Origin: Bacteroidota bacterium
Lineage (GTDB): Bacteria; Bacteroidota; Bacteroidia; Bacteroidales; Paludibacteraceae
Direction: 5' to 3'
DNA length: 64,000 bases
Assembly (NCBI GenBank): GCA_017860295.1
Contig: JAFNAS010000001.1
Location: 248,001 to 312,000, forward strand
Part shown: positions 1 to 64,000 of the stretch, one piece after another
How positions within the stretch are numbered: position 1 is the first letter of the stretch
Layout of the letters: every line of letters begins with the position of its first letter
Translations under genes and position numbers: made by a program
Notes under the pieces: model-generated
Databases searched by the model: none
What the model was told of the DNA's origin: nothing
What the model saw: only the letters and a program-made list of their open reading frames with translations

Positions 1-115
1 AACCAGACTCAGTACTGGTAAGGCCAAAATAGAAGTATTCTCCTCATCATCCGATTTGATTCGTTACCATGTTTCACCAGCATCCGTCGATTTTTTACTC
101 GAAATAAAAAAATAA
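1..115 (+). CDS. C-terminal end of a probable YbbR/CdaR-like protein (partial)
   Basis: An open frame enters from the left edge (codons from position 2) and ends at TAA 113-115, two bases before the coaE start. It encodes about 37 residues ending in FLLEIKK. The visible part contains no diagnostic motif. The suggestion of a YbbR-domain protein rests on position: in many Bacteroidales a YbbR-like protein directly precedes coaE. The tight spacing argues for co-transcription with coaE. The identity is an inference only. Confidence 0.4.
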   Translation, partial: TRLSTGKAKIEVFSSSSDLIRYHVSPASVDFLLEIKK

Positions 116-117
116 TT

Positions 118-699
118 ATGACAATCGTTGGAATCACCGGAGGAATCGGATCGGGTAAATCAGTCATCTCCAATATTTTGTCCACAATGGAGTATCCTGT
201 CTACGACTCGGATGCCGAGGCAAAAAAAATCATGCACTCCGACGTACACGTGATTAAAGAATTACGACGAACATTCGGCGATAATATCTTTATAGACGGA
301 CAGCTGAACAAACAACGCCTGGCTCGAGAAGTTTTTTTCAGTTCGGAAAGGTTACTTGCTTTAAACGGCATCGTCCATCCGACAGTAAAAAAGAATTTTC
401 GTTTATGGACATCGCAACAAAGCAGCGCTCTGGTTTTTCTGGAGACTGCGATTTTATTTGAAAGTGGATTTGAGTGTGAAACTGACAAAGTCGTACTGGT
501 AACTGCGCCATTGGAAGAGCGAATTGCACGAGTAATGCATCGCGATCACTGCGACCGAGAACAGGTAATGCAACGGATAGCGCAACAATGGACGGAAGAG
601 GCTAAAGCAGAAAAATCCGATTTTATTATTGTCAACGACGGCATTCACGCTACAATAAGTCAAACAGAAAAAATAATTGCACAACTGACACTGTCATAA
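118..699 (+). CDS. coaE: dephospho-CoA kinase CoaE
   Basis: A 193-aa cytosolic kinase that phosphorylates the 3'-OH of the dephospho-CoA ribose with ATP, the last step of coenzyme A synthesis. The P-loop GITGGIGSGKS lies at residues 5-15, with the family's YDSDAEAKK segment near residues 28-37. An FLETAILFESG segment near residues 107-117 matches the family's conserved PLLFE region, and IVND near residue 170 is also typical. Length is normal for CoaE. The ATG at 118 sits two bases after the upstream stop, so the gene is probably translated as part of an operon with the preceding partial gene. Confidence 0.96.
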   Translation: MTIVGITGGIGSGKSVISNILSTMEYPVYDSDAEAKKIMHSDVHVIKELRRTFGDNIFIDGQLNKQRLAREVFFSSERLLALNGIVHPTVKKNFRLWTSQQSSALVFLETAILFESGFECETDKVVLVTAPLEERIARVMHRDHCDREQVMQRIAQQWTEEAKAEKSDFIIVNDGIHATISQTEKIIAQLTLS

Positions 700-703
700 C
701 CCC

Positions 704-731
704 TCCCTTCCGGAATATTCCGGAAGAGGGA
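704..731. terminator. palindrome between coaE and the HAD gene
   Basis: TCCCTTCCGGAA and TTCCGGAAGAGGGA form a near-perfect inverted repeat with a two-base loop and one bulge, directly after the coaE stop. No clear T-tract follows, so it may be a weak terminator or an mRNA-end hairpin rather than a classic Rho-independent terminator. Confidence 0.35.
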
Positions 732-746
732 ACCAAATTTCTCTTC

Positions 747-1442
747 ATGCCCAATTATCGCCATCTTTTCTTCGATCTCGACAACACCCTCTGGAATTTT
801 ACAGACAACGCCCGATCGGCATTATTTGACGTTTACACACACTACAACCTCGACCAATATTATCCAGAGTTTGATTCTTATGTCAAACAGTTTGAAGACA
901 ACAACACGGTGCTTTGGCGACTTTACGGAGCGGACAAAATCACGAAAGATTTTCTGAACTCCGAACGATTTTTATCGCCCCTCAGACCTTTTGGTATTCT
1001 GAATGAATCGTTAGCCCGAGAGATGTGTGCTTTTTATCTCGACCAATGTTGCCAAAAAATAGCCGTAATGCCCAATACATTTGTCACACTGGATTATCTG
1101 AAAGCCCATTACAATCTCTATATCATTTCAAACGGATTCAGAGAAGTACAGTATAAAAAGCTGAATAACTCCGGGTTATCCGGATATTTCAAAAATATTT
1201 TTCTGTCGGAAGAAATTGGATACCATAAACCGAAACCCGAGTTTTTTGCCCACCTATTCGCCGTAACCGATGCGACCAAACAGGGAAGTTTGGTCATTGG
1301 CGATAATTTTGAAGCTGACATAGAAGGAGCCATGAACTTTGGCATTGATCAGGTCTATTTTGCCACAAACTTATCAGAGTCCCACTGTAAACGACCTACC
1401 TACACCATTCATGATTTATCAGAACTTTGTCAGTTTTTATAA
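747..1442 (+). CDS. HAD-superfamily phosphatase, YjjG-like (noncanonical pyrimidine nucleotidase type)
   Basis: A 231-aa cytosolic HAD hydrolase. Motif I is FDLDNTLWNF at residues 9-18, with the nucleophile Asp and the Asp two residues later; motif II is IISNGF near residue 127; the motif III Lys lies in YHKPKPEFF near residue 155; motif IV is VIGDNFEADIEGA near residue 183. The long helical cap after motif I and the overall length fit the YjjG/YfnB group, which dephosphorylates nucleoside monophosphates including noncanonical pyrimidines. Substrate is inferred from family only. It follows coaE by 47 bp on the same strand. Confidence 0.85.
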   Translation: MPNYRHLFFDLDNTLWNFTDNARSALFDVYTHYNLDQYYPEFDSYVKQFEDNNTVLWRLYGADKITKDFLNSERFLSPLRPFGILNESLAREMCAFYLDQCCQKIAVMPNTFVTLDYLKAHYNLYIISNGFREVQYKKLNNSGLSGYFKNIFLSEEIGYHKPKPEFFAHLFAVTDATKQGSLVIGDNFEADIEGAMNFGIDQVYFATNLSESHCKRPTYTIHDLSELCQFL

Positions 1443-1507
1443 ACACACATTCTTAAGTTATGTTCTTGCTAAATATTTTGATAATTTATATATTTTTACC
1501 ATGTTTA

Positions 1508-1539
1508 TGTGGAAAATGAAAGAAAAACGCTTATCTTTG
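1508..1539 (+). promoter_or_regulatory. putative Bacteroidota promoter for the NlpC/P60 gene
   Basis: TATCTTTG at 1532-1539 matches the Bacteroidota -7 consensus TAnnTTTG, and TGTG about 20 bp upstream is a partial match to the -33 TTTG box. It lies 25 bp before the ATG at 1565, in the AT-rich gap after the HAD gene. Confidence 0.5.
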
Positions 1540-1564
1540 CGTAAAATCTCATAAGAAACAAAAC

Positions 1565-2338
1565 ATGTTTGGAATCAACCTCAACGGATTAATTCCGCTA
1601 CGATCAGAGGCCGATGAAGGGAGTGAGCAATTAACCCAAATTCTTTTTGGTGAATATTTTATCGTCGAAGAAGTTATTGAACGGTGGGTACGCATTCATA
1701 ACGTCTGCGACAACGAAAAAGGATGGATTGACCGCAAGATGATGACTCCTATTGAAGAAGTTCTTTTCAACAAATTGGACGAACATCAGCCGCTCATTGT
1801 TTCCAAGCCCATTGCATACGCTACCCTTCCCGATGGTACCCGACAGCCTTTGCCTGGAGGTAGCAGACTTCCTTTTTACGATAAAGAAAGACAACAGTTT
1901 GCTATTGGAAGTCGGGTTTTTCAATTTGCCTCGGAAAATACGAATTCAGACAAAACAACGTCCGACTTTGTCGATACGGCACTGTCGTACCTGCACGCCC
2001 CTTATCTGTGGGGAGGAAAGAACATGATGGGAATCGATTGTTCGGGACTGGTACAAGTTTCGGCATTAATTTGCGGAAAACAACTTACGCGCAATGCAAG
2101 GCAACAAATTGAATTCGGAGAACAAGTCAACTTCCTGTCCGAGATAAAACCCGGCGATATCGCTTTTTTTGATCACGATGATGGATACATCAGCCATGTA
2201 GGCATCCTGTTAAACGACCATCAAATACTCCATGCTTCGGGCGAAGTGCACATTGCACCCATCGACAACCAAGGCATCAAATCAGTTATCAACGGCAAAT
2301 ACACGCATTCACTCCGAGTTATCAAAAGAATATGCTAG
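1565..2338 (+). CDS. C40-family (NlpC/P60) peptidoglycan endopeptidase
   Basis: A 257-aa protein with an SH3b-like N-terminal region (about residues 8-60, GWIDRKMM) and a C-terminal NlpC/P60 domain (about residues 130-255). The catalytic Cys is C159 in GIDCSGLV, and the His is H211 in SHVGIL. The WGGKNMMGIDCSG block matches the YkfC-like gamma-D-glutamyl-L-diamino acid endopeptidases that cleave murein stem peptides during cell-wall recycling. There is no obvious signal peptide at the N-terminus, which fits a cytosolic recycling role. A promoter-like box lies just upstream. The next gene starts 35 bp after its stop. Confidence 0.88.
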   Translation: MFGINLNGLIPLRSEADEGSEQLTQILFGEYFIVEEVIERWVRIHNVCDNEKGWIDRKMMTPIEEVLFNKLDEHQPLIVSKPIAYATLPDGTRQPLPGGSRLPFYDKERQQFAIGSRVFQFASENTNSDKTTSDFVDTALSYLHAPYLWGGKNMMGIDCSGLVQVSALICGKQLTRNARQQIEFGEQVNFLSEIKPGDIAFFDHDDGYISHVGILLNDHQILHASGEVHIAPIDNQGIKSVINGKYTHSLRVIKRIC

Positions 2339-2372
2339 CAAGAATCACAGACCTCCTAAAACACCTAATGCT

Positions 2373-3161
2373 ATGAACAATGGACGTTCCCCCGTTTTGT
2401 TTATTGGGCACGGTAGTCCGATGAACGCCATCAAAAACAACGAATTTTCAACACAATGGAAAGAACTAGGGCGCACATTACCTAAGCCTGATGCCATTTT
2501 GTGTATCTCTGCGCATTGGCTCACAAGCGATACTTGCGTCACCGTCTCCCGACATCCGCGAACGATACACGATTTCGGCGGTTTCCCCAGAGAACTGTCT
2601 GATATGCATTATGCAGTCCCAGGGGAGCCGGATCTTGCTGATGACATTATCCGTACACTCAGCGAACTGGAAATCAAAGAGGATTTGGAATGGGGACTTG
2701 ATCATGGTAGTTGGAGCGTTTTAGTTCATATGTATCCGGATGCAGATATTCCTGTAATTCAATTCAGTCTGAATGAGAATCTTTCGGCTCAAAAACATTT
2801 TGAACTTGGGAAGCAACTGGCTTTTTTACGTGACAAAAATGTATTAATTTTGTGCAGTGGAAACATCATTCACAACCTTCGACTGCTCGACTGGAGCAAA
2901 AAGGATGATGACGAATTCGGTTATGATTGGGCAAATACAGTAAATATCCTGATTAAAGACTTGATTATAAACGAGAAAATGGATGATTTATGCAATTATT
3001 CCAAATTGGGTCTGGATGTACGAAGTGCAATACCTACTCCCGATCATTTTTGGCCGCTACTGTATGCCCTTGCTTTGAAACAACCTAATGAAACTATCCG
3101 TTTTTTTAACGATAAGATAGTAATGGGTTCATTATCAATGACCTCATTAATTATCCAATAA
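2373..3161 (+). CDS. DODA-type extradiol dioxygenase family protein (YgiD-like)
   Basis: A 262-aa protein of the class III extradiol dioxygenase (LigB/DODA) fold. FIGHGSPMNAI near residues 10-20 carries the first metal His, AHWLT near residue 48 the second; LDHGSWSVL, IIHNLR and TPDHFWPLLYAL are the other conserved blocks. The E. coli relative YgiD is a DOPA 4,5-dioxygenase; the natural substrate here is unknown. The frame stays open upstream to 2232 inside the NlpC gene. I chose the ATG at 2373 because homologous sequence starts there and it follows the previous stop. It is probably co-transcribed with the flanking genes. Confidence 0.9.
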   Translation: MNNGRSPVLFIGHGSPMNAIKNNEFSTQWKELGRTLPKPDAILCISAHWLTSDTCVTVSRHPRTIHDFGGFPRELSDMHYAVPGEPDLADDIIRTLSELEIKEDLEWGLDHGSWSVLVHMYPDADIPVIQFSLNENLSAQKHFELGKQLAFLRDKNVLILCSGNIIHNLRLLDWSKKDDDEFGYDWANTVNILIKDLIINEKMDDLCNYSKLGLDVRSAIPTPDHFWPLLYALALKQPNETIRFFNDKIVMGSLSMTSLIIQ

Positions 3162-3186
3162 AATTTGTAATTGATATCCAGACATT

Positions 3187-3612
3187 ATGAAAACTAATCC
3201 GGCAGAATGCCTTTATTGCACTAAGAATCAAACCCAGAAAGATTTAATGATAAAGATTTGCGACCTTTCGGTTTCAGAGCTTTTCCTATTTAAAGAACAA
3301 TCGTATCATGGACGTACCCTCGTAGCATACAAAGATCATGTCGACGGTCTTTTTGAGTTAAGCGACGAAGAACGTAACGCTTTTATGGCCGACGTGACCA
3401 AAACGGCTGCTGCCATGAATAAGGCTTTTCATCCAGACAAAATCAATTTTGGAGCTTATTCCGATACGTTATCTCACCTGCACTTCCACATTGTTCCCAA
3501 ATATCAAGGAAAATACGGATGGGGGGGTACCTTCGAAATGAACCCCAAACAGACATACATGAGCGAAGCTGAATACACTCAAATCATCGAAGCGATTAAA
3601 GCTGCTCTCTAA
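3187..3612 (+). CDS. HIT-family nucleotide-binding protein
   Basis: A 141-aa cytosolic protein. The histidine-triad motif HLHFHIVP has His at residues 97, 99 and 101. The N-terminal CLYC pair (C8, C11) is a half-site for the zinc seen in many HIT proteins. HIT proteins hydrolyse or transfer nucleotidyl groups from substrates such as AMP-lysine, AMP-NH2 or Ap4A; the exact reaction cannot be read here. Length is typical. It lies 25 bp after the dioxygenase gene and is followed by two strong terminators, so it ends this transcription unit. Confidence 0.92.
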   Translation: MKTNPAECLYCTKNQTQKDLMIKICDLSVSELFLFKEQSYHGRTLVAYKDHVDGLFELSDEERNAFMADVTKTAAAMNKAFHPDKINFGAYSDTLSHLHFHIVPKYQGKYGWGGTFEMNPKQTYMSEAEYTQIIEAIKAAL

Positions 3613-3632
3613 GGCATATTGCCATCACAATA

Positions 3633-3668
3633 AAAAAAGAGAGAAGACTGTGTCTTCTCTCTTTTTTC
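3633..3668. terminator. strong bidirectional terminator after the HIT gene
   Basis: An A-run followed by GAGAGAAGAC, a TGT loop, GTCTTCTCTC and a T-run form a perfect hairpin with A- and T-tracts on both sides. It starts about 20 bp after the HIT stop codon. Confidence 0.9.
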
Positions 3669-3670
3669 AA

Positions 3671-3709
3671 AGCAAAGACTGATTATTATTCAGTCTTTGC
3701 TCTGTTTTT
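3671..3709. terminator. second tandem terminator
   Basis: AGCAAAGACTGA and TCAGTCTTTGCT form a 12-bp perfect stem with a 7-base loop, then CTGTTTTT. It follows the first terminator by two bases and ends about 13 bp before the next ATG (3722). Confidence 0.85.
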
Positions 3710-3721
3710 AATAAGGTATGA

Positions 3722-6700
3722 ATGAAACGATTAATATTATTTTTTTGCTGTATTTTATATATCACGCATGTCGTGGCATTGCGTCAGCCTAATGAGATGA
3801 AAAGCCAGATCGACTCGCTTTTGTCGGGCTATGAACGATTGTATGCCGGGTTAGGGAAATTTCGTGTCAAAGAAATTGCCGTAAACCCGACAGAAAAACG
3901 CGTGAATATCTATTGCAGTGAAGCCTTCTCGTATATTCCCTACCGACCTGCTTTAGTTACGGAACTCTATTCACAGTTAGATTCGTTGACTCACCCGGGG
4001 CAATCGGACTATAAAGTAACAATTTATGCCGGCAACAAAGAAATCAGTTCACTGATACCAAACATGTTCCGACCGGACAAACAAGTGGACAAAAGCCGAC
4101 TTCCCAGAAAAGAGTTTCAAGGCATCCCTCTGCTTCTTCCGCTATCGAAGCCATACTCCGTCTCCGCTGGTTTACAAAACCGCCATGTGGCACTCTGGCA
4201 AAGTCATGGCTTGTATTACAATATTCGGATCAATCGCTGGCTTTGGCAACGCGAAAGAGTTTTCCAAACCGTGGAAGACAAATATACTATGAGCTATGTT
4301 CTGCCCTATCTGGTGCCAATGCTCGAAAACGCCGGAGCAACAGTCTTTCTGCCCCGCGAACGCGATACACAAACCAATGAAGTGATTGTGGACAATAACG
4401 GATCATCCGGCAAATCGATTTATCGTGAAAGAGGCGGTTTCATTGAAACCGGAGGAAATTCAGGCTTCGGCTTCACAAAAAAACAGTTGGAGAATACCGA
4501 CAACCCGTTTGTGTTGGGCACATACCGCAAAGCAAGTGCCAGAGCTAATGAGAATACGATGTTCGAATGGCTACCCGATATACCAGAAGAGGGGTGGTAC
4601 TACGTGTCCGTTGCCTACAAGACAGTACCCAACAGTACCCAACATGCACATTACACAATCTATCACACCGGCGGACAAACGGAATTTTCGGTCAACCAAC
4701 AGATGGGTGGTAGCACCTGGATCTATCTGGGGCGGTTCTACTTCAAAAAGGGCATCCATTCGGAGGCGGGACGCGTTACGCTGACCGGAGCATCCAAGAA
4801 TAGAACAGCCGTACTCACGGCCGACGCAGTGAGGTTCGGAGGCGGAATGGGTAATATTGCCCGGCCCGATTTCACCTACGAGAAGATACCAGTCAAACCA
4901 ACCGCTCCCACCACAAAATCTGACACCCTGCGACAAGATATGCAGGAAGAAACTCTGGCCGATGCCCATGCGCAACAGAGCACCGGATTACCTCAAGATA
5001 GTGTACGCGCCGATACCCTTCGCTACATCACAAAGCACATATCCGTAAGCGGAAGACCCCGCTATCTGGAAGGTGCGCGCTATTGGTTACAGTGGGCCGG
5101 GATGCCAACACAGATATATCACAAACGAATAGACGCCTCCCCCAATGACTACAACGAAGATATCTGGGCAAGACCCTACTGGGTCAACTATCTGAACGGA
5201 GGTTCTGTGTATTCTGGAAAAGACTCGGCTTCAATCGGATTAAAGATTCCCATCGATCTATCTATGGCCATTCACTCGGATGCAGGAAGAGTGCGTGGCG
5301 ACTCCATTGTGGGCACTCTGGCCATCTACACTACCTTACTCAACAACGGATTATTCAGCACCGGACAAACAAGAATGACCTCGCGTGACCTCGCAGATAT
5401 GATCCAGACTCAGATAGTGAGCGATCTCCATCAAATAGGAATAAGAAACTGGACACGCAGAGGACTGTGGGATCGGTCGTATGCCGAGTCGCGCGAAACG
5501 GATGTGCCGTCCGTTCTGATGGAACTTCTGTCGCACGAAAATTTTGCAGACATGAAATACGGACTCGACCCCCGGTTTAAATTCATTGTCAGTCGCTCCA
5601 TTTACAAAGCGATATTGAAATATATCGCGTTCCAGCATCATATTCCATTTGTCGTTCAACCGCTTCCGACCAGCCATCTTGCGTCCGAATTTGTGGACGA
5701 CACCCATATCAAACTCTCGTGGAAAGCGGAAGCCGATTCACTCGAACCCTCGGCTATTGCAAATCGCTATATCGTATACTCGCGCGTGGAAGGTGAAGGC
5801 TTCGACAACGGACAAATCACCACCGATACCTCCATGACACTTGCTGTTGAAAAAGGCAAAATCTACAGTTTCAGAGTAACTGCCGTCAACGAAGGTGGTG
5901 AAAGTATGCCGTCGGAGATTCTATCGGTATGCCGCAACTGGAACAATGCCCCGGTTGCGATGATTGTAAACGGGTTCGATCGTGTATCGGCACCAACCTG
6001 GTTCGACACTCCATCCTATGGAGGATTCACCGACAACGGGGTGCCCGACAAAACCGACATCTCGTTTACAGGCAAACAAAACAATTTCAACCGTCTGAAT
6101 TACAAAGGACAAGAATCAGCCAGTTTTGGTAACTCTGACGCCAACTATGAAAATACGATTGTGGCCGGCAACAGCTTTGATCTACCGTTTGTACACGGGC
6201 AGGCACTAAAAGCGGCCGGTTATTCGTTTGTATCGTGCAGCCGCTCGGCTATTGAGTCCAGTGAACTTTTACAGGGCAATTACAAAATGGTCGATCTTAT
6301 TTTGGGAAAAGAAAAGCAGGTGGGATTTGGCAACGTTAACAACCAACCGGCCTTCAGAACCTTTACCGAAAAACTGAATGATGCGCTCTACGCCTATTGC
6401 AAAACAGGAGGAAATCTGTTTGTATCGGGCTGTTTCGTCGGATCGGACTTGTGGAACAATGGACAAGCCGATTCGTTAGGCATAAAATTTGCAACTTCGA
6501 TGCTGAAATACAAATGGCATAACGAAAAGGCTTCTGTTTCGGGACTCGTACAGGGGATCTCCACCCCTTACTCCATGTTTGACGGCAAATGGAGCTTCTG
6601 CACCCAACTCAACGAAAAACAATATGCAGTCGAGTCGGTTGACGGAATCGATCCCATCGACAATGCCCGTACGGTCGCTTTATATCCGGAGAGTAATGTC

Positions 6701-6826
6701 AGTGCGGCCATCGCCTACAAAGGGACATACCGAACGGTGATATGCGGATTTCCGTTTGAATCGATCAGTACCGAAACTCAACGCAAAGAGTGGATGCAAA
6801 AAGTAATCCGCTTTTTTGAAAAATAA
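3722..6826 (+). CDS. large secreted amidase-like protein with golvesin-like and Fn3 domains (often annotated xanthan lyase)
   Basis: A 1034-aa exported protein with a Sec signal peptide (residues 1-19). An N-acetylmuramoyl-L-alanine amidase-like fold seems split in two: a first half near residues 155-225 (WQSHGLYYN, LENAGATVFLPRERD) and a second near residues 480-640 (AIHSDAG, VLMELLSHENFADM). A golvesin C-terminal-like beta domain (about residues 230-375, TVLTADAVRFGGG-like end) sits between them. An Fn3 domain follows (about residues 640-735). The last 300 residues resemble a class-I amidotransferase-like fold (GNLFVSGCFVGSDLW). Bacteroidota homologues are commonly labelled xanthan lyase without biochemical proof. 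A cell-wall amidase role is the better reading. The domain limits are estimates. Confidence 0.75.
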   Translation: MKRLILFFCCILYITHVVALRQPNEMKSQIDSLLSGYERLYAGLGKFRVKEIAVNPTEKRVNIYCSEAFSYIPYRPALVTELYSQLDSLTHPGQSDYKVTIYAGNKEISSLIPNMFRPDKQVDKSRLPRKEFQGIPLLLPLSKPYSVSAGLQNRHVALWQSHGLYYNIRINRWLWQRERVFQTVEDKYTMSYVLPYLVPMLENAGATVFLPRERDTQTNEVIVDNNGSSGKSIYRERGGFIETGGNSGFGFTKKQLENTDNPFVLGTYRKASARANENTMFEWLPDIPEEGWYYVSVAYKTVPNSTQHAHYTIYHTGGQTEFSVNQQMGGSTWIYLGRFYFKKGIHSEAGRVTLTGASKNRTAVLTADAVRFGGGMGNIARPDFTYEKIPVKPTAPTTKSDTLRQDMQEETLADAHAQQSTGLPQDSVRADTLRYITKHISVSGRPRYLEGARYWLQWAGMPTQIYHKRIDASPNDYNEDIWARPYWVNYLNGGSVYSGKDSASIGLKIPIDLSMAIHSDAGRVRGDSIVGTLAIYTTLLNNGLFSTGQTRMTSRDLADMIQTQIVSDLHQIGIRNWTRRGLWDRSYAESRETDVPSVLMELLSHENFADMKYGLDPRFKFIVSRSIYKAILKYIAFQHHIPFVVQPLPTSHLASEFVDDTHIKLSWKAEADSLEPSAIANRYIVYSRVEGEGFDNGQITTDTSMTLAVEKGKIYSFRVTAVNEGGESMPSEILSVCRNWNNAPVAMIVNGFDRVSAPTWFDTPSYGGFTDNGVPDKTDISFTGKQNNFNRLNYKGQESASFGNSDANYENTIVAGNSFDLPFVHGQALKAAGYSFVSCSRSAIESSELLQGNYKMVDLILGKEKQVGFGNVNNQPAFRTFTEKLNDALYAYCKTGGNLFVSGCFVGSDLWNNGQADSLGIKFATSMLKYKWHNEKASVSGLVQGISTPYSMFDGKWSFCTQLNEKQYAVESVDGIDPIDNARTVALYPESNVSAAIAYKGTYRTVICGFPFESISTETQRKEWMQKVIRFFEK

Positions 6827-6851
6827 CAAAACGGCTCAAACCTATCGGCTT

Positions 6852-8183
6852 ATGAACATACTATTGTTAGTTATCGGACTTATCATCGGCGCATTGGGTG
6901 TTGCCCTTTGGCTGAACAAACAGTTGGCGGCAACCCGTAATAGCTCGGCCGAAAAAGAGAAGCAGCTCCTGATGCAGCAAGCCGAAACCGATCGTCAGAA
7001 ATCGATTGTAGACGAAACGCTCCGTTTGAAGAGTGAAGAAAACGGGCGATTACAAAGCGAATTAGAGAGTGCAAGAAATACACTCGCCTCCCAAAACGAA
7101 CAAATTGCACGTACTACCACCGAAAACCGATACCTGCGCGAGCAGCTCAGCCAACAGAAAGCCGAGCTCGAAAAGTTGCAGCAAAAACTTCAAACAGAGT
7201 TCGAGAATATTGCCAACCGCATTCTCAAAGAGCGCTCCAACGAGTTCGTGCAACACAACGAAAAAAACATCGGCGAGATTCTGAATCCGTTGAAAGAAAA
7301 AATTGCCTCGTTCGAGAAGAAGGTCGACGAGGCCTACGACAAAGAGTTTCGCGACAAAGTGAGCCTGCGTGAGGAGGTAAAGAAACTGACCGAGCTCAAC
7401 ACGCGGGTTAGCGAGGAGGCCAACAATCTGACCCGGGCGCTGAAAGGCGATGTCAAGAAACAGGGCAACTGGGGCGAAGTAATCCTCGAACGGGTACTCG
7501 AACGCTCGGGTCTCACCAAAGGCCAGGAGTACGAACGCGAAGAGGTGGTGGAGGGTGCCGATATGAGCGTACAACGCCCCGACGTCATTATTCACCTGCC
7601 CGACAACAAACACATCATTGTCGATTCAAAAGTCTCTCTCGTTGCTTACGAACGCCTTATGTCGGCCGAAACGGACGAGCAGCGGGCACTCTTTATCAAA
7701 GAACACATCGCCTCGTTGCGCAGCCACGTAAAACTGCTTAGCGAGAAAAACTACCAGAACGCTCACAACATCAACGCGCCCGATTTCGTGCTGATGTTTG
7801 TACCCATCGAGTCCTCTTTTTCCGTTGCGGTTCAGAGCGATAACGAACTTTTTGCGGATGCATGGGAAAAGAAAATCGTAATTGTAAGCCCCACCACATT
7901 GCTGGCAACGTTACGCACCATCTCTTCCATTTGGAAACAGGAAAACCAGAGTCGCAATGCGCAAGAGATTGCCCGCCTCAGCGGTACGCTCTACGACAAG
8001 CTAGTCGGCTTCGTAGGCGATTTGAGCAAACTGAAAGAGAATATCGACCGCGCCGGAAGCTCGTACGACGAAGCCCTTAAAAAGCTTCAGAACGGGAATG
8101 GCAATATCTTCCGCACTGCCGAACGCATCAAAGAGCTGGGAGCCAAAAGCAACAAACAACTGCCGGAAGAGCTGATCGGATAA
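6852..8183 (+). CDS. rmuC: DNA recombination protein RmuC
   Basis: A 443-aa protein. It has an N-terminal transmembrane helix (MNILLLVIGLIIGALGVAL), a long Glu/Gln/Lys-rich coiled coil (about residues 30-170) and the RmuC nuclease-like domain (about residues 190-420). The latter contains GDVKKQGNWGEVILERVLE, RPDVIIHLPD and IIVDSKVSL, a PD-(D/E)XK-like core. RmuC limits DNA inversion and rearrangement at short repeats. An in-frame TTG at 6816 overlaps the previous gene; I prefer the ATG at 6852 because it begins the membrane helix. It follows the amidase-like gene by 25 bp. Confidence 0.93.
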   Translation: MNILLLVIGLIIGALGVALWLNKQLAATRNSSAEKEKQLLMQQAETDRQKSIVDETLRLKSEENGRLQSELESARNTLASQNEQIARTTTENRYLREQLSQQKAELEKLQQKLQTEFENIANRILKERSNEFVQHNEKNIGEILNPLKEKIASFEKKVDEAYDKEFRDKVSLREEVKKLTELNTRVSEEANNLTRALKGDVKKQGNWGEVILERVLERSGLTKGQEYEREEVVEGADMSVQRPDVIIHLPDNKHIIVDSKVSLVAYERLMSAETDEQRALFIKEHIASLRSHVKLLSEKNYQNAHNINAPDFVLMFVPIESSFSVAVQSDNELFADAWEKKIVIVSPTTLLATLRTISSIWKQENQSRNAQEIARLSGTLYDKLVGFVGDLSKLKENIDRAGSSYDEALKKLQNGNGNIFRTAERIKELGAKSNKQLPEELIG

Positions 8184-8194
8184 CACGCACCCTC

Positions 8195-8383
8195 ATGAAA
8201 CTACTGCTGCTTATAACCATACTTTGTCCCATTGCGTTGATCTATCTTATTCCGAAGTATCTGAAACTGCGGGAGAAATATATCAATCTGGAAGAGAATA
8301 GTGTATCGCTGAAAAAGTATCAGGCACTACAAAAAGAGCTCCGTCAATTGAAAGAGCTTATGGCAAAAAAAGAGGACAAATAA
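8195..8383 (+). CDS. small membrane-anchored coiled-coil protein
   Basis: A 62-aa protein with an N-terminal membrane helix (MKLLLLITILCPIALIYLI) and a charged helical tail (ALQKELRQLKELMAKKEDK) likely to form a coiled coil. It starts 11 bp after the rmuC stop, so it is probably co-transcribed with it. The topology echoes RmuC itself (one helix, then a coiled coil), but I see no nuclease domain. No family is recognised and the function is unknown. Confidence 0.65.
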   Translation: MKLLLLITILCPIALIYLIPKYLKLREKYINLEENSVSLKKYQALQKELRQLKELMAKKEDK

Positions 8384-8389
8384 ACAAGA

Positions 8390-8476
8390 GACTACGCCGC
8401 AACGTATTTAAACTATACGCGGCCAAAGTAGTCATAATTAAATAGCTTCGGCATCAACTGAGCGTGTCGAAGCTAT
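8390..8476. other. two consecutive imperfect hairpins downstream of the rmuC operon
   Basis: GACTACGCCGC (8390-8400) pairs with GCGGC and GTAGTC (8419-8433), with CGTAT/ATACG inside. ATAGCTTCG (8442-8450) pairs with CGAAGCTAT (8468-8476). Neither has a clear T-tract. They may act as mRNA-end structures. The rest of the gap to the GH3 start at 8589 holds a small CCAAAG/CTTTGG dyad near 8518-8542. Confidence 0.45.
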
Positions 8477-8588
8477 CGGTTTGAGAAGAGAGAAAATCGG
8501 ATCAATACCGGCTGCCACCAAAGGCATTAACCACTTTGGCTTGACAGATAAAAGAGAAACAACACAACCATTCTTATTTACCACGTCC

Positions 8589-11500
8589 ATGAAACACAAA
8601 TTGATCGGAATTGCCTGCGCAATTCTATGCGGACTCACTTTTACGGCGTTCAAACCGGCGCCTCAAAAAACAAAAATTCCTATTTATCTGAACACGGCCT
8701 ACTCTTTTGACGAACGGGCCGCCGACCTTGTCTCGCGGCTTACCCTCGAAGAGAAGGAGAGCCTCTTGGGAAACAACATGGCTCCTGTGCCACGGCTTGG
8801 CATCCATGCCTTCAATGTCTGGAGCGAAGCACTGCACGGGGTATCTTTCGGATTTACAAACGGATCGAATTCTCCCTGCTCGTTTTCAAACAGCGCAGCC
8901 CTCGGGTCGGCATGGGATCCGTTCCTGATGCAACGGGAAGCCGCCGTCATTGCAGACGAAGCCCGGGCACTCAATTCCCCCGTCATTACAGGACTCACCT
9001 ACTACTCTCCCGTGGTAGAACCTATCCGTGACCCGCGATGGGGACGAACCGGAGAGTCTTACGGAGAAGATCCCTTCCTCGTATCGCAGATCGCAAGCGG
9101 ATTTGTAAAAGGGATGATGGGTAACGACCCGACCTACCTCAAAACAGTTCCCTGCGGCAAACACTATTTTGCAAACAACTCCGAATTCAACCGACACGAC
9201 GGCAACTCGGTGATGGATGGACGCGATATGCGGGAATTTTATATCTCCCCTTACAAGCACCTGATCGAACAAGACAAGTTACCCTCCATCATGTCCTCCT
9301 ACAACTCGGTGAACGGTGTGCCGACCTCCGCCAGTAAATTCTATCTCGACACCATTGCACGCCGGACGTACGGTCTGAAAGGATACATCACCGGGGACTG
9401 CTCGGCGGTAGAGGAGATCTACACGAGCCACCATTATGCCAAAACACCGGAAGAGGCGGCTGCCATGGGACTGAAAGCCGGAGTGGACATCGACTGCGGA
9501 AGCGTATACCAACGAAGTGCCATCAAAGCGCTCAATCAGGGCTTAATCTCGGTTGCCGACATCGACAAGGCATTGGTAAATATATTTGCCATCCGTATGC
9601 GTATCGGCGAGTTCGATCCGTCCGCAAAAGTACCTTATGCTCTCTATCCGAAAGAATTGGTCGGTTCGAAAGCTCACCTGGAGCTTGCCAGAGAGGTGGC
9701 AACCAAAACTCCCGTTCTGCTCAAAAACGACAACAGCACCAAAACGAGCCAAAAGATATTGCCTCTCAATCCGTCCGGGTTGAAGAAAATCGCGCTGATC
9801 GGGCCGCAAGCCGACAAGGTAGAGCTCGGCCCCTATTCGGGCAGACCGGCCAAAGAAAACATGGTCTCTCCGTATGCCGGCATCAAAAAATACATTTCCG
9901 CGAAAGGACTCCCGACCGAAGTATTGCTCTCTTCGGGTGGCAATACGGCAAGCAAAAGTAACCTGCTCTATATCGCAGGCTTCGAACTTCGCAAAACCAA
10001 TGGTACCGTAACTAAATACGATGCCACCAAATTCAGCTCTTCGTCCAAAGGAATCACTACCGGTTCGGGCATGGGCACCGAATTTCAGGTACGATCGATC
10101 GATGACGGTTCGTGGACTGCCTACGAAAATGTCGATCTGACGGAGGTCGATACGATCGGCATCAGCCTGAACATTCTTACCGAGGGCGGAATTATCGAAG
10201 CCCGGGTCGGTTCGCCGGAAGGAAATCTGCTGACCACCCTGAACGCCACCGTCGCTGCCGGATTCAAAGCTGGCGGCCCTTACGGCGGAGGTAAACTGAC
10301 CAAAGTGAAGGTAAACAAACTGGGGTTGAACGGGCTTCAGACACTCTATTTGGTATACAAAGCCCCTGCCGATGCCAAAGTGGACGAACAGGCCATTGCA
10401 ACTGCGGCTTCGTCCGATGCTGCCGTCGTGTTTGTAGGAACGGACGAAAACACCGCTACCGAGGAGGCCGACCGGCTCTCGCTGGTACTGCCCGGTAATC
10501 AGGTGGATCTGATCAAAGCGGTGGCCGCGGTCAATCCGAATACCATCGTGGTGATGCAAACGTTGGGATGCGTTGAAGTGGAAGAGTTCAAAAACCTGCA
10601 GAATATCCCCGGCATCATCTGGGTGGGTTACAACGGACAGGTGCAGGGCGAAGCCATTGCCGACATTCTTTTCGGCGATGCAAACCCGGGCGGTAAGCTG
10701 AACGGAACCTGGTACAAATCGGTGAAGGACCTGCCGGACATTACCGATTACACCCTCCGGGGTGGTAATGGTAAAAACGGCCGTACCTTCTGGTATTTCA
10801 ACAAGGATGTTTCGTACGAATTTGGTTACGGATTGTCCTATACGACGTTCAAATACGGCAATTTCAAAATCAGTAAAAACAGCATCACGCCGCACGACAA
10901 GATCACGGTGAGTGTCGATGTTACCAACACCGGAAATTGCGACGGCGACGAGGTGGTGCAGGTATACATGAGAACTCCGGACAGTCCGGCGGCTTTGCAA
11001 CGCCCCATCAAACGACTGAAAGGGTTCCAACGGGTAACCATCCCCAGAGGCCAGACAAAAACGGTCAATATCGACATCAACTGTGCCGACCTCTGGTTCT
11101 GGGACATGGAGCACAACCGGATAACTTTCGATCAGGGCAACTACCTGTTTGAAATCGGAGCCTCTTCCAAAGATATTAAGGGTACCGTTTCGGCCACGAT
11201 GAACGGAAGCTTCAAACCGGAACTGAAGGTGGTGGTTGCCGATTGCAACACCGTTGTACTGAAAAACGGAGCTACCACACAAACCAGCGTAACAGCGGCC
11301 ATGACCGACGACAGTTTTTACGACATTGCCAGGGCAAAGATTGTCTACACCAGCAACAATCCCACCGTGGCAACCGTCGACAGCAAAGGAGTGGTTACAG
11401 CCAAAGCGTCGGGTGTTGCAACCATTACCGCAGCGGTAACGGTAGACAACAAAACCGTAGCAGGCAGCTATCCCATCAAAGTCGTTCCCGATCTGAATCC

Positions 11501-12425
11501 GGTTTCAATCACCGTGAACAAGAAAATGATACCGGGCTTTAACGTTGCCACCATGCAATACAGCTACCTGCAAGGAAAGCCATCTGCCAAAGCGCCGGTG
11601 GTAAGTGCCGCGCCCTCCGACCCGGAGATCGTGGTTGAAACAGTACAGGCAAAAGGAGTTCCGGGAACGGCTGCCGTATCGTTGACGGATTACAACACCT
11701 TTGAGACCAAAGAGTACGCCGTGAATTTCGGCATCCAATCGACCAGCGATGAATTCGATGGCAACGCGTTGAACAAACAGTGGCATTGGGTACGTGAAAA
11801 CGCATCTCAATGGAACCTCTCGAAGAAGGCAGGTTCGTTGACCATTACCAGCGGCAAAGGTGACATTACCGAAGCAAGCAATAATGCCGAAAACATTTTG
11901 TTGCAAAGCGCCAATACCGACTGGACGATAGAGTCAAAGCTCGTCTGTTCGCGCAAACCATCCGGATTCGCTCAGAACGCCGGAGTGGTGGCGTATCAGG
12001 ATGACAACAACTTTGTGAAATTAGCCTACAGAGCCGGTGGTGGCGGACGAAGAGGCATGATGAGACCCGGCGCAGGCGAACAACCGGGCTCGGTAGAGTT
12101 GTCGGTAGAGAGCAACGGAAGCCAAAAATCGGCTGTAACCCTCAGCTTGGAGGGAATTATAAAGAGCGACAACACGCTGATTCTAAAATTAGTAAAGAAG
12201 GGAGCCGTCTATACCGCATCGTGCTCTGCCGACGGCATCAATTTCAAACCCGTCGGAACGGCTGAAGTGGTGCTGAAAGATATTCAAAGCGGAGTGATGG
12301 TCTGCGACGGCGTTGCATCGGGCCGCATGGCAGCTTTTTCCAGAATGCAGCAGGCTCCTCAACCGACCACGCCATTTGAAGTTTCATTCGACTATTTCCG
12401 AATCACTAATAACGGGCTGAAATAA
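8589..12425 (+). CDS. multidomain GH3 glycosidase (beta-glucosidase/beta-xylosidase type)
   Basis: A 1278-aa exported enzyme with a signal peptide at residues 1-20. The GH3 N-domain (about 30-330) has RDPRWGRTGESYGEDPFL and the nucleophile Asp270 in YITGDCSAV. The GH3 C-domain (about 370-770) appears to hold a CBM6-like insert (about 465-600). After it come an Fn3-like domain (about 775-860), a Big_2-like Ig domain (about 885-965) and a C-terminal concanavalin-like domain (about 1045-1278, DEFDGNALNKQW) like the tail of some GH43 beta-xylosidases. The frame is open back to a TTG at 8481; the ATG at 8589 starts the signal peptide. A terminator follows. A paralogue of the same architecture lies at 41692-45516. 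Confidence 0.93.
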   Translation: MKHKLIGIACAILCGLTFTAFKPAPQKTKIPIYLNTAYSFDERAADLVSRLTLEEKESLLGNNMAPVPRLGIHAFNVWSEALHGVSFGFTNGSNSPCSFSNSAALGSAWDPFLMQREAAVIADEARALNSPVITGLTYYSPVVEPIRDPRWGRTGESYGEDPFLVSQIASGFVKGMMGNDPTYLKTVPCGKHYFANNSEFNRHDGNSVMDGRDMREFYISPYKHLIEQDKLPSIMSSYNSVNGVPTSASKFYLDTIARRTYGLKGYITGDCSAVEEIYTSHHYAKTPEEAAAMGLKAGVDIDCGSVYQRSAIKALNQGLISVADIDKALVNIFAIRMRIGEFDPSAKVPYALYPKELVGSKAHLELAREVATKTPVLLKNDNSTKTSQKILPLNPSGLKKIALIGPQADKVELGPYSGRPAKENMVSPYAGIKKYISAKGLPTEVLLSSGGNTASKSNLLYIAGFELRKTNGTVTKYDATKFSSSSKGITTGSGMGTEFQVRSIDDGSWTAYENVDLTEVDTIGISLNILTEGGIIEARVGSPEGNLLTTLNATVAAGFKAGGPYGGGKLTKVKVNKLGLNGLQTLYLVYKAPADAKVDEQAIATAASSDAAVVFVGTDENTATEEADRLSLVLPGNQVDLIKAVAAVNPNTIVVMQTLGCVEVEEFKNLQNIPGIIWVGYNGQVQGEAIADILFGDANPGGKLNGTWYKSVKDLPDITDYTLRGGNGKNGRTFWYFNKDVSYEFGYGLSYTTFKYGNFKISKNSITPHDKITVSVDVTNTGNCDGDEVVQVYMRTPDSPAALQRPIKRLKGFQRVTIPRGQTKTVNIDINCADLWFWDMEHNRITFDQGNYLFEIGASSKDIKGTVSATMNGSFKPELKVVVADCNTVVLKNGATTQTSVTAAMTDDSFYDIARAKIVYTSNNPTVATVDSKGVVTAKASGVATITAAVTVDNKTVAGSYPIKVVPDLNPVSITVNKKMIPGFNVATMQYSYLQGKPSAKAPVVSAAPSDPEIVVETVQAKGVPGTAAVSLTDYNTFETKEYAVNFGIQSTSDEFDGNALNKQWHWVRENASQWNLSKKAGSLTITSGKGDITEASNNAENILLQSANTDWTIESKLVCSRKPSGFAQNAGVVAYQDDNNFVKLAYRAGGGGRRGMMRPGAGEQPGSVELSVESNGSQKSAVTLSLEGIIKSDNTLILKLVKKGAVYTASCSADGINFKPVGTAEVVLKDIQSGVMVCDGVASGRMAAFSRMQQAPQPTTPFEVSFDYFRITNNGLK

Positions 12426-12437
12426 AAAACAGTCACC

Positions 12438-12480
12438 TTCAGCATCGGTTGTTTTCAAAACAGCCGATGCTGAAATTTTA
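12438..12480 (+). terminator. terminator after the GH3 gene
   Basis: TTCAGCATCGG (12438-12448) and CCGATGCTGAA (12464-12474), with TGTTTT/AAAACA extending the stem, followed by ATTTTA. It begins 13 bp after the stop codon. Confidence 0.85.
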
Positions 12481-12482
12481 TA

Positions 12483-12598
12483 GCTATCCGCATAATGACC
12501 TAAGGTGGCTTTTTACGCCAAAGGCGTAACCCAATCTCCGTCGGGATTTATCCCGACGTTATTATTGGGATAACACCTCCGAAGCTTAGCGGATAATC
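12483..12598. repeat. multi-branched palindromic intergenic element
   Basis: Nested inverted repeats: outer TATCCGC/GCGGATA; then AGGTG/CACCT; then two inner arms, TTACGCC-AAA-GGCGTAA and CCCAAT/ATTGGG enclosing CGTCGGGAT/ATCCCGACG. It fills most of the gap between the GH3 terminator and the next gene. It could be a non-autonomous palindromic repeat or a structured RNA leader. Confidence 0.55.
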
Positions 12599-12600
12599 AT

Positions 12601-12608
12601 TAATTTTG
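12601..12608 (+). promoter_or_regulatory. candidate -7 box for the beta-propeller gene
   Basis: TAATTTTG matches TAnnTTTG, 23 bp before the ATG at 12631. No convincing -33 box is visible; the region upstream is the palindromic element. Confidence 0.35.
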
Positions 12609-12630
12609 TAAACCCTACGATACACTTGTT

Positions 12631-13581
12631 ATGACCCTACGAAACCTGTTTTTTCTCACCTGTAGCCTCTTTTTCGTTCATTGCACCGTCAGCGTAGCGG
12701 CAAACAGTGCCGAAGCCAATCGACCCAAAGGGTACAATGCCGTGGTAGCCTATGGCGACGGATTTGTGGTTACCGGTTCGGAAGGGAGAATCGACCGGCT
12801 CTCTAAGGCGGGGGCAGTTATCCAGTCGGAAAAGTTTGCAGGAATCGAATTCAACGCGCTGGTGGCACACGACCAGACGATCGTAGTCGCCGGAGAGAAA
12901 GGCACCCTGATGGTTTCGTCAAACAACGGCGGGTTCAAACCCATCGACAGCGGGACGGATAAAACCATTCATACCCTTGTTTTCTTCAACAACAAGATTA
13001 TTGCCGGAACCGATCAGGGAGAACTTTTAGTGGGGACAGAAAATGGCTCGTTCAATAAAATTCAGCTGGCGCTGAAGGGAAATATCGTTTCGTTGTCTGC
13101 CAACAGCTCGGTATGTTACGGCGTGACCGACGAGGGAGAGATTATTCATTCGAAAGACGGGGTACAGTGGGAGATTCTCAATTTCAATGCACTCTATGCC
13201 GGCTATTACAAACCCTGTTCGTTTACCCGGGTACTCGCGGTGGATAGCAGGATTGCAGTAGCGGGAAAACGCGAGGACGGCGCGCCGGTACTCTTCTTTT
13301 CAACACAGGGCAACGTGTGGACCGACCGCAAGCTCGATTACTCGGACGACGAGAGGCAAATGAGCAGTCCGACCGAGGCCCTCAACGACATTTACTACTA
13401 CTATCCCGACGATCTCTATCTCCTTGCCTGCGACAAAGGATTTATGATGCAGATCCCCTCCTGTTCGCACTGCAACAAACTGATCCCGATCGGCACCGAC
13501 GATCTGCGCTGCATGGCTTTCAATAACAATGTATTGCTCTGTGCCGGATCGAACTACAGCATCAAAGCCGTCGATATGTGA
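12631..13581 (+). CDS. secreted beta-propeller-like protein of unknown function
   Basis: A 316-aa protein with a Sec signal peptide (about residues 1-24). The rest is made of repeated blade-like strands of the type xxNALVAHDQTIVVAGEKGTL, IIAGTDQGELLVG and GVTDEGEIIHSKDGVQW, resembling YCF48/BNR-type beta-propellers. Two CxxC-like Cys (CSHCN) lie near residue 279. No catalytic motif is recognised. Its last 60 bp (13522-13582) recur at 13679-13739 with a REP element in between, so the 3' end has been the site of a rearrangement. It has its own promoter-like box and is separated from the GH3 gene by a terminator. Confidence 0.7.
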   Translation: MTLRNLFFLTCSLFFVHCTVSVAANSAEANRPKGYNAVVAYGDGFVVTGSEGRIDRLSKAGAVIQSEKFAGIEFNALVAHDQTIVVAGEKGTLMVSSNNGGFKPIDSGTDKTIHTLVFFNNKIIAGTDQGELLVGTENGSFNKIQLALKGNIVSLSANSSVCYGVTDEGEIIHSKDGVQWEILNFNALYAGYYKPCSFTRVLAVDSRIAVAGKREDGAPVLFFSTQGNVWTDRKLDYSDDERQMSSPTEALNDIYYYYPDDLYLLACDKGFMMQIPSCSHCNKLIPIGTDDLRCMAFNNNVLLCAGSNYSIKAVDM

Positions 13582-13739
13582 TGGTAAATTTTATAAGTTT
13601 CTCTTTTGCATTTTTTTGTGCCGGATCACAGATCCTTGTACTCCATTCCGTCGTCGGATTGCAAATCCGACGAGACAGAATAACAATGTACTGCTCTGTG
13701 CCGGATCGAACTACAGCATCAAAGCCGTCGATATGTGAT
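13522..13739 (+). repeat. 61-bp direct duplication of the propeller gene 3' end
   Basis: 13522-13582 and 13679-13739 are the same 61 bases apart from one T/C difference, so the residues VLLCAGSNYSIKAVDM and their stop are present twice. The 96 bp between the copies contains REP1. Both the gene tail and the REP contain GTGCCGGATC, which could have been the recombining microhomology. Confidence 0.85.
13618..13676 (+). repeat. REP-like palindrome 1 (forward)
   Basis: A GCCGGATCACAGATCC hairpin head, a CTTGTACTCCATTCCG linker and the palindrome GTCGGATTGCAAATCCGAC. It is a member of a six-copy family around the RAYT gene. Confidence 0.8.
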
Positions 13740-13770
13740 TACAAATCCTCTCATCGTAATCGAAGATCGC

Positions 13771-13825
13771 GTCCCGCCGGATTTGCAATCCGACGACGGC
13801 AATGAGTATTAGGATTTGTAATCCG
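13771..13825 (-). repeat. REP-like palindrome 2 (reverse)
   Basis: The same element in reverse orientation: GTCCCGCCGGATTTGCAATC, then a short linker and AGGATTTGTAATCCG. It pairs with REP1 as an inverted couple. Confidence 0.78.
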
Positions 13826-13886
13826 TTACTATATCCAGTTATTTACTGGTCACTATTCAAGAATATCGCTATCGTTTTTAATCGTT

Positions 13887-13939
13887 ACCGGATCGAAGAT
13901 CCTTATACTCCAACGGCGACGGATCGCAGATCCGCCGAT
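13887..13939 (+). repeat. REP-like palindrome 3 (forward, diverged)
   Basis: CCGGATCGAAGATCC head, TTATACTCCAACGGC linker, then GACGGATCGCAGATCCGCC replacing the usual second palindrome. The stem is kept while the arm sequence differs. Confidence 0.7.
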
Positions 13940-13964
13940 ACAACTATTCATTGTATATCTTCTC

Positions 13965-14019
13965 GTCCCGTCGGATTTGCAATCCGACGACGGTAAAGAG
14001 TATTAGGATTTGTAATCCG
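13965..14019 (-). repeat. REP-like palindrome 4 (reverse)
   Basis: GTCCCGTCGGATTTGCAATC, then CGACGACGG and AGGATTTGTAATCCG, ending 13 bp from the RAYT stop codon. Confidence 0.78.
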
Positions 14020-14032
14020 ATAAATTTGACAA

Positions 14033-14575
14033 TTATACCACCACTACAGGCAACAACCCTTTTCCACCGGCATAGTCGATAGCCGAACTATACCGATATT
14101 CGTGAGAATGATTTACTATTTCTGCCTTGACGGGATTGTTGTGAATGTACTCCATCTTTTGCTCGAAATAGTCGTTTAAGAATACCTCCTGAATGTCGGT
14201 TCCTTCCTGCCAAAATCTGTAGTTCTTTATCTTTTTATCGTTCCGACCGCTAAATTCAAACCGATCGAGCATCCATTCTCTCCGGCTTTCCGTTACTTCG
14301 CGTTGTAAGGTGTCGATCAGTTTTTTGCTGGTGTATTTCTTAAAATCGCGCACAATATCGGATACTGTGTTTTCTCCGGTAACTCCGATCAGCAAATGAA
14401 GATGATTGGTCATCAATACCCAGGCATAGATTTCCATACCTTTGTTTTGTATGCAATAATCTAAGGATTCCAATACAATATGCTTATATACCGGACGAGA
14501 AAACAGATCGACCCAATCTACTACCGTTGTAGTAACAAAGTAAACTTTCCCATTTATTCGGTGTTGAATATTCAT
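14033..14575 (-). CDS. REP-associated tyrosine transposase (RAYT, Y1_Tnp family)
   Basis: A 180-aa Y1-type single-strand DNA transposase. The HUH metal-binding motif is HLHLLI within MTNHLHLLIGV (about residues 55-65), and the probable catalytic Tyr is in FKKYTSKKLI (about residue 81). C-terminal FWQEGTDIQEV and MEYIHNNPVKAEIV are typical of RAYTs. These domesticated transposases nick and move REP palindromes and usually exist as single chromosomal genes without TnpB. That fits here: REP4 lies directly after the stop and REP5 directly before the start, in inverted orientation. The ATG at 14575 gives the full fold. The gene looks intact. Confidence 0.9.
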   Translation of the reverse strand: MNIQHRINGKVYFVTTTVVDWVDLFSRPVYKHIVLESLDYCIQNKGMEIYAWVLMTNHLHLLIGVTGENTVSDIVRDFKKYTSKKLIDTLQREVTESRREWMLDRFEFSGRNDKKIKNYRFWQEGTDIQEVFLNDYFEQKMEYIHNNPVKAEIVNHSHEYRYSSAIDYAGGKGLLPVVVV

Positions 14576-14594
14576 AAGCTTTGTATTTTATTTT

Positions 14595-14654
14595 GCCGGA
14601 TCACAGATCCTTATACTCCATTCCGTCGTCGGATTGCAAATCCGACGGGACGGG
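14595..14654 (+). repeat. REP-like palindrome 5 (forward)
   Basis: GCCGGATCACAGATCC head, TTATACTCCATTCCGTC linker and the CGGATTGCAAATCCG palindrome. The 60 bases are identical to REP6 1.2 kb away. It starts 20 bp upstream of the RAYT start codon. Confidence 0.85.
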
Positions 14655-14679
14655 CTACGCCGAATCTGGGACATAAATT

Positions 14680-15768
14680 TTATTTATGTTTTGTAACAAT
14701 TTTGATTACTCCATCCGAACAGTTTTCTCCTTTGTGAGAAGGTTCAATAATTTCAATCTTTTGAACAGCTTCAGGCTGCAAAGCGAATAGTTTTTGCTGA
14801 AGGGAGGGATTTCTACCTACAGCAACGCCATCCAGTTTATATTCCGCAAAAGGATGCCTAAAAATCCAGTTATGGGTCTGTTTATGAATGTATTTTAAGC
14901 CTTTATGCGTTTGTTCATTGGTGGTAAAACGAATGATACCGCTAAAATGAAGTGTACCTTCACAGTCTGTTATCTCTTTTTTCTCCATATCGACACTAAC
15001 CACCAGACTCATATCAACATCATCGACATTACGAGTGTATTGTGCCACCCCATCAATAATATGTAACGGTTCCGTTTCATTCTCTGGCATCGTGTCTACC
15101 GGAAGACGAAGTGTTTGACTGATGTCGAAATAAAAACCTTTGATTCCCGTTTCGTTTTCTCCCACTTCCAAGTAATCACAATTCGAATCGGTAAGAGTCT
15201 GTTGACCTACAGAATGATAACCCAATGCTTTTAGTAAGCTATATTCATGATTGATGGCAACAACGTGCCATGCCGTCTTTTCTGTCAATCCGTCACCTGA
15301 CGAAAGAATCGTGGCCAGCACCATTTCATATTGTTTTTTATATCGATGCGCCTCCCCATCGTTTCCAGTCTTTAAAAGAGCCTCCGACAACAAGAAAAGA
15401 TCGTCAGGATTAAAGGGAAACTTGCGCAAACACTCTTTTTCATACCCAATCAGGACTTTGTATTCCTCCTTCGAAAGCACTTCCGCTTTCAAGAGTTTTT
15501 GCACTGACTCCGGGACAGAGGCAAACTGACGTGGATTATAGGCATGCGATAATGAAAAGCCATAATAGAGCATCTGATAATCTTTGGGGGATAAAGTCGT
15601 GTCACCTCTCTGGTAGCGATCAAATAATACCGGATAGTAATATTGCGAAGTAGAATCGTTAGTGGCTGCTTCTATTCTTCTGTATTCGGGGGGCTGAAAA
15701 GAAGTTTTTTGAGCTGATACAGTAATAGTTGCCAGACAACAAAAAAATACGAATAAAAATATTTTCAT
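14680..15768 (-). CDS. exported DUF4919-like protein with a TonB-plug-like C-terminal tail
   Basis: A 362-aa protein with a Sec signal peptide (residues 1-19, ending VSAQ). Residues about 40-200 resemble DUF4919, a Bacteroidota family with YQRGDTTLSPKDYQMLYYG and helical TPR-like content (FPFNPDDLFLLSEALLKTG). The last 60 residues (LDGVAVG, PEAVQKIEIIEPSHKGEN, SDGVIKIVTK) look like the plug signature of TonB-dependent receptors, also found as tails on other Bacteroidota proteins. The function is unknown. It lies between the RAYT gene and REP6, with REP6 directly upstream of its start. Family call from memory of the pattern. Confidence 0.6.
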   Translation of the reverse strand: MKIFLFVFFCCLATITVSAQKTSFQPPEYRRIEAATNDSTSQYYYPVLFDRYQRGDTTLSPKDYQMLYYGFSLSHAYNPRQFASVPESVQKLLKAEVLSKEEYKVLIGYEKECLRKFPFNPDDLFLLSEALLKTGNDGEAHRYKKQYEMVLATILSSGDGLTEKTAWHVVAINHEYSLLKALGYHSVGQQTLTDSNCDYLEVGENETGIKGFYFDISQTLRLPVDTMPENETEPLHIIDGVAQYTRNVDDVDMSLVVSVDMEKKEITDCEGTLHFSGIIRFTTNEQTHKGLKYIHKQTHNWIFRHPFAEYKLDGVAVGRNPSLQQKLFALQPEAVQKIEIIEPSHKGENCSDGVIKIVTKHK

Positions 15769-15790
15769 ATATCAGATGGTTAATATTTTT

Positions 15791-15850
15791 GCCGGATCAC
15801 AGATCCTTATACTCCATTCCGTCGTCGGATTGCAAATCCGACGGGACGGG
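15791..15850 (+). repeat. REP-like palindrome 6 (forward)
   Basis: The 60 bp are identical by eye to REP5. It sits 23 bp upstream of the start of the minus-strand DUF4919-like gene. Confidence 0.85.
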
Positions 15851-15900
15851 AAAGGCTGGAGCCTTGCTTTTATCTCCGACGTAGGCAGAGCCTACGCCTA
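15851..15900. other. two short perfect hairpins next to REP6
   Basis: AAGGCT-GG-AGCCTT (15852-15865) and GTAGGC-AGA-GCCTAC (15881-15895). They lie between REP6 and the stop of the AbiTii-like gene, and could be transcript-end structures or part of the repeat family. Confidence 0.45.
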
Positions 15901-15913
15901 ACCAGAATTGATT

Positions 15914-16768
15914 TTAGATTATACTTTTTATGCATTCCATTATTATTGGAATATTGTCATATAAACCTCGTGCAGCAACAGCAGCAGAGACTTTTGAAAA
16001 CCAGCTCAAGACTTTTTCTTTTAAGATTTTCTTATTGGGTTCTTGTTCAATATCTTTCAACTCATCGATATATTGCTCTTCCACACCACATTCTTTTAAC
16101 TTGTCATAATCAATGAGATTTTGATAAATAGTTTGTTCTATATTATTTCCGGAAGCAACATTGTTCCCATTTCCATAAATATTATTTGTAATGATACTTT
16201 GAACTGTTTCGGAATTTTCTTTTGTCATCGTGTAATCATTGATTAAATTTGGAAATTCCCGGTCTAATTTCAATAAAGTATCAATTAATTTCTGTTTTGT
16301 CAAGTTAAGAATATGACTTAGCTGAGAAAACTGCATTATTCTATGAACTTCTATTAATTGAGGTTCGTGAGCCATTTCTCGAAACATTTTGACAATGTTT
16401 TGTGGAATATTTTCATAACCTGTATTACTCTTCGCTTCTTGAATATTTACTTCTAAGATAGAAACACTTTGAAAAATATTCATCTCATAGAGAGAAAATT
16501 TTCCTTTAAACATTGTATCCAATGCAGAGGTCTCCATAGGGATAGTTCTTCTTCCTTCAAATGGTACATTTATTACAGCCTGCAACTCACAAGGAATGAT
16601 TCTATAAGAGGGAAGAATATCGAGGCTTGAGTAACCATTCAATTCATTATCAATCCACAATCTAAAATCCTCATTATTAATTTTATGGGCAATCAATTTG
16701 GCCCTTATAAGGGCTTGTGATAATGTTATATTATCATATGCAAGATCCGTTATCAATTTCTTTATCAT
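15914..16768 (-). CDS. AbiTii-domain protein (putative abortive-infection component)
   Basis: A 284-aa cytosolic protein without signal peptide. The N-terminal half (about residues 1-190) matches the AbiTii pattern: LITDLAYDNITLSQALIRAK, then FRLWIDNELNGYSS and LPSYRIIPCELQAV. AbiTii was named from an abortive phage-infection system in lactococci; its biochemistry is not well known. The C-terminal part (about 200-284) is an unassigned helical region with an Asn/Gly-rich hinge (NIYGNGNNVASGNN). The gene is AT-rich compared with its neighbours and lies between REP elements and a minisatellite, as expected for acquired DNA. No partner toxin or antitoxin gene is apparent. Confidence 0.7.
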   Translation of the reverse strand: MIKKLITDLAYDNITLSQALIRAKLIAHKINNEDFRLWIDNELNGYSSLDILPSYRIIPCELQAVINVPFEGRRTIPMETSALDTMFKGKFSLYEMNIFQSVSILEVNIQEAKSNTGYENIPQNIVKMFREMAHEPQLIEVHRIMQFSQLSHILNLTKQKLIDTLLKLDREFPNLINDYTMTKENSETVQSIITNNIYGNGNNVASGNNIEQTIYQNLIDYDKLKECGVEEQYIDELKDIEQEPNKKILKEKVLSWFSKVSAAVAARGLYDNIPIIMECIKSII

Positions 16769-16823
16769 ACTATTTTCAAGAATAATTATTATTTTTGATA
16801 TTATTCATTCAGACAGAGCTATG

Positions 16824-16958
16824 TTCCTGTCCTCTGCGATAATCGCGGTTAAGACTGTGTTGCTGCTAACCTGCTACCAACCATCGCTTTCATTACTTAT
16901 AATCAGCCATCAAAACTACAAAAAACAATTCATAAAATAGCTTTTAGGTTAAATTTAT
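16824..16958 (+). repeat. direct repeat copy A (about 135 bp)
   Basis: Shares with 17518-17652 the landmarks CTCTGCGA, CGGTTAAGACT, CAAAACTACAAAAAACAAT and TAGCTTTTAGGT/CAGCTTTCAGGT in the same order and spacing. Both copies can be read as a short peptide with the IAVKT and QNYKKQ signatures. No known gene is recognised in it. Confidence 0.7.
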
Positions 16959-17107
16959 TCATTGTAACCGGAGCGGGATCTTTCTTAATTGAAGCATAAA
17001 CCATCCGAAGGAATAGACCGCCAAACGATACGGGGCAATCGCTGTGGTCGATCGCGTCACCACCAATCGATATGACACCGTTACCCGAAAGGAAAAAAGG
17101 AGCATTC

Positions 17108-17372
17108 TTCGATTCAAATGAATCGTTCATTGATTTCAATTGCTCTCTCATTGAAATCAATCGGTGATCGATTGAAATCAATGCGTCATCCATCGAAATC
17201 AATCGGCGATCGATTGAAATCGATGCGTCATCCATCGAAATCAATCGGAGATTCATTGAAATCGATGCGTCATCCATTTGAATCGATTGGTGATCCATTG
17301 AATTTGATGGATCGTTCATTGAAATCAATCGGCGATCCATTGAAATCGATGGATGATGCATTTGAATGGGTC
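17108..17372. repeat. 21-bp minisatellite, about 12.6 units
   Basis: Units of the type ATTGAAATCRATSSRTSATCC repeat at exactly 21 bp from 17108 to 17372. Many junctions form the quasi-palindrome ATCGATT-GA-AATCGAT. Because 21 is a multiple of three, all frames can stay open: a minus-strand frame (16930-17487) reads heptads like DDASISM/DRRLISM and a plus-strand frame reads GDRLKSM/RHPSKSI. I do not call either a gene. The flanks 16959-17107 and 17373-17517 hold nothing recognisable. Confidence 0.9.
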
Positions 17373-17517
17373 TAGAGAATCTATTCAATAAACTGTGCCA
17401 GGATTCAGTCCCGTCGGGACTAAAGATCAGGACGGCTAATTGCAATCCGGTAATCAGACTCCTGCTGCTGCACGAATTGAAAATCACCGAAGTTAATGCA
17501 TCGTTTGTCCTGCATTA

Positions 17518-17652
17518 TGCTGTTCTCTGCGAAAATAGCGGTTAAGACTCTTGTGTTGACAATCAGCTTTCATACAACGCTTTCTATCTTAAAAATCAGC
17601 TTTCAAAACTACAAAAAACAATGTAGAAAACAGCTTTCAGGTAAAATATATT
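17518..17652 (+). repeat. direct repeat copy B (about 135 bp)
   Basis: Diverged copy of 16824-16958 in the same orientation, 694 bp downstream. Roughly three quarters identical by eye. Together the copies bracket the minisatellite. Confidence 0.7.
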
Positions 17653-17670
17653 TAACCGATAGCGGCAAAC

Positions 17671-17718
17671 AAAAACCGGAGCAATCTCACAACAAATGAG
17701 ACTGCTCCGGTTCTTTTT
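17671..17718. terminator. strong bidirectional terminator ending the GH cluster
   Basis: AACCGGAGCA-A-TCTCA, a CAACAAA loop, then TGAGA-C-TGCTCCGGTT, with an A-run before (17671-17675) and CTTTTT after. It lies 24 bp past the stop of the minus-strand GH31 gene, so it terminates the 33-kb minus-strand gene run. Confidence 0.9.
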
Positions 17719-17735
17719 GAATTACTCAGAATCGG

Positions 17736-20348
17736 TTACTTTAGCTTTACTTCCAGCCGCTTTCCGGTATAGGCAACCGCTTTCCCGGAGAATACGATTT
17801 CTGTTCCGAAACCGCTCTTTTCGGTAACCAACACAACACGAAAGATCCGCTTCGCCGGACTGCCCGGATAATCACCCTGCTTGTTGCCAACGGTCAACGA
17901 TTGTGTCTTTTCATTCCAGGAGAACGATATGATGGAATATTTTCCCTTTTCGTAGTTGTAATTGTCGCCTTCATCTTCGTACAAATCGAACCGGCCATCG
18001 GCCCCTTTGTAGACGCGGATTTCGAGCGTATCCGATTTCTCAGCGGTAGATTGGATAATTTTCCCCATCGGAACAATCGAACCCGCTTTTACGAACAGCG
18101 GTATCTTATCCAGCGGAGCATCGGTCTCTACCGTGTGGCCACCGGCAAAATGTTTTCCGGTCCAGAAATCGTACCAACCGGCAGACTTCGGCAAATAGAC
18201 CTTCCATCGGCTCACTCCCGGTTCGGTTACCGGCGCGGTCAGTATCGACTTGCCGAACATATACTGATATTCGCGGTTCACGGCAGCCGTATCGCCGTTA
18301 AAATCCATCACCATCGGACGCATCATGGTAGAACCGTTTTTAGTCACCTGCCATGCTTCGGAATAGATATAGGGAAGCAAGCGGTAACGCATATTCAGTA
18401 TCCTGCGCATATTGTCTTCCACCTTTTGTCCGTACTTCCAGGGTTCGGTCTCCGTTTGATAACCGTGCATCCGGAAAATAGGACTCATGGCACCCCACTG
18501 ATACCAGCGGGTCAGCAAATCGTGGTATTTTTCGTCGGTGTATTGCGAACGTCCCGGGCGGAAAAAGCCGCCGATGTCGGTTGTCCAATAGGGAAACCCG
18601 GTAATGGTATAGTTCAGTCCGGCAACAATCTGACGTCTATAGGTATCCCAGGTTCCGCCGATATCGCCCGACCAGTTGATCACGCCGTAACGCTGCTGCC
18701 CCGAAAATGCCGAGCGGGTAAGGATGCAAACCCGTTTATCGGAAGAGGCTCCGCGCTGGCCTTCGGACACGGCCTGACTAACCATTAAAGGATAGGTCAA
18801 ACGGTAGAAATCACCCAAGCCGGCGAATGTTTTTGTCCCTTTCAGGGCATCGTTCTCAGGCTCCACGGCATCCATCCACCACGAATCGACTCCATTATCG
18901 AACATATTTTCTTTCAATGTATTCCAATACTCTTTGCGGGTGTCGGGGTTGAAATAATCCAACCACTTGGTATCGGGAATAAAGCGATTCTTGGCCACGT
19001 AATCTTTTCCAATCGCGGAGTTTTTGTCCGGATTCGACCAGATAGAGATATTGAAACGAGCGTTCAGGTCGTGCAGATCCTTGATAAAACCGGCCGGATT
19101 CGGGTAGTTCTTTTCATCAAACTGCGGAACTCCCCACCCCCGGTTGCCCCAATATTGCCAGTCCTGTACAATAACATCCACCGGAAGGTTCCTCTTGCGG
19201 AATTCTTTTATCGTCTCGACCAGATGCTTACCTGAAGTATAGCGCTCGCGACATTGCCAAAAACCATACGCCCATTTGGGAAACATCGGCGCGTTGCCCG
19301 ATAAGTTACGGTAGGTGGCAATCACATCATCGGCAGAAGGGCCGTAAAACACCACATAATCGATTGCCTGAGCTACAGGCGACCGGAAGGTGGTCAGATC
19401 GTCGCTCCGTTTCCACGACAACGTAGGAGTATTGTTCGCTTTACACAATACCTGTACCTGATGCTCTCCGGCTTTCAGGTTGATCAATGTTCCGGCTGTA
19501 GGAGGCAGCCACATGTTGCTTTGGTCGATGCACGGTTTTCCGTCGATAGACACAAAGTGCCGGTTACCCATATCGCCCAAATCGAGAAACAGCGAATATT
19601 CGCCATCGGCCGGGACTGTCAGTTTTCCCTGGTACAACGACTGATTCTGCGATACTCTTTGCGTACCCGAGGTAGTAGTCACTTCGGCCATCTGGCTATT
19701 GCCACCGGCCTGTTGTTGCTGTTTTTCGAGTGCGATGACGTTATCCGCCGGATTAAAATCGGTGAGACCATACTGATGCCACAGCAAACCGTATCCCTTA
19801 CTCGAATAGATAAAGGGAATTGCAATCTGCGTATTCACCTGCGTCAACCGGCGGGCAACATTTTTAAGGTTGTATTGCCCATCCTGAAACTGACCCAAGC
19901 CAAAGATAGACTCATCGGCAGGCGATACGAAGCCCTGCTCAACGGCAAAACAGGGTTCACCCTGAATGGTAGAAGCAGTTATTTTCCGTACACCCGCTTT
20001 TTCAGTCAGAAATACTTTACCTGCCTTATCGGCATACGATAGCTTCCCTGTTTGTTTATCCAGCGAAACGATCATCTTCGACGTTTTGATTTCAATTTTG
20101 GAAGGAGAATCGGCCACCCGAAACGCCGGAGTAGCCGGAACCGAAGTAAAAACAAGTTCCGGCAGGTTTCCTTCCGTAACCTTGTAAAACTTGATGCGCA
20201 CCGAATTATCGGACAACGGAGCAATGCTGAGCGTTCCATCGGACAGAGTGACATCGACTTTGTCGGGCAACTGCTTAAAGTTTTTTACAACTTGTCCCTG
20301 ACATAGAAAAGGGAAAAAACTAACTATTAATAGGAATTTTAATTTCAT
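17736..20348 (-). CDS. GH31 alpha-glycosidase with PA14 insert (alpha-xylosidase type)
   Basis: An 870-aa exported enzyme with a signal peptide (about residues 1-19). After the GH31 N-terminal beta domain, a PA14-like insert (about residues 205-320, DGEYSLFLDLGDMGNRHFVS) interrupts the fold; then comes the (beta/alpha)8 barrel. The nucleophile is Asp493 in WWMDAVEPE and the acid/base Asp562 in NWSGDIGGTW. The PA14 insert is known from GH31 alpha-xylosidases acting on xyloglucan oligosaccharides. The frame is open to 20411; the ATG at 20348 starts the signal peptide. It is the last gene before the cluster terminator, 92 bp after the GH29 stop with a long hairpin in that gap. Confidence 0.93.
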   Translation of the reverse strand: MKLKFLLIVSFFPFLCQGQVVKNFKQLPDKVDVTLSDGTLSIAPLSDNSVRIKFYKVTEGNLPELVFTSVPATPAFRVADSPSKIEIKTSKMIVSLDKQTGKLSYADKAGKVFLTEKAGVRKITASTIQGEPCFAVEQGFVSPADESIFGLGQFQDGQYNLKNVARRLTQVNTQIAIPFIYSSKGYGLLWHQYGLTDFNPADNVIALEKQQQQAGGNSQMAEVTTTSGTQRVSQNQSLYQGKLTVPADGEYSLFLDLGDMGNRHFVSIDGKPCIDQSNMWLPPTAGTLINLKAGEHQVQVLCKANNTPTLSWKRSDDLTTFRSPVAQAIDYVVFYGPSADDVIATYRNLSGNAPMFPKWAYGFWQCRERYTSGKHLVETIKEFRKRNLPVDVIVQDWQYWGNRGWGVPQFDEKNYPNPAGFIKDLHDLNARFNISIWSNPDKNSAIGKDYVAKNRFIPDTKWLDYFNPDTRKEYWNTLKENMFDNGVDSWWMDAVEPENDALKGTKTFAGLGDFYRLTYPLMVSQAVSEGQRGASSDKRVCILTRSAFSGQQRYGVINWSGDIGGTWDTYRRQIVAGLNYTITGFPYWTTDIGGFFRPGRSQYTDEKYHDLLTRWYQWGAMSPIFRMHGYQTETEPWKYGQKVEDNMRRILNMRYRLLPYIYSEAWQVTKNGSTMMRPMVMDFNGDTAAVNREYQYMFGKSILTAPVTEPGVSRWKVYLPKSAGWYDFWTGKHFAGGHTVETDAPLDKIPLFVKAGSIVPMGKIIQSTAEKSDTLEIRVYKGADGRFDLYEDEGDNYNYEKGKYSIISFSWNEKTQSLTVGNKQGDYPGSPAKRIFRVVLVTEKSGFGTEIVFSGKAVAYTGKRLEVKLK

Positions 20349-20365
20349 ATCATTGCTTTCATGAT

Positions 20366-20408
20366 CAGAGAAATAAAACGATGGTATATCCATCGCTTTA
20401 TTTCTCTG
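20366..20408. other. long hairpin between the GH29 and GH31 genes
   Basis: CAGAGAAATAAAACGATGG pairs with CCATCGCTTTATTTCTCTG around a TATAT loop, giving an 18-bp stem with one mismatch. On the minus (transcribed) strand the 3' arm reads GTTTTATTTCTCTG, which is U-rich. It could attenuate or process the message between the two genes. Confidence 0.7.
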
Positions 20409-20440
20409 CAAGGTTACATAAAAAAGTATTTTAGACGTCT

Positions 20441-22216
20441 CTATTCAATCTTGAATACGACAGATGTTGCAAAAGGCATCTGCTTAGGACAAGTGATTGT
20501 GAGTCCATCGGCTTCGAGTTTCCATTCCAATTTGCCATTATATCCCAGCAGTTTCACCGATCGAACGGCTTTGTCCATATACTTTGCATCGGCACCCAAC
20601 GATTTGATTTTGACTGTTGCACCGGATGAAGGTACATTCATACAAAATGCATAAAGTGCACCGCTCTTGCCAACAGTAAACCGAATGTCTTGCGCATCGT
20701 ATTTAAATTCAGCTTGTCTACGATTCAATGCTCCTCCCGGCATCTTCTTCAACTTACCAGCAACTAATTCTCCTTCGCCGGGTATTTTCCAAGCATGGCT
20801 TCCATAAACAGCTTCGCCGTTACGGCGCATCCACACGCCAACTTCTTTCAACATTTTGATACTACCTGCATCCAACGATCCGTCAGGCAGGATTGCAATA
20901 TTAATAGCAGCATTGCCATCGCGCGCAATGGCTTCGATGAGATAGCGAATCATCATTCCCGAATCGTACGTAAAATCAGGTGCATAAAACCAATCACCAA
21001 CAGGTGTTTCTCCAATCCAAGGCTGATCGGTCTTTATGTCGGTTGGAAGGCCGTGCTCTTCGGTATTCACCGTGCCGTTGGTCTTTTTGCGAAACTTCAC
21101 AATACTGAAAGTATTCACTACACCGCGATTTTTGAGGGTTCGGTTGTAATAATCTGCCATCACCGTCTGCATCGCATCCGCTTTAAATCCGGTACCGGTT
21201 CCATTACCCGTAAACGGACCCTGAACGGTTCCGTCGGTATAAATGAAATCGGGATCGTAGTGTGCCACCACATCCATCATACGCAAAGCCCACTGGGTAG
21301 CATACCACTTAGCATAATCCAAGTGATTGACAAAGATCCCTGCCGGAGCTGCCGACCAGTCGGTATGCGCATTTCTTTCCACGCCTTTATATTCACGAAG
21401 ATCGATTCCATACAACAAACGCGGATCGTAGCCTTCCCACCATTTACCTTTTCCATCGGCAAGCGTCAGGTTACCGTCATAAGGCACACCCTTCTTAGGT
21501 CCGTCTTTATCGCTGCCAAATGCGGTTTGCCACCACCACCAGGTATATTCGTGGTGAAATGTCACCCCGTAATGCATTCCATTGGCACGACAAGCCTTTG
21601 CCCATTCACCGATCAAATCACGTTTGGGACCGATGTTTACAGAGTTCCAGGGTTGATACTTCGAGTTCCACATATCGTAATTATCGTGGTGTACCCCTTG
21701 TATCATCAGAAAACGGGCACCCGCCTCCTTATATAGTTTTGCAAGTGCAGCCGGGTTCAGTTTCGTTGGATTCCAATCGCGAAGCACCTCTTTATAGCCG
21801 ACTTCGGATGGATGACCGTATTTTTTGAGATGATTATCATAAGCTCTTTTACCCGGTTTATACAAATTACGCGCATACCAGTCGCCACTTTCACCGGCCG
21901 ATTGAGGGCCAAAATGAACCCATATTCCAAATTTTGCCTCGCGTAACCACGATGGTTCACCGGGATAGTTCTTTTCTATCGATTCCCACGTCGGTTCGAA
22001 TGGCCCGGAGGCGATTGGGATATTCAGCTTCACTTCCGGAAAAGTCCTCCAATCTCCCATTTTTACGCTATCAATAGGTAGCTTAGCGGGGATGGAAGGA
22101 AACGGTGGAAGTAAGTAAGGTTCAGCACTTGATTTCGAATTTACTTTTTTATTTTGAGCATTCAAACTCAAAATAGAAATCAATACAATAACGATAATTC
22201 CTATTTTTTTTTTCAT
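20441..22216 (-). CDS. GH29 alpha-L-fucosidase
   Basis: A 591-aa exported retaining fucosidase with a signal peptide (about residues 1-21, LNAQ). The catalytic barrel begins with FGIWVHFGPQSAGESGDWYA; HHDNYDMWNS and YGVTFHHEYTWWW are the conserved His-rich blocks that bind fucose. The probable nucleophile is Asp328 in FIYTDG. IAILPDGSLDAGSIKMLKEVG marks the end of the barrel, followed by a C-terminal beta-sandwich. It removes terminal alpha-L-fucose. In this gene run the likely substrate is a fucosylated side chain of a hemicellulose; linkage cannot be read. It lies 307 bp after the xylanase gene. Confidence 0.92.
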   Translation of the reverse strand: MKKKIGIIVIVLISILSLNAQNKKVNSKSSAEPYLLPPFPSIPAKLPIDSVKMGDWRTFPEVKLNIPIASGPFEPTWESIEKNYPGEPSWLREAKFGIWVHFGPQSAGESGDWYARNLYKPGKRAYDNHLKKYGHPSEVGYKEVLRDWNPTKLNPAALAKLYKEAGARFLMIQGVHHDNYDMWNSKYQPWNSVNIGPKRDLIGEWAKACRANGMHYGVTFHHEYTWWWWQTAFGSDKDGPKKGVPYDGNLTLADGKGKWWEGYDPRLLYGIDLREYKGVERNAHTDWSAAPAGIFVNHLDYAKWYATQWALRMMDVVAHYDPDFIYTDGTVQGPFTGNGTGTGFKADAMQTVMADYYNRTLKNRGVVNTFSIVKFRKKTNGTVNTEEHGLPTDIKTDQPWIGETPVGDWFYAPDFTYDSGMMIRYLIEAIARDGNAAINIAILPDGSLDAGSIKMLKEVGVWMRRNGEAVYGSHAWKIPGEGELVAGKLKKMPGGALNRRQAEFKYDAQDIRFTVGKSGALYAFCMNVPSSGATVKIKSLGADAKYMDKAVRSVKLLGYNGKLEWKLEADGLTITCPKQMPFATSVVFKIE

Positions 22217-22523
22217 TGTCTATTTATTGGTTCTTAATAATATTACAGAATGAACTCGTCTTGGCTTTTATTTGAGATGCTATTTTATGATCAATTTTAC
22301 TTAATGGCTACCTAACTTAAGTGGAGGAATTTGGTTGCAAAATAAGAAAACTTCATTGATATTACAATATTACAGCCCTGCTGCCGGAGGAAGGGCAAAA
22401 ATAACAAGGAACAGACGGCTTCACTATTCTTTTTACCGCAAAGATCATCGCCCCGGTTGTTAATCCGTTTGCCACCGCGCAAAGCATTATAGCTACTGCT
22501 TTAACCTCTTTGACAAGCCGGAT
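22217..22523. other. 307-bp gap between GH10 and GH29 genes
   Basis: AT-rich with no credible ORF, hairpin or TAnnTTTG box that I can find on the minus strand. It is the longest gap within the GH run, so an internal promoter is possible but not shown. Confidence 0.5.
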
Positions 22524-23720
22524 TTATTTAGCCTGACTTGTTTCAATAACAGCTTTATAAGCTGCTTTCGGATTCAATTGACCATCAAACAGAAGCGCAT
22601 CCTGTCCACGACGCCACGAACGGGTATCGCTTAGACCCCAGAAGGTTACGCGTTCGATCACGTCGGAATGGCGCATAAAAATTTCGAATAATTTTTTATA
22701 TACTTCGGCCTGTTTAATATAGTTCTCAGCCGGAATTTTTTTGGCGCCCTGATTCACACTAAAAGCACCACTGTTCTCACCCGTTGCCGTTACGTCAAGT
22801 TCTGTAATAGAAACCTTCAGTCCCAGCGATGCGTAGTCTTCAATGGCTTTTTCAACATCGGCAAGGTTGGTATCCAAATGCCAGTGTCCCTGAATTCCAA
22901 CACCGGTGATAGGAGCTCCTTCTTTGATAAGACGTTTCAGCAACAACATAGAGCTGGCGTGTTTTCCTTTGTTTTCAACTGCGCCCTGTTCGATGTTGTA
23001 GTCATTGTAGTATAACTTCGCTTGAGGGTCGGCTTGATGCGCCCATTGAAAGGCTTTGGTCAATACCTCCGGTCCTACCACCTTATACCAACTGAAAGTC
23101 CGGAGATTTTCCGTCGTTCCGTCACCACCATCGGCAATGGATTCGTTGAACACGTCCCAACCAATGATGCGTCCTTTGTATCGCCCTACCACGGTTTTGA
23201 TATGTTTCTCCAAACGTTTCAGTGCGACTTTTTTGCTTGCCATTTCGCCTTTGATACTGCGCGCCCACATCTCATCCATCGAAAGGCGTGGCGCTTTCGG
23301 ATCAAAATTCATTCGCGGTCCTCTTGTCGGTTGAGCCTCTTCGGTTTTCGGATTTACTGCCTGGAAAAACCATGCCGGAGTTTGTGAATGCCAGCCAAGG
23401 GTATGTCCCCACACTTTTAACCCGTTTTTCTGACACCAATCAACCATGGCATCGGTAGTTTTGAAATTATACGTATTTTCCGACGGATGAATCGGCTGTG
23501 GTTTCATGCAATTTTCCGGCGTAACAATGTCATATTGCGCTTTAATACTTGCCTGATAAACCTCATTATTCGATGTCAAATCATCCGCACAGCCGATAAG
23601 AAATTTTCCGGCAAATGCCTCTTTTAGAGTCTTATGGGACAACGCATTGTCCTGGCAATGTACAGAGATTGCCAAAGTTTGAATCAGGATAAAACCTGCA
23701 ATAAAAAAGTTTTTCATCAT
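22524..23720 (-). CDS. GH10 endo-1,4-beta-xylanase
   Basis: A 398-aa exported endoxylanase with a signal peptide (about residues 1-22). A single GH10 barrel fills the protein. WGHTLGWHSQTPAWF forms the substrate-binding strand, the acid/base is Glu193 in DVFNES, and the nucleophile is Glu307 in ITELDVT. VTFWGLSDTRSWRRG is the conserved end. It cleaves internal xylan bonds and is the only clear endo-acting enzyme of the cluster, hence the best clue to the target polymer. No CBM and no T9SS tail are present, so periplasmic processing of imported oligosaccharides is likely. Two adjacent ATGs (23720, 23717) are possible starts. Confidence 0.95.
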   Translation of the reverse strand: MMKNFFIAGFILIQTLAISVHCQDNALSHKTLKEAFAGKFLIGCADDLTSNNEVYQASIKAQYDIVTPENCMKPQPIHPSENTYNFKTTDAMVDWCQKNGLKVWGHTLGWHSQTPAWFFQAVNPKTEEAQPTRGPRMNFDPKAPRLSMDEMWARSIKGEMASKKVALKRLEKHIKTVVGRYKGRIIGWDVFNESIADGGDGTTENLRTFSWYKVVGPEVLTKAFQWAHQADPQAKLYYNDYNIEQGAVENKGKHASSMLLLKRLIKEGAPITGVGIQGHWHLDTNLADVEKAIEDYASLGLKVSITELDVTATGENSGAFSVNQGAKKIPAENYIKQAEVYKKLFEIFMRHSDVIERVTFWGLSDTRSWRRGQDALLFDGQLNPKAAYKAVIETSQAK

Positions 23721-23857
23721 GTATATATTAAATTTAATTAGTTATACGGCATGTTTGTCAATACTCCAATCGTGGAAAAGGTCAATATTTGGACCCGTTT
23801 TATCATTAAACGAAAGGTTCTCTCCGACTATACAAATCCGGTTTATTAAGAGACCCA

Positions 23858-26506
23858 TTACAGCGTTGCTTCATACTTTGTTACCCAGTCCATCGGTTTA
23901 TTATGCCCCAGTTTAATATGTAACTGAACCGGTTGTCCTTCGTTCAAATGTATTTCACAATGCGTTTTATCGTTTTGCGGCATTGACTTCAATACCCCCG
24001 TCGGTGCCGTAATATCTTCAATTCCCTGTCTGGCCGTTAATGTAATATCCTGCTTTTTCAACGAGGTAATCGTAACATCTACCGTCCGTGTATCCATATT
24101 CCATGTCAATTTATCAATACGGGCAAAGGTACGGGCGAGCATCCCGTTAATAGAACCCTTCAACAACGAGGGGGGAAGTGCCGGTAAAAGTTCAATGACA
24201 CCCGGACGCGAATAGGCCAGCATCTCCATCATAATCGTTTGAATTCCACCCTGAGCATCCGGCATCGGTCTGGCATAGGGATCGTGCGAACATCTGAGTG
24301 TCGTACCGACATAACCCTGCTCGATCAGTTGCCGTAATTCGGTATCCACCATATAGCTATCTTTAAGCCGCGCACCAACCAATGCACGATGGCAACGTCC
24401 ATGGGCCGCTAACCGCTCCGGTACGCGCCTCCGATCGGCCATCAAAGCACCCAATGCGAGTTTCGGTGTACGGTCAGGATCAATTTCATCGCCGGGCCAT
24501 GCTCCATAAAGATGAGAGACATGCCGTTGGTTATAATTTTCCTGCAATGTAGGCCATGCCCACTCTTTCAGCGTACCATCCGGTTCATACAGATACGGTG
24601 GCAATTTATCCAGTATTGCCTGCCATTTTGGAATATTATCGGCTTCAATGCCCAGCGTCTTTGATGCTTCGATTAAATTAGTCAGGACTTCCCGGCAAAC
24701 AGAAATATCCATGGTGGCATTAATCGACATCATGCAAGAAGTATTCAGATTTCCGGGCCAGTTTTCCGGTGAAAAAGAGGGAGCAAAAATATATTTTCCA
24801 TCTTTATCGGTAACGGTAAGAAAATCTTCGTAAAACAGAGCCAGATCTTTCAACCCCGGCACAATATGGTTGCGTAGAAAGTCCAGGTCTCCGGTAACAA
24901 GATAGTAATCCCAGAACGGACGCATACACCATCCTCCTGCCGAGATCCAATAGGGATGCGGCCATATTTCGCCCGAATTAGATGCACTGGAATAATGAAA
25001 CGCGACTCCCATCCCCTTATCCGGCCAAAGGCTGTAGTGTGTACCGCGCATGCCAAAAATATTCTTCGCATTGACACGAAAATCGGAAGCCAGGCTCTCC
25101 ATCCAGTTAAAATAGGCATTCATACCCTCTCTCAAATCGCCTTGCGGCCCCGGAGATATTTGCAAATTGATATTGGCATTCACCTCGGCAGACATGCTGG
25201 GATATTTGCCGCTGGTAAGCATAAACCAATAACGCCCCATTTCAAATATTTTTTCCAGCAAAGCCGGTGAATAATCCTGTCTGGATCTCTGATTAGCCAG
25301 AAGTTCTTCCGAAGAGAGGCCGTATTGAGAATCACCGCCAAAATCGACGGTAACACGATTAAGAGCCTCCGATTGCACTTTGCTGTGACGCTCCAGCATC
25401 GCCTCATAATTAGGAGTAAGCTGCTCGACTGCTTGATTCAACGCTTCTACCTGACTTTCGCTATAGTCGGCAAACCATTCGATACGGGTTAAAAGCATCA
25501 CAGAAGCCGCATTCTCAATGACCAATGTACCGTTTTCCATACGGGCAGTACCGCCATTACGAACAACACGAACAACTCCGGCATAGCCACTGTTGTCTGT
25601 CGACGGATCCAGGCGACATTTATAAATCAGCCTGTCCGTATTAAAATCGCGCATAATCTCACTCGATCCACTTGCCGTGTACGATGCCTTCGCGTCTTGT
25701 TTGAAAGCAGCACCCGGACGCATTCTCCGTTGCTGATCGGCCAAGGTGATCCGTACATTTACCGACTGCCCTTTTGGAGCGGTAAGCAACTGTACCACAA
25801 CGTTATCAGGACGTGATGTAAACGTTTTACGAATCCACTCGCCACGGCTATCATTCCAGTAAACATTGGCTTCGCTGTTTTCAAAATTAAGCGTACGAAG
25901 ATAATCTTTAGCCAATGCCGTTTTCGGAAAATCGAGACGCATAAGAAATGCCGGTACGGTCGGATGGGTCCATGTGTTTTCTTTAATCGGCCCCTTCCCC
26001 ATCTCCTTAAACGCTAACTCGATGGCTTCTTTGTATTTACCATCCAACACCATTTGCCGTACCTGAGGAAAGACATTGGCTGCATTTGGAGCTTCAAGAG
26101 GTCTTCTCCATGGCATAAGCAGACTTTCATGGTGGAAAAGAATTTGTTCCGAGTATGGATTTCCCAACATCTCAATGTTCATCGCTCCATTACCCGAAAT
26201 CAATCCGTCTCCAAGCGTCTCTCCGGGTGCAATACTGCAGAAGCCATGCTTTGGTACAATCTTCCGTTTAAGCCTTTCCGTCAAAGTCATCGATGAAATT
26301 TTGACAGCTGGTAACTGATTTGAATCTGTATTTATGCGGTCAGGATGATCGCCAGCAGATGAAATTTTCTGCTCTATAGCAGTTTTTTTGACAGACTGAT
26401 GTCTACCGGAACTCTTTTGAGCTTCTGCAAATGTCGGAAAGACTAGGATTAAACTGATTATACCGACAACTAGCGTACTTTTTATGAAAAAATCTTTGCG
26501 TTGCAT
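23858..26506 (-). CDS. GH95-like glycosidase (alpha-L-fucosidase/alpha-L-galactosidase family), divergent active site
   Basis: An 882-aa exported protein with a signal peptide (about residues 1-29). After an extended linker, the N-terminal beta-domain starts at GDGLISGNGAMNIEMLGNP. The (alpha/alpha)6 barrel carries SPENWP (Glu581, candidate acid), RHVSHLYGAWPGDEI and MPDAQGG (Asp750, candidate base). The usual TEMNYWP block after the NIN motif is replaced by LQISPGPQ. GH95 inverting enzymes remove alpha-1,2-L-fucose. A Bacteroides ovatus member from a complex-xylan locus acts on alpha-L-galactose, which may be the better analogue. The specificity is uncertain. It lies 137 bp upstream of the GH10 gene. 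Confidence 0.8.
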   Translation of the reverse strand: MQRKDFFIKSTLVVGIISLILVFPTFAEAQKSSGRHQSVKKTAIEQKISSAGDHPDRINTDSNQLPAVKISSMTLTERLKRKIVPKHGFCSIAPGETLGDGLISGNGAMNIEMLGNPYSEQILFHHESLLMPWRRPLEAPNAANVFPQVRQMVLDGKYKEAIELAFKEMGKGPIKENTWTHPTVPAFLMRLDFPKTALAKDYLRTLNFENSEANVYWNDSRGEWIRKTFTSRPDNVVVQLLTAPKGQSVNVRITLADQQRRMRPGAAFKQDAKASYTASGSSEIMRDFNTDRLIYKCRLDPSTDNSGYAGVVRVVRNGGTARMENGTLVIENAASVMLLTRIEWFADYSESQVEALNQAVEQLTPNYEAMLERHSKVQSEALNRVTVDFGGDSQYGLSSEELLANQRSRQDYSPALLEKIFEMGRYWFMLTSGKYPSMSAEVNANINLQISPGPQGDLREGMNAYFNWMESLASDFRVNAKNIFGMRGTHYSLWPDKGMGVAFHYSSASNSGEIWPHPYWISAGGWCMRPFWDYYLVTGDLDFLRNHIVPGLKDLALFYEDFLTVTDKDGKYIFAPSFSPENWPGNLNTSCMMSINATMDISVCREVLTNLIEASKTLGIEADNIPKWQAILDKLPPYLYEPDGTLKEWAWPTLQENYNQRHVSHLYGAWPGDEIDPDRTPKLALGALMADRRRVPERLAAHGRCHRALVGARLKDSYMVDTELRQLIEQGYVGTTLRCSHDPYARPMPDAQGGIQTIMMEMLAYSRPGVIELLPALPPSLLKGSINGMLARTFARIDKLTWNMDTRTVDVTITSLKKQDITLTARQGIEDITAPTGVLKSMPQNDKTHCEIHLNEGQPVQLHIKLGHNKPMDWVTKYEATL

Positions 26507-26563
26507 AATGACCTTTTTAGATTGTTATTTACGTCACCATTAAAAGCCTATTAATCATATATT

Positions 26564-28978
26564 TTAGAGTTTAGTCACGATTTTTCTTCCACTATAAATT
26601 ACAACTTTATCAATCATTCTACCTTCCGCAACAACAACGACATTAAATTTCCGACTTGAAAGCATTCCGGGATACGCTCCTTTACGTGCTTCGATGGTCA
26701 ATGTGCGTGTTCTATCATTCCATTTCATTGGAATTTCAGTGTATTCTCCCTTCTGATAATCATAATTATCGCCTTCATCCTCATAAAGTGTGAAAGAAGC
26801 ATTTGACCCCGGATATATACGTAGCGTAATATTATCCCATGCCTTTTCTTTCACAAACTGAAGATCCTGCCCTATAGGGAGAATACTCCCTGCTTTAACA
26901 TAAAGTGGAGAATGTGCAATTGGAGCATCTGCCTTGATTTTCTGCCCTCCATCGAGTTTCTCATTCGTCCAATAGTTATACCACTGAGTTCCGGCAGGAA
27001 GATATACTTCGTATTGCTTTTTTTCATTCCAGTTTACAGCCGGCCAACCGCTGGCAATATCCTTCTCATCCTGTTTGTTCCAGCCAGACATTTCATCCGT
27101 CTTCACCACTTTTTCTTTAGTGAAGAGTGGATCGACCACCGGACAAACCAATAAACTGCGTCCAAACATATACTGTTTCCCTAAATTCCAGGTGTTCTTG
27201 TCATCCTTAAAGTCCATAACAAGAGCACGCATGAAACTGTCATCATTTTTGCTCACTTGCCAGCTCGTGCTGTAAATATATGGGAGAAGATTGTAACGCA
27301 TCTTTACTGCGGATAACAGTGCATCGAACACGGGTTCGCCGGGTTTGCCATAGTAATAGAGTTCGCGATAGACATCCGTACCATGACTTCGCATCATCGG
27401 AGTGAAGAGGCCAAACTGCATCCAACGTACATAAAGTTCTTGGTACTGTGGATTCTTTGTTCCGGAATTATCAAGATAATGACGATTGTATGCCCCAGCA
27501 AAAAAACCACCTATATCCGAATTCACGTTAGGATTGGCTGTTAGTGTGTAGTTAAGACAGAGAGGCACCTGATTGCGTAGAGACTCCCATGAACTACCCA
27601 CATCACCGCTCCAGGTGTTGGCTCCATAACGCTGCTGACCGGCAAAATACGAACGGGTAAGAATAAAAACACGTTTATCTTTATCCACGGCACGCTGATG
27701 CTCGTCTACACCACCTACAGTCATGAATGGGAAAAGATTACGCACAGAACGGTAAGAACCCACTGAGCACTTCTCGTCCAGATCAGACTCCTTGTAATTT
27801 ACATGGTCTGGGTCTGTAGAGTCCATCCACCAAGCATCAATACCCATTTTATGAAGGCGGGAGAGATTTTCCCAGTAAATATCGCGTGCCACAGGGCTGT
27901 AACAATCATAAACCCGAACTCCGGAAGGGTAGTCTTTACGAGGAGGCCACGAATCAAGACCCGACTCCGGCCAAGTCTCGAAAGAGAAAAGTAATCCTTT
28001 TTCTTTAAGCTCTTTAAATGCCTTTGTCTGCGGACCAAAACTTGACCAGATACTGATACTTATGTGAGCATTTTTTGCATGTACTTCATCAATCATGTTC
28101 TGTGCATTATTGAAGTCTTTATTGAGAAACTCCATTGCGTTCCAAGTATAATTTGTGCCCCAGTACTGCCAATCCTGAATAATACCATCGAAAGGAATTT
28201 TCATCTCACGATATTTACGAACAACCTCAAGCAGTTCGTCCTGGGTCTTGTAGCGCTCACGACTCTGGTGAAAGCCGTATGTCCACATGGGTAGCATAGG
28301 AACCTCACCTGTCAGATGACGCATCTCACGTATTACTCCATCCGCGTTCCCGCCATACATGAAATAATAGTCAACCAACTTTTCAACCTGACTTTCCAAT
28401 TCCAGCGTCTTGTTATCATTAAGATCCGTTGGCGAATAGTTGTCCCAATAGATGCCGTAGCCCTTAATACTCTGAAAAAAATGGGCATAATCCTGAAGAT
28501 TGGATTGCTGCATCTTACGGTGTTCACCACGCAGTGACATCTTGCCATTTTGTAGCATCCCAACACCATAAATAGGTTCATTTGCATCAAGAGCAAAGCA
28601 TTGTTTTACCTTATACGCGCCTTTGTCAATGCCCTCATTAATTGGAGTGAATGCATATTCACCTTCAGTCAGGAGTTGAGTACCATCTGCTTTAGCGAAA
28701 GTGATCTTTCCTGATTTCTCGTCAATAGTTACTTTTAAGGCTGATGACAAATACGTTGTTACATCAGCATTGGTTATTTTCTTTACCTTTACATTTTCCG
28801 GTGTTGCAGTCACAACAAACGATTTTTTATCAACAACCTTGTTATCGGGAGTTTTAGTAACATGCACTATGCTCGGAGTAAAGAACTCAACCTTTAAATT
28901 TTGAGACATGGCATGTGCAGCGACAAGTGTCATGGCAACTGCAAAAGCCCATATTTTTTCAGTTATTTTCATAAACAT
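26564..28978 (-). CDS. GH31 alpha-glycosidase (alpha-xylosidase/alpha-glucosidase type)
   Basis: An 804-aa exported enzyme with a signal peptide (about residues 1-25, AHAMSQ). No PA14 insert is present, unlike the GH31 at 17736. The nucleophile is Asp386 in WWMDSTDPDH and the acid/base Asp459 in TWSGDVGSSW (numbering from 28978; an in-frame ATG at 28972 is equally possible). C-terminal YEDEGDNYDYQKGEY is the usual DUF5110-like beta domain. It removes alpha-linked xylose or glucose from non-reducing ends. It lies 33 bp after the GH27 stop and 57 bp before the GH95-like gene, clearly in one operon. Confidence 0.92.
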   Translation of the reverse strand: MFMKITEKIWAFAVAMTLVAAHAMSQNLKVEFFTPSIVHVTKTPDNKVVDKKSFVVTATPENVKVKKITNADVTTYLSSALKVTIDEKSGKITFAKADGTQLLTEGEYAFTPINEGIDKGAYKVKQCFALDANEPIYGVGMLQNGKMSLRGEHRKMQQSNLQDYAHFFQSIKGYGIYWDNYSPTDLNDNKTLELESQVEKLVDYYFMYGGNADGVIREMRHLTGEVPMLPMWTYGFHQSRERYKTQDELLEVVRKYREMKIPFDGIIQDWQYWGTNYTWNAMEFLNKDFNNAQNMIDEVHAKNAHISISIWSSFGPQTKAFKELKEKGLLFSFETWPESGLDSWPPRKDYPSGVRVYDCYSPVARDIYWENLSRLHKMGIDAWWMDSTDPDHVNYKESDLDEKCSVGSYRSVRNLFPFMTVGGVDEHQRAVDKDKRVFILTRSYFAGQQRYGANTWSGDVGSSWESLRNQVPLCLNYTLTANPNVNSDIGGFFAGAYNRHYLDNSGTKNPQYQELYVRWMQFGLFTPMMRSHGTDVYRELYYYGKPGEPVFDALLSAVKMRYNLLPYIYSTSWQVSKNDDSFMRALVMDFKDDKNTWNLGKQYMFGRSLLVCPVVDPLFTKEKVVKTDEMSGWNKQDEKDIASGWPAVNWNEKKQYEVYLPAGTQWYNYWTNEKLDGGQKIKADAPIAHSPLYVKAGSILPIGQDLQFVKEKAWDNITLRIYPGSNASFTLYEDEGDNYDYQKGEYTEIPMKWNDRTRTLTIEARKGAYPGMLSSRKFNVVVVAEGRMIDKVVIYSGRKIVTKL

Positions 28979-29011
28979 TGACTTTATATAGATTTATATT
29001 TTGGAAATTAT

Positions 29012-30802
29012 TTATTTTGTTGGTGTTATGCGATAGAGTCCGGCCCCATGCTGTGGCAATTCCCGACTAAAGCTCCTTTTGAAAGTTCCCAAATCTTTAT
29101 GGCTCCACAAGTCACGCACTTTAACTTTGCCTTTTAGACCCAGATCTTCGAAATTAACTTTCACGTCGGCGGTTTCAGGAAGATCCATTGCCCCTTTGCT
29201 GACAAGCACACCAAAAACGACCGAGCCTTTTTCCTGAGTCACTACCCCGGTTGCTGTAAAGGTGTCGTAACCTTCCGGTAATTCGTAAATGATAACGGAT
29301 TCTCCATGTGTACCAATACCTTCGGCAGGTTTATCGTTGATAACAATCGGCTTGTTATCGCATGTCCGATTCACGCGGGTTTCACCCCAACCTGCACTCG
29401 CACTGATCCATTTCAAATCGGTAAGTTTCAGGTCACCTTTTGGTCCGTGAAGCACAGGATCGACCCATACCACGTGATCCCAGTCGAAACCATTGCCGCC
29501 ATCTTTCACGAACAAAACAAGCTTTTTTCCATCTTTTACCGATACTTCTACTTTTTGAGAACTACCTTTTCCGGCAATAAGCGGACTTGCATAGTCGGCA
29601 TTGTTGAAATCAATATTATCGCCTTTGTTTTGTGCATTGAAAAGTGCAACGTACTTGTCTTTGCTGTTAGGCACATCGGCAGTCCAGACAATCAGGTTTT
29701 TATCACGCGATACCTGACGGTTGTTGGTGCTTTGCTGGTTCACTTTCAACATTTCGGGATTAGTGAGCATCTCTTTGGTAAAATCATCCAGTTTGGTCAT
29801 ATCGCCACCGAAGATTAGAGGCGAACGGCCAATAGCCCAAAGGCTCATCAACGTATATTGCTCATTTTTAGTAAAATTGGTCGGACGTTTGAAATCAACA
29901 ATTCCAATCGGGAGCATATCGGCATCGGGGAAATGGCCGGGTCCACGATAAGGAGTCCAAGCATCCAAACGCTCAAACATGGCCAAAAGCAATCCCCATC
30001 TATCCCAAAAATCGTCGGTTATGCGCCACATGTTGGCATGGTTCATCACGTGTTCACCAGCTTTGATCGGAGTAGCACCCGGAGACAAACTTAAAATGAT
30101 GGGACGGCCTGTTTTGTCAATCGCCTTGCGGAGCGCCTCAATTTCAGCTTTTTGGATATCGTCATAGGGACGCGAAATATCGTCGCACTTAATGAAATCG
30201 ACACCCCAATCGGCATACATCTGTACAATTGAATTATAGTAAGCCTGACCTTCGGGCTTGGTGGCATCAACACCATACATATCCGGATTCCAGGCACAAC
30301 GGGAATTGGTCAATGCAATATCCTGAGCCTTAACGGTTGTACCCAACACAGGCAGGTTTTTTTCAACCGCCTGACGTGGAATACCACGCATGATATGAAT
30401 GCCAAACTTGAGTCCTTTTGAATGCACATAATCGGCAAGCGGCTTAAATCCTTTTCCGTCGGCAGCCGAAGGAAACTTTTTCAGCCCGGGTGTCAGGCGA
30501 CCGTATTCGTCCATCGTGAGCGTAGCTTTCGGGTCGTAAGCATGTCCTTTTGCTTCGGGTTCGTACCATTGAATATCCACCGTAAGATATTGATATCCGC
30601 TGGGCAAAAGATACTTTGCCATGGCATCGGCCTGTTCCTTAACTTGTTGTTCCGTGACTGTCGTACCAAAGCAATCCCAGCTATTCCAGCCTAAGGGTGG
30701 AGTTGGAGCCCATGCATGATAGCTTTTTTCTGTCTGCGCGAAAACATTGGAAAGACAGGTAGCACAACATACAAGAATTAACAATAGTCGTTTTAATTTC
30801 AT
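29012..30802 (-). CDS. GH27 alpha-galactosidase with NPCBM domain
   Basis: A 596-aa exported enzyme with a signal peptide (about residues 1-22, VFAQ). The barrel opens with PPLGWNSWDCFG. The nucleophile is Asp207 in FIKCDD and the acid/base probably Asp295 in DADMLPIG. An NPCBM-like domain (about residues 430-535, AEGIGTHGESVIIYELPEG) is inserted before the C-terminal all-beta end, which closes with PQHGAGLYRI. It removes terminal alpha-D-galactose; some relatives act on beta-L-arabinopyranose. It lies 79 bp after the Cys-rich gene and 33 bp before GH31. The domain order is the reverse of the second GH27 (34767-36818), where NPCBM leads. Confidence 0.9.
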   Translation of the reverse strand: MKLKRLLLILVCCATCLSNVFAQTEKSYHAWAPTPPLGWNSWDCFGTTVTEQQVKEQADAMAKYLLPSGYQYLTVDIQWYEPEAKGHAYDPKATLTMDEYGRLTPGLKKFPSAADGKGFKPLADYVHSKGLKFGIHIMRGIPRQAVEKNLPVLGTTVKAQDIALTNSRCAWNPDMYGVDATKPEGQAYYNSIVQMYADWGVDFIKCDDISRPYDDIQKAEIEALRKAIDKTGRPIILSLSPGATPIKAGEHVMNHANMWRITDDFWDRWGLLLAMFERLDAWTPYRGPGHFPDADMLPIGIVDFKRPTNFTKNEQYTLMSLWAIGRSPLIFGGDMTKLDDFTKEMLTNPEMLKVNQQSTNNRQVSRDKNLIVWTADVPNSKDKYVALFNAQNKGDNIDFNNADYASPLIAGKGSSQKVEVSVKDGKKLVLFVKDGGNGFDWDHVVWVDPVLHGPKGDLKLTDLKWISASAGWGETRVNRTCDNKPIVINDKPAEGIGTHGESVIIYELPEGYDTFTATGVVTQEKGSVVFGVLVSKGAMDLPETADVKVNFEDLGLKGKVKVRDLWSHKDLGTFKRSFSRELPQHGAGLYRITPTK

Positions 30803-30881
30803 ATTTATTTCAATTTATGGCAAACAAGACATTATTAACTAATTAATAATCAGAATTATTAAATTGTATTCATGTCCATTT

Positions 30882-31445
30882 TCAAGAGAATGTGATTTTA
30901 TATTTACAACTTGCATCTCCTCTACGAACGGAGGCAATAACTTCTGCGTGCGTGTGCTTTCCCGACACTGCAGAAAACATCTTTTCGGCAAATCCTTCGG
31001 AGCAATAACATATTGCAGATGAATCTTTTTTCTTATTATAGACAGCTGCAATCGGGCAAACACATGAATTTTTATTTTCATCGGCAATTAGTACGCCTTT
31101 TCCCTTGTCGTAATCCACTTTCCATCCCCATTTATCGCGAAGGAAAACAGAAAACCGATCAAGATCGCCTTTGTATTCAGCCAAAAGAGCGTCCATTTTC
31201 AAATTTTTAAAATGAACTTCAGCTGTTTTTTTAATCAATTTTCTAGCGGACTCTTTATCTAACTCAACATTGGCATTCAGAAGTAGACTCGATATCCATT
31301 CGCGCGAAAGAGCAAGGCTTTGAGTTTGAGCCTGAAATGCTTTTTCATCAACGTTATCAGTTTTGTTCGCCAACGCAATTGAACCGAATCCGCACATACA
31401 AACTCCTGATATGCAAGCTTTTTTCAAAAAATCTTTTCTATTCAT
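30882..31445 (-). CDS. exported Cys-rich protein of unknown function (ATC hydrolase/DUF6144-like pattern)
   Basis: A 187-aa protein with an N-terminal export signal (NRKDFLKK followed by a hydrophobic stretch with two Cys), somewhat Tat-like though lacking the twin Arg. The C-terminal half has SCVCPIAAVYN, ICYCSEGFAEKMF and RRGDASCKYKI. This Cys spacing and the ending recall the small L-2-amino-thiazoline-4-carboxylate hydrolase/DUF6144-like proteins that bind a small molecule or metal. It is the only non-glycosidase within the GH run, 19 bp after a GH43 gene and 79 bp before a GH27 gene, so it is probably co-expressed. Its role is unknown. Confidence 0.6.
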   Translation of the reverse strand: MNRKDFLKKACISGVCMCGFGSIALANKTDNVDEKAFQAQTQSLALSREWISSLLLNANVELDKESARKLIKKTAEVHFKNLKMDALLAEYKGDLDRFSVFLRDKWGWKVDYDKGKGVLIADENKNSCVCPIAAVYNKKKDSSAICYCSEGFAEKMFSAVSGKHTHAEVIASVRRGDASCKYKITFS

Positions 31446-31464
31446 AAGACTTCAATTCGTATTA

Positions 31465-33243
31465 TTATTTTTTTGCAGGAATACTCACTCCTTCTGTTGT
31501 CAAGGTAATTGGTTGTATGCTTCCGTCAGGGTTAAAGTAAAGATATTCAACGCAAACCTGACGACGGCAATCGCCTCCGGGTGTTCCATTTAAGGCGTAG
31601 GCTCCATCGTGGTAGAAAAAATACCATTGTCCTTTAAACTCATTCACTGACGGATGAATGGTGAAGCCGTGTTTTGCCGAACTGGTAATTAAACCACCAT
31701 AAGTCCAAGGTCCTGTGATTTTTTTTGCAGTAGAGTAGGCAATTTGCTCAGCCTGAACACCAGGCGCATCGGCAGCATAAACCATGTAATAGAGATCGGC
31801 GCGTTTGAAAAGCCATGGGCCTTCCGAATAATTTCTGAATGGTACTTTGGTAATTGGTCCATCAATCTCAACCATGTTGTGCTTTAACTTGACCATATAA
31901 CAATCGCCGTTTCCCCAAGCCATCCATGGTGTACCGTCTGTGTCGATAAAGACGGTTGGATCAATGTCCGAATTCCATCGATGCGAATCTTTGGTCATGT
32001 CGTCGGTAATCAGTGGTTTGCCGGGGAGAGCTTCTTTAAAAGGCCCTGTTGGGCTATCGCCAACAGCAACAGTAATGAAGTGTCCTTCCTTCCGGTCGAG
32101 AGTAACGTAGTAATAATATTTGCCATCCTTTTCCACCACTTGTGCTGCCCAAGCAGAACCACTGTTCGCGTTGACGAAATCTTTAGCAGCCAAAACAGGA
32201 CCATGAGCCGTCCAGTTTTTCATGTCTGTAGTTGTGTAGCAAAGCCAGTTGGGCATGTTGAACCAGCCACCCACAGAAGCTTTATCTTGTCCGACATAAG
32301 CGTAAACTGTATTACCTATGACTGTTATGGCAGGATCGGCAGTAAAAGCATCCGTGAAAAGTGGATTTTGTCCGGCTACACGTGGCAGCGCTTCCCCTGA
32401 AATTTTCACCTCATCAATTGCGCCATCGAGTACCTGAAGGCTATTGGGATAACCTCCAGGAAATCCATGCCCAATGACCCACATACCGGCATCGCTCCGC
32501 AAAGCCTTACCTTTGAAGGTAATTGAAGATGGCTTTTCAAAATTTGTCTGATCCGAAAGTTTTACTTCAAAACGAAGTTGCGTTTGACCACTTTTAGAAT
32601 CGTAATTGGCTTGAGCGCGAACATCGTACCACTTACCGGCTTCTACTTCCTCGCCAGCTACAACCCGACGGGCCACACCGTCGGCACACATCACCTCCAC
32701 AAAGTATTTTTTACACATATTGTCAAAACCGATAGACACATCGCCGGCCATTTGTCCTCTTGCTCCTTCTTTGCAAAGGTAAACCTGCTCTGTACCAAGC
32801 AAATTACACTTTAAGCTGGCTTCTATCGTCCAGCTTTTCTGCATATCGTAATAAGCCAACGGGCGGTTGAACGTTACCACATACTCGCCGTTTTTCAAAG
32901 CTAATGAGCGAGTGTTCGGTTTTCCATCAACCTGCGCAACAGGAACATTATCGGAAAAAACAATAGGCGATGGTTTTGCGCCACGTACCTGAAGGAAGTT
33001 TCCTTTGCCCGATTCGTCGAAAACATAAGGCTGAGGTTCGATTGGATTGCGGTTGTCGGCAGTCAACGGCTGACCGACTATAGGTGTCGAAAGTGAATCA
33101 CCTTTGAGATGTTTGATCTGCTCAAAGCTCCAATGGGCAAGTAAATTACCGTCTGAAGAAGCACCCTTAACGATTGAATTGCCCGATAAACCTCCAACAA
33201 AAACGAATGCTAAGGCTAAATTTAGATTTTTGACATGTACCAT
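31465..33243 (-). CDS. LamG-GH43 arabinofuranosidase/xylosidase-type enzyme
   Basis: A 592-aa exported protein with a signal-like N-terminus (about residues 1-28). Residues about 30-265 form a LamG/concanavalin-like domain (LLAHWSFEQIK, WTIEASLKCN, GAIDEVKISGEAL). Residues about 275-590 form the five-bladed GH43 propeller, with the general base Asp in FTADPA, the pKa modulator Asp in DIDPTVFID and the acid Glu in YSEGPWLF. Inverting GH43 enzymes remove arabinofuranose or xylose; the exact activity is not readable. It follows the preceding GH43 gene by 7 bp. Confidence 0.9.
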   Translation of the reverse strand: MVHVKNLNLALAFVFVGGLSGNSIVKGASSDGNLLAHWSFEQIKHLKGDSLSTPIVGQPLTADNRNPIEPQPYVFDESGKGNFLQVRGAKPSPIVFSDNVPVAQVDGKPNTRSLALKNGEYVVTFNRPLAYYDMQKSWTIEASLKCNLLGTEQVYLCKEGARGQMAGDVSIGFDNMCKKYFVEVMCADGVARRVVAGEEVEAGKWYDVRAQANYDSKSGQTQLRFEVKLSDQTNFEKPSSITFKGKALRSDAGMWVIGHGFPGGYPNSLQVLDGAIDEVKISGEALPRVAGQNPLFTDAFTADPAITVIGNTVYAYVGQDKASVGGWFNMPNWLCYTTTDMKNWTAHGPVLAAKDFVNANSGSAWAAQVVEKDGKYYYYVTLDRKEGHFITVAVGDSPTGPFKEALPGKPLITDDMTKDSHRWNSDIDPTVFIDTDGTPWMAWGNGDCYMVKLKHNMVEIDGPITKVPFRNYSEGPWLFKRADLYYMVYAADAPGVQAEQIAYSTAKKITGPWTYGGLITSSAKHGFTIHPSVNEFKGQWYFFYHDGAYALNGTPGGDCRRQVCVEYLYFNPDGSIQPITLTTEGVSIPAKK

Positions 33244-33250
33244 TTTTGAA

Positions 33251-34648
33251 TTATTTGTTTGTTTCCTTTAGTTGAAATTTCCACCAGTCAAAATTGAATA
33301 ATTCACGTCCGGCGGTGATATTGTGTCCGTTAAAACAAAAGAAAATATCATGCTTCCCGGTTACATCATGCTTTAGTTTCGATGTAAAAGTTTTAAATAT
33401 ATTCCATCCTCCTGTGCGAGGAAGATCAATAGAAGCTATAATGGCGCCGGAAACACTGTCCAAACGAACCTCCAAAATACCGCCATCAACCCCGGCGGCT
33501 AACGAAGCTGAAAACGATTTGGGCGATTGGGATCCAAAATTGACCTCGCGCACTTTCGTGTAACTTTTTAAGCGAGTGCTTGATACGTAAACTCCAATCT
33601 TTTCGTTTTGAGATATGGAACATTTTTGCGACCATGCCATCGTTTCGGCTTCCACACGTTTGTAAGGATCGATAAACCCAATCGGCTTTGGACCTTCTTT
33701 TGTTGCTGTAACAGAAGGGATTGTTCCATCGGAGTTGTAGCTAAATTGTTCCACACAGGCTGCACGTCCGTAGCTTCCGCCGTTAGGCAGCAAACCGCTA
33801 TGATAGAACAGGTAGGAATTTCCTTTGTAGTCGATAATTCCTCCATGATTGGTAAAGCTGTTCAACTTTTGATTTTCCATTATTTTCCCCTGATATTTCC
33901 AAGGGCCAATGGGACTATCACTTGTAGAATAAGATAGACTTTCTCCTCCCTTACCCATTCCGGCATACATCATGTAATAAAGGCTGTTGCGCTTGTAAAA
34001 CCAGGGACCTTCCACATACATGTCTTTGTTAGGGGTTTCGGCACTTTTGTTCCCTCTAACTCCTCCGAAAGATTCGACAGAAATCGGAACCGTAATAATA
34101 TCACCCGAATAAGAAATCATGTCTTTGTTTAGTTTGACATAAAACAAACCTCCGTTTCCCCAATAAAGATAAGCTTGTCCGTCATCGTCAATCCATACGG
34201 TCGGGTCGATATTCGACCAACTTCCATTGATAATCAATGGTTTTCCAAGTGCATCCTTAAAAGGCCCGGTTGGCGAATCGGAAACAGCCACGCCTATTGC
34301 CATGTCGTTTTTTGTGCTTTGAGCGCAGATGTACCAGTAAAATTTCCCGTTACGTTCGATGCATTGAGCCGCCCAGGCGCGATCGCGTGCCCATTTGAAG
34401 GATTCCAGCGAAATAGGGCTTCCATGATCCGTCCAGTTTACCATGTCGGTAGTGGATAGCACACGCCATTTGGTCATGTAGTAAAAATCAGTTCCGGGAA
34501 TATCATCGCCCACATACGCATAAAGAGTTCCGTTATAAACCATCGGTGCCGGATCAGGACCGAAATGCGTCTGAACAATCGGATTCTCTGCCCGACTAAC
34601 ACCCCAAAAAGCGATTGTCGCCAAAACTAAAGCTAAATATTTTTTCAT
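33251..34648 (-). CDS. GH43-CBM6 arabinofuranosidase/xylosidase-type enzyme
   Basis: A 465-aa exported enzyme. I start it at the ATG 34648 (MKKYLALVLATIAFWG, signal peptide) rather than at 34660. The GH43 propeller (about residues 20-325) has the base Asp in FGPDPAPMVYN, the modulator Asp in NIDPTVWIDDDG and the acid Glu in YVEGPWFYKRN. The C-terminal CBM6 domain (about 335-465) runs from RVEAETMAWS to LFNFDWWKF. The same architecture occurs at 36885-38246. In front of it lies the tail fragment of a third GH43-CBM6 gene. Confidence 0.93.
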   Translation of the reverse strand: MKKYLALVLATIAFWGVSRAENPIVQTHFGPDPAPMVYNGTLYAYVGDDIPGTDFYYMTKWRVLSTTDMVNWTDHGSPISLESFKWARDRAWAAQCIERNGKFYWYICAQSTKNDMAIGVAVSDSPTGPFKDALGKPLIINGSWSNIDPTVWIDDDGQAYLYWGNGGLFYVKLNKDMISYSGDIITVPISVESFGGVRGNKSAETPNKDMYVEGPWFYKRNSLYYMMYAGMGKGGESLSYSTSDSPIGPWKYQGKIMENQKLNSFTNHGGIIDYKGNSYLFYHSGLLPNGGSYGRAACVEQFSYNSDGTIPSVTATKEGPKPIGFIDPYKRVEAETMAWSQKCSISQNEKIGVYVSSTRLKSYTKVREVNFGSQSPKSFSASLAAGVDGGILEVRLDSVSGAIIASIDLPRTGGWNIFKTFTSKLKHDVTGKHDIFFCFNGHNITAGRELFNFDWWKFQLKETNK

Positions 34649-34680
34649 TTCGTATATCAATTTTCATGTAAACGTCACTC

Positions 34681-34773
34681 TTATTGGTCACTAAACTTCC
34701 ACCAATCAAAGTTGAACAAATAATCTTCGCTACCTCTGAATACAAAGTACAAGTCATTAATGCCTTTCACTCC
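34681..34773 (-). pseudogene. remnant C-terminus of a lost GH43-CBM6 gene
   Basis: On the minus strand this stretch reads GVKGINDLYFVFRG, then YLFNFDWWKF and a stop, closely matching the CBM6 ends of the two neighbouring GH43 genes (GVHDLYFVFRG, LFNFDWWKF). It is in a different frame from the GH27 gene, overlaps its last codons and has no start of its own. It looks like the tail of a gene otherwise deleted, now fused to the GH27 3' end. Confidence 0.85.
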
Positions 34774-36818
34774 ATCAATTTTGCAGGAGAGAACTTATAG
34801 AGAACTACTCCATGTGCAGGTACTTTAAGCAATAGCTCTCCCGATTTGGTCTCTATCTCACTGATATTCGTTTGCCTCCAAAGGTCACGTACCTGAAATC
34901 GTCCATTAAGTCCAATTTTTTCGAAATCTTTGTAGGAAAATTCCATTCTATCTAGACCAAAATTGCAAAAACCAACCGCACGGCTACCATCTTCAAGTTC
35001 CTTTACATAAATCCGCAAATCACCAATCGTCTGAACACAGGTAGCCTGTTTTCCAAGCGGATCTTGATTGATTTCGATTACCTCATCATTAGTTAGTAAG
35101 TTCAAGGTAAAGTCATCCAGCTTTTCCATATCGCAACCAATGAGGAGTGGCGCGGAGAAAAGACTCCATAAACTAATATGAAGATACTGCTCGTCGGGTT
35201 TCAATTTACTTTTATGCGGATTTCCCCAACCAACTGTACCAACTACAAGCATATCAGGATCATTCCAGTTACCTGGTTTGGCATAAGCTGCAGATTTATC
35301 CTGATCTAATGCTATATTTTTTACACTTACCCAAGTATCTGTTATATCATTAGTTGTACGCCAGCAATTACCATTAACAGAATCGCCCCATTTCCACACG
35401 TCCGACATACCATACTGGCATACGCTAAATACAATATCGCGAGGCTGTTGGCGAAGATATTCGCCCATTATTTTAAATGGCTTAATAGCCGTATTCAATT
35501 CGTTGCCACCCTTGTAAGACAAAGATGAGACTTTAGATGGATCGTTGTTTGGTAAACCATTAATAACATTGCCATAGCTGCACCAATCGTATTTCAGATA
35601 GTCGAAGCCCCATTTGGCATAGCTTTCGGCATCTTGCTTTTCATAGCCATAGCTACCAGCACAGCCACCACATGTCCATGGGCCTGGACTTGAATAAAGT
35701 CCTATCTTTAAACCGAGACTATGCACATAATCAGCAAGATCTTTCATGTCTACAAACCGTGAATTAGAAACAATGTTACCAGCCTCATCGCGAAATTTAC
35801 CTCGTAATGACTGGTCTTTGGAATCGCGGTTATTTTCCCAGAAATCGTCAACATTAACATAAGTCCAACCGTGATTGATAAGTCCGCTTTTTACCATAGC
35901 ATCCGCTGCGCGTTTCACTTTATCTGCCGAAACTTCGTTGGCAAAACAATTCCAACTGTTCCAACCCATTGGCGGGGTAAGCGCAATACGGTCGCCGCAA
36001 ACAATGCGCAGCTTTTTTTCGGCCTTGCCTTTTGCATTTTTGGCACCAAGGATAACTTCGTAGGTTCCGGCTTTGGAAAGAGAACCCGAAATGATGCCTG
36101 TTTGCTGGTCAATTTTTAACCCTTTTGGCAAACCCGAGGCAGAAAAAGACATCGGACGGTCGCCTGTTGCAGCTACAAAGTATTGAAAAGGAGAACCCGG
36201 ACGCACTCCAAAAACTTTTGCGCTGTTTATTCTGGGTTTGGCAGAAGGCTGTGGTGTAAGTATATATGGTTCGCTTGCCACCGGGTTATATGTTTTAAAC
36301 GTGGTTACACCCGTGGTTTCAAATTTTGCATCTGCCCAATCGGCATGGTCGTAGTAATTTCCATTACCACCATCGGTTACCACCAATTCGAGTTTCTGTA
36401 TCCCTGCAAGTTGTACCAAGCAAGATTTGGCGGCATCGCCTAAACGCATCACACCGCTCGACCATAGTTTTTGCCCGTCTCCATTTATAATAAACTCAAC
36501 AGCCGGTTGACGGCCTGCAACCTCATCGTCGATTCCGACCTGAGCTGTAAATGCAATCGCCTTCCCATCTAGTTGAATCAATAACGAACTTTCCGCGTGA
36601 GTACCAAAACCGCGATCGAAGGTTTTGCCTGCAATTGTCAATGTTTTACCATCAACAGATTTATTGCTACCCGGCGTACCGTGACCTTGGGTAGCAACAC
36701 TCAAATCCAATTGGTCGAGCCATACTGTTTGAGCAGATAACTGTTCGGGACCCATCAGACTAAATGAAATGACGAGCCCTAAAATGATCGATAAGTGTGT
36801 GTTGTTTTTTATTTTCAT
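34767..36818 (-). CDS. NPCBM-Ig-GH27 alpha-galactosidase
   Basis: A 683-aa exported enzyme with a signal peptide (about residues 1-30, LSAQ). An N-terminal NPCBM domain (about 32-170, RGFGTHAESSLLIQLDG, LELVVTDGGNGNYYDHADWA) is followed by a putative Ig domain (about 200-275, ASGLPKGLKIDQQTGIISG) and the GH27 barrel (about 280-590, TPPMGWNSWNCFA). The nucleophile is Asp411 in YLKYDWC and the acid/base Asp522 in NDPDMLVV. The C-terminus closes with HGVVLYKFSP, after which the last residues AKLME run into the CBM6 remnant. It removes alpha-galactosyl groups. The natural stop may therefore have been altered. Confidence 0.93.
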   Translation of the reverse strand: MKIKNNTHLSIILGLVISFSLMGPEQLSAQTVWLDQLDLSVATQGHGTPGSNKSVDGKTLTIAGKTFDRGFGTHAESSLLIQLDGKAIAFTAQVGIDDEVAGRQPAVEFIINGDGQKLWSSGVMRLGDAAKSCLVQLAGIQKLELVVTDGGNGNYYDHADWADAKFETTGVTTFKTYNPVASEPYILTPQPSAKPRINSAKVFGVRPGSPFQYFVAATGDRPMSFSASGLPKGLKIDQQTGIISGSLSKAGTYEVILGAKNAKGKAEKKLRIVCGDRIALTPPMGWNSWNCFANEVSADKVKRAADAMVKSGLINHGWTYVNVDDFWENNRDSKDQSLRGKFRDEAGNIVSNSRFVDMKDLADYVHSLGLKIGLYSSPGPWTCGGCAGSYGYEKQDAESYAKWGFDYLKYDWCSYGNVINGLPNNDPSKVSSLSYKGGNELNTAIKPFKIMGEYLRQQPRDIVFSVCQYGMSDVWKWGDSVNGNCWRTTNDITDTWVSVKNIALDQDKSAAYAKPGNWNDPDMLVVGTVGWGNPHKSKLKPDEQYLHISLWSLFSAPLLIGCDMEKLDDFTLNLLTNDEVIEINQDPLGKQATCVQTIGDLRIYVKELEDGSRAVGFCNFGLDRMEFSYKDFEKIGLNGRFQVRDLWRQTNISEIETKSGELLLKVPAHGVVLYKFSPAKLME

Positions 36819-36884
36819 GAATATCGTTTGTAAGACATTTTATATTGAAAATAAGATATACAGAGTCTTTTGCTAACTCTTATC

Positions 36885-38246
36885 TTATTTGAAGTTAAAC
36901 TTCCACCAATCGAAATTAAACAACTCCTTCTCGCCCCTGAATACAAAATAAAGATCGTGAACGCCCTTTGTATTTTTCACTGGAGTGGTCACTGTTTTCC
37001 ATAAATCGCCTTCGCCGGAAGTTTTAATGTCAATTGTACCCATTATCGGGCCATCAATCTTGTCTATATGAAGCTCTATCTTTCCGCCATTGAGTGAAGC
37101 CACATTAACATCGACCGAGGTTATTCCTTTTGAAAAATCGGCACCCTGCACTTTCAGGTAATCTCCGTTATGGATGGATGTAACATACAATCTGTCAGCA
37201 ACTTTTTTGCCTTTGTTCCACGAAACGTTGCGTTCCCATTCAGTTGCCGACTCCGTTTTCGTCCCTTCGCTATAAGCCATGGTTTCAGCTTCAGTGCGTT
37301 TATAAGGATTGAGTGTACCAACCTGCGTAACATTTTTTGACCAAAACGGCAACTTCTGAATAGTACCATCGGCATTGTACGTTATGTTTTCGAGGCAAAC
37401 AGAGCGTCTTTCGTAGTGCTTCGCCATGGTTTGTTTCAGGATGGCATAATTGAAACCAAATACGTATGAACTTCCTTTGTAGTCGATGATTCCCGGGTGA
37501 TTTCCGCTCGAACGCTGGTCACCATCCATTATCATCCCCTTGTATTCCCAGGGGCCGGTTGGCGAATTACTCATTGCATAACCGATACCTTCGGGGCAAC
37601 AGGTGGAAGCATACGACAGATAATAATGTCCGTTGCGTTTCCATACCCATGGAGCTTCCTGATAATTAGCCGGTTTTGTAGGTTCGTTTACAATTTCACC
37701 CGAATAAGAAATCATGTCTTCATTCAGCTTCACGTAATAAAGATTGGGATTTCCCCAGTAAAGATAAGCCTGACCGTCGTTGTCAATCAATACAGTAGGG
37801 TCAATATCGTGTACACTATTATGAATCAATGGCTTTCCAATTGGATCTTTGAACGGCCCGTAAGGACTATCGGAAACCAACACGCCAATTCCCATGCCGT
37901 TGGGCACCGGACAGTACATATAAAACTTATTGTTGCGACGCACACATTGCGGAGCCCAGGCTCCATTGTCTGTATTGATCCATTTGAAATCTTTGAGCGA
38001 AGCGACAACACCATGGTCGGTCCAATTCACCATATCCGTAGAGGTGTAAAGCAGCCAATTCAGCATTTTAAACCCGAAGGCATCGTCTTCGTCATGGCCG
38101 GTATAAAGAAAGACAGTGTCATTGTACACAAGCGGAGCGGGGTCGGCTGTGTATTTGGTCTGAATGATAGGGCTTTGCGCATGACCAACAAATGGCAAAT
38201 TTAGTATAGCTGCAAAAATTAGAATAACTAATACTTTACTTTTCAT
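36885..38246 (-). CDS. GH43-CBM6 arabinofuranosidase/xylosidase-type enzyme
   Basis: A 453-aa exported enzyme with a signal peptide (about residues 1-23, GHAQ). GH43 motifs: YTADPAPLVYND (base), DIDPTVLIDNDG (modulator) and YQEAPWVWKRN (acid Glu). The CBM6 domain (about 320-453) runs from RTEAETMAYS to LFNFDWWKFNFK. It probably removes arabinofuranose or xylose from xylan oligosaccharides. It starts 18 bp after the GH2 stop and ends 66 bp before the GH27 start. It is a paralogue of 33251-34648 and the likely sister of the gene whose tail survives at 34681-34773. Confidence 0.93.
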   Translation of the reverse strand: MKSKVLVILIFAAILNLPFVGHAQSPIIQTKYTADPAPLVYNDTVFLYTGHDEDDAFGFKMLNWLLYTSTDMVNWTDHGVVASLKDFKWINTDNGAWAPQCVRRNNKFYMYCPVPNGMGIGVLVSDSPYGPFKDPIGKPLIHNSVHDIDPTVLIDNDGQAYLYWGNPNLYYVKLNEDMISYSGEIVNEPTKPANYQEAPWVWKRNGHYYLSYASTCCPEGIGYAMSNSPTGPWEYKGMIMDGDQRSSGNHPGIIDYKGSSYVFGFNYAILKQTMAKHYERRSVCLENITYNADGTIQKLPFWSKNVTQVGTLNPYKRTEAETMAYSEGTKTESATEWERNVSWNKGKKVADRLYVTSIHNGDYLKVQGADFSKGITSVDVNVASLNGGKIELHIDKIDGPIMGTIDIKTSGEGDLWKTVTTPVKNTKGVHDLYFVFRGEKELFNFDWWKFNFK

Positions 38247-38264
38247 GAAATGTATATTTTTTGT

Positions 38265-41200
38265 TTAAAATAATGTGATTGTATAGGTGAATGAAGTAGG
38301 TTCGGCAAATACCTGATATTCTTTAAGTGGTCGTGGGCCACAACTGGCGGAACCTACGCCCAAAGTTTTAGTGGAAATGCAAAAAACGGTTGAAGTGCTG
38401 GCTGGTAGGTCAATTTTATATTCAACCGGATACATTTGTTCATCGGTATGGGGCAACGCCGCTACCTGCATCAGTTTTTCATCCGCTTGCACCATCAACG
38501 AAGGCATACCGTTGCCGCTTAGTTTTGCCCAACGTACCTCTTCGTGGTTACCGCGTTCCATCGGTTTTTCATATTCATATTGCTCATTTACACCTAATTC
38601 GTAGATGCCGACATCTTCAGCACTTTTGCGGTCTGAATAGTTCTCAGTTGGGCCACGCCCAAAATAGCGCATTCGATCGAGCTTTTTATCAAGCAACATG
38701 CGTACGCCTATACGGGCTAAATTTATTTTGAATCCGACAAATTGAACCTGATTATCAACCTTAATCGAGCCATCGCCTTTTACCAGGTAAGTGGCGGTGT
38801 GATAAACGCCAAACCCGTTTTTTCCATCGGCTTTTGTTGTCGAAATGACTCTAATAGAATAATTATCAACGGTTTCTACTTTAAAATCGACCAAGTTGTA
38901 TTGAAGGGTATTAACACCAAATTTAGCCCACTGTTGGTAAGCCCAGTCATCGTCGTTGCGGTGAGAGGCTCGCCATAAGTGTAATTTAGGAGCACCGTCG
39001 GCAACTAATAAATTGGTTCCATTCTTTGTCAACTGGCTTATAAAACCGGTTTTCTTATCAAAGTTTACAGAAAAATCCTTTCCTGTAACAACAACATATT
39101 GAGCATTTTGAACAAGTTTTACCGGTTGAGTGACTTTTGTTTCTGTCACCGGAGGCGTATTGACAGGGAGTTTGAATTGTGCAGAAGCTACTTCAAAACC
39201 TTTATCTGCCCAAAGCGTCTTTTCTTTTTGAGTGTATGACACACGCAAGAAATATTCCGCTCCTGCTTTTGGATGCTCTATTTTATAAGGAATATTTGCC
39301 ACAAAATTTCCTTTTCCCCATGTAGGACGCATTCTAAATGTTCCATTATCAATTTCTTGTCCGTTTTCGGTCAAGCTCCACGTGGCATCAAAACCATCTA
39401 AAGAAATAAATTGATATTTGTTTTTAATTTGAACCCCACCATTAACCGGATCAGTTAATTCTGTATCAATCCATTGAAATGCTTTCTTCATTTCGGGATA
39501 ATGCGGTTTAACTTTGCTCCCTTCGGTAGAACGGTCGTAAGAAATCACTCCTTTGTGAATGAAATAATGGTCGTTCGGAAACTCTCCAAAGCCACCGCCA
39601 TAGGCCAGAATCGGATGGTTCGGATCGCGTTTGTTCCACAACGCCTGATCCTGAAACTCCCAAATAGCTCCGCCCAAAATCTCGGGATTGTTATCAAAAG
39701 CTTTCGAGTATTCGTCGAGAGAACCCATGGAATTGAACATGGCATGAACAAACTCACAGATATAAAGAGGTTTGGTTAATCCCCAGTTTTTTGCCATATC
39801 CACATAATCGGCTGCGGTACCGTACATACGACCATCCAAGTCGGCAGGATTATTTTTACCTGTTCCAAAACGTTCGTAGTGCACAAAACGGGCTGGGTCA
39901 ATCGATTTTATGGTGTTCATTGCTGCCACAAAATTGGAACCTACGCCGCCACACTCGTTTCCAAGTGACCAAATAATTACGGACGGACTATTCTTAAAGT
40001 TCTCAACATTAGCAACATTTCTGTCAATAATAGCTGCTTTCATAGTCGGTTCCTCATCAAAACGTCTGTCGTACCCGTGACACTCGCAATTTGCTTCGGC
40101 AACCAACCAGATGCCATATTCGTCGCATAATTCGTACCACCGAGGATCGTCCGAATAGTGGCTGGTACGGACATGATTGCAGTTTCCTTGCTTGATAACT
40201 TCAAGATCTTTAATCATTTGCTCTTCGGTAATGGCATGGCCAACATCCGACCAATGTTCGTGACGGTTTACGCCTTTCAGCTTGATCGGCACGCCATTGA
40301 CCATAAAAATTCGCCCCTTGATTTCAACTTTGCGGAAACCAATTTTTTTGGACAATATTTCGCCTTCGGAATTTGTCAACACAACCGTATACAGATTCGG
40401 CGTTTCGGCAGTCCATTTTAGCGGATTAGCTACCTGAATTTTTACATTCAAAACCTCTTCTCCATTGGACTTAAGCGGTGTACCCTTTGCGCTACCTTTA
40501 GCTATTTCTTTGCCATCTTTGTCGTAAAGCGTAGCAGTGAATGTTTGCGCTTTGGTAGTTTTATCGCTATAATTTTTAATTTTTGCCGTTACATCCAGCG
40601 TGGCATCTTTGTAATCTTTATCCAAATCCGTTTTTACAAAAAAGTCGCGGATATGCACTTGTGGGGCACTCCACAGCGTTACATTGCGAAAAATACCATG
40701 CAAACGCCACATATCCTGATCTTCGAGCCAGGTGCCCGAACTATATTGATACACCTCAACCGCAATCATATTCTTGCCCGGTTTCAGGTATTTGGTCAGA
40801 TCAAAATCGGCGGCATTGCGGCTGTTCACGCTGAAGCCAACCTTTTCGCCGTTCACCCATAAAAAGAAAGCACAGTCTACCCCATCGAACGTAATAAAAT
40901 TGCGACGACCCATCCATTCGGCAGGCACAGCGAATTCTCTGCGGTAACTTCCTACAGGATTGCGTTCCACAAACGACGTATACTTTTTATCCGGTTCGCT
41001 CATCACATGCGGGAAATCTTTCTTTATGGTATAACCCAAATTTCGGTAGAAAGGCGTTCCGTATCCTTGTACTTCCCAATTGGAAGGCACCGGAATTTCT
41101 TTCCAACCCGAAACATCATAATCAGTCTTGTAAAAATCGACGGGACGCTGCTCGGGTGTCGGTACCCAGTTGAATTTCCATAATCCGTTCAAACTCTGAC

Positions 41201-41423
41201 AGAGCGACGACGCATGTCGTTTGGCAACCAAAGCCTCCTGCAAATTGGCATAAGGCATCAACGTGGCGTGATAGGGTTCTTTGTTAATTCCGAGTAGTTG
41301 CGGATTCTCTATTTCAGAAGGAATGGAAGCTTGCTCAGATACTGCAGCTTTTGCTGAAAAATAAAAGATGCATACGTAAAAGATGCATACATAGAAGGGT
41401 AGCGTGAAGCGATGTTTTCTCAT
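38265..41423 (-). CDS. GH2 beta-galactosidase (LacZ-type)
   Basis: A 1052-aa exported enzyme, about LacZ length. The order is sugar-binding domain (SLNGLWKFNW, NWEVQGYGTPFY), Ig-like domain, TIM barrel, a DUF4981-like domain and a beta-galactosidase small-chain domain (LWRASHRNDDDW, MRYFGRGPTENYSDR). The acid/base is Glu490 in SLGNECGG and the nucleophile Glu557 in YICEFVHAM. The frame is open to 41537; the ATG at 41423 starts the signal peptide MRKHRFTLPFYVCIFYVCIF. It hydrolyses beta-D-galactosides, here plausibly galactosyl side chains of a hemicellulose. The 268 bp before it contain a long inverted repeat. Confidence 0.95.
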   Translation of the reverse strand: MRKHRFTLPFYVCIFYVCIFYFSAKAAVSEQASIPSEIENPQLLGINKEPYHATLMPYANLQEALVAKRHASSLCQSLNGLWKFNWVPTPEQRPVDFYKTDYDVSGWKEIPVPSNWEVQGYGTPFYRNLGYTIKKDFPHVMSEPDKKYTSFVERNPVGSYRREFAVPAEWMGRRNFITFDGVDCAFFLWVNGEKVGFSVNSRNAADFDLTKYLKPGKNMIAVEVYQYSSGTWLEDQDMWRLHGIFRNVTLWSAPQVHIRDFFVKTDLDKDYKDATLDVTAKIKNYSDKTTKAQTFTATLYDKDGKEIAKGSAKGTPLKSNGEEVLNVKIQVANPLKWTAETPNLYTVVLTNSEGEILSKKIGFRKVEIKGRIFMVNGVPIKLKGVNRHEHWSDVGHAITEEQMIKDLEVIKQGNCNHVRTSHYSDDPRWYELCDEYGIWLVAEANCECHGYDRRFDEEPTMKAAIIDRNVANVENFKNSPSVIIWSLGNECGGVGSNFVAAMNTIKSIDPARFVHYERFGTGKNNPADLDGRMYGTAADYVDMAKNWGLTKPLYICEFVHAMFNSMGSLDEYSKAFDNNPEILGGAIWEFQDQALWNKRDPNHPILAYGGGFGEFPNDHYFIHKGVISYDRSTEGSKVKPHYPEMKKAFQWIDTELTDPVNGGVQIKNKYQFISLDGFDATWSLTENGQEIDNGTFRMRPTWGKGNFVANIPYKIEHPKAGAEYFLRVSYTQKEKTLWADKGFEVASAQFKLPVNTPPVTETKVTQPVKLVQNAQYVVVTGKDFSVNFDKKTGFISQLTKNGTNLLVADGAPKLHLWRASHRNDDDWAYQQWAKFGVNTLQYNLVDFKVETVDNYSIRVISTTKADGKNGFGVYHTATYLVKGDGSIKVDNQVQFVGFKINLARIGVRMLLDKKLDRMRYFGRGPTENYSDRKSAEDVGIYELGVNEQYEYEKPMERGNHEEVRWAKLSGNGMPSLMVQADEKLMQVAALPHTDEQMYPVEYKIDLPASTSTVFCISTKTLGVGSASCGPRPLKEYQVFAEPTSFTYTITLF

Positions 41424-41518
41424 GTGTAATTTAGAGTTTATCTCGTATAAAATAATTGCATAATAACAGCTTGTAAACAAACCGGCTCTCTTAAGAATTT
41501 GTATGAACAAACGACAAA

Positions 41519-41628
41519 AGAGATCGGATGCCAACATCTAAAATACCAAACGGAGCAATGTCAATGGTTCAACTTTCTTCAAAAATTTCTATTCTGTTAG
41601 AATTATAGGAAGAAGACATCCGATCTCT
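41519..41628. repeat. 12-bp inverted repeat with 86-bp spacer
   Basis: AGAGATCGGATG at 41519-41530 and CATCCGATCTCT at 41617-41628 are perfect inverted copies. They lie between the GH3 stop (41692) and the GH2 start (41423). If transcribed they would close a large loop in the leader of the GH2 message. Confidence 0.6.
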
Positions 41629-41691
41629 ATTCAATCGTGTGAAGAGTCGGGAATGTGCCCTCTGCCAAAGCAGAGAGCACTACCAAACAGT

Positions 41692-44600
41692 TTATTTATT
41701 GGTTATATGAAAATAGTCGAACGCAACATCGAAGGGTGTATTCGGTTTCGTCGTATCCGGATTGAAATAAAAGACGCTCTTCATTCCCTGTATTATTACA
41801 CCGTCGCAAACAATTAACCCGGCCTTGATATCTTTGAGCAACATGTTGACTGTACCCAGCTTTTCGAATTTGGTTCCATCCAACGAATAGGATGCCGTAT
41901 AATTGGCTCCGGTTTTTTCCAGACGAAGCGTCAACGCATTGTCACCCGTTACCGGTTTTCTGAGATTAAACGATGCCATCGATTTTGCAATACCGTTTTC
42001 TTCGATGATCAGATCGATGGTTCCCGGTTGTTCTTCCGCCCCCCCGGCCAATCTGCCACTGCGGGTCGTTTTGGTAACTGCCCGAAGCGCCAGTTTTACA
42101 AAATTGTCATCATTTTCATACGCCAGAATACCTGCGTTTTCGGGTTGAGACGGATTTCTGGAGCAAACGAACTTGGTATCGATCGTCCAATCGTTGTTCG
42201 CACTTTGCAACAAAATATTTTTCGCATTGTTGCTACGTTCCGACACGTCGCCTGTTTCACTGGTGATGGTAAGTGCGCCTGCACTCTTTGAAAGGCTGTA
42301 TGTGCTCGTATTCGGTCTGATCCATTGCCATTGTTTGCCTACCGTGCCATCATTGAATTCGTCGCTAACCGACGCAACATCAAAGTTCAGATAGAATATA
42401 TTCTTTTCCTGAGTAATGTTATCGACAAATTTCACGACAGTTGTTCCGGGAACACCTTTGGCAGGCTCGATCTCTACCGCAATATTCTTCGACATGGCAG
42501 ACGCTTTTACCACCGGAAGTTTTGCTCCTTTTTTCAACAGATAACTGTAGGCTTTCGTTTCTTTATTGAACCCTTCGATATTCTTTCCGTTAACTGTTAT
42601 CGATTTGGGAGTCAGATCGGGCATTACCTTCACCGGACAGCTGTTCGACACGGTCGTTCCGTTTACCGTTACATTCGCAAAGACAGAAGCTACTCCGATT
42701 CCGACGGCGGTAATTTTGCCATTTTCGTCAACACTGACAACTGCCGGATTGTTGCTTCTGTAGGTTACAGTCGCATTTTTGAGATTAACGAAGCTATCGT
42801 CCGACATAGATGCCGTTACACTTGTCTGTGTCGTATTACCGGGACGCAACACAACTTTTTCATTTTCAATAACGACGGTTTTCAATACCGGAGTATACGA
42901 ACCGCGCATGGTTGCTTCTACCGTACCTTTGATATCTTTTGAAGAGGCGCCGATTTCAAACAGGTATTTACCCTGATCGAATGTGATACACTTATTCTTG
43001 GTATCCCAGAACCAGAGATCGGCGCAGTCGATATCGATCGATACCGTTTTTGTCTGTCCGGCAGGAATAGTAACCCGTTGGAAACCTTTCAATCGTTTGA
43101 TAGGACGTTGCAATGAAGCCGGACTGTCCGGAGTTTTCACATACACCTGTACCACTTCGTCGCCATCGACACTTCCTGTGTTTTTAACGTCAACATGAAC
43201 CGTAATCTTATCGTTCGGAGTGATCGTGCTCTTGCTGATACCGAAGTTGCTATAGGCAAATGTGGTGTAAGAAAGTCCATAACCGAATTCGTACGAAACA
43301 TCCTTGTTGAAGTACATGTAGGTTCTTCCGTTCTTTCCGTCGGCACTTCTTAGCGTGTAATCGGTCAGTTCGGGAAGGTCATTGATCGATTTGTACCAGG
43401 TCAGACTGGTTTTACCACCCGGGTTCACTTCGCCGAACAATACTTTCGCGATAGCCGTACCCTGAGCCTGTCCATTGTATCCGGTAAAGATAATGCCGGC
43501 AACATTCGGGTTGTTTTTGAATTGTTCTACTTCAACCATACCCATCCCCTGAATAACAACAATCGTATTCGGATTAACAGCAGCCACAGCCTTAATCAGT
43601 TCGTTCTGATTACCCGGCAGGGTTATTGCAAACCGGTCCGATTCTTCTCGTCCGGTCGTTTGGTCGGTACCTACAAAGACCACTGCCACATCAGAAGAAG
43701 CTGCCATATCGAGTGTCTCCTTATCGGTTGCAGGCACTTCCGGTTCGTGATAAACCAACACAATGGTTTGCGGTCCGGTAATACCCAACGTATTGATTTT
43801 TACCGGAATGATTTTCGATCTTCCGCCAAAGCCACCAAAACCTCCGCTTTGCGGAGTACCGGCAATTTTTTGTGAAGCAAGAATGTTACCGGTCTTTGAA
43901 CCGACTCTTACCTCGATCAAACCACCCTCGGGCGATACGGTCATGTTGAAACGGATAGAATCGACATTGGTAATGTCCACATTATTGTAGGCAGTCCAGT
44001 CGCCATCCTTAATACCCCGTACCGAAGCGGCACCGAAACGGGCCGAGGTAATCAATCCGCTTGCCGAAGCATCGAATTTGGTCGCATCGTAACTTTTCAC
44101 AACACCACCCTGAGCCACAGTCGAGAAACCAACCATGGTAAAAAAATCTGTTCTTTTTGAGGTGTTACCTCCTGCCTTGGAAACTACTTCGGTAGTCAGA
44201 TTATTTTGAGCAATGTAATTTTTAATTCCTTCCAGAGGAGAAATTTTATATTTTGGATCGGCTTCCCCCGAATAGTCACCCAGTTCAACTTTATCGGCCT
44301 GAGGACCCAATATGGCAATTTTTTTGATCGAAGAACTGAGGGGCAACGCTTTCTTGCCAGTTTTGGAAACCTGATCGTTTTTCAACAATACCGGTGTTTT
44401 GGTTGCAATTTCCAGTGCCAGATCATTGTGCGATGGGTCGTTAATAATACTGGGTTTAATGCCAGCATACGGCACAATATTTTGCGGATCAAATTCACCC
44501 AGTCGCATACGTATGGTGTACATATTCACCAACGCTTTGTCCATATCGGCTTCGGTAATCAATCCCTGACTAAGAGCCAACAAGGAGCTGGTTTGATAAA

Positions 44601-45516
44601 TGCTTCCGCAATCGGAATCGACTCCGGTTTTCAGACCCATTGCTGCGGCTTCGGCTCTGCTTTTTGCATAATGATGACTGTTTACAACATCAGCGACAGC
44701 ATCGCAATCACCGGTTACATATCCCTCCAGTCCGTATGTTTTGCGGGCAATGGTATCAACCAAAAATTTACTGGCCGACATCGGAATTCCGTTGACCGCA
44801 CTGTATGCCGTCATAATGGAGGGCAATTTATCTTTTTCGATCAGCGTACGGTAAGGAAGAAGATAAAATTCCCGCATATCTCTATCGTCCATATTGGCGC
44901 TTCCGTTGTGACGGTTAAATTCAGAATTGTTGGCAAAATAGTGTTTACCACAAGGCACCGATTTCAAATAAGTAGAGTTATCTCCCATCAAGCCCTGAAC
45001 AAAGCCACTGCCAATCCGAGAAACGAGAAACGGATCTTCGCCGAATGTTTCTGCTGTACGACCCCACCGCGGATCACGAGCCGGTTCTACAACAGGCGAC
45101 CAGTAAGTCAATGTAAAAATAAGATCGTGATTGAAACCACGGGCTTCGTCGGCAATGACCGATGTTTCGCGTTTAATCAGCGCCGGATCCCAGGTACAAC
45201 CAACCGCCACACTATTTGGAAAAGAGGTGGCGATCATCCCGCTATTATTGTTCCGTCCCATAATGCCATGGAGCGCTTCGCCCCAAACATCGTATTTATT
45301 GACTCCGAGACGAGGAATCGGAGGCATAGTATTACCCAACTGGCTCTGTTTTTCTTCCAGTGTCATTCGGGAAACCAAATCGGCGGCTCTCTCTTTAAAG
45401 GAGTAGGAAGTGTTAAGATAAATCGGTTTCTTTTGATTCTCATTCACCGGCTTGAACGCCATAAGTGTGAGTGCAACAAGAAACAAAGCTAAAATTTTCG
45501 ATGGCTTTAGATTCAT
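41692..45516 (-). CDS. multidomain GH3 glycosidase, paralogue of the GH3 at 8589
   Basis: A 1274-aa exported enzyme with the same domain order as the plus-strand GH3 at 8589-12425: signal peptide, GH3 N- and C-domains with a CBM6-like insert, Fn3-like, Big_2-like and a C-terminal concanavalin-like domain (DEFNDGTVGKQWQWIRP). The nucleophile is Asp270 in YVTGDCDAV, the same residue number as in the paralogue. The frame is open to 45684; the ATG at 45516 starts the signal peptide MNLKPSKILALFLVALTLMA. Likely activity is beta-glucosidase or beta-xylosidase. It lies 62 bp after the preceding GH3 stop. Confidence 0.93.
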   Translation of the reverse strand: MNLKPSKILALFLVALTLMAFKPVNENQKKPIYLNTSYSFKERAADLVSRMTLEEKQSQLGNTMPPIPRLGVNKYDVWGEALHGIMGRNNNSGMIATSFPNSVAVGCTWDPALIKRETSVIADEARGFNHDLIFTLTYWSPVVEPARDPRWGRTAETFGEDPFLVSRIGSGFVQGLMGDNSTYLKSVPCGKHYFANNSEFNRHNGSANMDDRDMREFYLLPYRTLIEKDKLPSIMTAYSAVNGIPMSASKFLVDTIARKTYGLEGYVTGDCDAVADVVNSHHYAKSRAEAAAMGLKTGVDSDCGSIYQTSSLLALSQGLITEADMDKALVNMYTIRMRLGEFDPQNIVPYAGIKPSIINDPSHNDLALEIATKTPVLLKNDQVSKTGKKALPLSSSIKKIAILGPQADKVELGDYSGEADPKYKISPLEGIKNYIAQNNLTTEVVSKAGGNTSKRTDFFTMVGFSTVAQGGVVKSYDATKFDASASGLITSARFGAASVRGIKDGDWTAYNNVDITNVDSIRFNMTVSPEGGLIEVRVGSKTGNILASQKIAGTPQSGGFGGFGGRSKIIPVKINTLGITGPQTIVLVYHEPEVPATDKETLDMAASSDVAVVFVGTDQTTGREESDRFAITLPGNQNELIKAVAAVNPNTIVVIQGMGMVEVEQFKNNPNVAGIIFTGYNGQAQGTAIAKVLFGEVNPGGKTSLTWYKSINDLPELTDYTLRSADGKNGRTYMYFNKDVSYEFGYGLSYTTFAYSNFGISKSTITPNDKITVHVDVKNTGSVDGDEVVQVYVKTPDSPASLQRPIKRLKGFQRVTIPAGQTKTVSIDIDCADLWFWDTKNKCITFDQGKYLFEIGASSKDIKGTVEATMRGSYTPVLKTVVIENEKVVLRPGNTTQTSVTASMSDDSFVNLKNATVTYRSNNPAVVSVDENGKITAVGIGVASVFANVTVNGTTVSNSCPVKVMPDLTPKSITVNGKNIEGFNKETKAYSYLLKKGAKLPVVKASAMSKNIAVEIEPAKGVPGTTVVKFVDNITQEKNIFYLNFDVASVSDEFNDGTVGKQWQWIRPNTSTYSLSKSAGALTITSETGDVSERSNNAKNILLQSANNDWTIDTKFVCSRNPSQPENAGILAYENDDNFVKLALRAVTKTTRSGRLAGGAEEQPGTIDLIIEENGIAKSMASFNLRKPVTGDNALTLRLEKTGANYTASYSLDGTKFEKLGTVNMLLKDIKAGLIVCDGVIIQGMKSVFYFNPDTTKPNTPFDVAFDYFHITNK

Positions 45517-45578
45517 GATAAATTTATTTGAAGGTTTGTTTTTTCGAGCAATAATGGATACGATACTGCATCCCCGCG

Positions 45579-48197
45579 TTACTGAACAACAATTTTCGCC
45601 GTTTTCAGCGCTTTGGCATCCGAACTGTTTCCATAATACACCTCGTATTCTCCGGGCGTTACCACCATTTTGCGTTGTGCCCAATCGTAAAACTCAAACG
45701 ATGCGGGCGACAGATCGATAGTTGCCGTTTGTGTTTTGCCGGCTGCCAAATCGACACGCTGAAACCCCTTCAACGTCTTGAGCGGACCGTCTACGTCATT
45801 CACTTTGCGAACATACACCTGCACGATTTCCGTTCCTGCGCGCTTGCCAACATTGGTGACTGGAATTGTGACCGTAATCGATTCATTAGGTTTAATGGTC
45901 GTTTTGCTAAAATTAGCATTTCCGATATTAAATTTGGTATAGCTCAACCCATAGCCGAACGGGAAAAGAGCATCGTCCATGAAACGATAGGTACGTCCTT
46001 TCATAGAATAATCTTCAAAATCTTTCAACTGGTCGGAATTTTTGTAGAAGGTAATAGGTAACTTACCGGCAGGATTGTAGTCGCCAAACAGCACATCGGC
46101 TACAGCCTGACCGCCGGATTCACCGCCGTACCAGGCCTGGAGAATAGCGTTGCACGATTCTGTCTCCGGAGTCAGTGCGATGGCCGAACCCGAGCAGTTC
46201 ACAAAAATCACCTTTTTACCGGCATCTTTCAATGCTTTCAGACAGTTCCGTTGCACAGCAGGAAGATCGATATTGGTGCGGTCACCACCTTTAAACCCGG
46301 GATAATTTACCGGCATCTCTTCGCCTTCCAACTGAGTAGAAAGTCCGCCGACAAACACAACGACATCGACGCCCTGCAACTTTTTCAACAGTTGCGTATA
46401 ATCGACATTGACCTCTTTGCCGAAATTGAATTCGATATTCGCCTGCCAATCGTTCAGTTGCGCATAACGAATCTCAATTTTATATTTCTTTCCGCTCTCT
46501 ACTTTGTAGGGAATGCGCGAAGGAAGCGTTCTCCAGTTGTTGTAGTTTGCCAACGATTCGCCGTTTACCAACAGTTCGAAATAACCGGTAGCGCCGCATT
46601 TGAACACGATCTCTTCATTCTTTGAAGGCACAAACTCGGTTTCGTATTTACCCGAAAAACCTTCAAGACGCACGCCTGTTGAAAATTCGTGCTGACCGGC
46701 AGTGGTCAGTTTAATGGGATTTTCAAGTTGCTGCGTGGCAACTACATCGCCTTTCAGCTCTTTGTTATTCCAGTAGGTAACTTTAAACCCTCTCTTTCCG
46801 TCGATGGAACATTGATCAAAATAGCTTTCGGTAACCTTATCTTCCACCAAATCGCACCCTTTGTCATACATTACGCTCTTGGCAGGCAATTTCGATTTAA
46901 TGCCGTCGAGAATTGTAATGGTACGCACCGGCTTTCCATTGTAGTTACCCCACAACATGGGAGCATCGGCAGCATTCGGACCGATAACCGCAATTTTTTT
47001 AACTGATTTACTTAACGGAAGAATGTTGTTCTTGTTCTGTAACAACGTCATTGATTGCCGCGCCATATCAAGCGCCAACTGGCGATGTTCCTGATTATTT
47101 ACGATCGACATCGGGATTTTCGACCAGGGAACGATGGCGTCATCATCCATTTCACCCAGATCGAAGCGTCCGATCAGCACACGCAACAGGTGTTTGTTGA
47201 TCTCTTCTTCGGAAATCAAACCTTTTGATACAGCCTCCGGAAGCGTTTTGAACGGATAATTTTCCCAGACACACTCCACGTCGGTTCCCGCCAGAACGCC
47301 TTTTGATGCGGCATGTACCGCATCCGACGACACTTTGTGGCTGGTAAAAAAGTCAGTAATAGCACCGCAATCGGACACAACCAAATATTTGTAACCCCAG
47401 TCGTCGCGAAGTATCTGCTGTAGCAAGCGGTTGTTACCGCAACACGGCTCGTCGTCCAAACGCTGATAGGCACACATCACCTGGCGCACGTCGGCATCCT
47501 GCACCAACGACTTGAACGCCGGAAGATAGGTTTCCCACAAATCGCGCGGATTTACATTGTTGAGATTGAGCGAGTGACGGCTCCATTCGGGACCCGAGTG
47601 CACGGCATAATGTTTGGCACAGGCCAACAGTTTACGGGATTTCGCATCGGCAGGTCCCTGCAAGCCCTTCACCACCTGCACTCCCATCCGGGATGTCAGG
47701 TAGGGATCTTCGCCATACGTCTCCTGTCCGCGTCCCCAACGAGGGTCACGAAATATATTCACATTGGGAGTCCACACCGAAAGACTAAGAAACCGTTTGT
47801 TCTCCTGACCTTTTTGCATGGCTTCGTTATATTTGGCGCGGGTTTCGTCTGAAACGGCGCTGTAAATACGATAGAGCAGCGCATCGTTAAACGAAGCCGC
47901 CATTCCAACGGGTTCGGGAAATACGGTTACATTATCGGTATTGGCCAATCCATGCAGGGCTTCGCTCCACCAATTGAACTTTTTTATGCCCAAACGGGGA
48001 ACAGCATCCGATTGGTCGCACATCAAGGCTGCCTTCTCGGCCAGTGTCAGACGCGAGATCAAATCTTTTGCCCGCTCGGACGAACTAAGGTTCGGATTGT
48101 TGTATGGCAATTCTTGTCCCCAAGAATTCATTAAAAATAAAAGAAGAGCACAAATCAGCAATCCTTGATTGATAATTTGTTTTGTTCGTGTTTTCAT
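45579..48197 (-). CDS. GH3 beta-xylosidase-type enzyme with PA14 insert
   Basis: An 872-aa exported enzyme with a signal peptide (about residues 1-27, SWGQ). The GH3 N-domain has RDPRWGRGQETYGEDPYL and the nucleophile Asp276 in LVVSDCGAI. The C-domain carries a PA14-like insert (about residues 465-595, FKCGATGYFELLVNGESL), then an Fn3-like domain at the end (VTNVGKRAGTEIVQVYV). This layout is common in Bacteroidota xylan 1,4-beta-xylosidases and beta-glucosidases. An in-frame TTG at 48209 is rejected in favour of the ATG at 48197. It lies 23 bp after the GH97 stop. Confidence 0.92.
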   Translation of the reverse strand: MKTRTKQIINQGLLICALLLFLMNSWGQELPYNNPNLSSSERAKDLISRLTLAEKAALMCDQSDAVPRLGIKKFNWWSEALHGLANTDNVTVFPEPVGMAASFNDALLYRIYSAVSDETRAKYNEAMQKGQENKRFLSLSVWTPNVNIFRDPRWGRGQETYGEDPYLTSRMGVQVVKGLQGPADAKSRKLLACAKHYAVHSGPEWSRHSLNLNNVNPRDLWETYLPAFKSLVQDADVRQVMCAYQRLDDEPCCGNNRLLQQILRDDWGYKYLVVSDCGAITDFFTSHKVSSDAVHAASKGVLAGTDVECVWENYPFKTLPEAVSKGLISEEEINKHLLRVLIGRFDLGEMDDDAIVPWSKIPMSIVNNQEHRQLALDMARQSMTLLQNKNNILPLSKSVKKIAVIGPNAADAPMLWGNYNGKPVRTITILDGIKSKLPAKSVMYDKGCDLVEDKVTESYFDQCSIDGKRGFKVTYWNNKELKGDVVATQQLENPIKLTTAGQHEFSTGVRLEGFSGKYETEFVPSKNEEIVFKCGATGYFELLVNGESLANYNNWRTLPSRIPYKVESGKKYKIEIRYAQLNDWQANIEFNFGKEVNVDYTQLLKKLQGVDVVVFVGGLSTQLEGEEMPVNYPGFKGGDRTNIDLPAVQRNCLKALKDAGKKVIFVNCSGSAIALTPETESCNAILQAWYGGESGGQAVADVLFGDYNPAGKLPITFYKNSDQLKDFEDYSMKGRTYRFMDDALFPFGYGLSYTKFNIGNANFSKTTIKPNESITVTIPVTNVGKRAGTEIVQVYVRKVNDVDGPLKTLKGFQRVDLAAGKTQTATIDLSPASFEFYDWAQRKMVVTPGEYEVYYGNSSDAKALKTAKIVVQ

Positions 48198-48220
48198 GGC
48201 AAAAGGCAAGATCTAAAAAA

Positions 48221-50146
48221 TTATTCTAATGGTATAAGAGATGCAACAAACCCTCCCCGACCAAGCATTCTGACTTTAACAGAACTCGATTTGTCGACTA
48301 CCATGTATTGCGTTGCCAGCTTTGTATCATACGCGCCATCTGTTATCAGAATCAGTTTGTATTTCTGATTCTCGGGCAAATAATTAAATGTCAATACTTT
48401 GTTTTTTGGAAATCTCTCGGCGCTGATACCTCCGACATACCACACTTTCCCTTTATTGCGGGCAATCATCAAATCCTTTCCCGGATACCCTTCGATTAAT
48501 TTGGTATTATCCCACGCATTAGGTACTTCCATAAGGAAATGCTTGGCAGCATCCGGCAAACTATAGTAGCCCTCCGGGCGGTCGGCCATGTGCTGAATGC
48601 CCGATTCGAATACAACACTAAGGGCAAGTTCATGACCGTATGAAGTGGTATGCGGAAACTGAGAATTGGTAAAGGTTACCGGAGTATAATCCATTGCACC
48701 CACCACATTTCGGGTAAAGGGCAAAATGGTATTGTGTTCGGGCGCAGTTATGGTAAATTCAGGTCCGTTGTTGTACCATTCGGCACCACGCACCCCTTCG
48801 TATGTCATCAGATGCGGATAGGTACGCGCCCATCCCCGGGGTACCAGACATCCGTGAAAGTAAACCATCATTTCGAATTTGGCAGCATCGTCAAGGATGT
48901 CAAGATAATACTTAATCATGTCTTGCTTTTCACTCTCGAAAAAGTCAATCTTCACACCGGCAACACCTAGTTTTTTCAGTTTGGTAAACTCCTCTACCCG
49001 GTTTTCATGCGTCAACATTCGATCTTTCGGTGTAGAGGCCACCCAGGTATGATCGCCACCCGAGTTATACCACATCAACGGCTTCAACCCCAGCGAATGA
49101 ATATACTTCAAGGCATCTTCCAGTTTTCCACCGTTACCCATGGCATCCCATTCCCAGTCGAGCAACGTGTAAGACCAACCCATGGCAGCAGCCAAATCGG
49201 CAAAAGCACATACCGTTTTGAAATCTTTCGTTCCGTGATTGCTCGACCAGTAGTTCCACGATGCGATGCCCGGCTGAATCCAGTCAGTTTTGATCATTCC
49301 GGAAGGTGTAGAAACGTCATCGATCAGTGTCGATTCCACAATATCGGCAAGGGAACCGATAATCATTACCCTCCATGGAGATTTCCATGGTAAGGTGATG
49401 GTAGGTTTTGAGTCGCCTTGTCCACGACCATCTGCCTGATCTGGAAAGGTAATTTTATAGTGTGATTTATCGAGGAAATTAGAAAGTTTCGATCCGCAGT
49501 AATTCCGATCCAGATCGGCTTCGTGAATCAGGTACCAGCACTCTTTGTCGGGGGTATTGAAAAGAGCCGGATACCCCCAGTTTTGTTGGACGCTTCCATC
49601 CTTCATCGTGGAATATAAACCCTCGTTAGCCGTATTGAATTTTTCCATCCACCGCTTGGTACTATCGGGAATGGAATAGGCTGTCAGTTCATCATTTACG
49701 ACAAAAGTCCCACTCTTCTCCGGAAATTCATACCGGAAAGCGACACCATCGTTATAGGCTCTGATTATCAGATTTAGCTTAGCCTTTCCCGGATTTTCAA
49801 AAGAGACTACCGTTTCGTTTGCCGAATTACTGCATTGGCTCCGTTTGCCATGCAAGGCTGTGTAGTGCTCTTTTATTTGCATCGTTTTCGCTGTTTTCAG
49901 AAATTTCAACTCTTTCGCAAAATCCTGATCGGCACGAGACAATCCTAACTCTATTTGCGGTATAATCTCGCATGCTTTGCCGTTATTCGTATACTTAACA
50001 TTCAAATACCATTCGCCAACATCCGCATTTTTGGTATTATACAGTCCGATCGTCACTTTTTGATTTGGAGATGCAATACTTACTTTCTGAGCGAAAACCG
50101 GAAATGAGCTCAAGAAAACGAGCCCCACTATCATCTTATGTTTCAT
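48221..50146 (-). CDS. GH97 alpha-glycosidase (probably retaining alpha-galactosidase type)
   Basis: A 641-aa exported enzyme with a signal peptide (about residues 1-20, PVFAQ). An N-terminal beta-super-sandwich (about 20-280) is followed by the barrel (about 290-540), with SWNYWS, YTLLDWEWDAMG and GVKIDFFESEKQDM. Asp401 in KIDFF fits the nucleophile of the retaining GH97 branch, which includes a Bacteroides alpha-galactosidase. HGCLVPRGWARTYPHLMTYEG holds a conserved Glu. GH97 enzymes are calcium-dependent. It is the first gene of the 33-kb minus-strand run and has a promoter-like box upstream. The stereochemistry call is tentative. Confidence 0.88.
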   Translation of the reverse strand: MKHKMIVGLVFLSSFPVFAQKVSIASPNQKVTIGLYNTKNADVGEWYLNVKYTNNGKACEIIPQIELGLSRADQDFAKELKFLKTAKTMQIKEHYTALHGKRSQCSNSANETVVSFENPGKAKLNLIIRAYNDGVAFRYEFPEKSGTFVVNDELTAYSIPDSTKRWMEKFNTANEGLYSTMKDGSVQQNWGYPALFNTPDKECWYLIHEADLDRNYCGSKLSNFLDKSHYKITFPDQADGRGQGDSKPTITLPWKSPWRVMIIGSLADIVESTLIDDVSTPSGMIKTDWIQPGIASWNYWSSNHGTKDFKTVCAFADLAAAMGWSYTLLDWEWDAMGNGGKLEDALKYIHSLGLKPLMWYNSGGDHTWVASTPKDRMLTHENRVEEFTKLKKLGVAGVKIDFFESEKQDMIKYYLDILDDAAKFEMMVYFHGCLVPRGWARTYPHLMTYEGVRGAEWYNNGPEFTITAPEHNTILPFTRNVVGAMDYTPVTFTNSQFPHTTSYGHELALSVVFESGIQHMADRPEGYYSLPDAAKHFLMEVPNAWDNTKLIEGYPGKDLMIARNKGKVWYVGGISAERFPKNKVLTFNYLPENQKYKLILITDGAYDTKLATQYMVVDKSSSVKVRMLGRGGFVASLIPLE

Positions 50147-50169
50147 GTGTATATAGGTTTGATTTCATG

Positions 50170-50177
50170 CAAATTTA
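50170..50177 (-). promoter_or_regulatory. candidate -7 box for the GH cluster
   Basis: On the minus strand TAAATTTG matches TAnnTTTG, 24 bp before the GH97 start codon. The same octamer occurs again at 50208-50215. No clear -33 box is spaced correctly for the proximal copy. Confidence 0.35.
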
Positions 50178-50401
50178 CAGATAATTTATTAGATTTTAAT
50201 TGACAAGCAAATTTAGTTGACTCTTTTGAATCAGAGTATAGCATATGTTGCAAAAAATATCACTCCTGTTGAATTGAGCACCATGATAACGCTCCTCACT
50301 TTTTTACAACTATCAATCAATATTCTGCAGCCGAATCTACACCATTCATGAATCTTCGAAAAAAATCACAATATTAACTACTCGCTTTGATATAAACGAC
50401 A

Positions 50402-50478
50402 AACTGAGACTGTTTCACAACAACCTCAGTTCAGAAATCTAAAAAGAGAAATTACATAGTCGAAGCATTGACCATGTA
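50402..50478 (-). terminator. paired-hairpin 3' element, copy 1
   Basis: Hairpin A: AACTGAG/CTCAGTT around ACTGTTTCACAACAAC (50402-50431). Hairpin B: TACATAGTC/GACCATGTA (50453-50478), followed on the minus strand by a U-rich tract. It lies just after the stop of the minus-strand gene at 50506 and has a sequence relative at 53443-53520. The rest of the 50147-50505 gap shows nothing else clear. Confidence 0.6.
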
Positions 50479-50505
50479 TACGTAATATATCGTTTATGGC
50501 TCAAA

Positions 50506-51198
50506 TCATGGTCTCGGTTGCCGTTGTTTCGAATCTTTATGGGCAGGCAGGCGAAAAAACATTTCCAGAATGCCCTGAATATAAGAATCATTGCGTTTTG
50601 AATCCTGAGGAGAAAAACCATCCAAAAAATCCGTGGTTGTAAAATTATATGTAGCTTCCAACCTGAGGCCCACACGTGTCGTCAAATTCACCCGACATCC
50701 CAGCCCTCCACCATACAACACTCCAAAACATTGAGTTTTTAGCTTATCCGTACCATCAGGGCGTCCCGTATTGGGAGGAAACGCCATAAAAGGAACTGAT
50801 GCATGAATAATACCACTATTGACAGACACCGTCAAATCAACTGTCTTACTCTTTTTTTCAAAAAAAGAAATCAGATCCATAGAACCGATGCCGACCACAG
50901 AAAACAATTTGGATTGAAACTGATAGTTCCGACTTGTCATATCCGAGGCTCCATTACATGTGAAATAAAAAATGTCGGCACCACAGTTTACTCCGTCGGC
51001 AATATATTTTCTGGCGTCGGCACCGAAAACAACATTTTGCTTCAGAAAGGCATATTTAGCTCTATTTGCAGGAAAATCACCAAACATATAGGTACTTCCT
51101 GCTCCTAACGAAAATACAAAATTTCTTTCCGGTAGTTTCTGCGAATGCAGTACTGATACGGATAAACAAAACACACAGATCACAAAATTTATTCTCAT
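50506..51198 (-). CDS. outer-membrane beta-barrel protein (DUF6089/PorG-like pattern)
   Basis: A 230-aa exported protein. I place the start at ATG 51198 (MRINFVICVFCLSVSVLHSQ, signal peptide) rather than at 51300. Alternating hydrophobic strands such as NFVFSLGAGSTYMFGD, YGGGLGCRVNLTTRVGLRLE and TTTDFLDGFS, with a C-terminal strand ending in aromatic FFRL, indicate an outer-membrane barrel. The DFLDG loop and overall size recall the DUF6089/PorG group linked to T9SS in some Bacteroidota. The link is an inference. It has a paired-hairpin element just downstream. Confidence 0.6.
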   Translation of the reverse strand: MRINFVICVFCLSVSVLHSQKLPERNFVFSLGAGSTYMFGDFPANRAKYAFLKQNVVFGADARKYIADGVNCGADIFYFTCNGASDMTSRNYQFQSKLFSVVGIGSMDLISFFEKKSKTVDLTVSVNSGIIHASVPFMAFPPNTGRPDGTDKLKTQCFGVLYGGGLGCRVNLTTRVGLRLEATYNFTTTDFLDGFSPQDSKRNDSYIQGILEMFFRLPAHKDSKQRQPRP

Positions 51199-51308
51199 AT
51201 AGATTATGGTTCTCCCTCTATTGGTATCTCTCAATGAATCCGGCATTCCGTCGAATCGATCATTAATCAAATGAACATATCTACAACAATCTCCGGTCAA
51301 AGACTTAT

Positions 51309-51770
51309 CTATAAATCCGAATCCACATAGTTTATCTGGATGGATTTGTCGACTTTGGGAATCTTTACAATCAAGTAAGACTGAACATTGCTACCTAGTG
51401 TCTGTTGATTCGGAACCTTCTCGTATTTCACCTTGATATAAAGCATACTCTTCTCTTCTACCATGTCGAGCTTTACTGTATAATAACTGCCGGTTCTTAT
51501 CCGATCAAAGACAGCAACAACATCGTATCGACTAAAATCGATCTCCGTTTCCTCAAAGTCAGAATGAACATCCTTAAGCGAATTCATCTTGCTTTGTAAG
51601 TCTTGCCAATCGGAATTATCCGTAATGATAGAACACGACTTGAATATAGACTCCTGAATACAACCGTAAAGATTCCCCTGCGCAACCACAGAAATATCCA
51701 CCGATCTGAATTCTTCTACGTTACAGGCAACAACCGATAGCATTATCAATCCACAAAGCAATATCTTCAT
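51309..51770 (-). CDS. lipoprotein with PrcB C-terminal-like domain
   Basis: A 153-aa protein beginning at ATG 51770 with a lipoprotein signal (MKILLCGLIMLSVVAC), Cys16 being the probable lipidated residue. The body has DFSRYDVVAVFDRIRTGSYYTVKLD and ends YLIVKIPKVDKSIQINYV. This is the pattern of the PrcB_C family, in which DFSKYxVIAVFxGxxxTGGY is typical. PrcB was named as a non-catalytic partner of a Treponema protease. The function here is unknown. It lies on the same strand as the barrel gene, about 110 bp upstream of it. Confidence 0.65.
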   Translation of the reverse strand: MKILLCGLIMLSVVACNVEEFRSVDISVVAQGNLYGCIQESIFKSCSIITDNSDWQDLQSKMNSLKDVHSDFEETEIDFSRYDVVAVFDRIRTGSYYTVKLDMVEEKSMLYIKVKYEKVPNQQTLGSNVQSYLIVKIPKVDKSIQINYVDSDL

Positions 51771-51824
51771 TCTAAACTGATTTTGGTACAAATAAATATG
51801 CATTTGCCAATAATGCCTCGTACG

Positions 51825-52394
51825 TTATTCATTCAACAAAACTTTATAATAGGGCAACAATTTGCACTCGTCTTTCAACGTGGAGATCACATGCCGGATA
51901 CGACGAGATGGCGAAAGCAATTCTTCGATATGCACCTGCCATACAATCCGACCCGTAGCTCCATCGCACACACTAAAAACAAGACTAAAGGTGTAAGTAC
52001 CAATACATCGCAACCACCAACCATTTAGCATACTTCGCGTATTTTTGCCAAGCAATGCCGGAAGTTCAACCTGTGTAGTAACAAGGCCATCCACTCCTAA
52101 TCTCTCGCACAACGTTCTACTTTCGAACCTCGGCTCATCGATATCGACTGCAGATATTCTCTCATTGGTTATCCGGCATGGCTGTATACCAACTCCCATT
52201 TTCTTCAAGTTATAGCTTAGTTTGCAATAGATTACACTTTGCAATAAATCGGAATAATAGCCCGATTCGTCTGCAAGTTCCACCGTATTTTCACTACAGG
52301 CATACTTGATCTCTACCGGTTTTATTGCAATAACTGCATGGTTGCTAACCAGAACCGAAGCATCTGGAGAGTGATATTTATGATATTTAAGCAT
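51825..52394 (-). CDS. protein of unknown function
   Basis: A 189-aa protein with no signal peptide visible from this start. It contains ERLGVDGLVTTQVELPAL, then a hydrophobic/aromatic strand (LRCIGTYTFSLVFSVCD) and GRIVWQVHIEELLSP. The 'GxDGLVTTQV' plus 'TGRIVWQ' layout recalls the general fold of GNA1162/LpoB-like proteins that sense or assemble envelope structures, but the similarity is weak and I do not assign it. It is on the same strand as the PrcB-like lipoprotein, 54 bp before it, so the two may be co-expressed. Confidence 0.55.
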   Translation of the reverse strand: MLKYHKYHSPDASVLVSNHAVIAIKPVEIKYACSENTVELADESGYYSDLLQSVIYCKLSYNLKKMGVGIQPCRITNERISAVDIDEPRFESRTLCERLGVDGLVTTQVELPALLGKNTRSMLNGWWLRCIGTYTFSLVFSVCDGATGRIVWQVHIEELLSPSRRIRHVISTLKDECKLLPYYKVLLNE

Positions 52395-52782
52395 GACCTA
52401 AATCATTTAAAGATTACGAATAGAAATGCTTCTATATATTTGCTAAAATGAATATCAACACCTTGTAATTATCTATAAACAAACTAGATTAGTTAAAATA
52501 TACTCTATAGAAACAAACAACATGCTCCTTAAAAAAATCCTCTTTTTCTGTGCTTCTATTCCCAATTCCATGTTTTTCACCGTACATAGCCTTTTATAGT
52601 TGTTGCTCTAAATACAAGAAAAATAGGGAAGATCACCTTGTCCATAATTCATAGAATAAAATTGAAATTAGAAATTATATGCACAGAAATCATCTCTTAA
52701 TAGATTATTGAATAATAAATCATGAAACAAAGATGAATCTTCCCTTTTGCAATTATTCATCAAGCTCTTATACTAAATTATA
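52395..52782. other. 388-bp AT-rich intergenic region
   Basis: Very AT-rich, no credible ORF on either strand, no clear terminator. It separates the unknown gene from the truncated Crp-like gene. Confidence 0.5.
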
Positions 52783-53310
52783 TTATTGAGATTCTATATG
52801 TAAAATATTAACCACATGCCGAAACCGATCCCGCTTAAGTAGTTGCGGTTTCTCTTTCAACAATTGCATTAACAGAGTCTCTTTCTTTACTTTTCGGAAT
52901 TGCCTCAACCATGTTTGAGTAGTATCTTTTTGCAATTCAAGTTGTTTCATCCACACACCATACAAATTGGATATAGTTGAAACATAAAAATACCATTTGA
53001 TTTTAGGAACCAAAAAGACACACGTATTCTCAAGAGAATAATATTGAACATGATATTTGGCAGGTAATATCTCTTTCTGTTCTGAATTTCCAAAAACATC
53101 CCCTTCCACTAACAAGAATACATCGATATCTTTACTTTTATCGATAAAAGAACATTTAATCATTCCCTTCTTTACTACATATATATATTCGTCATCTATT
53201 GGTATAATACTATGGGGAGGATAACTTCTCATAATTATCATATTCAAAAGCCGAAACCGAGTGACATTATCGGGCCAGTGCATATTTTCTAAAAAAGGAG
53301 GTCGTTTCAT
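52783..53310 (-). CDS. Crp/Fnr-like cyclic-nucleotide-binding protein, truncated in the HTH
   Basis: A 175-aa protein. Residues about 20-125 form the cNMP-binding beta-roll (IYVVKKGMIKCSFIDKSKDIDVFLLVEGDVFGNSE). A long dimer helix follows (about 130-155). The C-terminus KKETLLMQLLKEKPQLLKRD, then VVNILHIESQ, aligns with the ERYxxLLxxxPxLxxR and IASYLGITPE start of the Crp winged helix, but the stop comes before the recognition helix. Reading on past the stop gives only a few codons before another stop. It is therefore either a ligand-sensing protein without DNA binding or a decaying regulator. Low-GC surroundings. Confidence 0.65.
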   Translation of the reverse strand: MKRPPFLENMHWPDNVTRFRLLNMIIMRSYPPHSIIPIDDEYIYVVKKGMIKCSFIDKSKDIDVFLLVEGDVFGNSEQKEILPAKYHVQYYSLENTCVFLVPKIKWYFYVSTISNLYGVWMKQLELQKDTTQTWLRQFRKVKKETLLMQLLKEKPQLLKRDRFRHVVNILHIESQ

Positions 53311-53442
53311 GCCTATAATTTTATGTATCTCCAGTTCCTCTGAACAAGCAACTGCTTTCTTACTACTTTTCGTTATTGTTTATTTCATCCATTCCTTCAG
53401 AAGTCGGTCTATTATTTATATACTAACAAGTTACAGAAGGAA

Positions 53443-53520
53443 GGGGAAACTGTTTCACAACAGCTTTCCCTCTAAAATCTAAAGAGAAAAAATTACATAA
53501 CCGAAGAATATGGTTATGTA
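53443..53520 (-). terminator. paired-hairpin 3' element, copy 2, with terminator
   Basis: Hairpin A: GGGAAA-CTGTT/AACAG-C-TTTCCC with loop TCAC (53444-53470). Hairpin B: TACATAACC/GGTTATGTA (53494-53520) followed on the minus strand by AATTTTTTC, a classic Rho-independent terminator. It is downstream of the OmpA-family gene (stop at 53667). The gap 53521-53666 is AT-rich with no gene. Confidence 0.7.
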
Positions 53521-53666
53521 TACCAATTCGCATTGGTATGACGTGCAAATTTTAATATAATTTTTTATTCATAAAAAACTCCTAAATACTCATTAAAAGA
53601 GGTTGGCTCAATATTATTGTAAAACATGAACCTCAATGTCATAATACGCATGATAACCATCTTAAT

Positions 53667-56255
53667 TTAACGAGAAAAAGCCTTTTCTATCTTCATTACA
53701 ATCGGTCGGGTTTCTTTATAGGTATCAAAATGACCCACATACACTTTAAATGAAGATGCCTCTGATTCCAGAACAAAACACTGGAGTAATTTCGGCACAA
53801 AGTTTTCAAGTTTAGCGATCAAACGATTAGCATTGGAAAGCGTTGAAAAGACTCCCACCTGAATGCAGTAATAGCCTTCTATTTTTACAACAATGGGGTG
53901 AAGAGTATTCATCAGCTTCTTTGGCGATAGTGAGTTTGTTGTTTCCGCCATTTTATCTTGCGTGGCACTTTCAGAGCTCTCTTGACCCATCATTCTCGAA
54001 CTATCCATACTACTTAAACGCTCAGCCTTATTTACACTGGGACTGTTTCCATTTTCTATAGTATCTTCCTTGAAAAAACCTTGAGGAAATGCCGAGATGT
54101 CCACTAGTTCATTCTCTTTAAATTTGGTCCAATCAAATATTTTTTCTTTTATTGACTGAATAATAGCAGAATATCCTGCTATTCTCACTTCTGTTCGACG
54201 CGACAACCGGTATATTTCTGCACGATTAGATATCTGCCCCTCTAGTTTATTTGCATGTGCTTTACCATATCCTCTCCCCAAAATACGCTCCGCATAAATA
54301 CCTGCATTGACCATGTATTGTGCGGCACTATTGGCTCTTTGTTGCGACAACCAAAGATTATACGTATCACTTCCTCTACTATCGGTATACGATGCAACTT
54401 CCACGCGTACTAACGGATACTTCTTAAGCAAATTAACTATTCTATCTAATGATTTATAGGATTCCGATCGAATATTCCATTTATTAAAATCGTAGAAAAT
54501 GGTATCTAACACCCAGCTTACATCTTTACCCAGCTGATTCACATATAGAGGTTTAATCTCTTTATGATCCTCATTACCGTGAATAACGACAGGTTTGCTG
54601 AATTCATTTGTCGTACTATTTGCAAAGACCGTATCGTACGGATTTATTACCGACCGGATCACAACATCGGAGCCTTTTTCTACACGCAGCATATAGTGTC
54701 CCAGAGAATCGGCTTTTACAACGGTAACCTTTCCTGTAATCGTGTTATAGGCAAAAATGGTTGCTCGTTTTATAGGTGTTTGCGTAAGCTGATTGGTTAC
54801 AGAACCACTAATTGTTATTTTAGGCGTGTATTTAAACCCGTATATATTGTCAATTGACTGATTACGATCAGAGGTAAAATAACCGGAGACATTGTCTGGA
54901 TACTGTGCCCAACCATAATCGTCGGACGAAGAGTTGATCGGATAACTTAAATGCTCTATGGTTCCTGTGTTTTTAAGAGCATCGTTCAGCTTGATCCTAT
55001 AAATGTCGAACCCACCCAATCCCGGCATGTTATCGCTACTGAAATACAAAAAGTCATCTGCCGTGATATTTGGAAATATCTCATTACCGGTAGTATTCAA
55101 AATAGTTAATGGTTTGGGAGGAGTCCATTTCTTTGTTACACTATCCAGATAACTGTAGTACAAGTCATAATCAGTAAGGGCATCGTCAAGACTACTACTA
55201 AAAACCAACAAATTGCCTTTCCGATTTATTGCCGGATGAGTTGCTGTGACTCTCGAGTCCCAATTATTAAATTGAATTTTTTGTGCATTTTGTATACCTT
55301 GACCATCATATTCCCCCTGTTCCAAATGCAATCCTTTTCTATCTTCATTAGGTAGCGAGAAGTATGTTCGCTTATTTTTATCAATGGCTATTGAGGTGAA
55401 TTGGCTTCTTCCTCCATCCAGACTATTAATCGAAATAGCCTCAAGCGTATCTTGATTCATCGTATTTTGTTTATTAAAATAAACATACTTTGCTCTTTTG
55501 GTAACTCGCACATCCGACCCTTCATACACATTGGCCAAATGTCTTCTTTTTACACTATTTTTGTAAAATATTTTCCAAGCCGGCTTCTCTTTTATCAGAG
55601 TCTTTGTATCCGGATGTTGCTTATTGGTCTCAAGTTTATATAATACATTTTGTTGTACGGTAGCATCTTTTGCATCTTCAAGTGCCACACCACTAAATAC
55701 CAATATACTATCGACAAGCACCGGAGCAAAAACCCGATATCCGGCAATTGATTTCAGCGGCCATATTTTCCAACAATCGGAGTCTTTGATCATTTCATTC
55801 TTTAATAGTATATTGGTATAAGCACTTGCCTTTTTTTCATAGCCAGGGATGTCCTTCAACCATCTACTTGCCTCTTCCGGGTCACCGGCTCTGGCATATA
55901 GCTCGGAAATACGCAATTTCTCTTTTTCTGCAAATAAACTTTCCGTCCTTATTAGTGCGAACAATCTTTTATATGTTGCCAGACAATCAGCCAATTGACG
56001 AGATTTCCATTGTGAATCGGCCAATCGATGCAAAATATTGATAGATACATCCTTAGAAGATATCTGTTTAACATACTGTGAATAATATGTTGTAGCCAGT
56101 ACGTATTGCATTTTCTGATAGGCATTGTCCCCTTTTTTGATGATAGTAAGTTCTCTCCCATCCGTAATCTTTTCCTGACTTCGAACAGTACTATTGTGTG
56201 CAAATATTAACAGACTAAATAATACAACGACTATTTTCAATTTAGATATAAACAT
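53667..56255 (-). CDS. OmpA-family protein with TPR, PD40 propeller and C-terminal SPOR domain
   Basis: An 862-aa exported protein with a signal peptide (about residues 1-26). Domains in order: TPR-like helices (about 35-165), WD40/PD40 propeller (about 180-480, FPNITADDFLYFSSD, GLGGFDIYRI), a carboxypeptidase-regulatory-like fold (about 480-570), the OmpA C-terminal peptidoglycan-binding domain (about 585-705, VEVASYTDSRGSDTYNLWLS) and a SPOR domain at the end (about 795-860, YYCIQVGVFST). The first four match PorE-type proteins that tie the type IX secretion system to the cell wall. The added SPOR domain, which binds denuded glycan, is unusual. It follows the PorP gene by 89 bp. Confidence 0.88.
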   Translation of the reverse strand: MFISKLKIVVVLFSLLIFAHNSTVRSQEKITDGRELTIIKKGDNAYQKMQYVLATTYYSQYVKQISSKDVSINILHRLADSQWKSRQLADCLATYKRLFALIRTESLFAEKEKLRISELYARAGDPEEASRWLKDIPGYEKKASAYTNILLKNEMIKDSDCWKIWPLKSIAGYRVFAPVLVDSILVFSGVALEDAKDATVQQNVLYKLETNKQHPDTKTLIKEKPAWKIFYKNSVKRRHLANVYEGSDVRVTKRAKYVYFNKQNTMNQDTLEAISINSLDGGRSQFTSIAIDKNKRTYFSLPNEDRKGLHLEQGEYDGQGIQNAQKIQFNNWDSRVTATHPAINRKGNLLVFSSSLDDALTDYDLYYSYLDSVTKKWTPPKPLTILNTTGNEIFPNITADDFLYFSSDNMPGLGGFDIYRIKLNDALKNTGTIEHLSYPINSSSDDYGWAQYPDNVSGYFTSDRNQSIDNIYGFKYTPKITISGSVTNQLTQTPIKRATIFAYNTITGKVTVVKADSLGHYMLRVEKGSDVVIRSVINPYDTVFANSTTNEFSKPVVIHGNEDHKEIKPLYVNQLGKDVSWVLDTIFYDFNKWNIRSESYKSLDRIVNLLKKYPLVRVEVASYTDSRGSDTYNLWLSQQRANSAAQYMVNAGIYAERILGRGYGKAHANKLEGQISNRAEIYRLSRRTEVRIAGYSAIIQSIKEKIFDWTKFKENELVDISAFPQGFFKEDTIENGNSPSVNKAERLSSMDSSRMMGQESSESATQDKMAETTNSLSPKKLMNTLHPIVVKIEGYYCIQVGVFSTLSNANRLIAKLENFVPKLLQCFVLESEASSFKVYVGHFDTYKETRPIVMKIEKAFSR

Positions 56256-56344
56256 CGGTTGATGATTTCCTATACAAGCATTATATGTTTTTCACAGTAA
56301 TATTTCTATTATCCAAGTTTCTTACCCTACATCGTACCCTATTG

Positions 56345-57310
56345 TCAGTCTTTCGAAGACTGACAATGAAAGCAGTTTTTATTGGGAATTTCTATTCGCA
56401 ACATCAATTCATGCGTTCCCCGGTTATAGCCAGCAAAATCGGAAAGCGTGTAATCATACGAATATCCGATACGTAGTTGTGTGGTGATTTGAAATTCCAC
56501 CAAGCCGACTAAAGCATCTTCTGTTCTATAACTTAAACCAATTCCCCACATATCATTAAACCAACAAATGGTATTAAAATCACATTGTACCGAAGATCCT
56601 TTTGTGGCTTTCACCATCATCGAAGGTTTGAGCTTCGTCGTTTCATTCAGTTGAAAACTATAGCCTCCTGTCAGAAAATAGTGGTTATTGGCACCCAAAT
56701 TAGTCTGACTCAACGAATTTTGCACGTCAATTTTAGTACGTAACAAAGCTGGAACCGAAAGCCCCACGTACCAATGTTGAGTTGCAAACAAAACGCCAAA
56801 ACCCGCAGTAGGAAGCCAGCCGTTTATATTCGACTGAAACATAGGATCGTCCGGGGTATACGTATTGGATTCAAAATAATCGGCTCTATAGTTCAGAACG
56901 CCTCCGCTTACTCCAAATGCCAGATATGACTCCTCGAACGGTATATGATACGAATAAAAGGCTTGCAGACCGGATGTTTTTTCTATACCCAACCGGTCGC
57001 TATAAATCTCCAACCCATACCCCACATTACTCTGATCGGCTCTTCTGTCCCATGAGACAGATGCTGTCTTAGGCGCCCCTTTCAAGCCCATCCATTGGTT
57101 ACGATAAAGCGCTGTAATATTATCTAACGCCCGGCTTCCGGCATATGCCGGATTAATCTGCAACAGATTAAACATATATTGAGAATACATTGGTTCTTGT
57201 TGCGCCGATACGTCGGACAACGACACACAACACAAAATAATTATTAATAAAACATTCCAATAAAACTGTTTTTGTTTCAGAGGTCTATTGTTTGTATTCG
57301 TATCGTTCAT
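56345..57310 (-). CDS. PorP/SprF-family type IX secretion membrane protein
   Basis: A 321-aa outer-membrane barrel. After an unusual 17-residue polar leader comes the hydrophobic signal (FYWNVLLIIILCCVSLSDVSAQ), then the family hallmark QQEPMYSQYMFNLLQINPAYAGSR and YRNQWMGLKGAP. The C-terminus (LRIGYSYDYTLSDFAGYNRGTHELMLR) is typical. PorP/SprF proteins are needed for export or surface docking of type B-CTD proteins, and such pairs are usually adjacent. Here the type B protein is 35 bp upstream and the OmpA partner 89 bp downstream, so the three form one unit. Confidence 0.93.
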   Translation of the reverse strand: MNDTNTNNRPLKQKQFYWNVLLIIILCCVSLSDVSAQQEPMYSQYMFNLLQINPAYAGSRALDNITALYRNQWMGLKGAPKTASVSWDRRADQSNVGYGLEIYSDRLGIEKTSGLQAFYSYHIPFEESYLAFGVSGGVLNYRADYFESNTYTPDDPMFQSNINGWLPTAGFGVLFATQHWYVGLSVPALLRTKIDVQNSLSQTNLGANNHYFLTGGYSFQLNETTKLKPSMMVKATKGSSVQCDFNTICWFNDMWGIGLSYRTEDALVGLVEFQITTQLRIGYSYDYTLSDFAGYNRGTHELMLRIEIPNKNCFHCQSSKD

Positions 57311-57345
57311 CAGTCTGATCTCTATGTTAATGCTACTTTATAAAC

Positions 57346-59289
57346 TTATCGCCTCAAGGTGACAAATCCCGAATATTTATTTACCGCACCTGTTTTTTGA
57401 TGTGTCGTTTCTATAATGTAATAATAGGTACCATTAAGCAAATCACTACCCAGCAAATTACCGGTTCCTTTCCCATCCCAGTCGTTCATGTAACTATTAT
57501 TTTTGTACACTCTTACTCCCCAACGGTTAAACACCTCGATTTTCAGTGTCACCTCGTCAGAATGAGGAATAAAGAACGTATCGTTTATTCCATCTTTATT
57601 GGGGGAGAATGCATCCGGAACAACAATATCTACTTTCGGAATAGTGGTCACCGTAGGACGTGGCGTGTCAGCACTTTGAGTATTGGTATCGTCGTCGGTC
57701 AGTATATTGCTTACCGAACCCACCAATGAAGAGATTCCTTCGAAAGCGGCCTGATTGTAGACCTCTCCTACATAGTCGTGCGGAGACACTCTCAGTGTAA
57801 TCGTCACCGAATCTTTGCTATTGGGTGCCAATGTGCTTTCATCTATCAACAAATCGGTATGGTTCAATCCGTCATACAATCCATTGCTTTTCAAATTGCC
57901 CGTAGCCAAAATACCTGTAACCGTAAAGGTTATAGGGCTGACAAACACTTTACTCAAATCGTCCTCAACAAGCACCTTATGCATCTCTACCGACTGTAGA
58001 TTGGAGAGTATGATATTGTAATTCCAAACAAAAGTGCCGTCGGCCTGCAATACAGGAACAGTAGAATGTTTGTTTACCAACACATATCCAGACAACTGCG
58101 TAATCGTAATCCTCACTTTAGCCGAGACTACATCGCCATATTCGTCGGATAAGGTATAAGTCAAGCTGTCGGATCCAAAATACCGGCTGTCGGGTCGGTA
58201 TTCGAACCGACCATTCGACTGCATGGTAATCGTTCCGTGCAAAGGATTGGCAGTGACTGCCCAAACAACAGTTCCTCCGTTAATGGTATCGTTCGCTGCC
58301 ACCGTACCTTCGTAAGTATTACCCTGTATCATGGTAACCGTATCGGCAATGGCAACCAGATGAGAGATGACTGTGGAGAGTGTAAATATACCGAATCCGG
58401 TTATTTTTGCAGTCACATTCCCTTTGGTGGAGTTGCCTGTAGTAGCCACATTCCCTTCATTAATCCATTGTGAACCATCCCAACGCACAATCTGCACTCT
58501 CAACAAATCGGTAGTCATCAGGTCGCTGGTTTTATCGGCATCCCACGTCAGGGTAAGTGATGGAAATGTAGTTCCTGACGAACGATTGACGATCCAGTAC
58601 TCTTTGTTATTGACCCGACCTACCCCGGTTCCTTTCTTGGTAATATCAAATCCGTCGGAAGCCGGACTCTTATGGATATAGCGTGCCGAAAAAACAGCTG
58701 AAGAATCAGTCTGTGCCGAAATAGATGCCGGACGGCAATAGCCGTCATTCCCTATCGGGAAGGTAAATTCCGTGTTCCCCTTTTTACTTACAAACCCATC
58801 TACATGACAAACATCGGAGGCATTTATCCATGAGGCAGACAAACCCATCTGCACCGAGTTCATCTCCGTTTGTGGGGTAGTTTGTACCGAATAAATGATA
58901 CCGTTATCAAAGTCGGCTTCATTATCAACTTCGATATTTTGCTGCAATTTGAAAGCTGGTGCCGAGAACCACACCCTGTAAAAACGGGTAGTACCGCCAC
59001 CTGACAGCGTTTTATCCGATGTGCCGTCGAAACGGCTCAACCCCGGTTGCAAAGCTAGTTGGGTAGTATAATCCACACTGCCGTCGTTCCGGAAATTGCC
59101 GGTATACCACACCGTACCGTTGTTTACTAATACCCCTGTCGAAGTATTGATAAAGTCGAAACCTGTCTGTTTCAGCGTAGATGGATGCACCCAGTTGTTG
59201 CCCACGTTATAGTCGGACTGCTGTGCACTCATCACCATCGACACACAGGCATGTAGCAAACATACCAGATATATTTTAAAGGTTTTCAA
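57346..59289 (-). CDS. T9SS type B sorting-domain (CHU_C) surface protein with cadherin-like Ig domain
   Basis: A 647-aa exported protein with a signal peptide (about residues 1-22, MSAQQ). The mid-region holds a Big_9/cadherin-like domain (about 312-398, NPLHGTITMQSNGRFEYRPD), followed by a DUF11-like region (about 405-520, LVNKHS...VEDDLSKVF). The C-terminal CHU_C domain (about 560-647) has DAFSPNKDGINDTFFIP, IEVFNRWGVRVYKN and DLLNGTYYYIIE, the type B signal for the type IX secretion system. The protein is probably displayed on the surface with the help of the adjacent PorP/SprF protein. The cargo function is unknown, possibly adhesion. Confidence 0.9.
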   Translation of the reverse strand: MKTFKIYLVCLLHACVSMVMSAQQSDYNVGNNWVHPSTLKQTGFDFINTSTGVLVNNGTVWYTGNFRNDGSVDYTTQLALQPGLSRFDGTSDKTLSGGGTTRFYRVWFSAPAFKLQQNIEVDNEADFDNGIIYSVQTTPQTEMNSVQMGLSASWINASDVCHVDGFVSKKGNTEFTFPIGNDGYCRPASISAQTDSSAVFSARYIHKSPASDGFDITKKGTGVGRVNNKEYWIVNRSSGTTFPSLTLTWDADKTSDLMTTDLLRVQIVRWDGSQWINEGNVATTGNSTKGNVTAKITGFGIFTLSTVISHLVAIADTVTMIQGNTYEGTVAANDTINGGTVVWAVTANPLHGTITMQSNGRFEYRPDSRYFGSDSLTYTLSDEYGDVVSAKVRITITQLSGYVLVNKHSTVPVLQADGTFVWNYNIILSNLQSVEMHKVLVEDDLSKVFVSPITFTVTGILATGNLKSNGLYDGLNHTDLLIDESTLAPNSKDSVTITLRVSPHDYVGEVYNQAAFEGISSLVGSVSNILTDDDTNTQSADTPRPTVTTIPKVDIVVPDAFSPNKDGINDTFFIPHSDEVTLKIEVFNRWGVRVYKNNSYMNDWDGKGTGNLLGSDLLNGTYYYIIETTHQKTGAVNKYSGFVTLRR

Positions 59290-59506
59290 TATACAAGTAT
59301 TTCAAATTTCATTTATTTCCAACCATTCCTTTACTTAATCCGTCTTAACTTTTTACTACATGCTCCATTTGATATATAGTTTTATACCTACGGTACTTTA
59401 TTCTTTCCGAAATACAGAACTTAACAACCCAGCTACTCAAGGGGTTTTCGTCTGTACTCGCATCTTTTTTTTCGTTACCAGAAAACTCGTTCACTCGTCG
59501 ACTGTT

Positions 59507-59690
59507 TTTTCACCATAAAGAGCGCCAAGGGTTGTACAAAGAATAGTTATAGCTGTTATCTTTATCTATACCTTGTTTTCCGACAATTATTAGCTAATTC
59601 GGCGGCTCAAGCAGACGGCGATCAAACGCCTCATCATCCTCTCCTCGCCTTTCAGATTCAATTCTCTTCCCTGCGGAGGGGTTATGGGAG
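59507..59690 (+). repeat. composite intergenic repeat, copy 1
   Basis: Starts with CACCATAAAG...GTACAAAG (59511-59541) and ends with GCTCAAGCAGACGGC (59605-59619) and a CTCTTCCCTGCGGAGGGG palindrome-like tail. It shares landmarks in the same order with 61757-61960. The rest of the 59290-59739 gap has no gene. Confidence 0.55.
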
Positions 59691-59739
59691 CTTTTCTTTG
59701 CTTCCTTGAGGAGAGAGGTCGGAGCGTAAAGTTTACATT

Positions 59740-60789
59740 TTATTGACCAAGTACATAGTCGAGTACCGTCTGGTTTATCTTTCGGCTCTCTCTTCGTTGC
59801 AGTATATTCAAATATTCGCCGGTACCTCTGGCTACACACGTTATAGGATCATCTGCATACGAAACAGGCAGACCTATTTTACCAGACAGCAGTTTGTCAA
59901 ACCCCCGCACCAACGAACCTCCGCCTGCCAAAAACACACCGTTGCTTATCAGATCGGCACATAATTCGGCAGGTGTTGCTCCCAGTATGCTTTTTACAAC
60001 ATCAACAATAGCCATGGCTGGAACCAACAAAACAGTACGAAGCTCTTCCGAGCCTATCGATACCGTTTTGGGTAACCCCGTATCGTTGTCACGGCCTCTG
60101 ACCTCCATCACCAGTTCATCATCCAAAGGAAATACCGAACCGACGGCCAACTTCACACCTTCGGCCGTATTTTCTCCTATTATGAGGTTATGGCAAACCT
60201 TAAACATCCGTATTATGGCTTCATCCATAGTATCGCCTGCAATAGGTATCGACTCGCCCACCACAATGCCTCCTATCGACAACACGGCTATCTCGGTAGT
60301 ACCACCACCGATATCCACAATAAGACTGGCAGTAGATTCCAGAATGGGCAACCCAGCTCCAATAGCCGCAGCCACCGGTTCGTCCAGCAGATAAACCTCC
60401 GTTGCTCCTGCCATTTTACAGGTTTCTTTCACCGCGTTACGTTCCACCTCGGTGCAGTTATAAGGAATGCCTACCACTAATTTCAATCCTTTGATTTTCG
60501 ACCGGCTGGTTACTTGTCGTATAAGATAACAGAGCATCATCAGCGTAGCTTCCATATCTATAATCACCCCTTTGCGGATAGGACGTTGCGATATCAGATG
60601 CCCCGGTGTTTTTCCTATCATCGCCTTGGCTTTTGCCCCAAAGAAATACATAATGTTACTATTATTTTTTGTCTCCCCGACAACAATCACCGACGGTTCC
60701 TGAATCTGAATCCCCTTTTTGTGAACATAAACAATCACAGACGATGTACCCAGATCGATTCCTATGCTTTTGGATGATATTTTAAACAT
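59740..60789 (-). CDS. mreB: rod shape-determining protein MreB, orphan copy
   Basis: A 349-aa bacterial actin. Phosphate 1 is GIDLGTSSVIVYV (near residue 9), then EPSVIVVGETK, phosphate 2 is LIVDIGGGTTEIAVLSIGG (about residues 156-175), and adenosine binding is GVFLAGGGSLVRG (about 291-303). VYLLDEPVAAAIGAGLPI is the conserved hinge. MreB filaments guide peptidoglycan synthesis. Bacteroidales normally have mreB followed by mreC, mreD, pbp2 and rodA; none is here. Instead a surface-protein gene lies downstream and ompH upstream, so this is probably a second, isolated copy. Confidence 0.93.
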   Translation of the reverse strand: MFKISSKSIGIDLGTSSVIVYVHKKGIQIQEPSVIVVGETKNNSNIMYFFGAKAKAMIGKTPGHLISQRPIRKGVIIDMEATLMMLCYLIRQVTSRSKIKGLKLVVGIPYNCTEVERNAVKETCKMAGATEVYLLDEPVAAAIGAGLPILESTASLIVDIGGGTTEIAVLSIGGIVVGESIPIAGDTMDEAIIRMFKVCHNLIIGENTAEGVKLAVGSVFPLDDELVMEVRGRDNDTGLPKTVSIGSEELRTVLLVPAMAIVDVVKSILGATPAELCADLISNGVFLAGGGSLVRGFDKLLSGKIGLPVSYADDPITCVARGTGEYLNILQRRESRKINQTVLDYVLGQ

Positions 60790-60868
60790 ATATTTATGTG
60801 TTTCTTGGCGTGCATTGTATCTTCCTCTTGTTTACTGCAAATTGACTAACTATCTAACATCACTATTT

Positions 60869-60960
60869 GTTTTACCACAAAGATCCCTAAAGCTTTCACT
60901 AAGTATCACAAAGGATATCTATTACTGATTAAGGGTTGAATGTTACCCGATAAGGGCTGA
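60869..60960 (+). repeat. composite intergenic repeat, partial copy 2
   Basis: ACCACAAAGATCCC, then TATCACAAAGG (60873-60914), then GGGCTGAAGACATTACT. It matches the first half of the copy at 61757-61960, in the gap between ompH and mreB. Confidence 0.5.
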
Positions 60961-60965
60961 AGACA

Positions 60966-61499
60966 TTACTGTTTCAGTCGGCGGATAATAATATCGGTGA
61001 TATTTTGTTTCGGATCGATATACACCAATGCACTGCGAAGCTGCTCGAAACTATAAACAGCCGACAACGAAGCGGTTTTAGCATACTCGGCAATCACCTT
61101 GTTTACTTTGTCGAGCAAGGGTTGTATGTCCTGATTGTATTGATTTTGAAGCATCCGTTCATACGACATCCTTTTCCCCTGCCACTGTACTGCCTCTTTC
61201 TCAAGCAATCCCAAACGAAGCGTGTCCGACACACTCATCCGTTTCTTCACCTCCGGTAGGGTTTCGTTTTTTTTCAGGGCATACGGTTCGATCAGCTTAT
61301 CGTACTGGCCTTGCATTCCGGCAATACCAGCATTGATCTCTTTGGTGTAGACCTGCCGCAAACTGTCTATTTTACTTGTCTTTTGCTTATAGCCGGGTAC
61401 CGACAACAATACGCTATCGCTATAAACATAGGCCATTTTCTGACCGAAAACCATCACAGGGCACAGTGCCAACAGCACTAATAACATTTTACTTTTCAT
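60966..61499 (-). CDS. OmpH/Skp-family periplasmic chaperone
   Basis: A 177-aa exported protein starting at ATG 61499 (MKSKMLLVLLALCPVMVFGQ, signal peptide); the frame is open to 61532. The segment KMAYVYSDSVLLSVPGYKQ matches the conserved start of Skp proteins (IAYVDxxxILxxxP). A long helical arm follows (about residues 40-140), then TASLSAVYSFEQLRSALVYIDPKQNIT, which matches the Skp end (VYD...xVLYVDPxxDIT). Skp trimers hold unfolded outer-membrane proteins. In most Bacteroidota ompH genes sit beside bamA; here it is alone, upstream of the orphan mreB. Confidence 0.88.
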   Translation of the reverse strand: MKSKMLLVLLALCPVMVFGQKMAYVYSDSVLLSVPGYKQKTSKIDSLRQVYTKEINAGIAGMQGQYDKLIEPYALKKNETLPEVKKRMSVSDTLRLGLLEKEAVQWQGKRMSYERMLQNQYNQDIQPLLDKVNKVIAEYAKTASLSAVYSFEQLRSALVYIDPKQNITDIIIRRLKQ

Positions 61500-61593
61500 G
61501 TGTAAATAATTTGTTTTTAAATTGTTATACATAGAGTCAATACCGACTTTTTTCTTTAACTGTTTTCCTGAATCGACCCTTCCCGAAGGAGGA

Positions 61594-61624
61594 GGTGTTT
61601 CTCTTTATCGCAAAGAGGAACACC
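61594..61624. other. hairpin upstream of ompH
   Basis: GGTGTTTCTCTTT, an ATCGC loop and AAAGAGGAACACC give a 13-bp stem with one T:G pair. There is no adjacent T-tract. Confidence 0.5.
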
Positions 61625-61756
61625 CTTGCTGCCACCAGACAATGACAGCCTCTTCATTTCTCTCTTCGTCTTGGTTATTTGCGAATAAATTCTTAACCTA
61701 AAAAAGAAAATTATCAACTAAGCCTATATAATCCCGATTCGCTGCGGGAATCTATT

Positions 61757-61960
61757 TTATTTCACCACAAAGAACTCTAAGAATATCACAAAGGGGAACT
61801 GTCAACTCATTTATTTATCAACTGATAACCGATTCAGGGCTAAAGCCATTACTTTTCTTGTTATCTCTCGATCCGTCAGCTAAAGCAGACGGCAATAAAC
61901 TCCTCCAATTTTCCCTTTCCCAAAATCGACTCTTCTCTCTTGTAGAGAATGGACTGGGGA
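61757..61960 (+). repeat. composite intergenic repeat, copy 3 (fullest)
   Basis: TTTCACCACAAAGAACTC, TATCACAAAGGGG, GGGCTAAAGCCATTACT and then the hairpin CCGTC-AGCTAAAGCA-GACGG (61872-61891), followed by a CTCTCTTGTAGAGAATGG dyad. Copies 1 and 2 share parts of this in order. Confidence 0.55.
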
Positions 61961-62211
61961 ATAGGATATTAACTGTTATTTCAGCACCTTCAATATCACC
62001 TCCAGATGTTGCAGATTAAAACCTCAAAAAATAAGTGCCTATCCCTTCTGGTCAAGTACTTGTTCTTTCTTGTATCCTCCCTTTTATCCGACAAACCGCC
62101 GTTCGACTAAGACTTTGAACTTAAATGTGTTTGGCAAACTGGCGCTCGCTTTCATTTATCCAATTTTCCAACTACTTATTCGCATAACTAATTGATTACA
62201 AATATATTTTA
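61961..62211. other. 251-bp gap before the FG-GAP gene end
   Basis: No credible ORF, terminator or repeat recognised. It lies downstream of the FG-GAP protein stop on the minus strand. Confidence 0.5.
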
Positions 62212-64000
62212 TTACGGTATCTGAAAAAAAAGTATTGAAGATGATGATTTATTTCTCAGAACAGAAACTGTATTGTCACTATTATTAGCCACCGCCAGGT
62301 CGGGCTTACCATCCCCGTCCAGATCCCCGATGGCAACACTATAAGGTTGACTTCCCGTTGCAAAATCAACTTTCGAGGCAAAAGAGCCTGTGGTAATGGA
62401 GCCGGAGGCAGCCGTATTGCACAGTACCGAGACGGTATTGTCATAAAGATTAACCACCGCCAGGTCGGGCTTGCTATTCCCGTCCAGATCCCCGATGGCA
62501 ACACTATAAGCCCCACCTCCCGTTGCAAAATCAACTTTCGAGGCAAAAGAGCCTGTGGTGATGGAACCGGAGGTAGCCGTATTGCGCAGTACCGAGACGG
62601 TAAAGGCGGTGTAATTAGCCACCGCCAGGTCGGGCTTGCCATCACCGTCCAGATCCCCTATGGCAACACTAAAAGGTAGACTTCCCGTTACAAAATCAAC
62701 TCTCGAGGCAAAAGAGCCGGAGGTAATGGAGCCGGAAGTAGCCGTATTGCGTAGTACCGAGACGGTATTGCTAGCCTGATTAGCCACCACCAGGTCGGGC
62801 TTGCCATCCCCGTCCAGATCCCCTATGGCAACAGATTGAGGATAATATCCCGTTGCAAAATCGACTTTCGAGGCAAAAGAGCCGGAGGTAATGGAACCGG
62901 AGGTAGCCGTATTGCGTAGTACCGAGACCGTCGCACTATTAACATTAGCCACCGCCAGGTCGGGCTTGCCATCCCCGTCCAGATCGCCTATGGCAACACT
63001 ATAAGACCAACCTCCCGTTGCAAAATCAACTTTCCCGGCAAAAGAGCCTGTGGTAATGGAACCGGAGGTAGCCGTATTGCGTAGTACCGAGACGGTATTG
63101 TCATTATAATTAGCCACCGCCAGGTCGGGCTTACCATCCCCGTCCAGATCGCCTATGGCAACACTATAAGCCCCACCTCCCGTTGCAAAATCAACTTTCG
63201 AGGCAAAAGAGCCTGTGGTAATAGAACCGGAGGTAGCCGTATTCCGAAATACGGAGACGGTATTGCCACCATTATTAGCCACCGCCAGGTCGGGCTTGCC
63301 ATCCCCGTCCAGATCCCCTATCGCAACACTATAAGGCCAACCTCCCGATGCAAAATCAACTTTCCCGGCAAAGTCACCGGGCATGATAGAATTCTTGGTT
63401 TTAAAGGTGGGTATAAACGGATTGGCTACCCGGTAGGAATAACCTGTGTAGCCTCCCACCGTTACAGAGATCGGTTGCCAGGTGGCCCCGGAAGGGGCCG
63501 TTACCGTTAGCTGTGTTCTTGTAGCGGCAGTTACAGTGGCCTGTACCCCTCCAAAATAAACGATATTATTGCCCGCCGTGCTGCGGAAACCGATTCCGGT
63601 AATGATGACCGTGGTGCTGCCCGCATCTCCCGTAGGGCCGCTCTTCGGGCTAAATGAGATAATAACAGGAATCGACGAAAGATTGCCCAATACCGAGACG
63701 GTATTGTCATTCGCATTAACCACCGCAAGGTCGGGCTTGCCATCCCCGTCCAGATCCCCTATGGCAACACCATAAGGATTAGTTCCCGTTGCAAAATCAA
63801 CTCTCGCGGCAAAAGAGATGAAACCGGAGGTAGCCGTATTGCGCAGTACCGAGACGGCATTGTTATCCCAATTAGCCACCGCCAGGTCGGGCTTGCCATC
63901 CCCGTCCAGATCCCCTATTACAACACGAACAGGTTGACTTCCAGTTGCAAAATCAGCTTTCACGGCAAAAGAGCCGGTGGTAATGGAACCGGATGTAGCC
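62212..64000 (-). CDS. FG-GAP/VCBS repeat protein with IPT/TIG domain (N-terminus outside the window)
   Basis: At least 595 residues, the frame entering from the right edge; the GTG at 63963 is only an internal codon. Nine copies of a 55-aa FG-GAP repeat are visible, each with a calcium-binding-like IGDLDGDGKPDLAVAN loop (one copy has GNSK instead) and ending VSVLRNTATSGS. An IPT/TIG domain (ISFSPKSGPTGDAGSTTVII) lies between the second and third. The repeats form a beta-propeller, usually on secreted adhesins or enzymes. The protein ends NKSSSSILFFQIP with no T9SS C-terminal domain, so its export route or an original longer end is unclear. Confidence 0.88.
   Translation of the reverse strand, partial: ATSGSITTGSFAVKADFATGSQPVRVVIGDLDGDGKPDLAVANWDNNAVSVLRNTATSGFISFAARVDFATGTNPYGVAIGDLDGDGKPDLAVVNANDNTVSVLGNLSSIPVIISFSPKSGPTGDAGSTTVIITGIGFRSTAGNNIVYFGGVQATVTAATRTQLTVTAPSGATWQPISVTVGGYTGYSYRVANPFIPTFKTKNSIMPGDFAGKVDFASGGWPYSVAIGDLDGDGKPDLAVANNGGNTVSVFRNTATSGSITTGSFASKVDFATGGGAYSVAIGDLDGDGKPDLAVANYNDNTVSVLRNTATSGSITTGSFAGKVDFATGGWSYSVAIGDLDGDGKPDLAVANVNSATVSVLRNTATSGSITSGSFASKVDFATGYYPQSVAIGDLDGDGKPDLVVANQASNTVSVLRNTATSGSITSGSFASRVDFVTGSLPFSVAIGDLDGDGKPDLAVANYTAFTVSVLRNTATSGSITTGSFASKVDFATGGGAYSVAIGDLDGNSKPDLAVVNLYDNTVSVLCNTAASGSITTGSFASKVDFATGSQPYSVAIGDLDGDGKPDLAVANNSDNTVSVLRNKSSSSILFFQIP

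Follow-up and report, generated by a model that had tools for sequence, protein, structure and literature searches.

The locus at 13615-15851 of the window (the whole 64-kb stretch of DNA that was analysed) contains an intact RAYT gene and six related repeat units in both orientations, located by nhmmer, and is very probably a REP-RAYT system (REPtron) of TnpAREP subclass 2.6. The probability of this reading is estimated at about 85%. The original prediction had described REP-like palindromes around a Y1 transposase; as judged from sequence comparison, the analysis adds the bipartite structure of the units, the boundaries and chromosomal sites of the block they form with the gene, and a polarised triloop code recurring through the phylum.

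The RAYT gene and its repeat units

The features of the locus and its surroundings are as follows.

12631..13581, + strand: 316-aa gene, left of the RAYT block in the own genome and in sister species G006 and G001; the duplicate below derives from its 3' end
13615..13679, + strand: REP1, REP unit of type B, found by nhmmer
13679..13746, + strand: duplicate (68 bp, 94%) copied from 13522-13589, at the 3' end of gene 12631-13581, directly after REP1
13767..13831, - strand: REP2, REP unit of type A, left member of a REPIN-like inverted pair
13882..13943, + strand: REP3, REP unit of type B, degenerate, right half of the inverted pair
13961..14024, - strand: REP4, REP unit of type A, RAYT-block end on the RAYT 3' side
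14033..14575, - strand: RAYT (TnpAREP), 180 aa, intact HUH/Y1 with NHLH (H58, H60), W122-Q123, and catalytic Y143 (YIHNNP)
14591..14654, + strand: REP5, REP unit of type B, RAYT-block end on the RAYT 5' side
14680..15768, - strand: DUF4919 gene, 362 aa, between the identical direct units REP5 and REP6
15786..15851, + strand: REP6, REP unit of type B, exact 64-bp match to REP5
15914..16768, - strand: AbiTii-family gene, adjoining REP6

The transposase, predicted as intact Y1, is recognised as a RAYT by sequence model, conserved residues, and predicted fold. The protein scored 101.9 bits against the model NF047646 REP_Tyr_transpos (cut-off 80); the HUH histidines, W, and Y are unchanged throughout 50 aligned RAYTs (5 from the genus and 45 from the best 80 of 551 loci); and the predicted structure (pLDDT 93.9) has as its closest PDB structure 4er8, a RAYT in complex with a REP hairpin (Foldseek 4e-9; VIA Z 15.1, rmsd 2.5 over 134 residues). 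Subclass 2.6 corresponds to Bertels group 5, and Bacteroidetes RAYTs with flanking structures are already published (Quentin et al. 2018, PMC6006769). The protein shares with that subclass, as described in the available part of the paper, the phylum, the length (180 aa vs. a median of 179), the HuH-Y distance (about 83 vs. a median of 82), the motifs NH[LIV]H, WQ, and YIH[QN]NP, and the context of repeated hairpins beside the gene, with hairpin copies elsewhere in the genome and few gene copies. By model score, motifs, and predicted fold, the 180-aa protein is a RAYT and belongs to this Bacteroidetes subclass 2.6.

All six predicted elements were found, and REP4 and REP5 bracket the RAYT gene in mirror-image orientation as had been claimed. 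They are not six separate palindromes, as each unit of about 64 nt comprises two hairpins, a strong triloop hairpin outside and a weak one inside. A string GGATTNNNAATCC has seven start positions in the 64-kb window, all within 13656 to 15827, a clustering which is not due to chance. Folding as ssDNA was compared with 200 shuffles for five of the six units, REP6 being left out. Three units folded better than every shuffle (z -4.3, -3.9, and -3.2), one was fair (z -1.9; 10/200 shuffles equally good), and the degenerate REP3 was no better than chance (z -1.0; 33/200 equally good).

A REPIN consists of two REPs in opposite orientation around a short spacer and is a mobile unit lacking RAYT. REP2 and REP3 form one such inverted pair, and further RAYT-less pairs are at loci L060, L062, L084, L101, L102, and L103. 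Differently from REPINs, the halves are distinguishable here (A and B) and match both ends of the RAYT block. REP1 may be what is left of a first RAYT block; in by-eye comparison its inner flank looks like the RAYT 5' flank. The 68-bp duplicate, absent from the original prediction, has in G006 a 144-bp version located between two tandem RAYT blocks.

Copies and sites of the RAYT block

The own genome has 28 repeat matches at E<=0.001, and 24 places fit the repeat pattern vs. one for a reversed control. The expected further copies thus exist, but they are not widely dispersed, being in seven clusters on six contigs. Many units are between ORFs, and some reach into predicted ORFs (e.g., unit 2248-2311 of L064 into ORF 2269-3426). 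An Rfam scan of six islands gave no family above the gathering score. Among the genomes searched, repeat matches are restricted to the genus.

The block, composed of repeat A, RAYT, and repeat B, ends 0-7 bp from the ends of the strong hairpins. When the window's block was aligned with G006 and with G001, homology on either side stopped 0-7 bp from an outer REP end; G006 and G001 have the gene side in common, and in their alignment the far-side limit is 1-3 bp from the outer end. In comparisons with G003, G004, and the second copy in the own genome, the block alone aligns (HSPs of 300 bp or more). It adjoins the 316-aa gene in three species (own, G006, and G001), while in G003 it is missing beside this gene and present elsewhere, at a site where G006 is without block. 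By these alignments, the pair-plus-gene block is located at different chromosomal sites in different sister species. Absence at orthologous sites in relatives had been proposed as a check, and two of eight genus genomes are without repeats. Three species have the block at a shared site, and the window's block is therefore not a fresh insertion. Neither does the identity of REP5 and REP6, confirmed and extended from 60 to 64 bp, prove recent transposition as had been suggested, because the two are adjacent direct repeats around a gene and recombination or duplication explain it equally well.

Block boundaries at the end repeats, sites differing between species, and the tandem pair of blocks in G006 would also suit an ordinary insertion sequence of IS200/IS605 type, with A-RAYT-B as an autonomous element and solitary repeats as its broken ends. 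This is improbable, as the protein reached only 32.9 bits against the IS200 model (cut-off 55) while it passed the REP model, there are several inverted pairs without RAYT, and RAYT matches number only 1-7 per genome in the 61 of 247 Bacteroidota genomes having any. The end hairpins of IS608 are in direct orientation, and those of the block are inverted. The Y motif ends in NP, and not in the Q of class-1 TnpA (PMC6006769, available part). Little sign of carriage by phages or plasmids was obtained from similarity searches: one RAYT relative (28%) was found on viral contigs, relatives with 31-45% identity in five plasmid records, and no DNA match in phage records.

Hairpin code around RAYT genes of Bacteroidota

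In the best 80 of 551 confirmed RAYT stretches, triloop hairpins are about tenfold enriched next to the gene (5.6 and 6.4 per kb vs. 0.45 and 0.75 at 1.5-2.8 kb). They are polarised, with TGY 5' of the gene and RCA 3' of it: ATT-TGC/TGT was counted in 45/132 on the left side and ATT-GCA/ACA in 62/151 on the right. Typical hairpins have a GYT foot tag and come in pairs spaced by 28-31 nt, and compensatory changes preserve their stems. The tag has G in 55/64, Y in 58/64, and T in 56/64, with some gene ends in this count being defaults up to about 50 nt off (about 200 nt for L151 and L192). In the genus, the tag is G-Y in 44 of the 46 recognisable cases out of 68 units from six genomes, GTCC being the commonest (23/46) and GTAG occurring once (1/46), in a frame one base shorter than that of the phylum count.

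Stems of 62 of 63 units, one atypical unit of L144 being left out, were paired in 97.7% of 930 cells vs. 80.3% in shuffles, with 147 double changes vs. 43. Units were picked by the heart motif, whose columns are invariant by construction, so pairing was tested only by the strong-helix pairs outside the heart and two weak-helix pairs; with the default gene end of L192 about 215 nt off, L192:4548-4596, one of the 62 units, falls within the range of the reported match. An inverted flank match of at least 30 bits was found in 40/50 loci (taken from the best 80) vs. 38/200 mismatched locus pairs, which share the motif too. The two-hairpin design recurs around many related RAYT genes through Bacteroidota. 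The claim that the genome has its own REP sequence is not upheld, as the ATT-TGY-AAT heart surrounds many Bacteroidota RAYTs and the exact 15-mer core occurs in 12 of the 247 sampled genomes, the own included.

Several observations were counted against the REPtron reading. The copy number is low (28) and clustered, unlike that of typical REPs. Genome G005 has two REP matches but no RAYT match, and 31 of the best 80 of 551 loci lack both the left-hand TGY heart and the right-hand RCA heart. Co-occurrence of the exact 15-mer with RAYT across the 247 genomes is weak: RAYT was found in 6/12 genomes with it vs. 55/235 without (Fisher P=0.078), and in 5/7 genomes with at least four copies vs. 56/240 (P=0.011; P=0.033 with the own genome excluded). 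The outer stem is longer in 69, shorter in 33, and equal in 18 of 120 neighbouring heart pairs from the best 80 loci, units in opposite orientation included, and the strong-outside rule is not universal. The third tag base, T in the phylum, is mostly C in this genus, whose hearts are about 33 nt apart (manual count) vs. the usual 28-31. No relative of the RAYT protein was found by phmmer among PDB sequences.

A role of the repeats as transcription terminators or mRNA hairpins, with RAYT a neighbour taking no part in their spread, is very unlikely. Several units do come after gene ends, and most of the folded units fold well, but a terminator could do without a conserved TGY loop or tag, and polarity, loop, tag, and two-hairpin spacing recur around RAYTs across Bacteroidota, where hairpin density beside the gene is about ten times that at 1.5-2.8 kb.

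As a REPtron, the 180-aa HUH/Y1 enzyme would bind the two-hairpin REP on single-stranded DNA, e.g., the lagging-strand template. This REP has a strong outer hairpin with a TGY triloop, ATT-closing stem, and G-Y foot tag and, at a distance of about three helical turns, a weak inner hairpin. The enzyme would cut two mirrored REPs at their outer ends and join these ends at another place. Moved units would be the block A-RAYT-B and the RAYT-less miniature A-B (REPIN). Sequence comparison shows the unit structure, polarity, foot tag, compensatory stem changes, block boundaries, sites differing between species, and REPIN-like pairs. Binding, cutting, strand transfer, and strand choice are proposed by analogy with TnpAREP of E. 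coli and S. maltophilia and with IS608.

The REPtrons of these two species, as described in the available part of PMC8266576, resemble the present one in the HUH/Y1 fold and a foot-tagged hairpin REP, which in S. maltophilia is short and perfect with a 3-nt loop, as here. They differ by a GTAG tag and a single hairpin, vs. GYT (GTCC in the genus) and a second inner hairpin here. The units also depart from canonical GTAG REPs, which have GT[AG]G at the hairpin foot and a high, dispersed copy number. A CGTC-tagged REP superfamily with a loop of 4-5 nt and no dedicated transposase is known also from Bacteroidetes (Di Nocera 2013, PMC3733652, available part). The CGTC-rich stem foot is similar, but the two hairpins per unit are not, and the 3-nt loop and adjacent RAYT rule out membership. 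Structures flanking subclass 2.6 genes were termed 'atypical', weaker, and without GT[AG]G in the part of PMC6006769 available, whereas here they prove to be units of two hairpins, polarised and bearing a G-Y foot tag. No description of a recognition rule for this subclass was found in the literature texts examined, including that part. In searches that covered neither subscription papers, preprints, nor supplements, 'REP sequence' with 'Bacteroidetes' and 'TnpAREP' returned PMC6006769 alone, and the core string GGATTTGCAATCC had its sole occurrence in connection with fish primers.

Gene turnover in the islands and use of the code

Some repeats are at the edges of segments whose gene content differs between species. 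Homology breaks within 10 bp of the outer ends in 5/29 units (null mean 0.9, P=0.0018) and at inner ends in 0/29; the RAYT-block units were left out of the count, the loci were selected for carrying REPs, and both sides of some comparisons (L084/L101 and L086/L102) were taken, so that 5/29 represents about three independent cases. The DUF4919 gene is not part of the transposase, and the AbiTii-family gene is possibly island cargo. Sequence comparison is thus suggestive of a possible gene exchange between repeats in the islands, with RAYT or ordinary recombination as the agent.

A doubtful proposal is that REP-RAYT islands of the genus are gene-exchange platforms, where single genes would come and go as segments that RAYT joins at the outer ends of bipartite REPs. 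The genes concerned are mostly without known family, and some are defence-like (AbiTii, SLATT, and PDC-S19). An integron cassette array was considered because single genes lie between the repeats; no integrase was among 34 proteins scanned with Pfam, which are part of the island ORFs. Turnover is rather probably due to plain homologous recombination between REPs or to coinciding intergenic features, with no cassettes made by RAYT. Identical 64-bp repeats are able to recombine, breaks at REP edges are expected under either process, and the outer-end enrichment amounts to so few independent cases. Moreover, no cassette was caught at two sites: the island gene of 728 aa has a single 26% partial match, in one of the seven other genus genomes, so the cassette idea is unsupported there, and no REP was detected in 15 kb around the DUF4919 homologue (80%) on another contig of G003. 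The restriction of breaks to outer ends, never inner ones, speaks against plain recombination. If true, gene exchange by RAYT would be the single-strand counterpart of a gene-cassette array, and a transposase supposed to be domesticated would drive it.

The REPtron reading provides a grammar: a G-Y foot tag, a stem of about 10 bp that is variable yet paired, an ATT-TGY-AAT heart, and a weak hairpin 28-31 nt inward, all mirrored about the gene. Recurring through the phylum, it predicts the DNA substrate of subclass 2.6 RAYTs and allows Bacteroidota genomes to be searched for REPs of this class. It also makes the RAYT-driven spread of REPs and gene exchange in REP islands directly testable. The family, known but poorly described, thereby gains a recognition code that can be tested.

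Repeat units and the RAYT gene of the window

The own genome (G000) is 3.39 Mb long in 25 contigs, and the window corresponds to positions 248001-312000 of contig C1. It carries six related repeat units, found with nhmmer.

Related repeat units in the window
13615-13679, +, REP1, kind B
13767-13831, -, REP2, kind A
13882-13943, +, REP3, kind B
13961-14024, -, REP4, kind A
14591-14654, +, REP5, kind B
15786-15851, +, REP6, kind B

Every unit consists of two hairpins, a weak one of about 12 nt and a strong one with a 3-nt loop; when five units were folded as ssDNA, z ranged from -4.3 (best) to -1.0 (worst, a degenerate copy). By the side of the weak hairpin, two kinds were separated by eye: A, at the 3' side of the RAYT gene, and B, at its 5' side. 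From left to right come the 316-aa gene, B(+), a 68-bp duplicate of the 316-aa gene's 3' end, A(-) B(+), A(-) RAYT B(+), DUF4919 gene, B(+), and AbiTii gene. The A(-) B(+) pair left of the RAYT block is REPIN-like, and strong hairpins lie on the outside in the A/B pairs of the window. Several REP units have an insert of about 20 nt, of two sequence variants, in the strong-hairpin loop, as if sub-lineages with an enlarged loop had spread.

REP units with enlarged loop
L062:4544-4625
L065:6464-6547
L064:1889-1972
L088:5799-5879
L092:6699-6781

ORF 14033-14575 (-) scored 101.9 bits with the NCBIfam REP-associated tyrosine transposase model (cut-off 80); the IS200 model gave 32.9 bits, under its cut-off of 55. 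The protein is 180 aa long, with motifs NHLH, WQ, and YIHNNP, and H58, H60, W122, and Y143 are invariant across 50 aligned relatives. Its predicted structure (pLDDT 93.9) best matched 4er8, in which a RAYT is bound to a REP hairpin. The same motifs, length, and HuH-Y distance are listed for subclass 2.6 of Bacteroidetes RAYTs (PMC6006769), for which repeated flanking structures are already published and whose REPs are termed 'atypical' and 'weaker'. Beyond these two terms, no REP structure of subclass 2.6 was found in the parts of the literature searched; no word starting with Bacteroid occurs in the main text of either PMC8266576 or PMC2817692. By analogy with characterised RAYTs and IS608, the protein would cut REPs, select the strand, and join the ends.

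Hairpins beside RAYT genes across Bacteroidota

A RAYT-alignment scan confirmed 551 loci. The best 80, to which all counts in this paragraph refer, are all in Bacteroidota records, at 44-72% identity, with Paludibacter at the top. In a motif-free count of perfect hairpins (stem at least 6, loop 3), 132 were found in 23.6 kb left and 151 in 23.5 kb right of the genes, versus a background of 41 and 68, respectively, each in about 90.7 kb at 1.5-2.8 kb distance. The commonest loops were ATT-TGC (29) and ATT-TGT (16) on the left, and ATT-GCA (44) and ATT-ACA (18) on the right; opposite polarity was a minority (8 ATT-GCA left, 10 ATT-TGC right). The hairpin heart ATTTGYAAT was counted 73 times to the left of the genes (3.1 per kb); to the right, its complement was counted 84 times (3.6 per kb), and far from the genes the rate was 0.06-0.08 per kb. 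Hearts of expected polarity stand on both sides in 37/80 loci, on at least one in 49/80, and on neither in 31/80; a number of heart-less loci have other triloops (GTT-TGT, GAT-TGC, GTC-TCT). Consecutive hearts within 45 nt of each other are spaced by 28-31 nt in 96 of 120 pairs, and the outer stem is longer than the inner in 69, equal in 18, and shorter in 33, the last including units in reverse orientation.

Directly outside the 10-bp stem is a foot tag G-Y-T (G 55/64, Y 58/64, T 56/64; 64 distinct hairpins from 37 loci). Within the genus, 46 of 68 units have a recognisable hairpin, with GTCC as the commonest foot (23/46) and G-Y in 44/46. An alignment of 62 units has 97.7% of its cells paired (80.3% in shuffles), with 147 compensated cells (43 in shuffles) and a covariation of 0.41, which falls to 0.07 or less when slid. 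Selection of the units fixed the heart columns, so these values apply to the other stem pairs. Of 247 genomes of the phylum, 12 contain the exact 15-mer (none for the reversed control), which co-occurs only weakly with the RAYT.

Copies in the genus and gene content at the islands

At E<=0.001 the unit matches the own genome 28 times; the matches form seven clusters, two on contig C16 and one each on C1, C6, C9, C24, and C25. Allowing up to 3 mismatches, a palindromic 21-nt pattern occurs at 24 places, versus 1 for the reversed control. Unit matches were found in 6 of 41 genomes searched, all within the genus (6 of its 8), and in none of the 33 from other genera. RAYT at 80% identity or more is present in 5/8 genus genomes: the own one and the sister species G006 (two copies), G003, G001 (one in-frame TGA), and G004. 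Two further own-genome copies lie close together on C25; for the 45% copy, G001:C6 holds a DNA relative of about 760 bp at 87%.

Further RAYT copies in the own genome
C25:61340-61879, second RAYT, 87% copy, two in-frame stops
C25:62661-63194, third RAYT, 45% copy, intact

A second dispersed family of about 170 bp adjoins REPs on C24 (L064:959-1131, 1993-2165, 3438-3614), its ends are inverted relative to each other and enclose palindromes (by eye), and partial matches are spread over several contigs in G003, G001, and G006.

Gene content near the repeats is not the same in sister species. Between L084 and L101, genes left of the pair differ, and homology begins at most 4 bp from the outer REP end; between L086 and L102, two blocks are in swapped order. 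One own-genome site reads pair, 728-aa gene, pair, 239-aa gene, pair, and its right flank also lacks a further gene; the same site is REP, 193-aa gene, REP in G001 and a single pair in G003. In the DUF4919 gene, 83% DNA homology to G003 starts 24 bp past REP5 and reaches as far as the first bases of REP6; the 15 kb fetched around that homologue contained no detected REP.

A homology break lay 10 bp or less from the outer end in 5/29 units versus a mean of 0.9 at random intergenic points (P=0.0018), the five being about three independent cases at loci picked for having REPs; at inner ends, 0/29 broke. Breaks are also present far from REPs, and one REP-free comparison (17 kb) had none. Homologous recombination between repeats explains this turnover as well as RAYT action does. 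In the loci compared, no cargo gene recurred between REPs at a second, unrelated site, and the same holds for the single gene that was sought in the genus.

Defence models are matched by three genes that lie within REP clusters or next to them; in PADLOC these are 3/20 island proteins scanned, a raw count without background rate.

Genes matching defence models
window 15914-16768, AbiTii
L064:151-900, SLATT (RTasSLATT)
L061:7355-8347, PDC-S19

Stretches 16825-17001 and 17520-17654 of the window both correspond to a single place in G006 (L083 about 6716-6891), at the far side of a variable segment, where G003 matches too; they may be the right edge of a hotspot. A tandem array of about ten 21-bp (42-bp) units at 17149-17362 lies inside ORFs 16930-17487 (-) and 17118-17375 (+), and a further 21-bp array is at L064:13894-14283.

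Mobility of the A-RAYT-B block

The block adjoins the 316-aa gene in three genomes (own, G006, and G001). In G003, other genes follow the 316-aa gene; the block lies at a different position of that contig, where G006 has 1.1 kb of other sequence and no detected repeat. Judged from these comparisons, the block is old at the window site, and elsewhere it occupies other sites. G006 has it tandemly duplicated together with 144 bp from the 3' end of the neighbouring gene, and the window's 68-bp copy seems to be a decayed form of the same duplication. Because of this age and of tandem duplication with a neighbour's 3' end, the identity of REP5 and REP6, read in the original prediction as suggesting recent activity, is not accepted as proof of recent transposition. 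Across different contexts, alignment (HSPs of 300 bp or more) is limited to the block, and alignments of the window with G006 and G001 stop at the outer ends of the REPs to within 0-7 bp; the block is thus a unit defined by its REPs.
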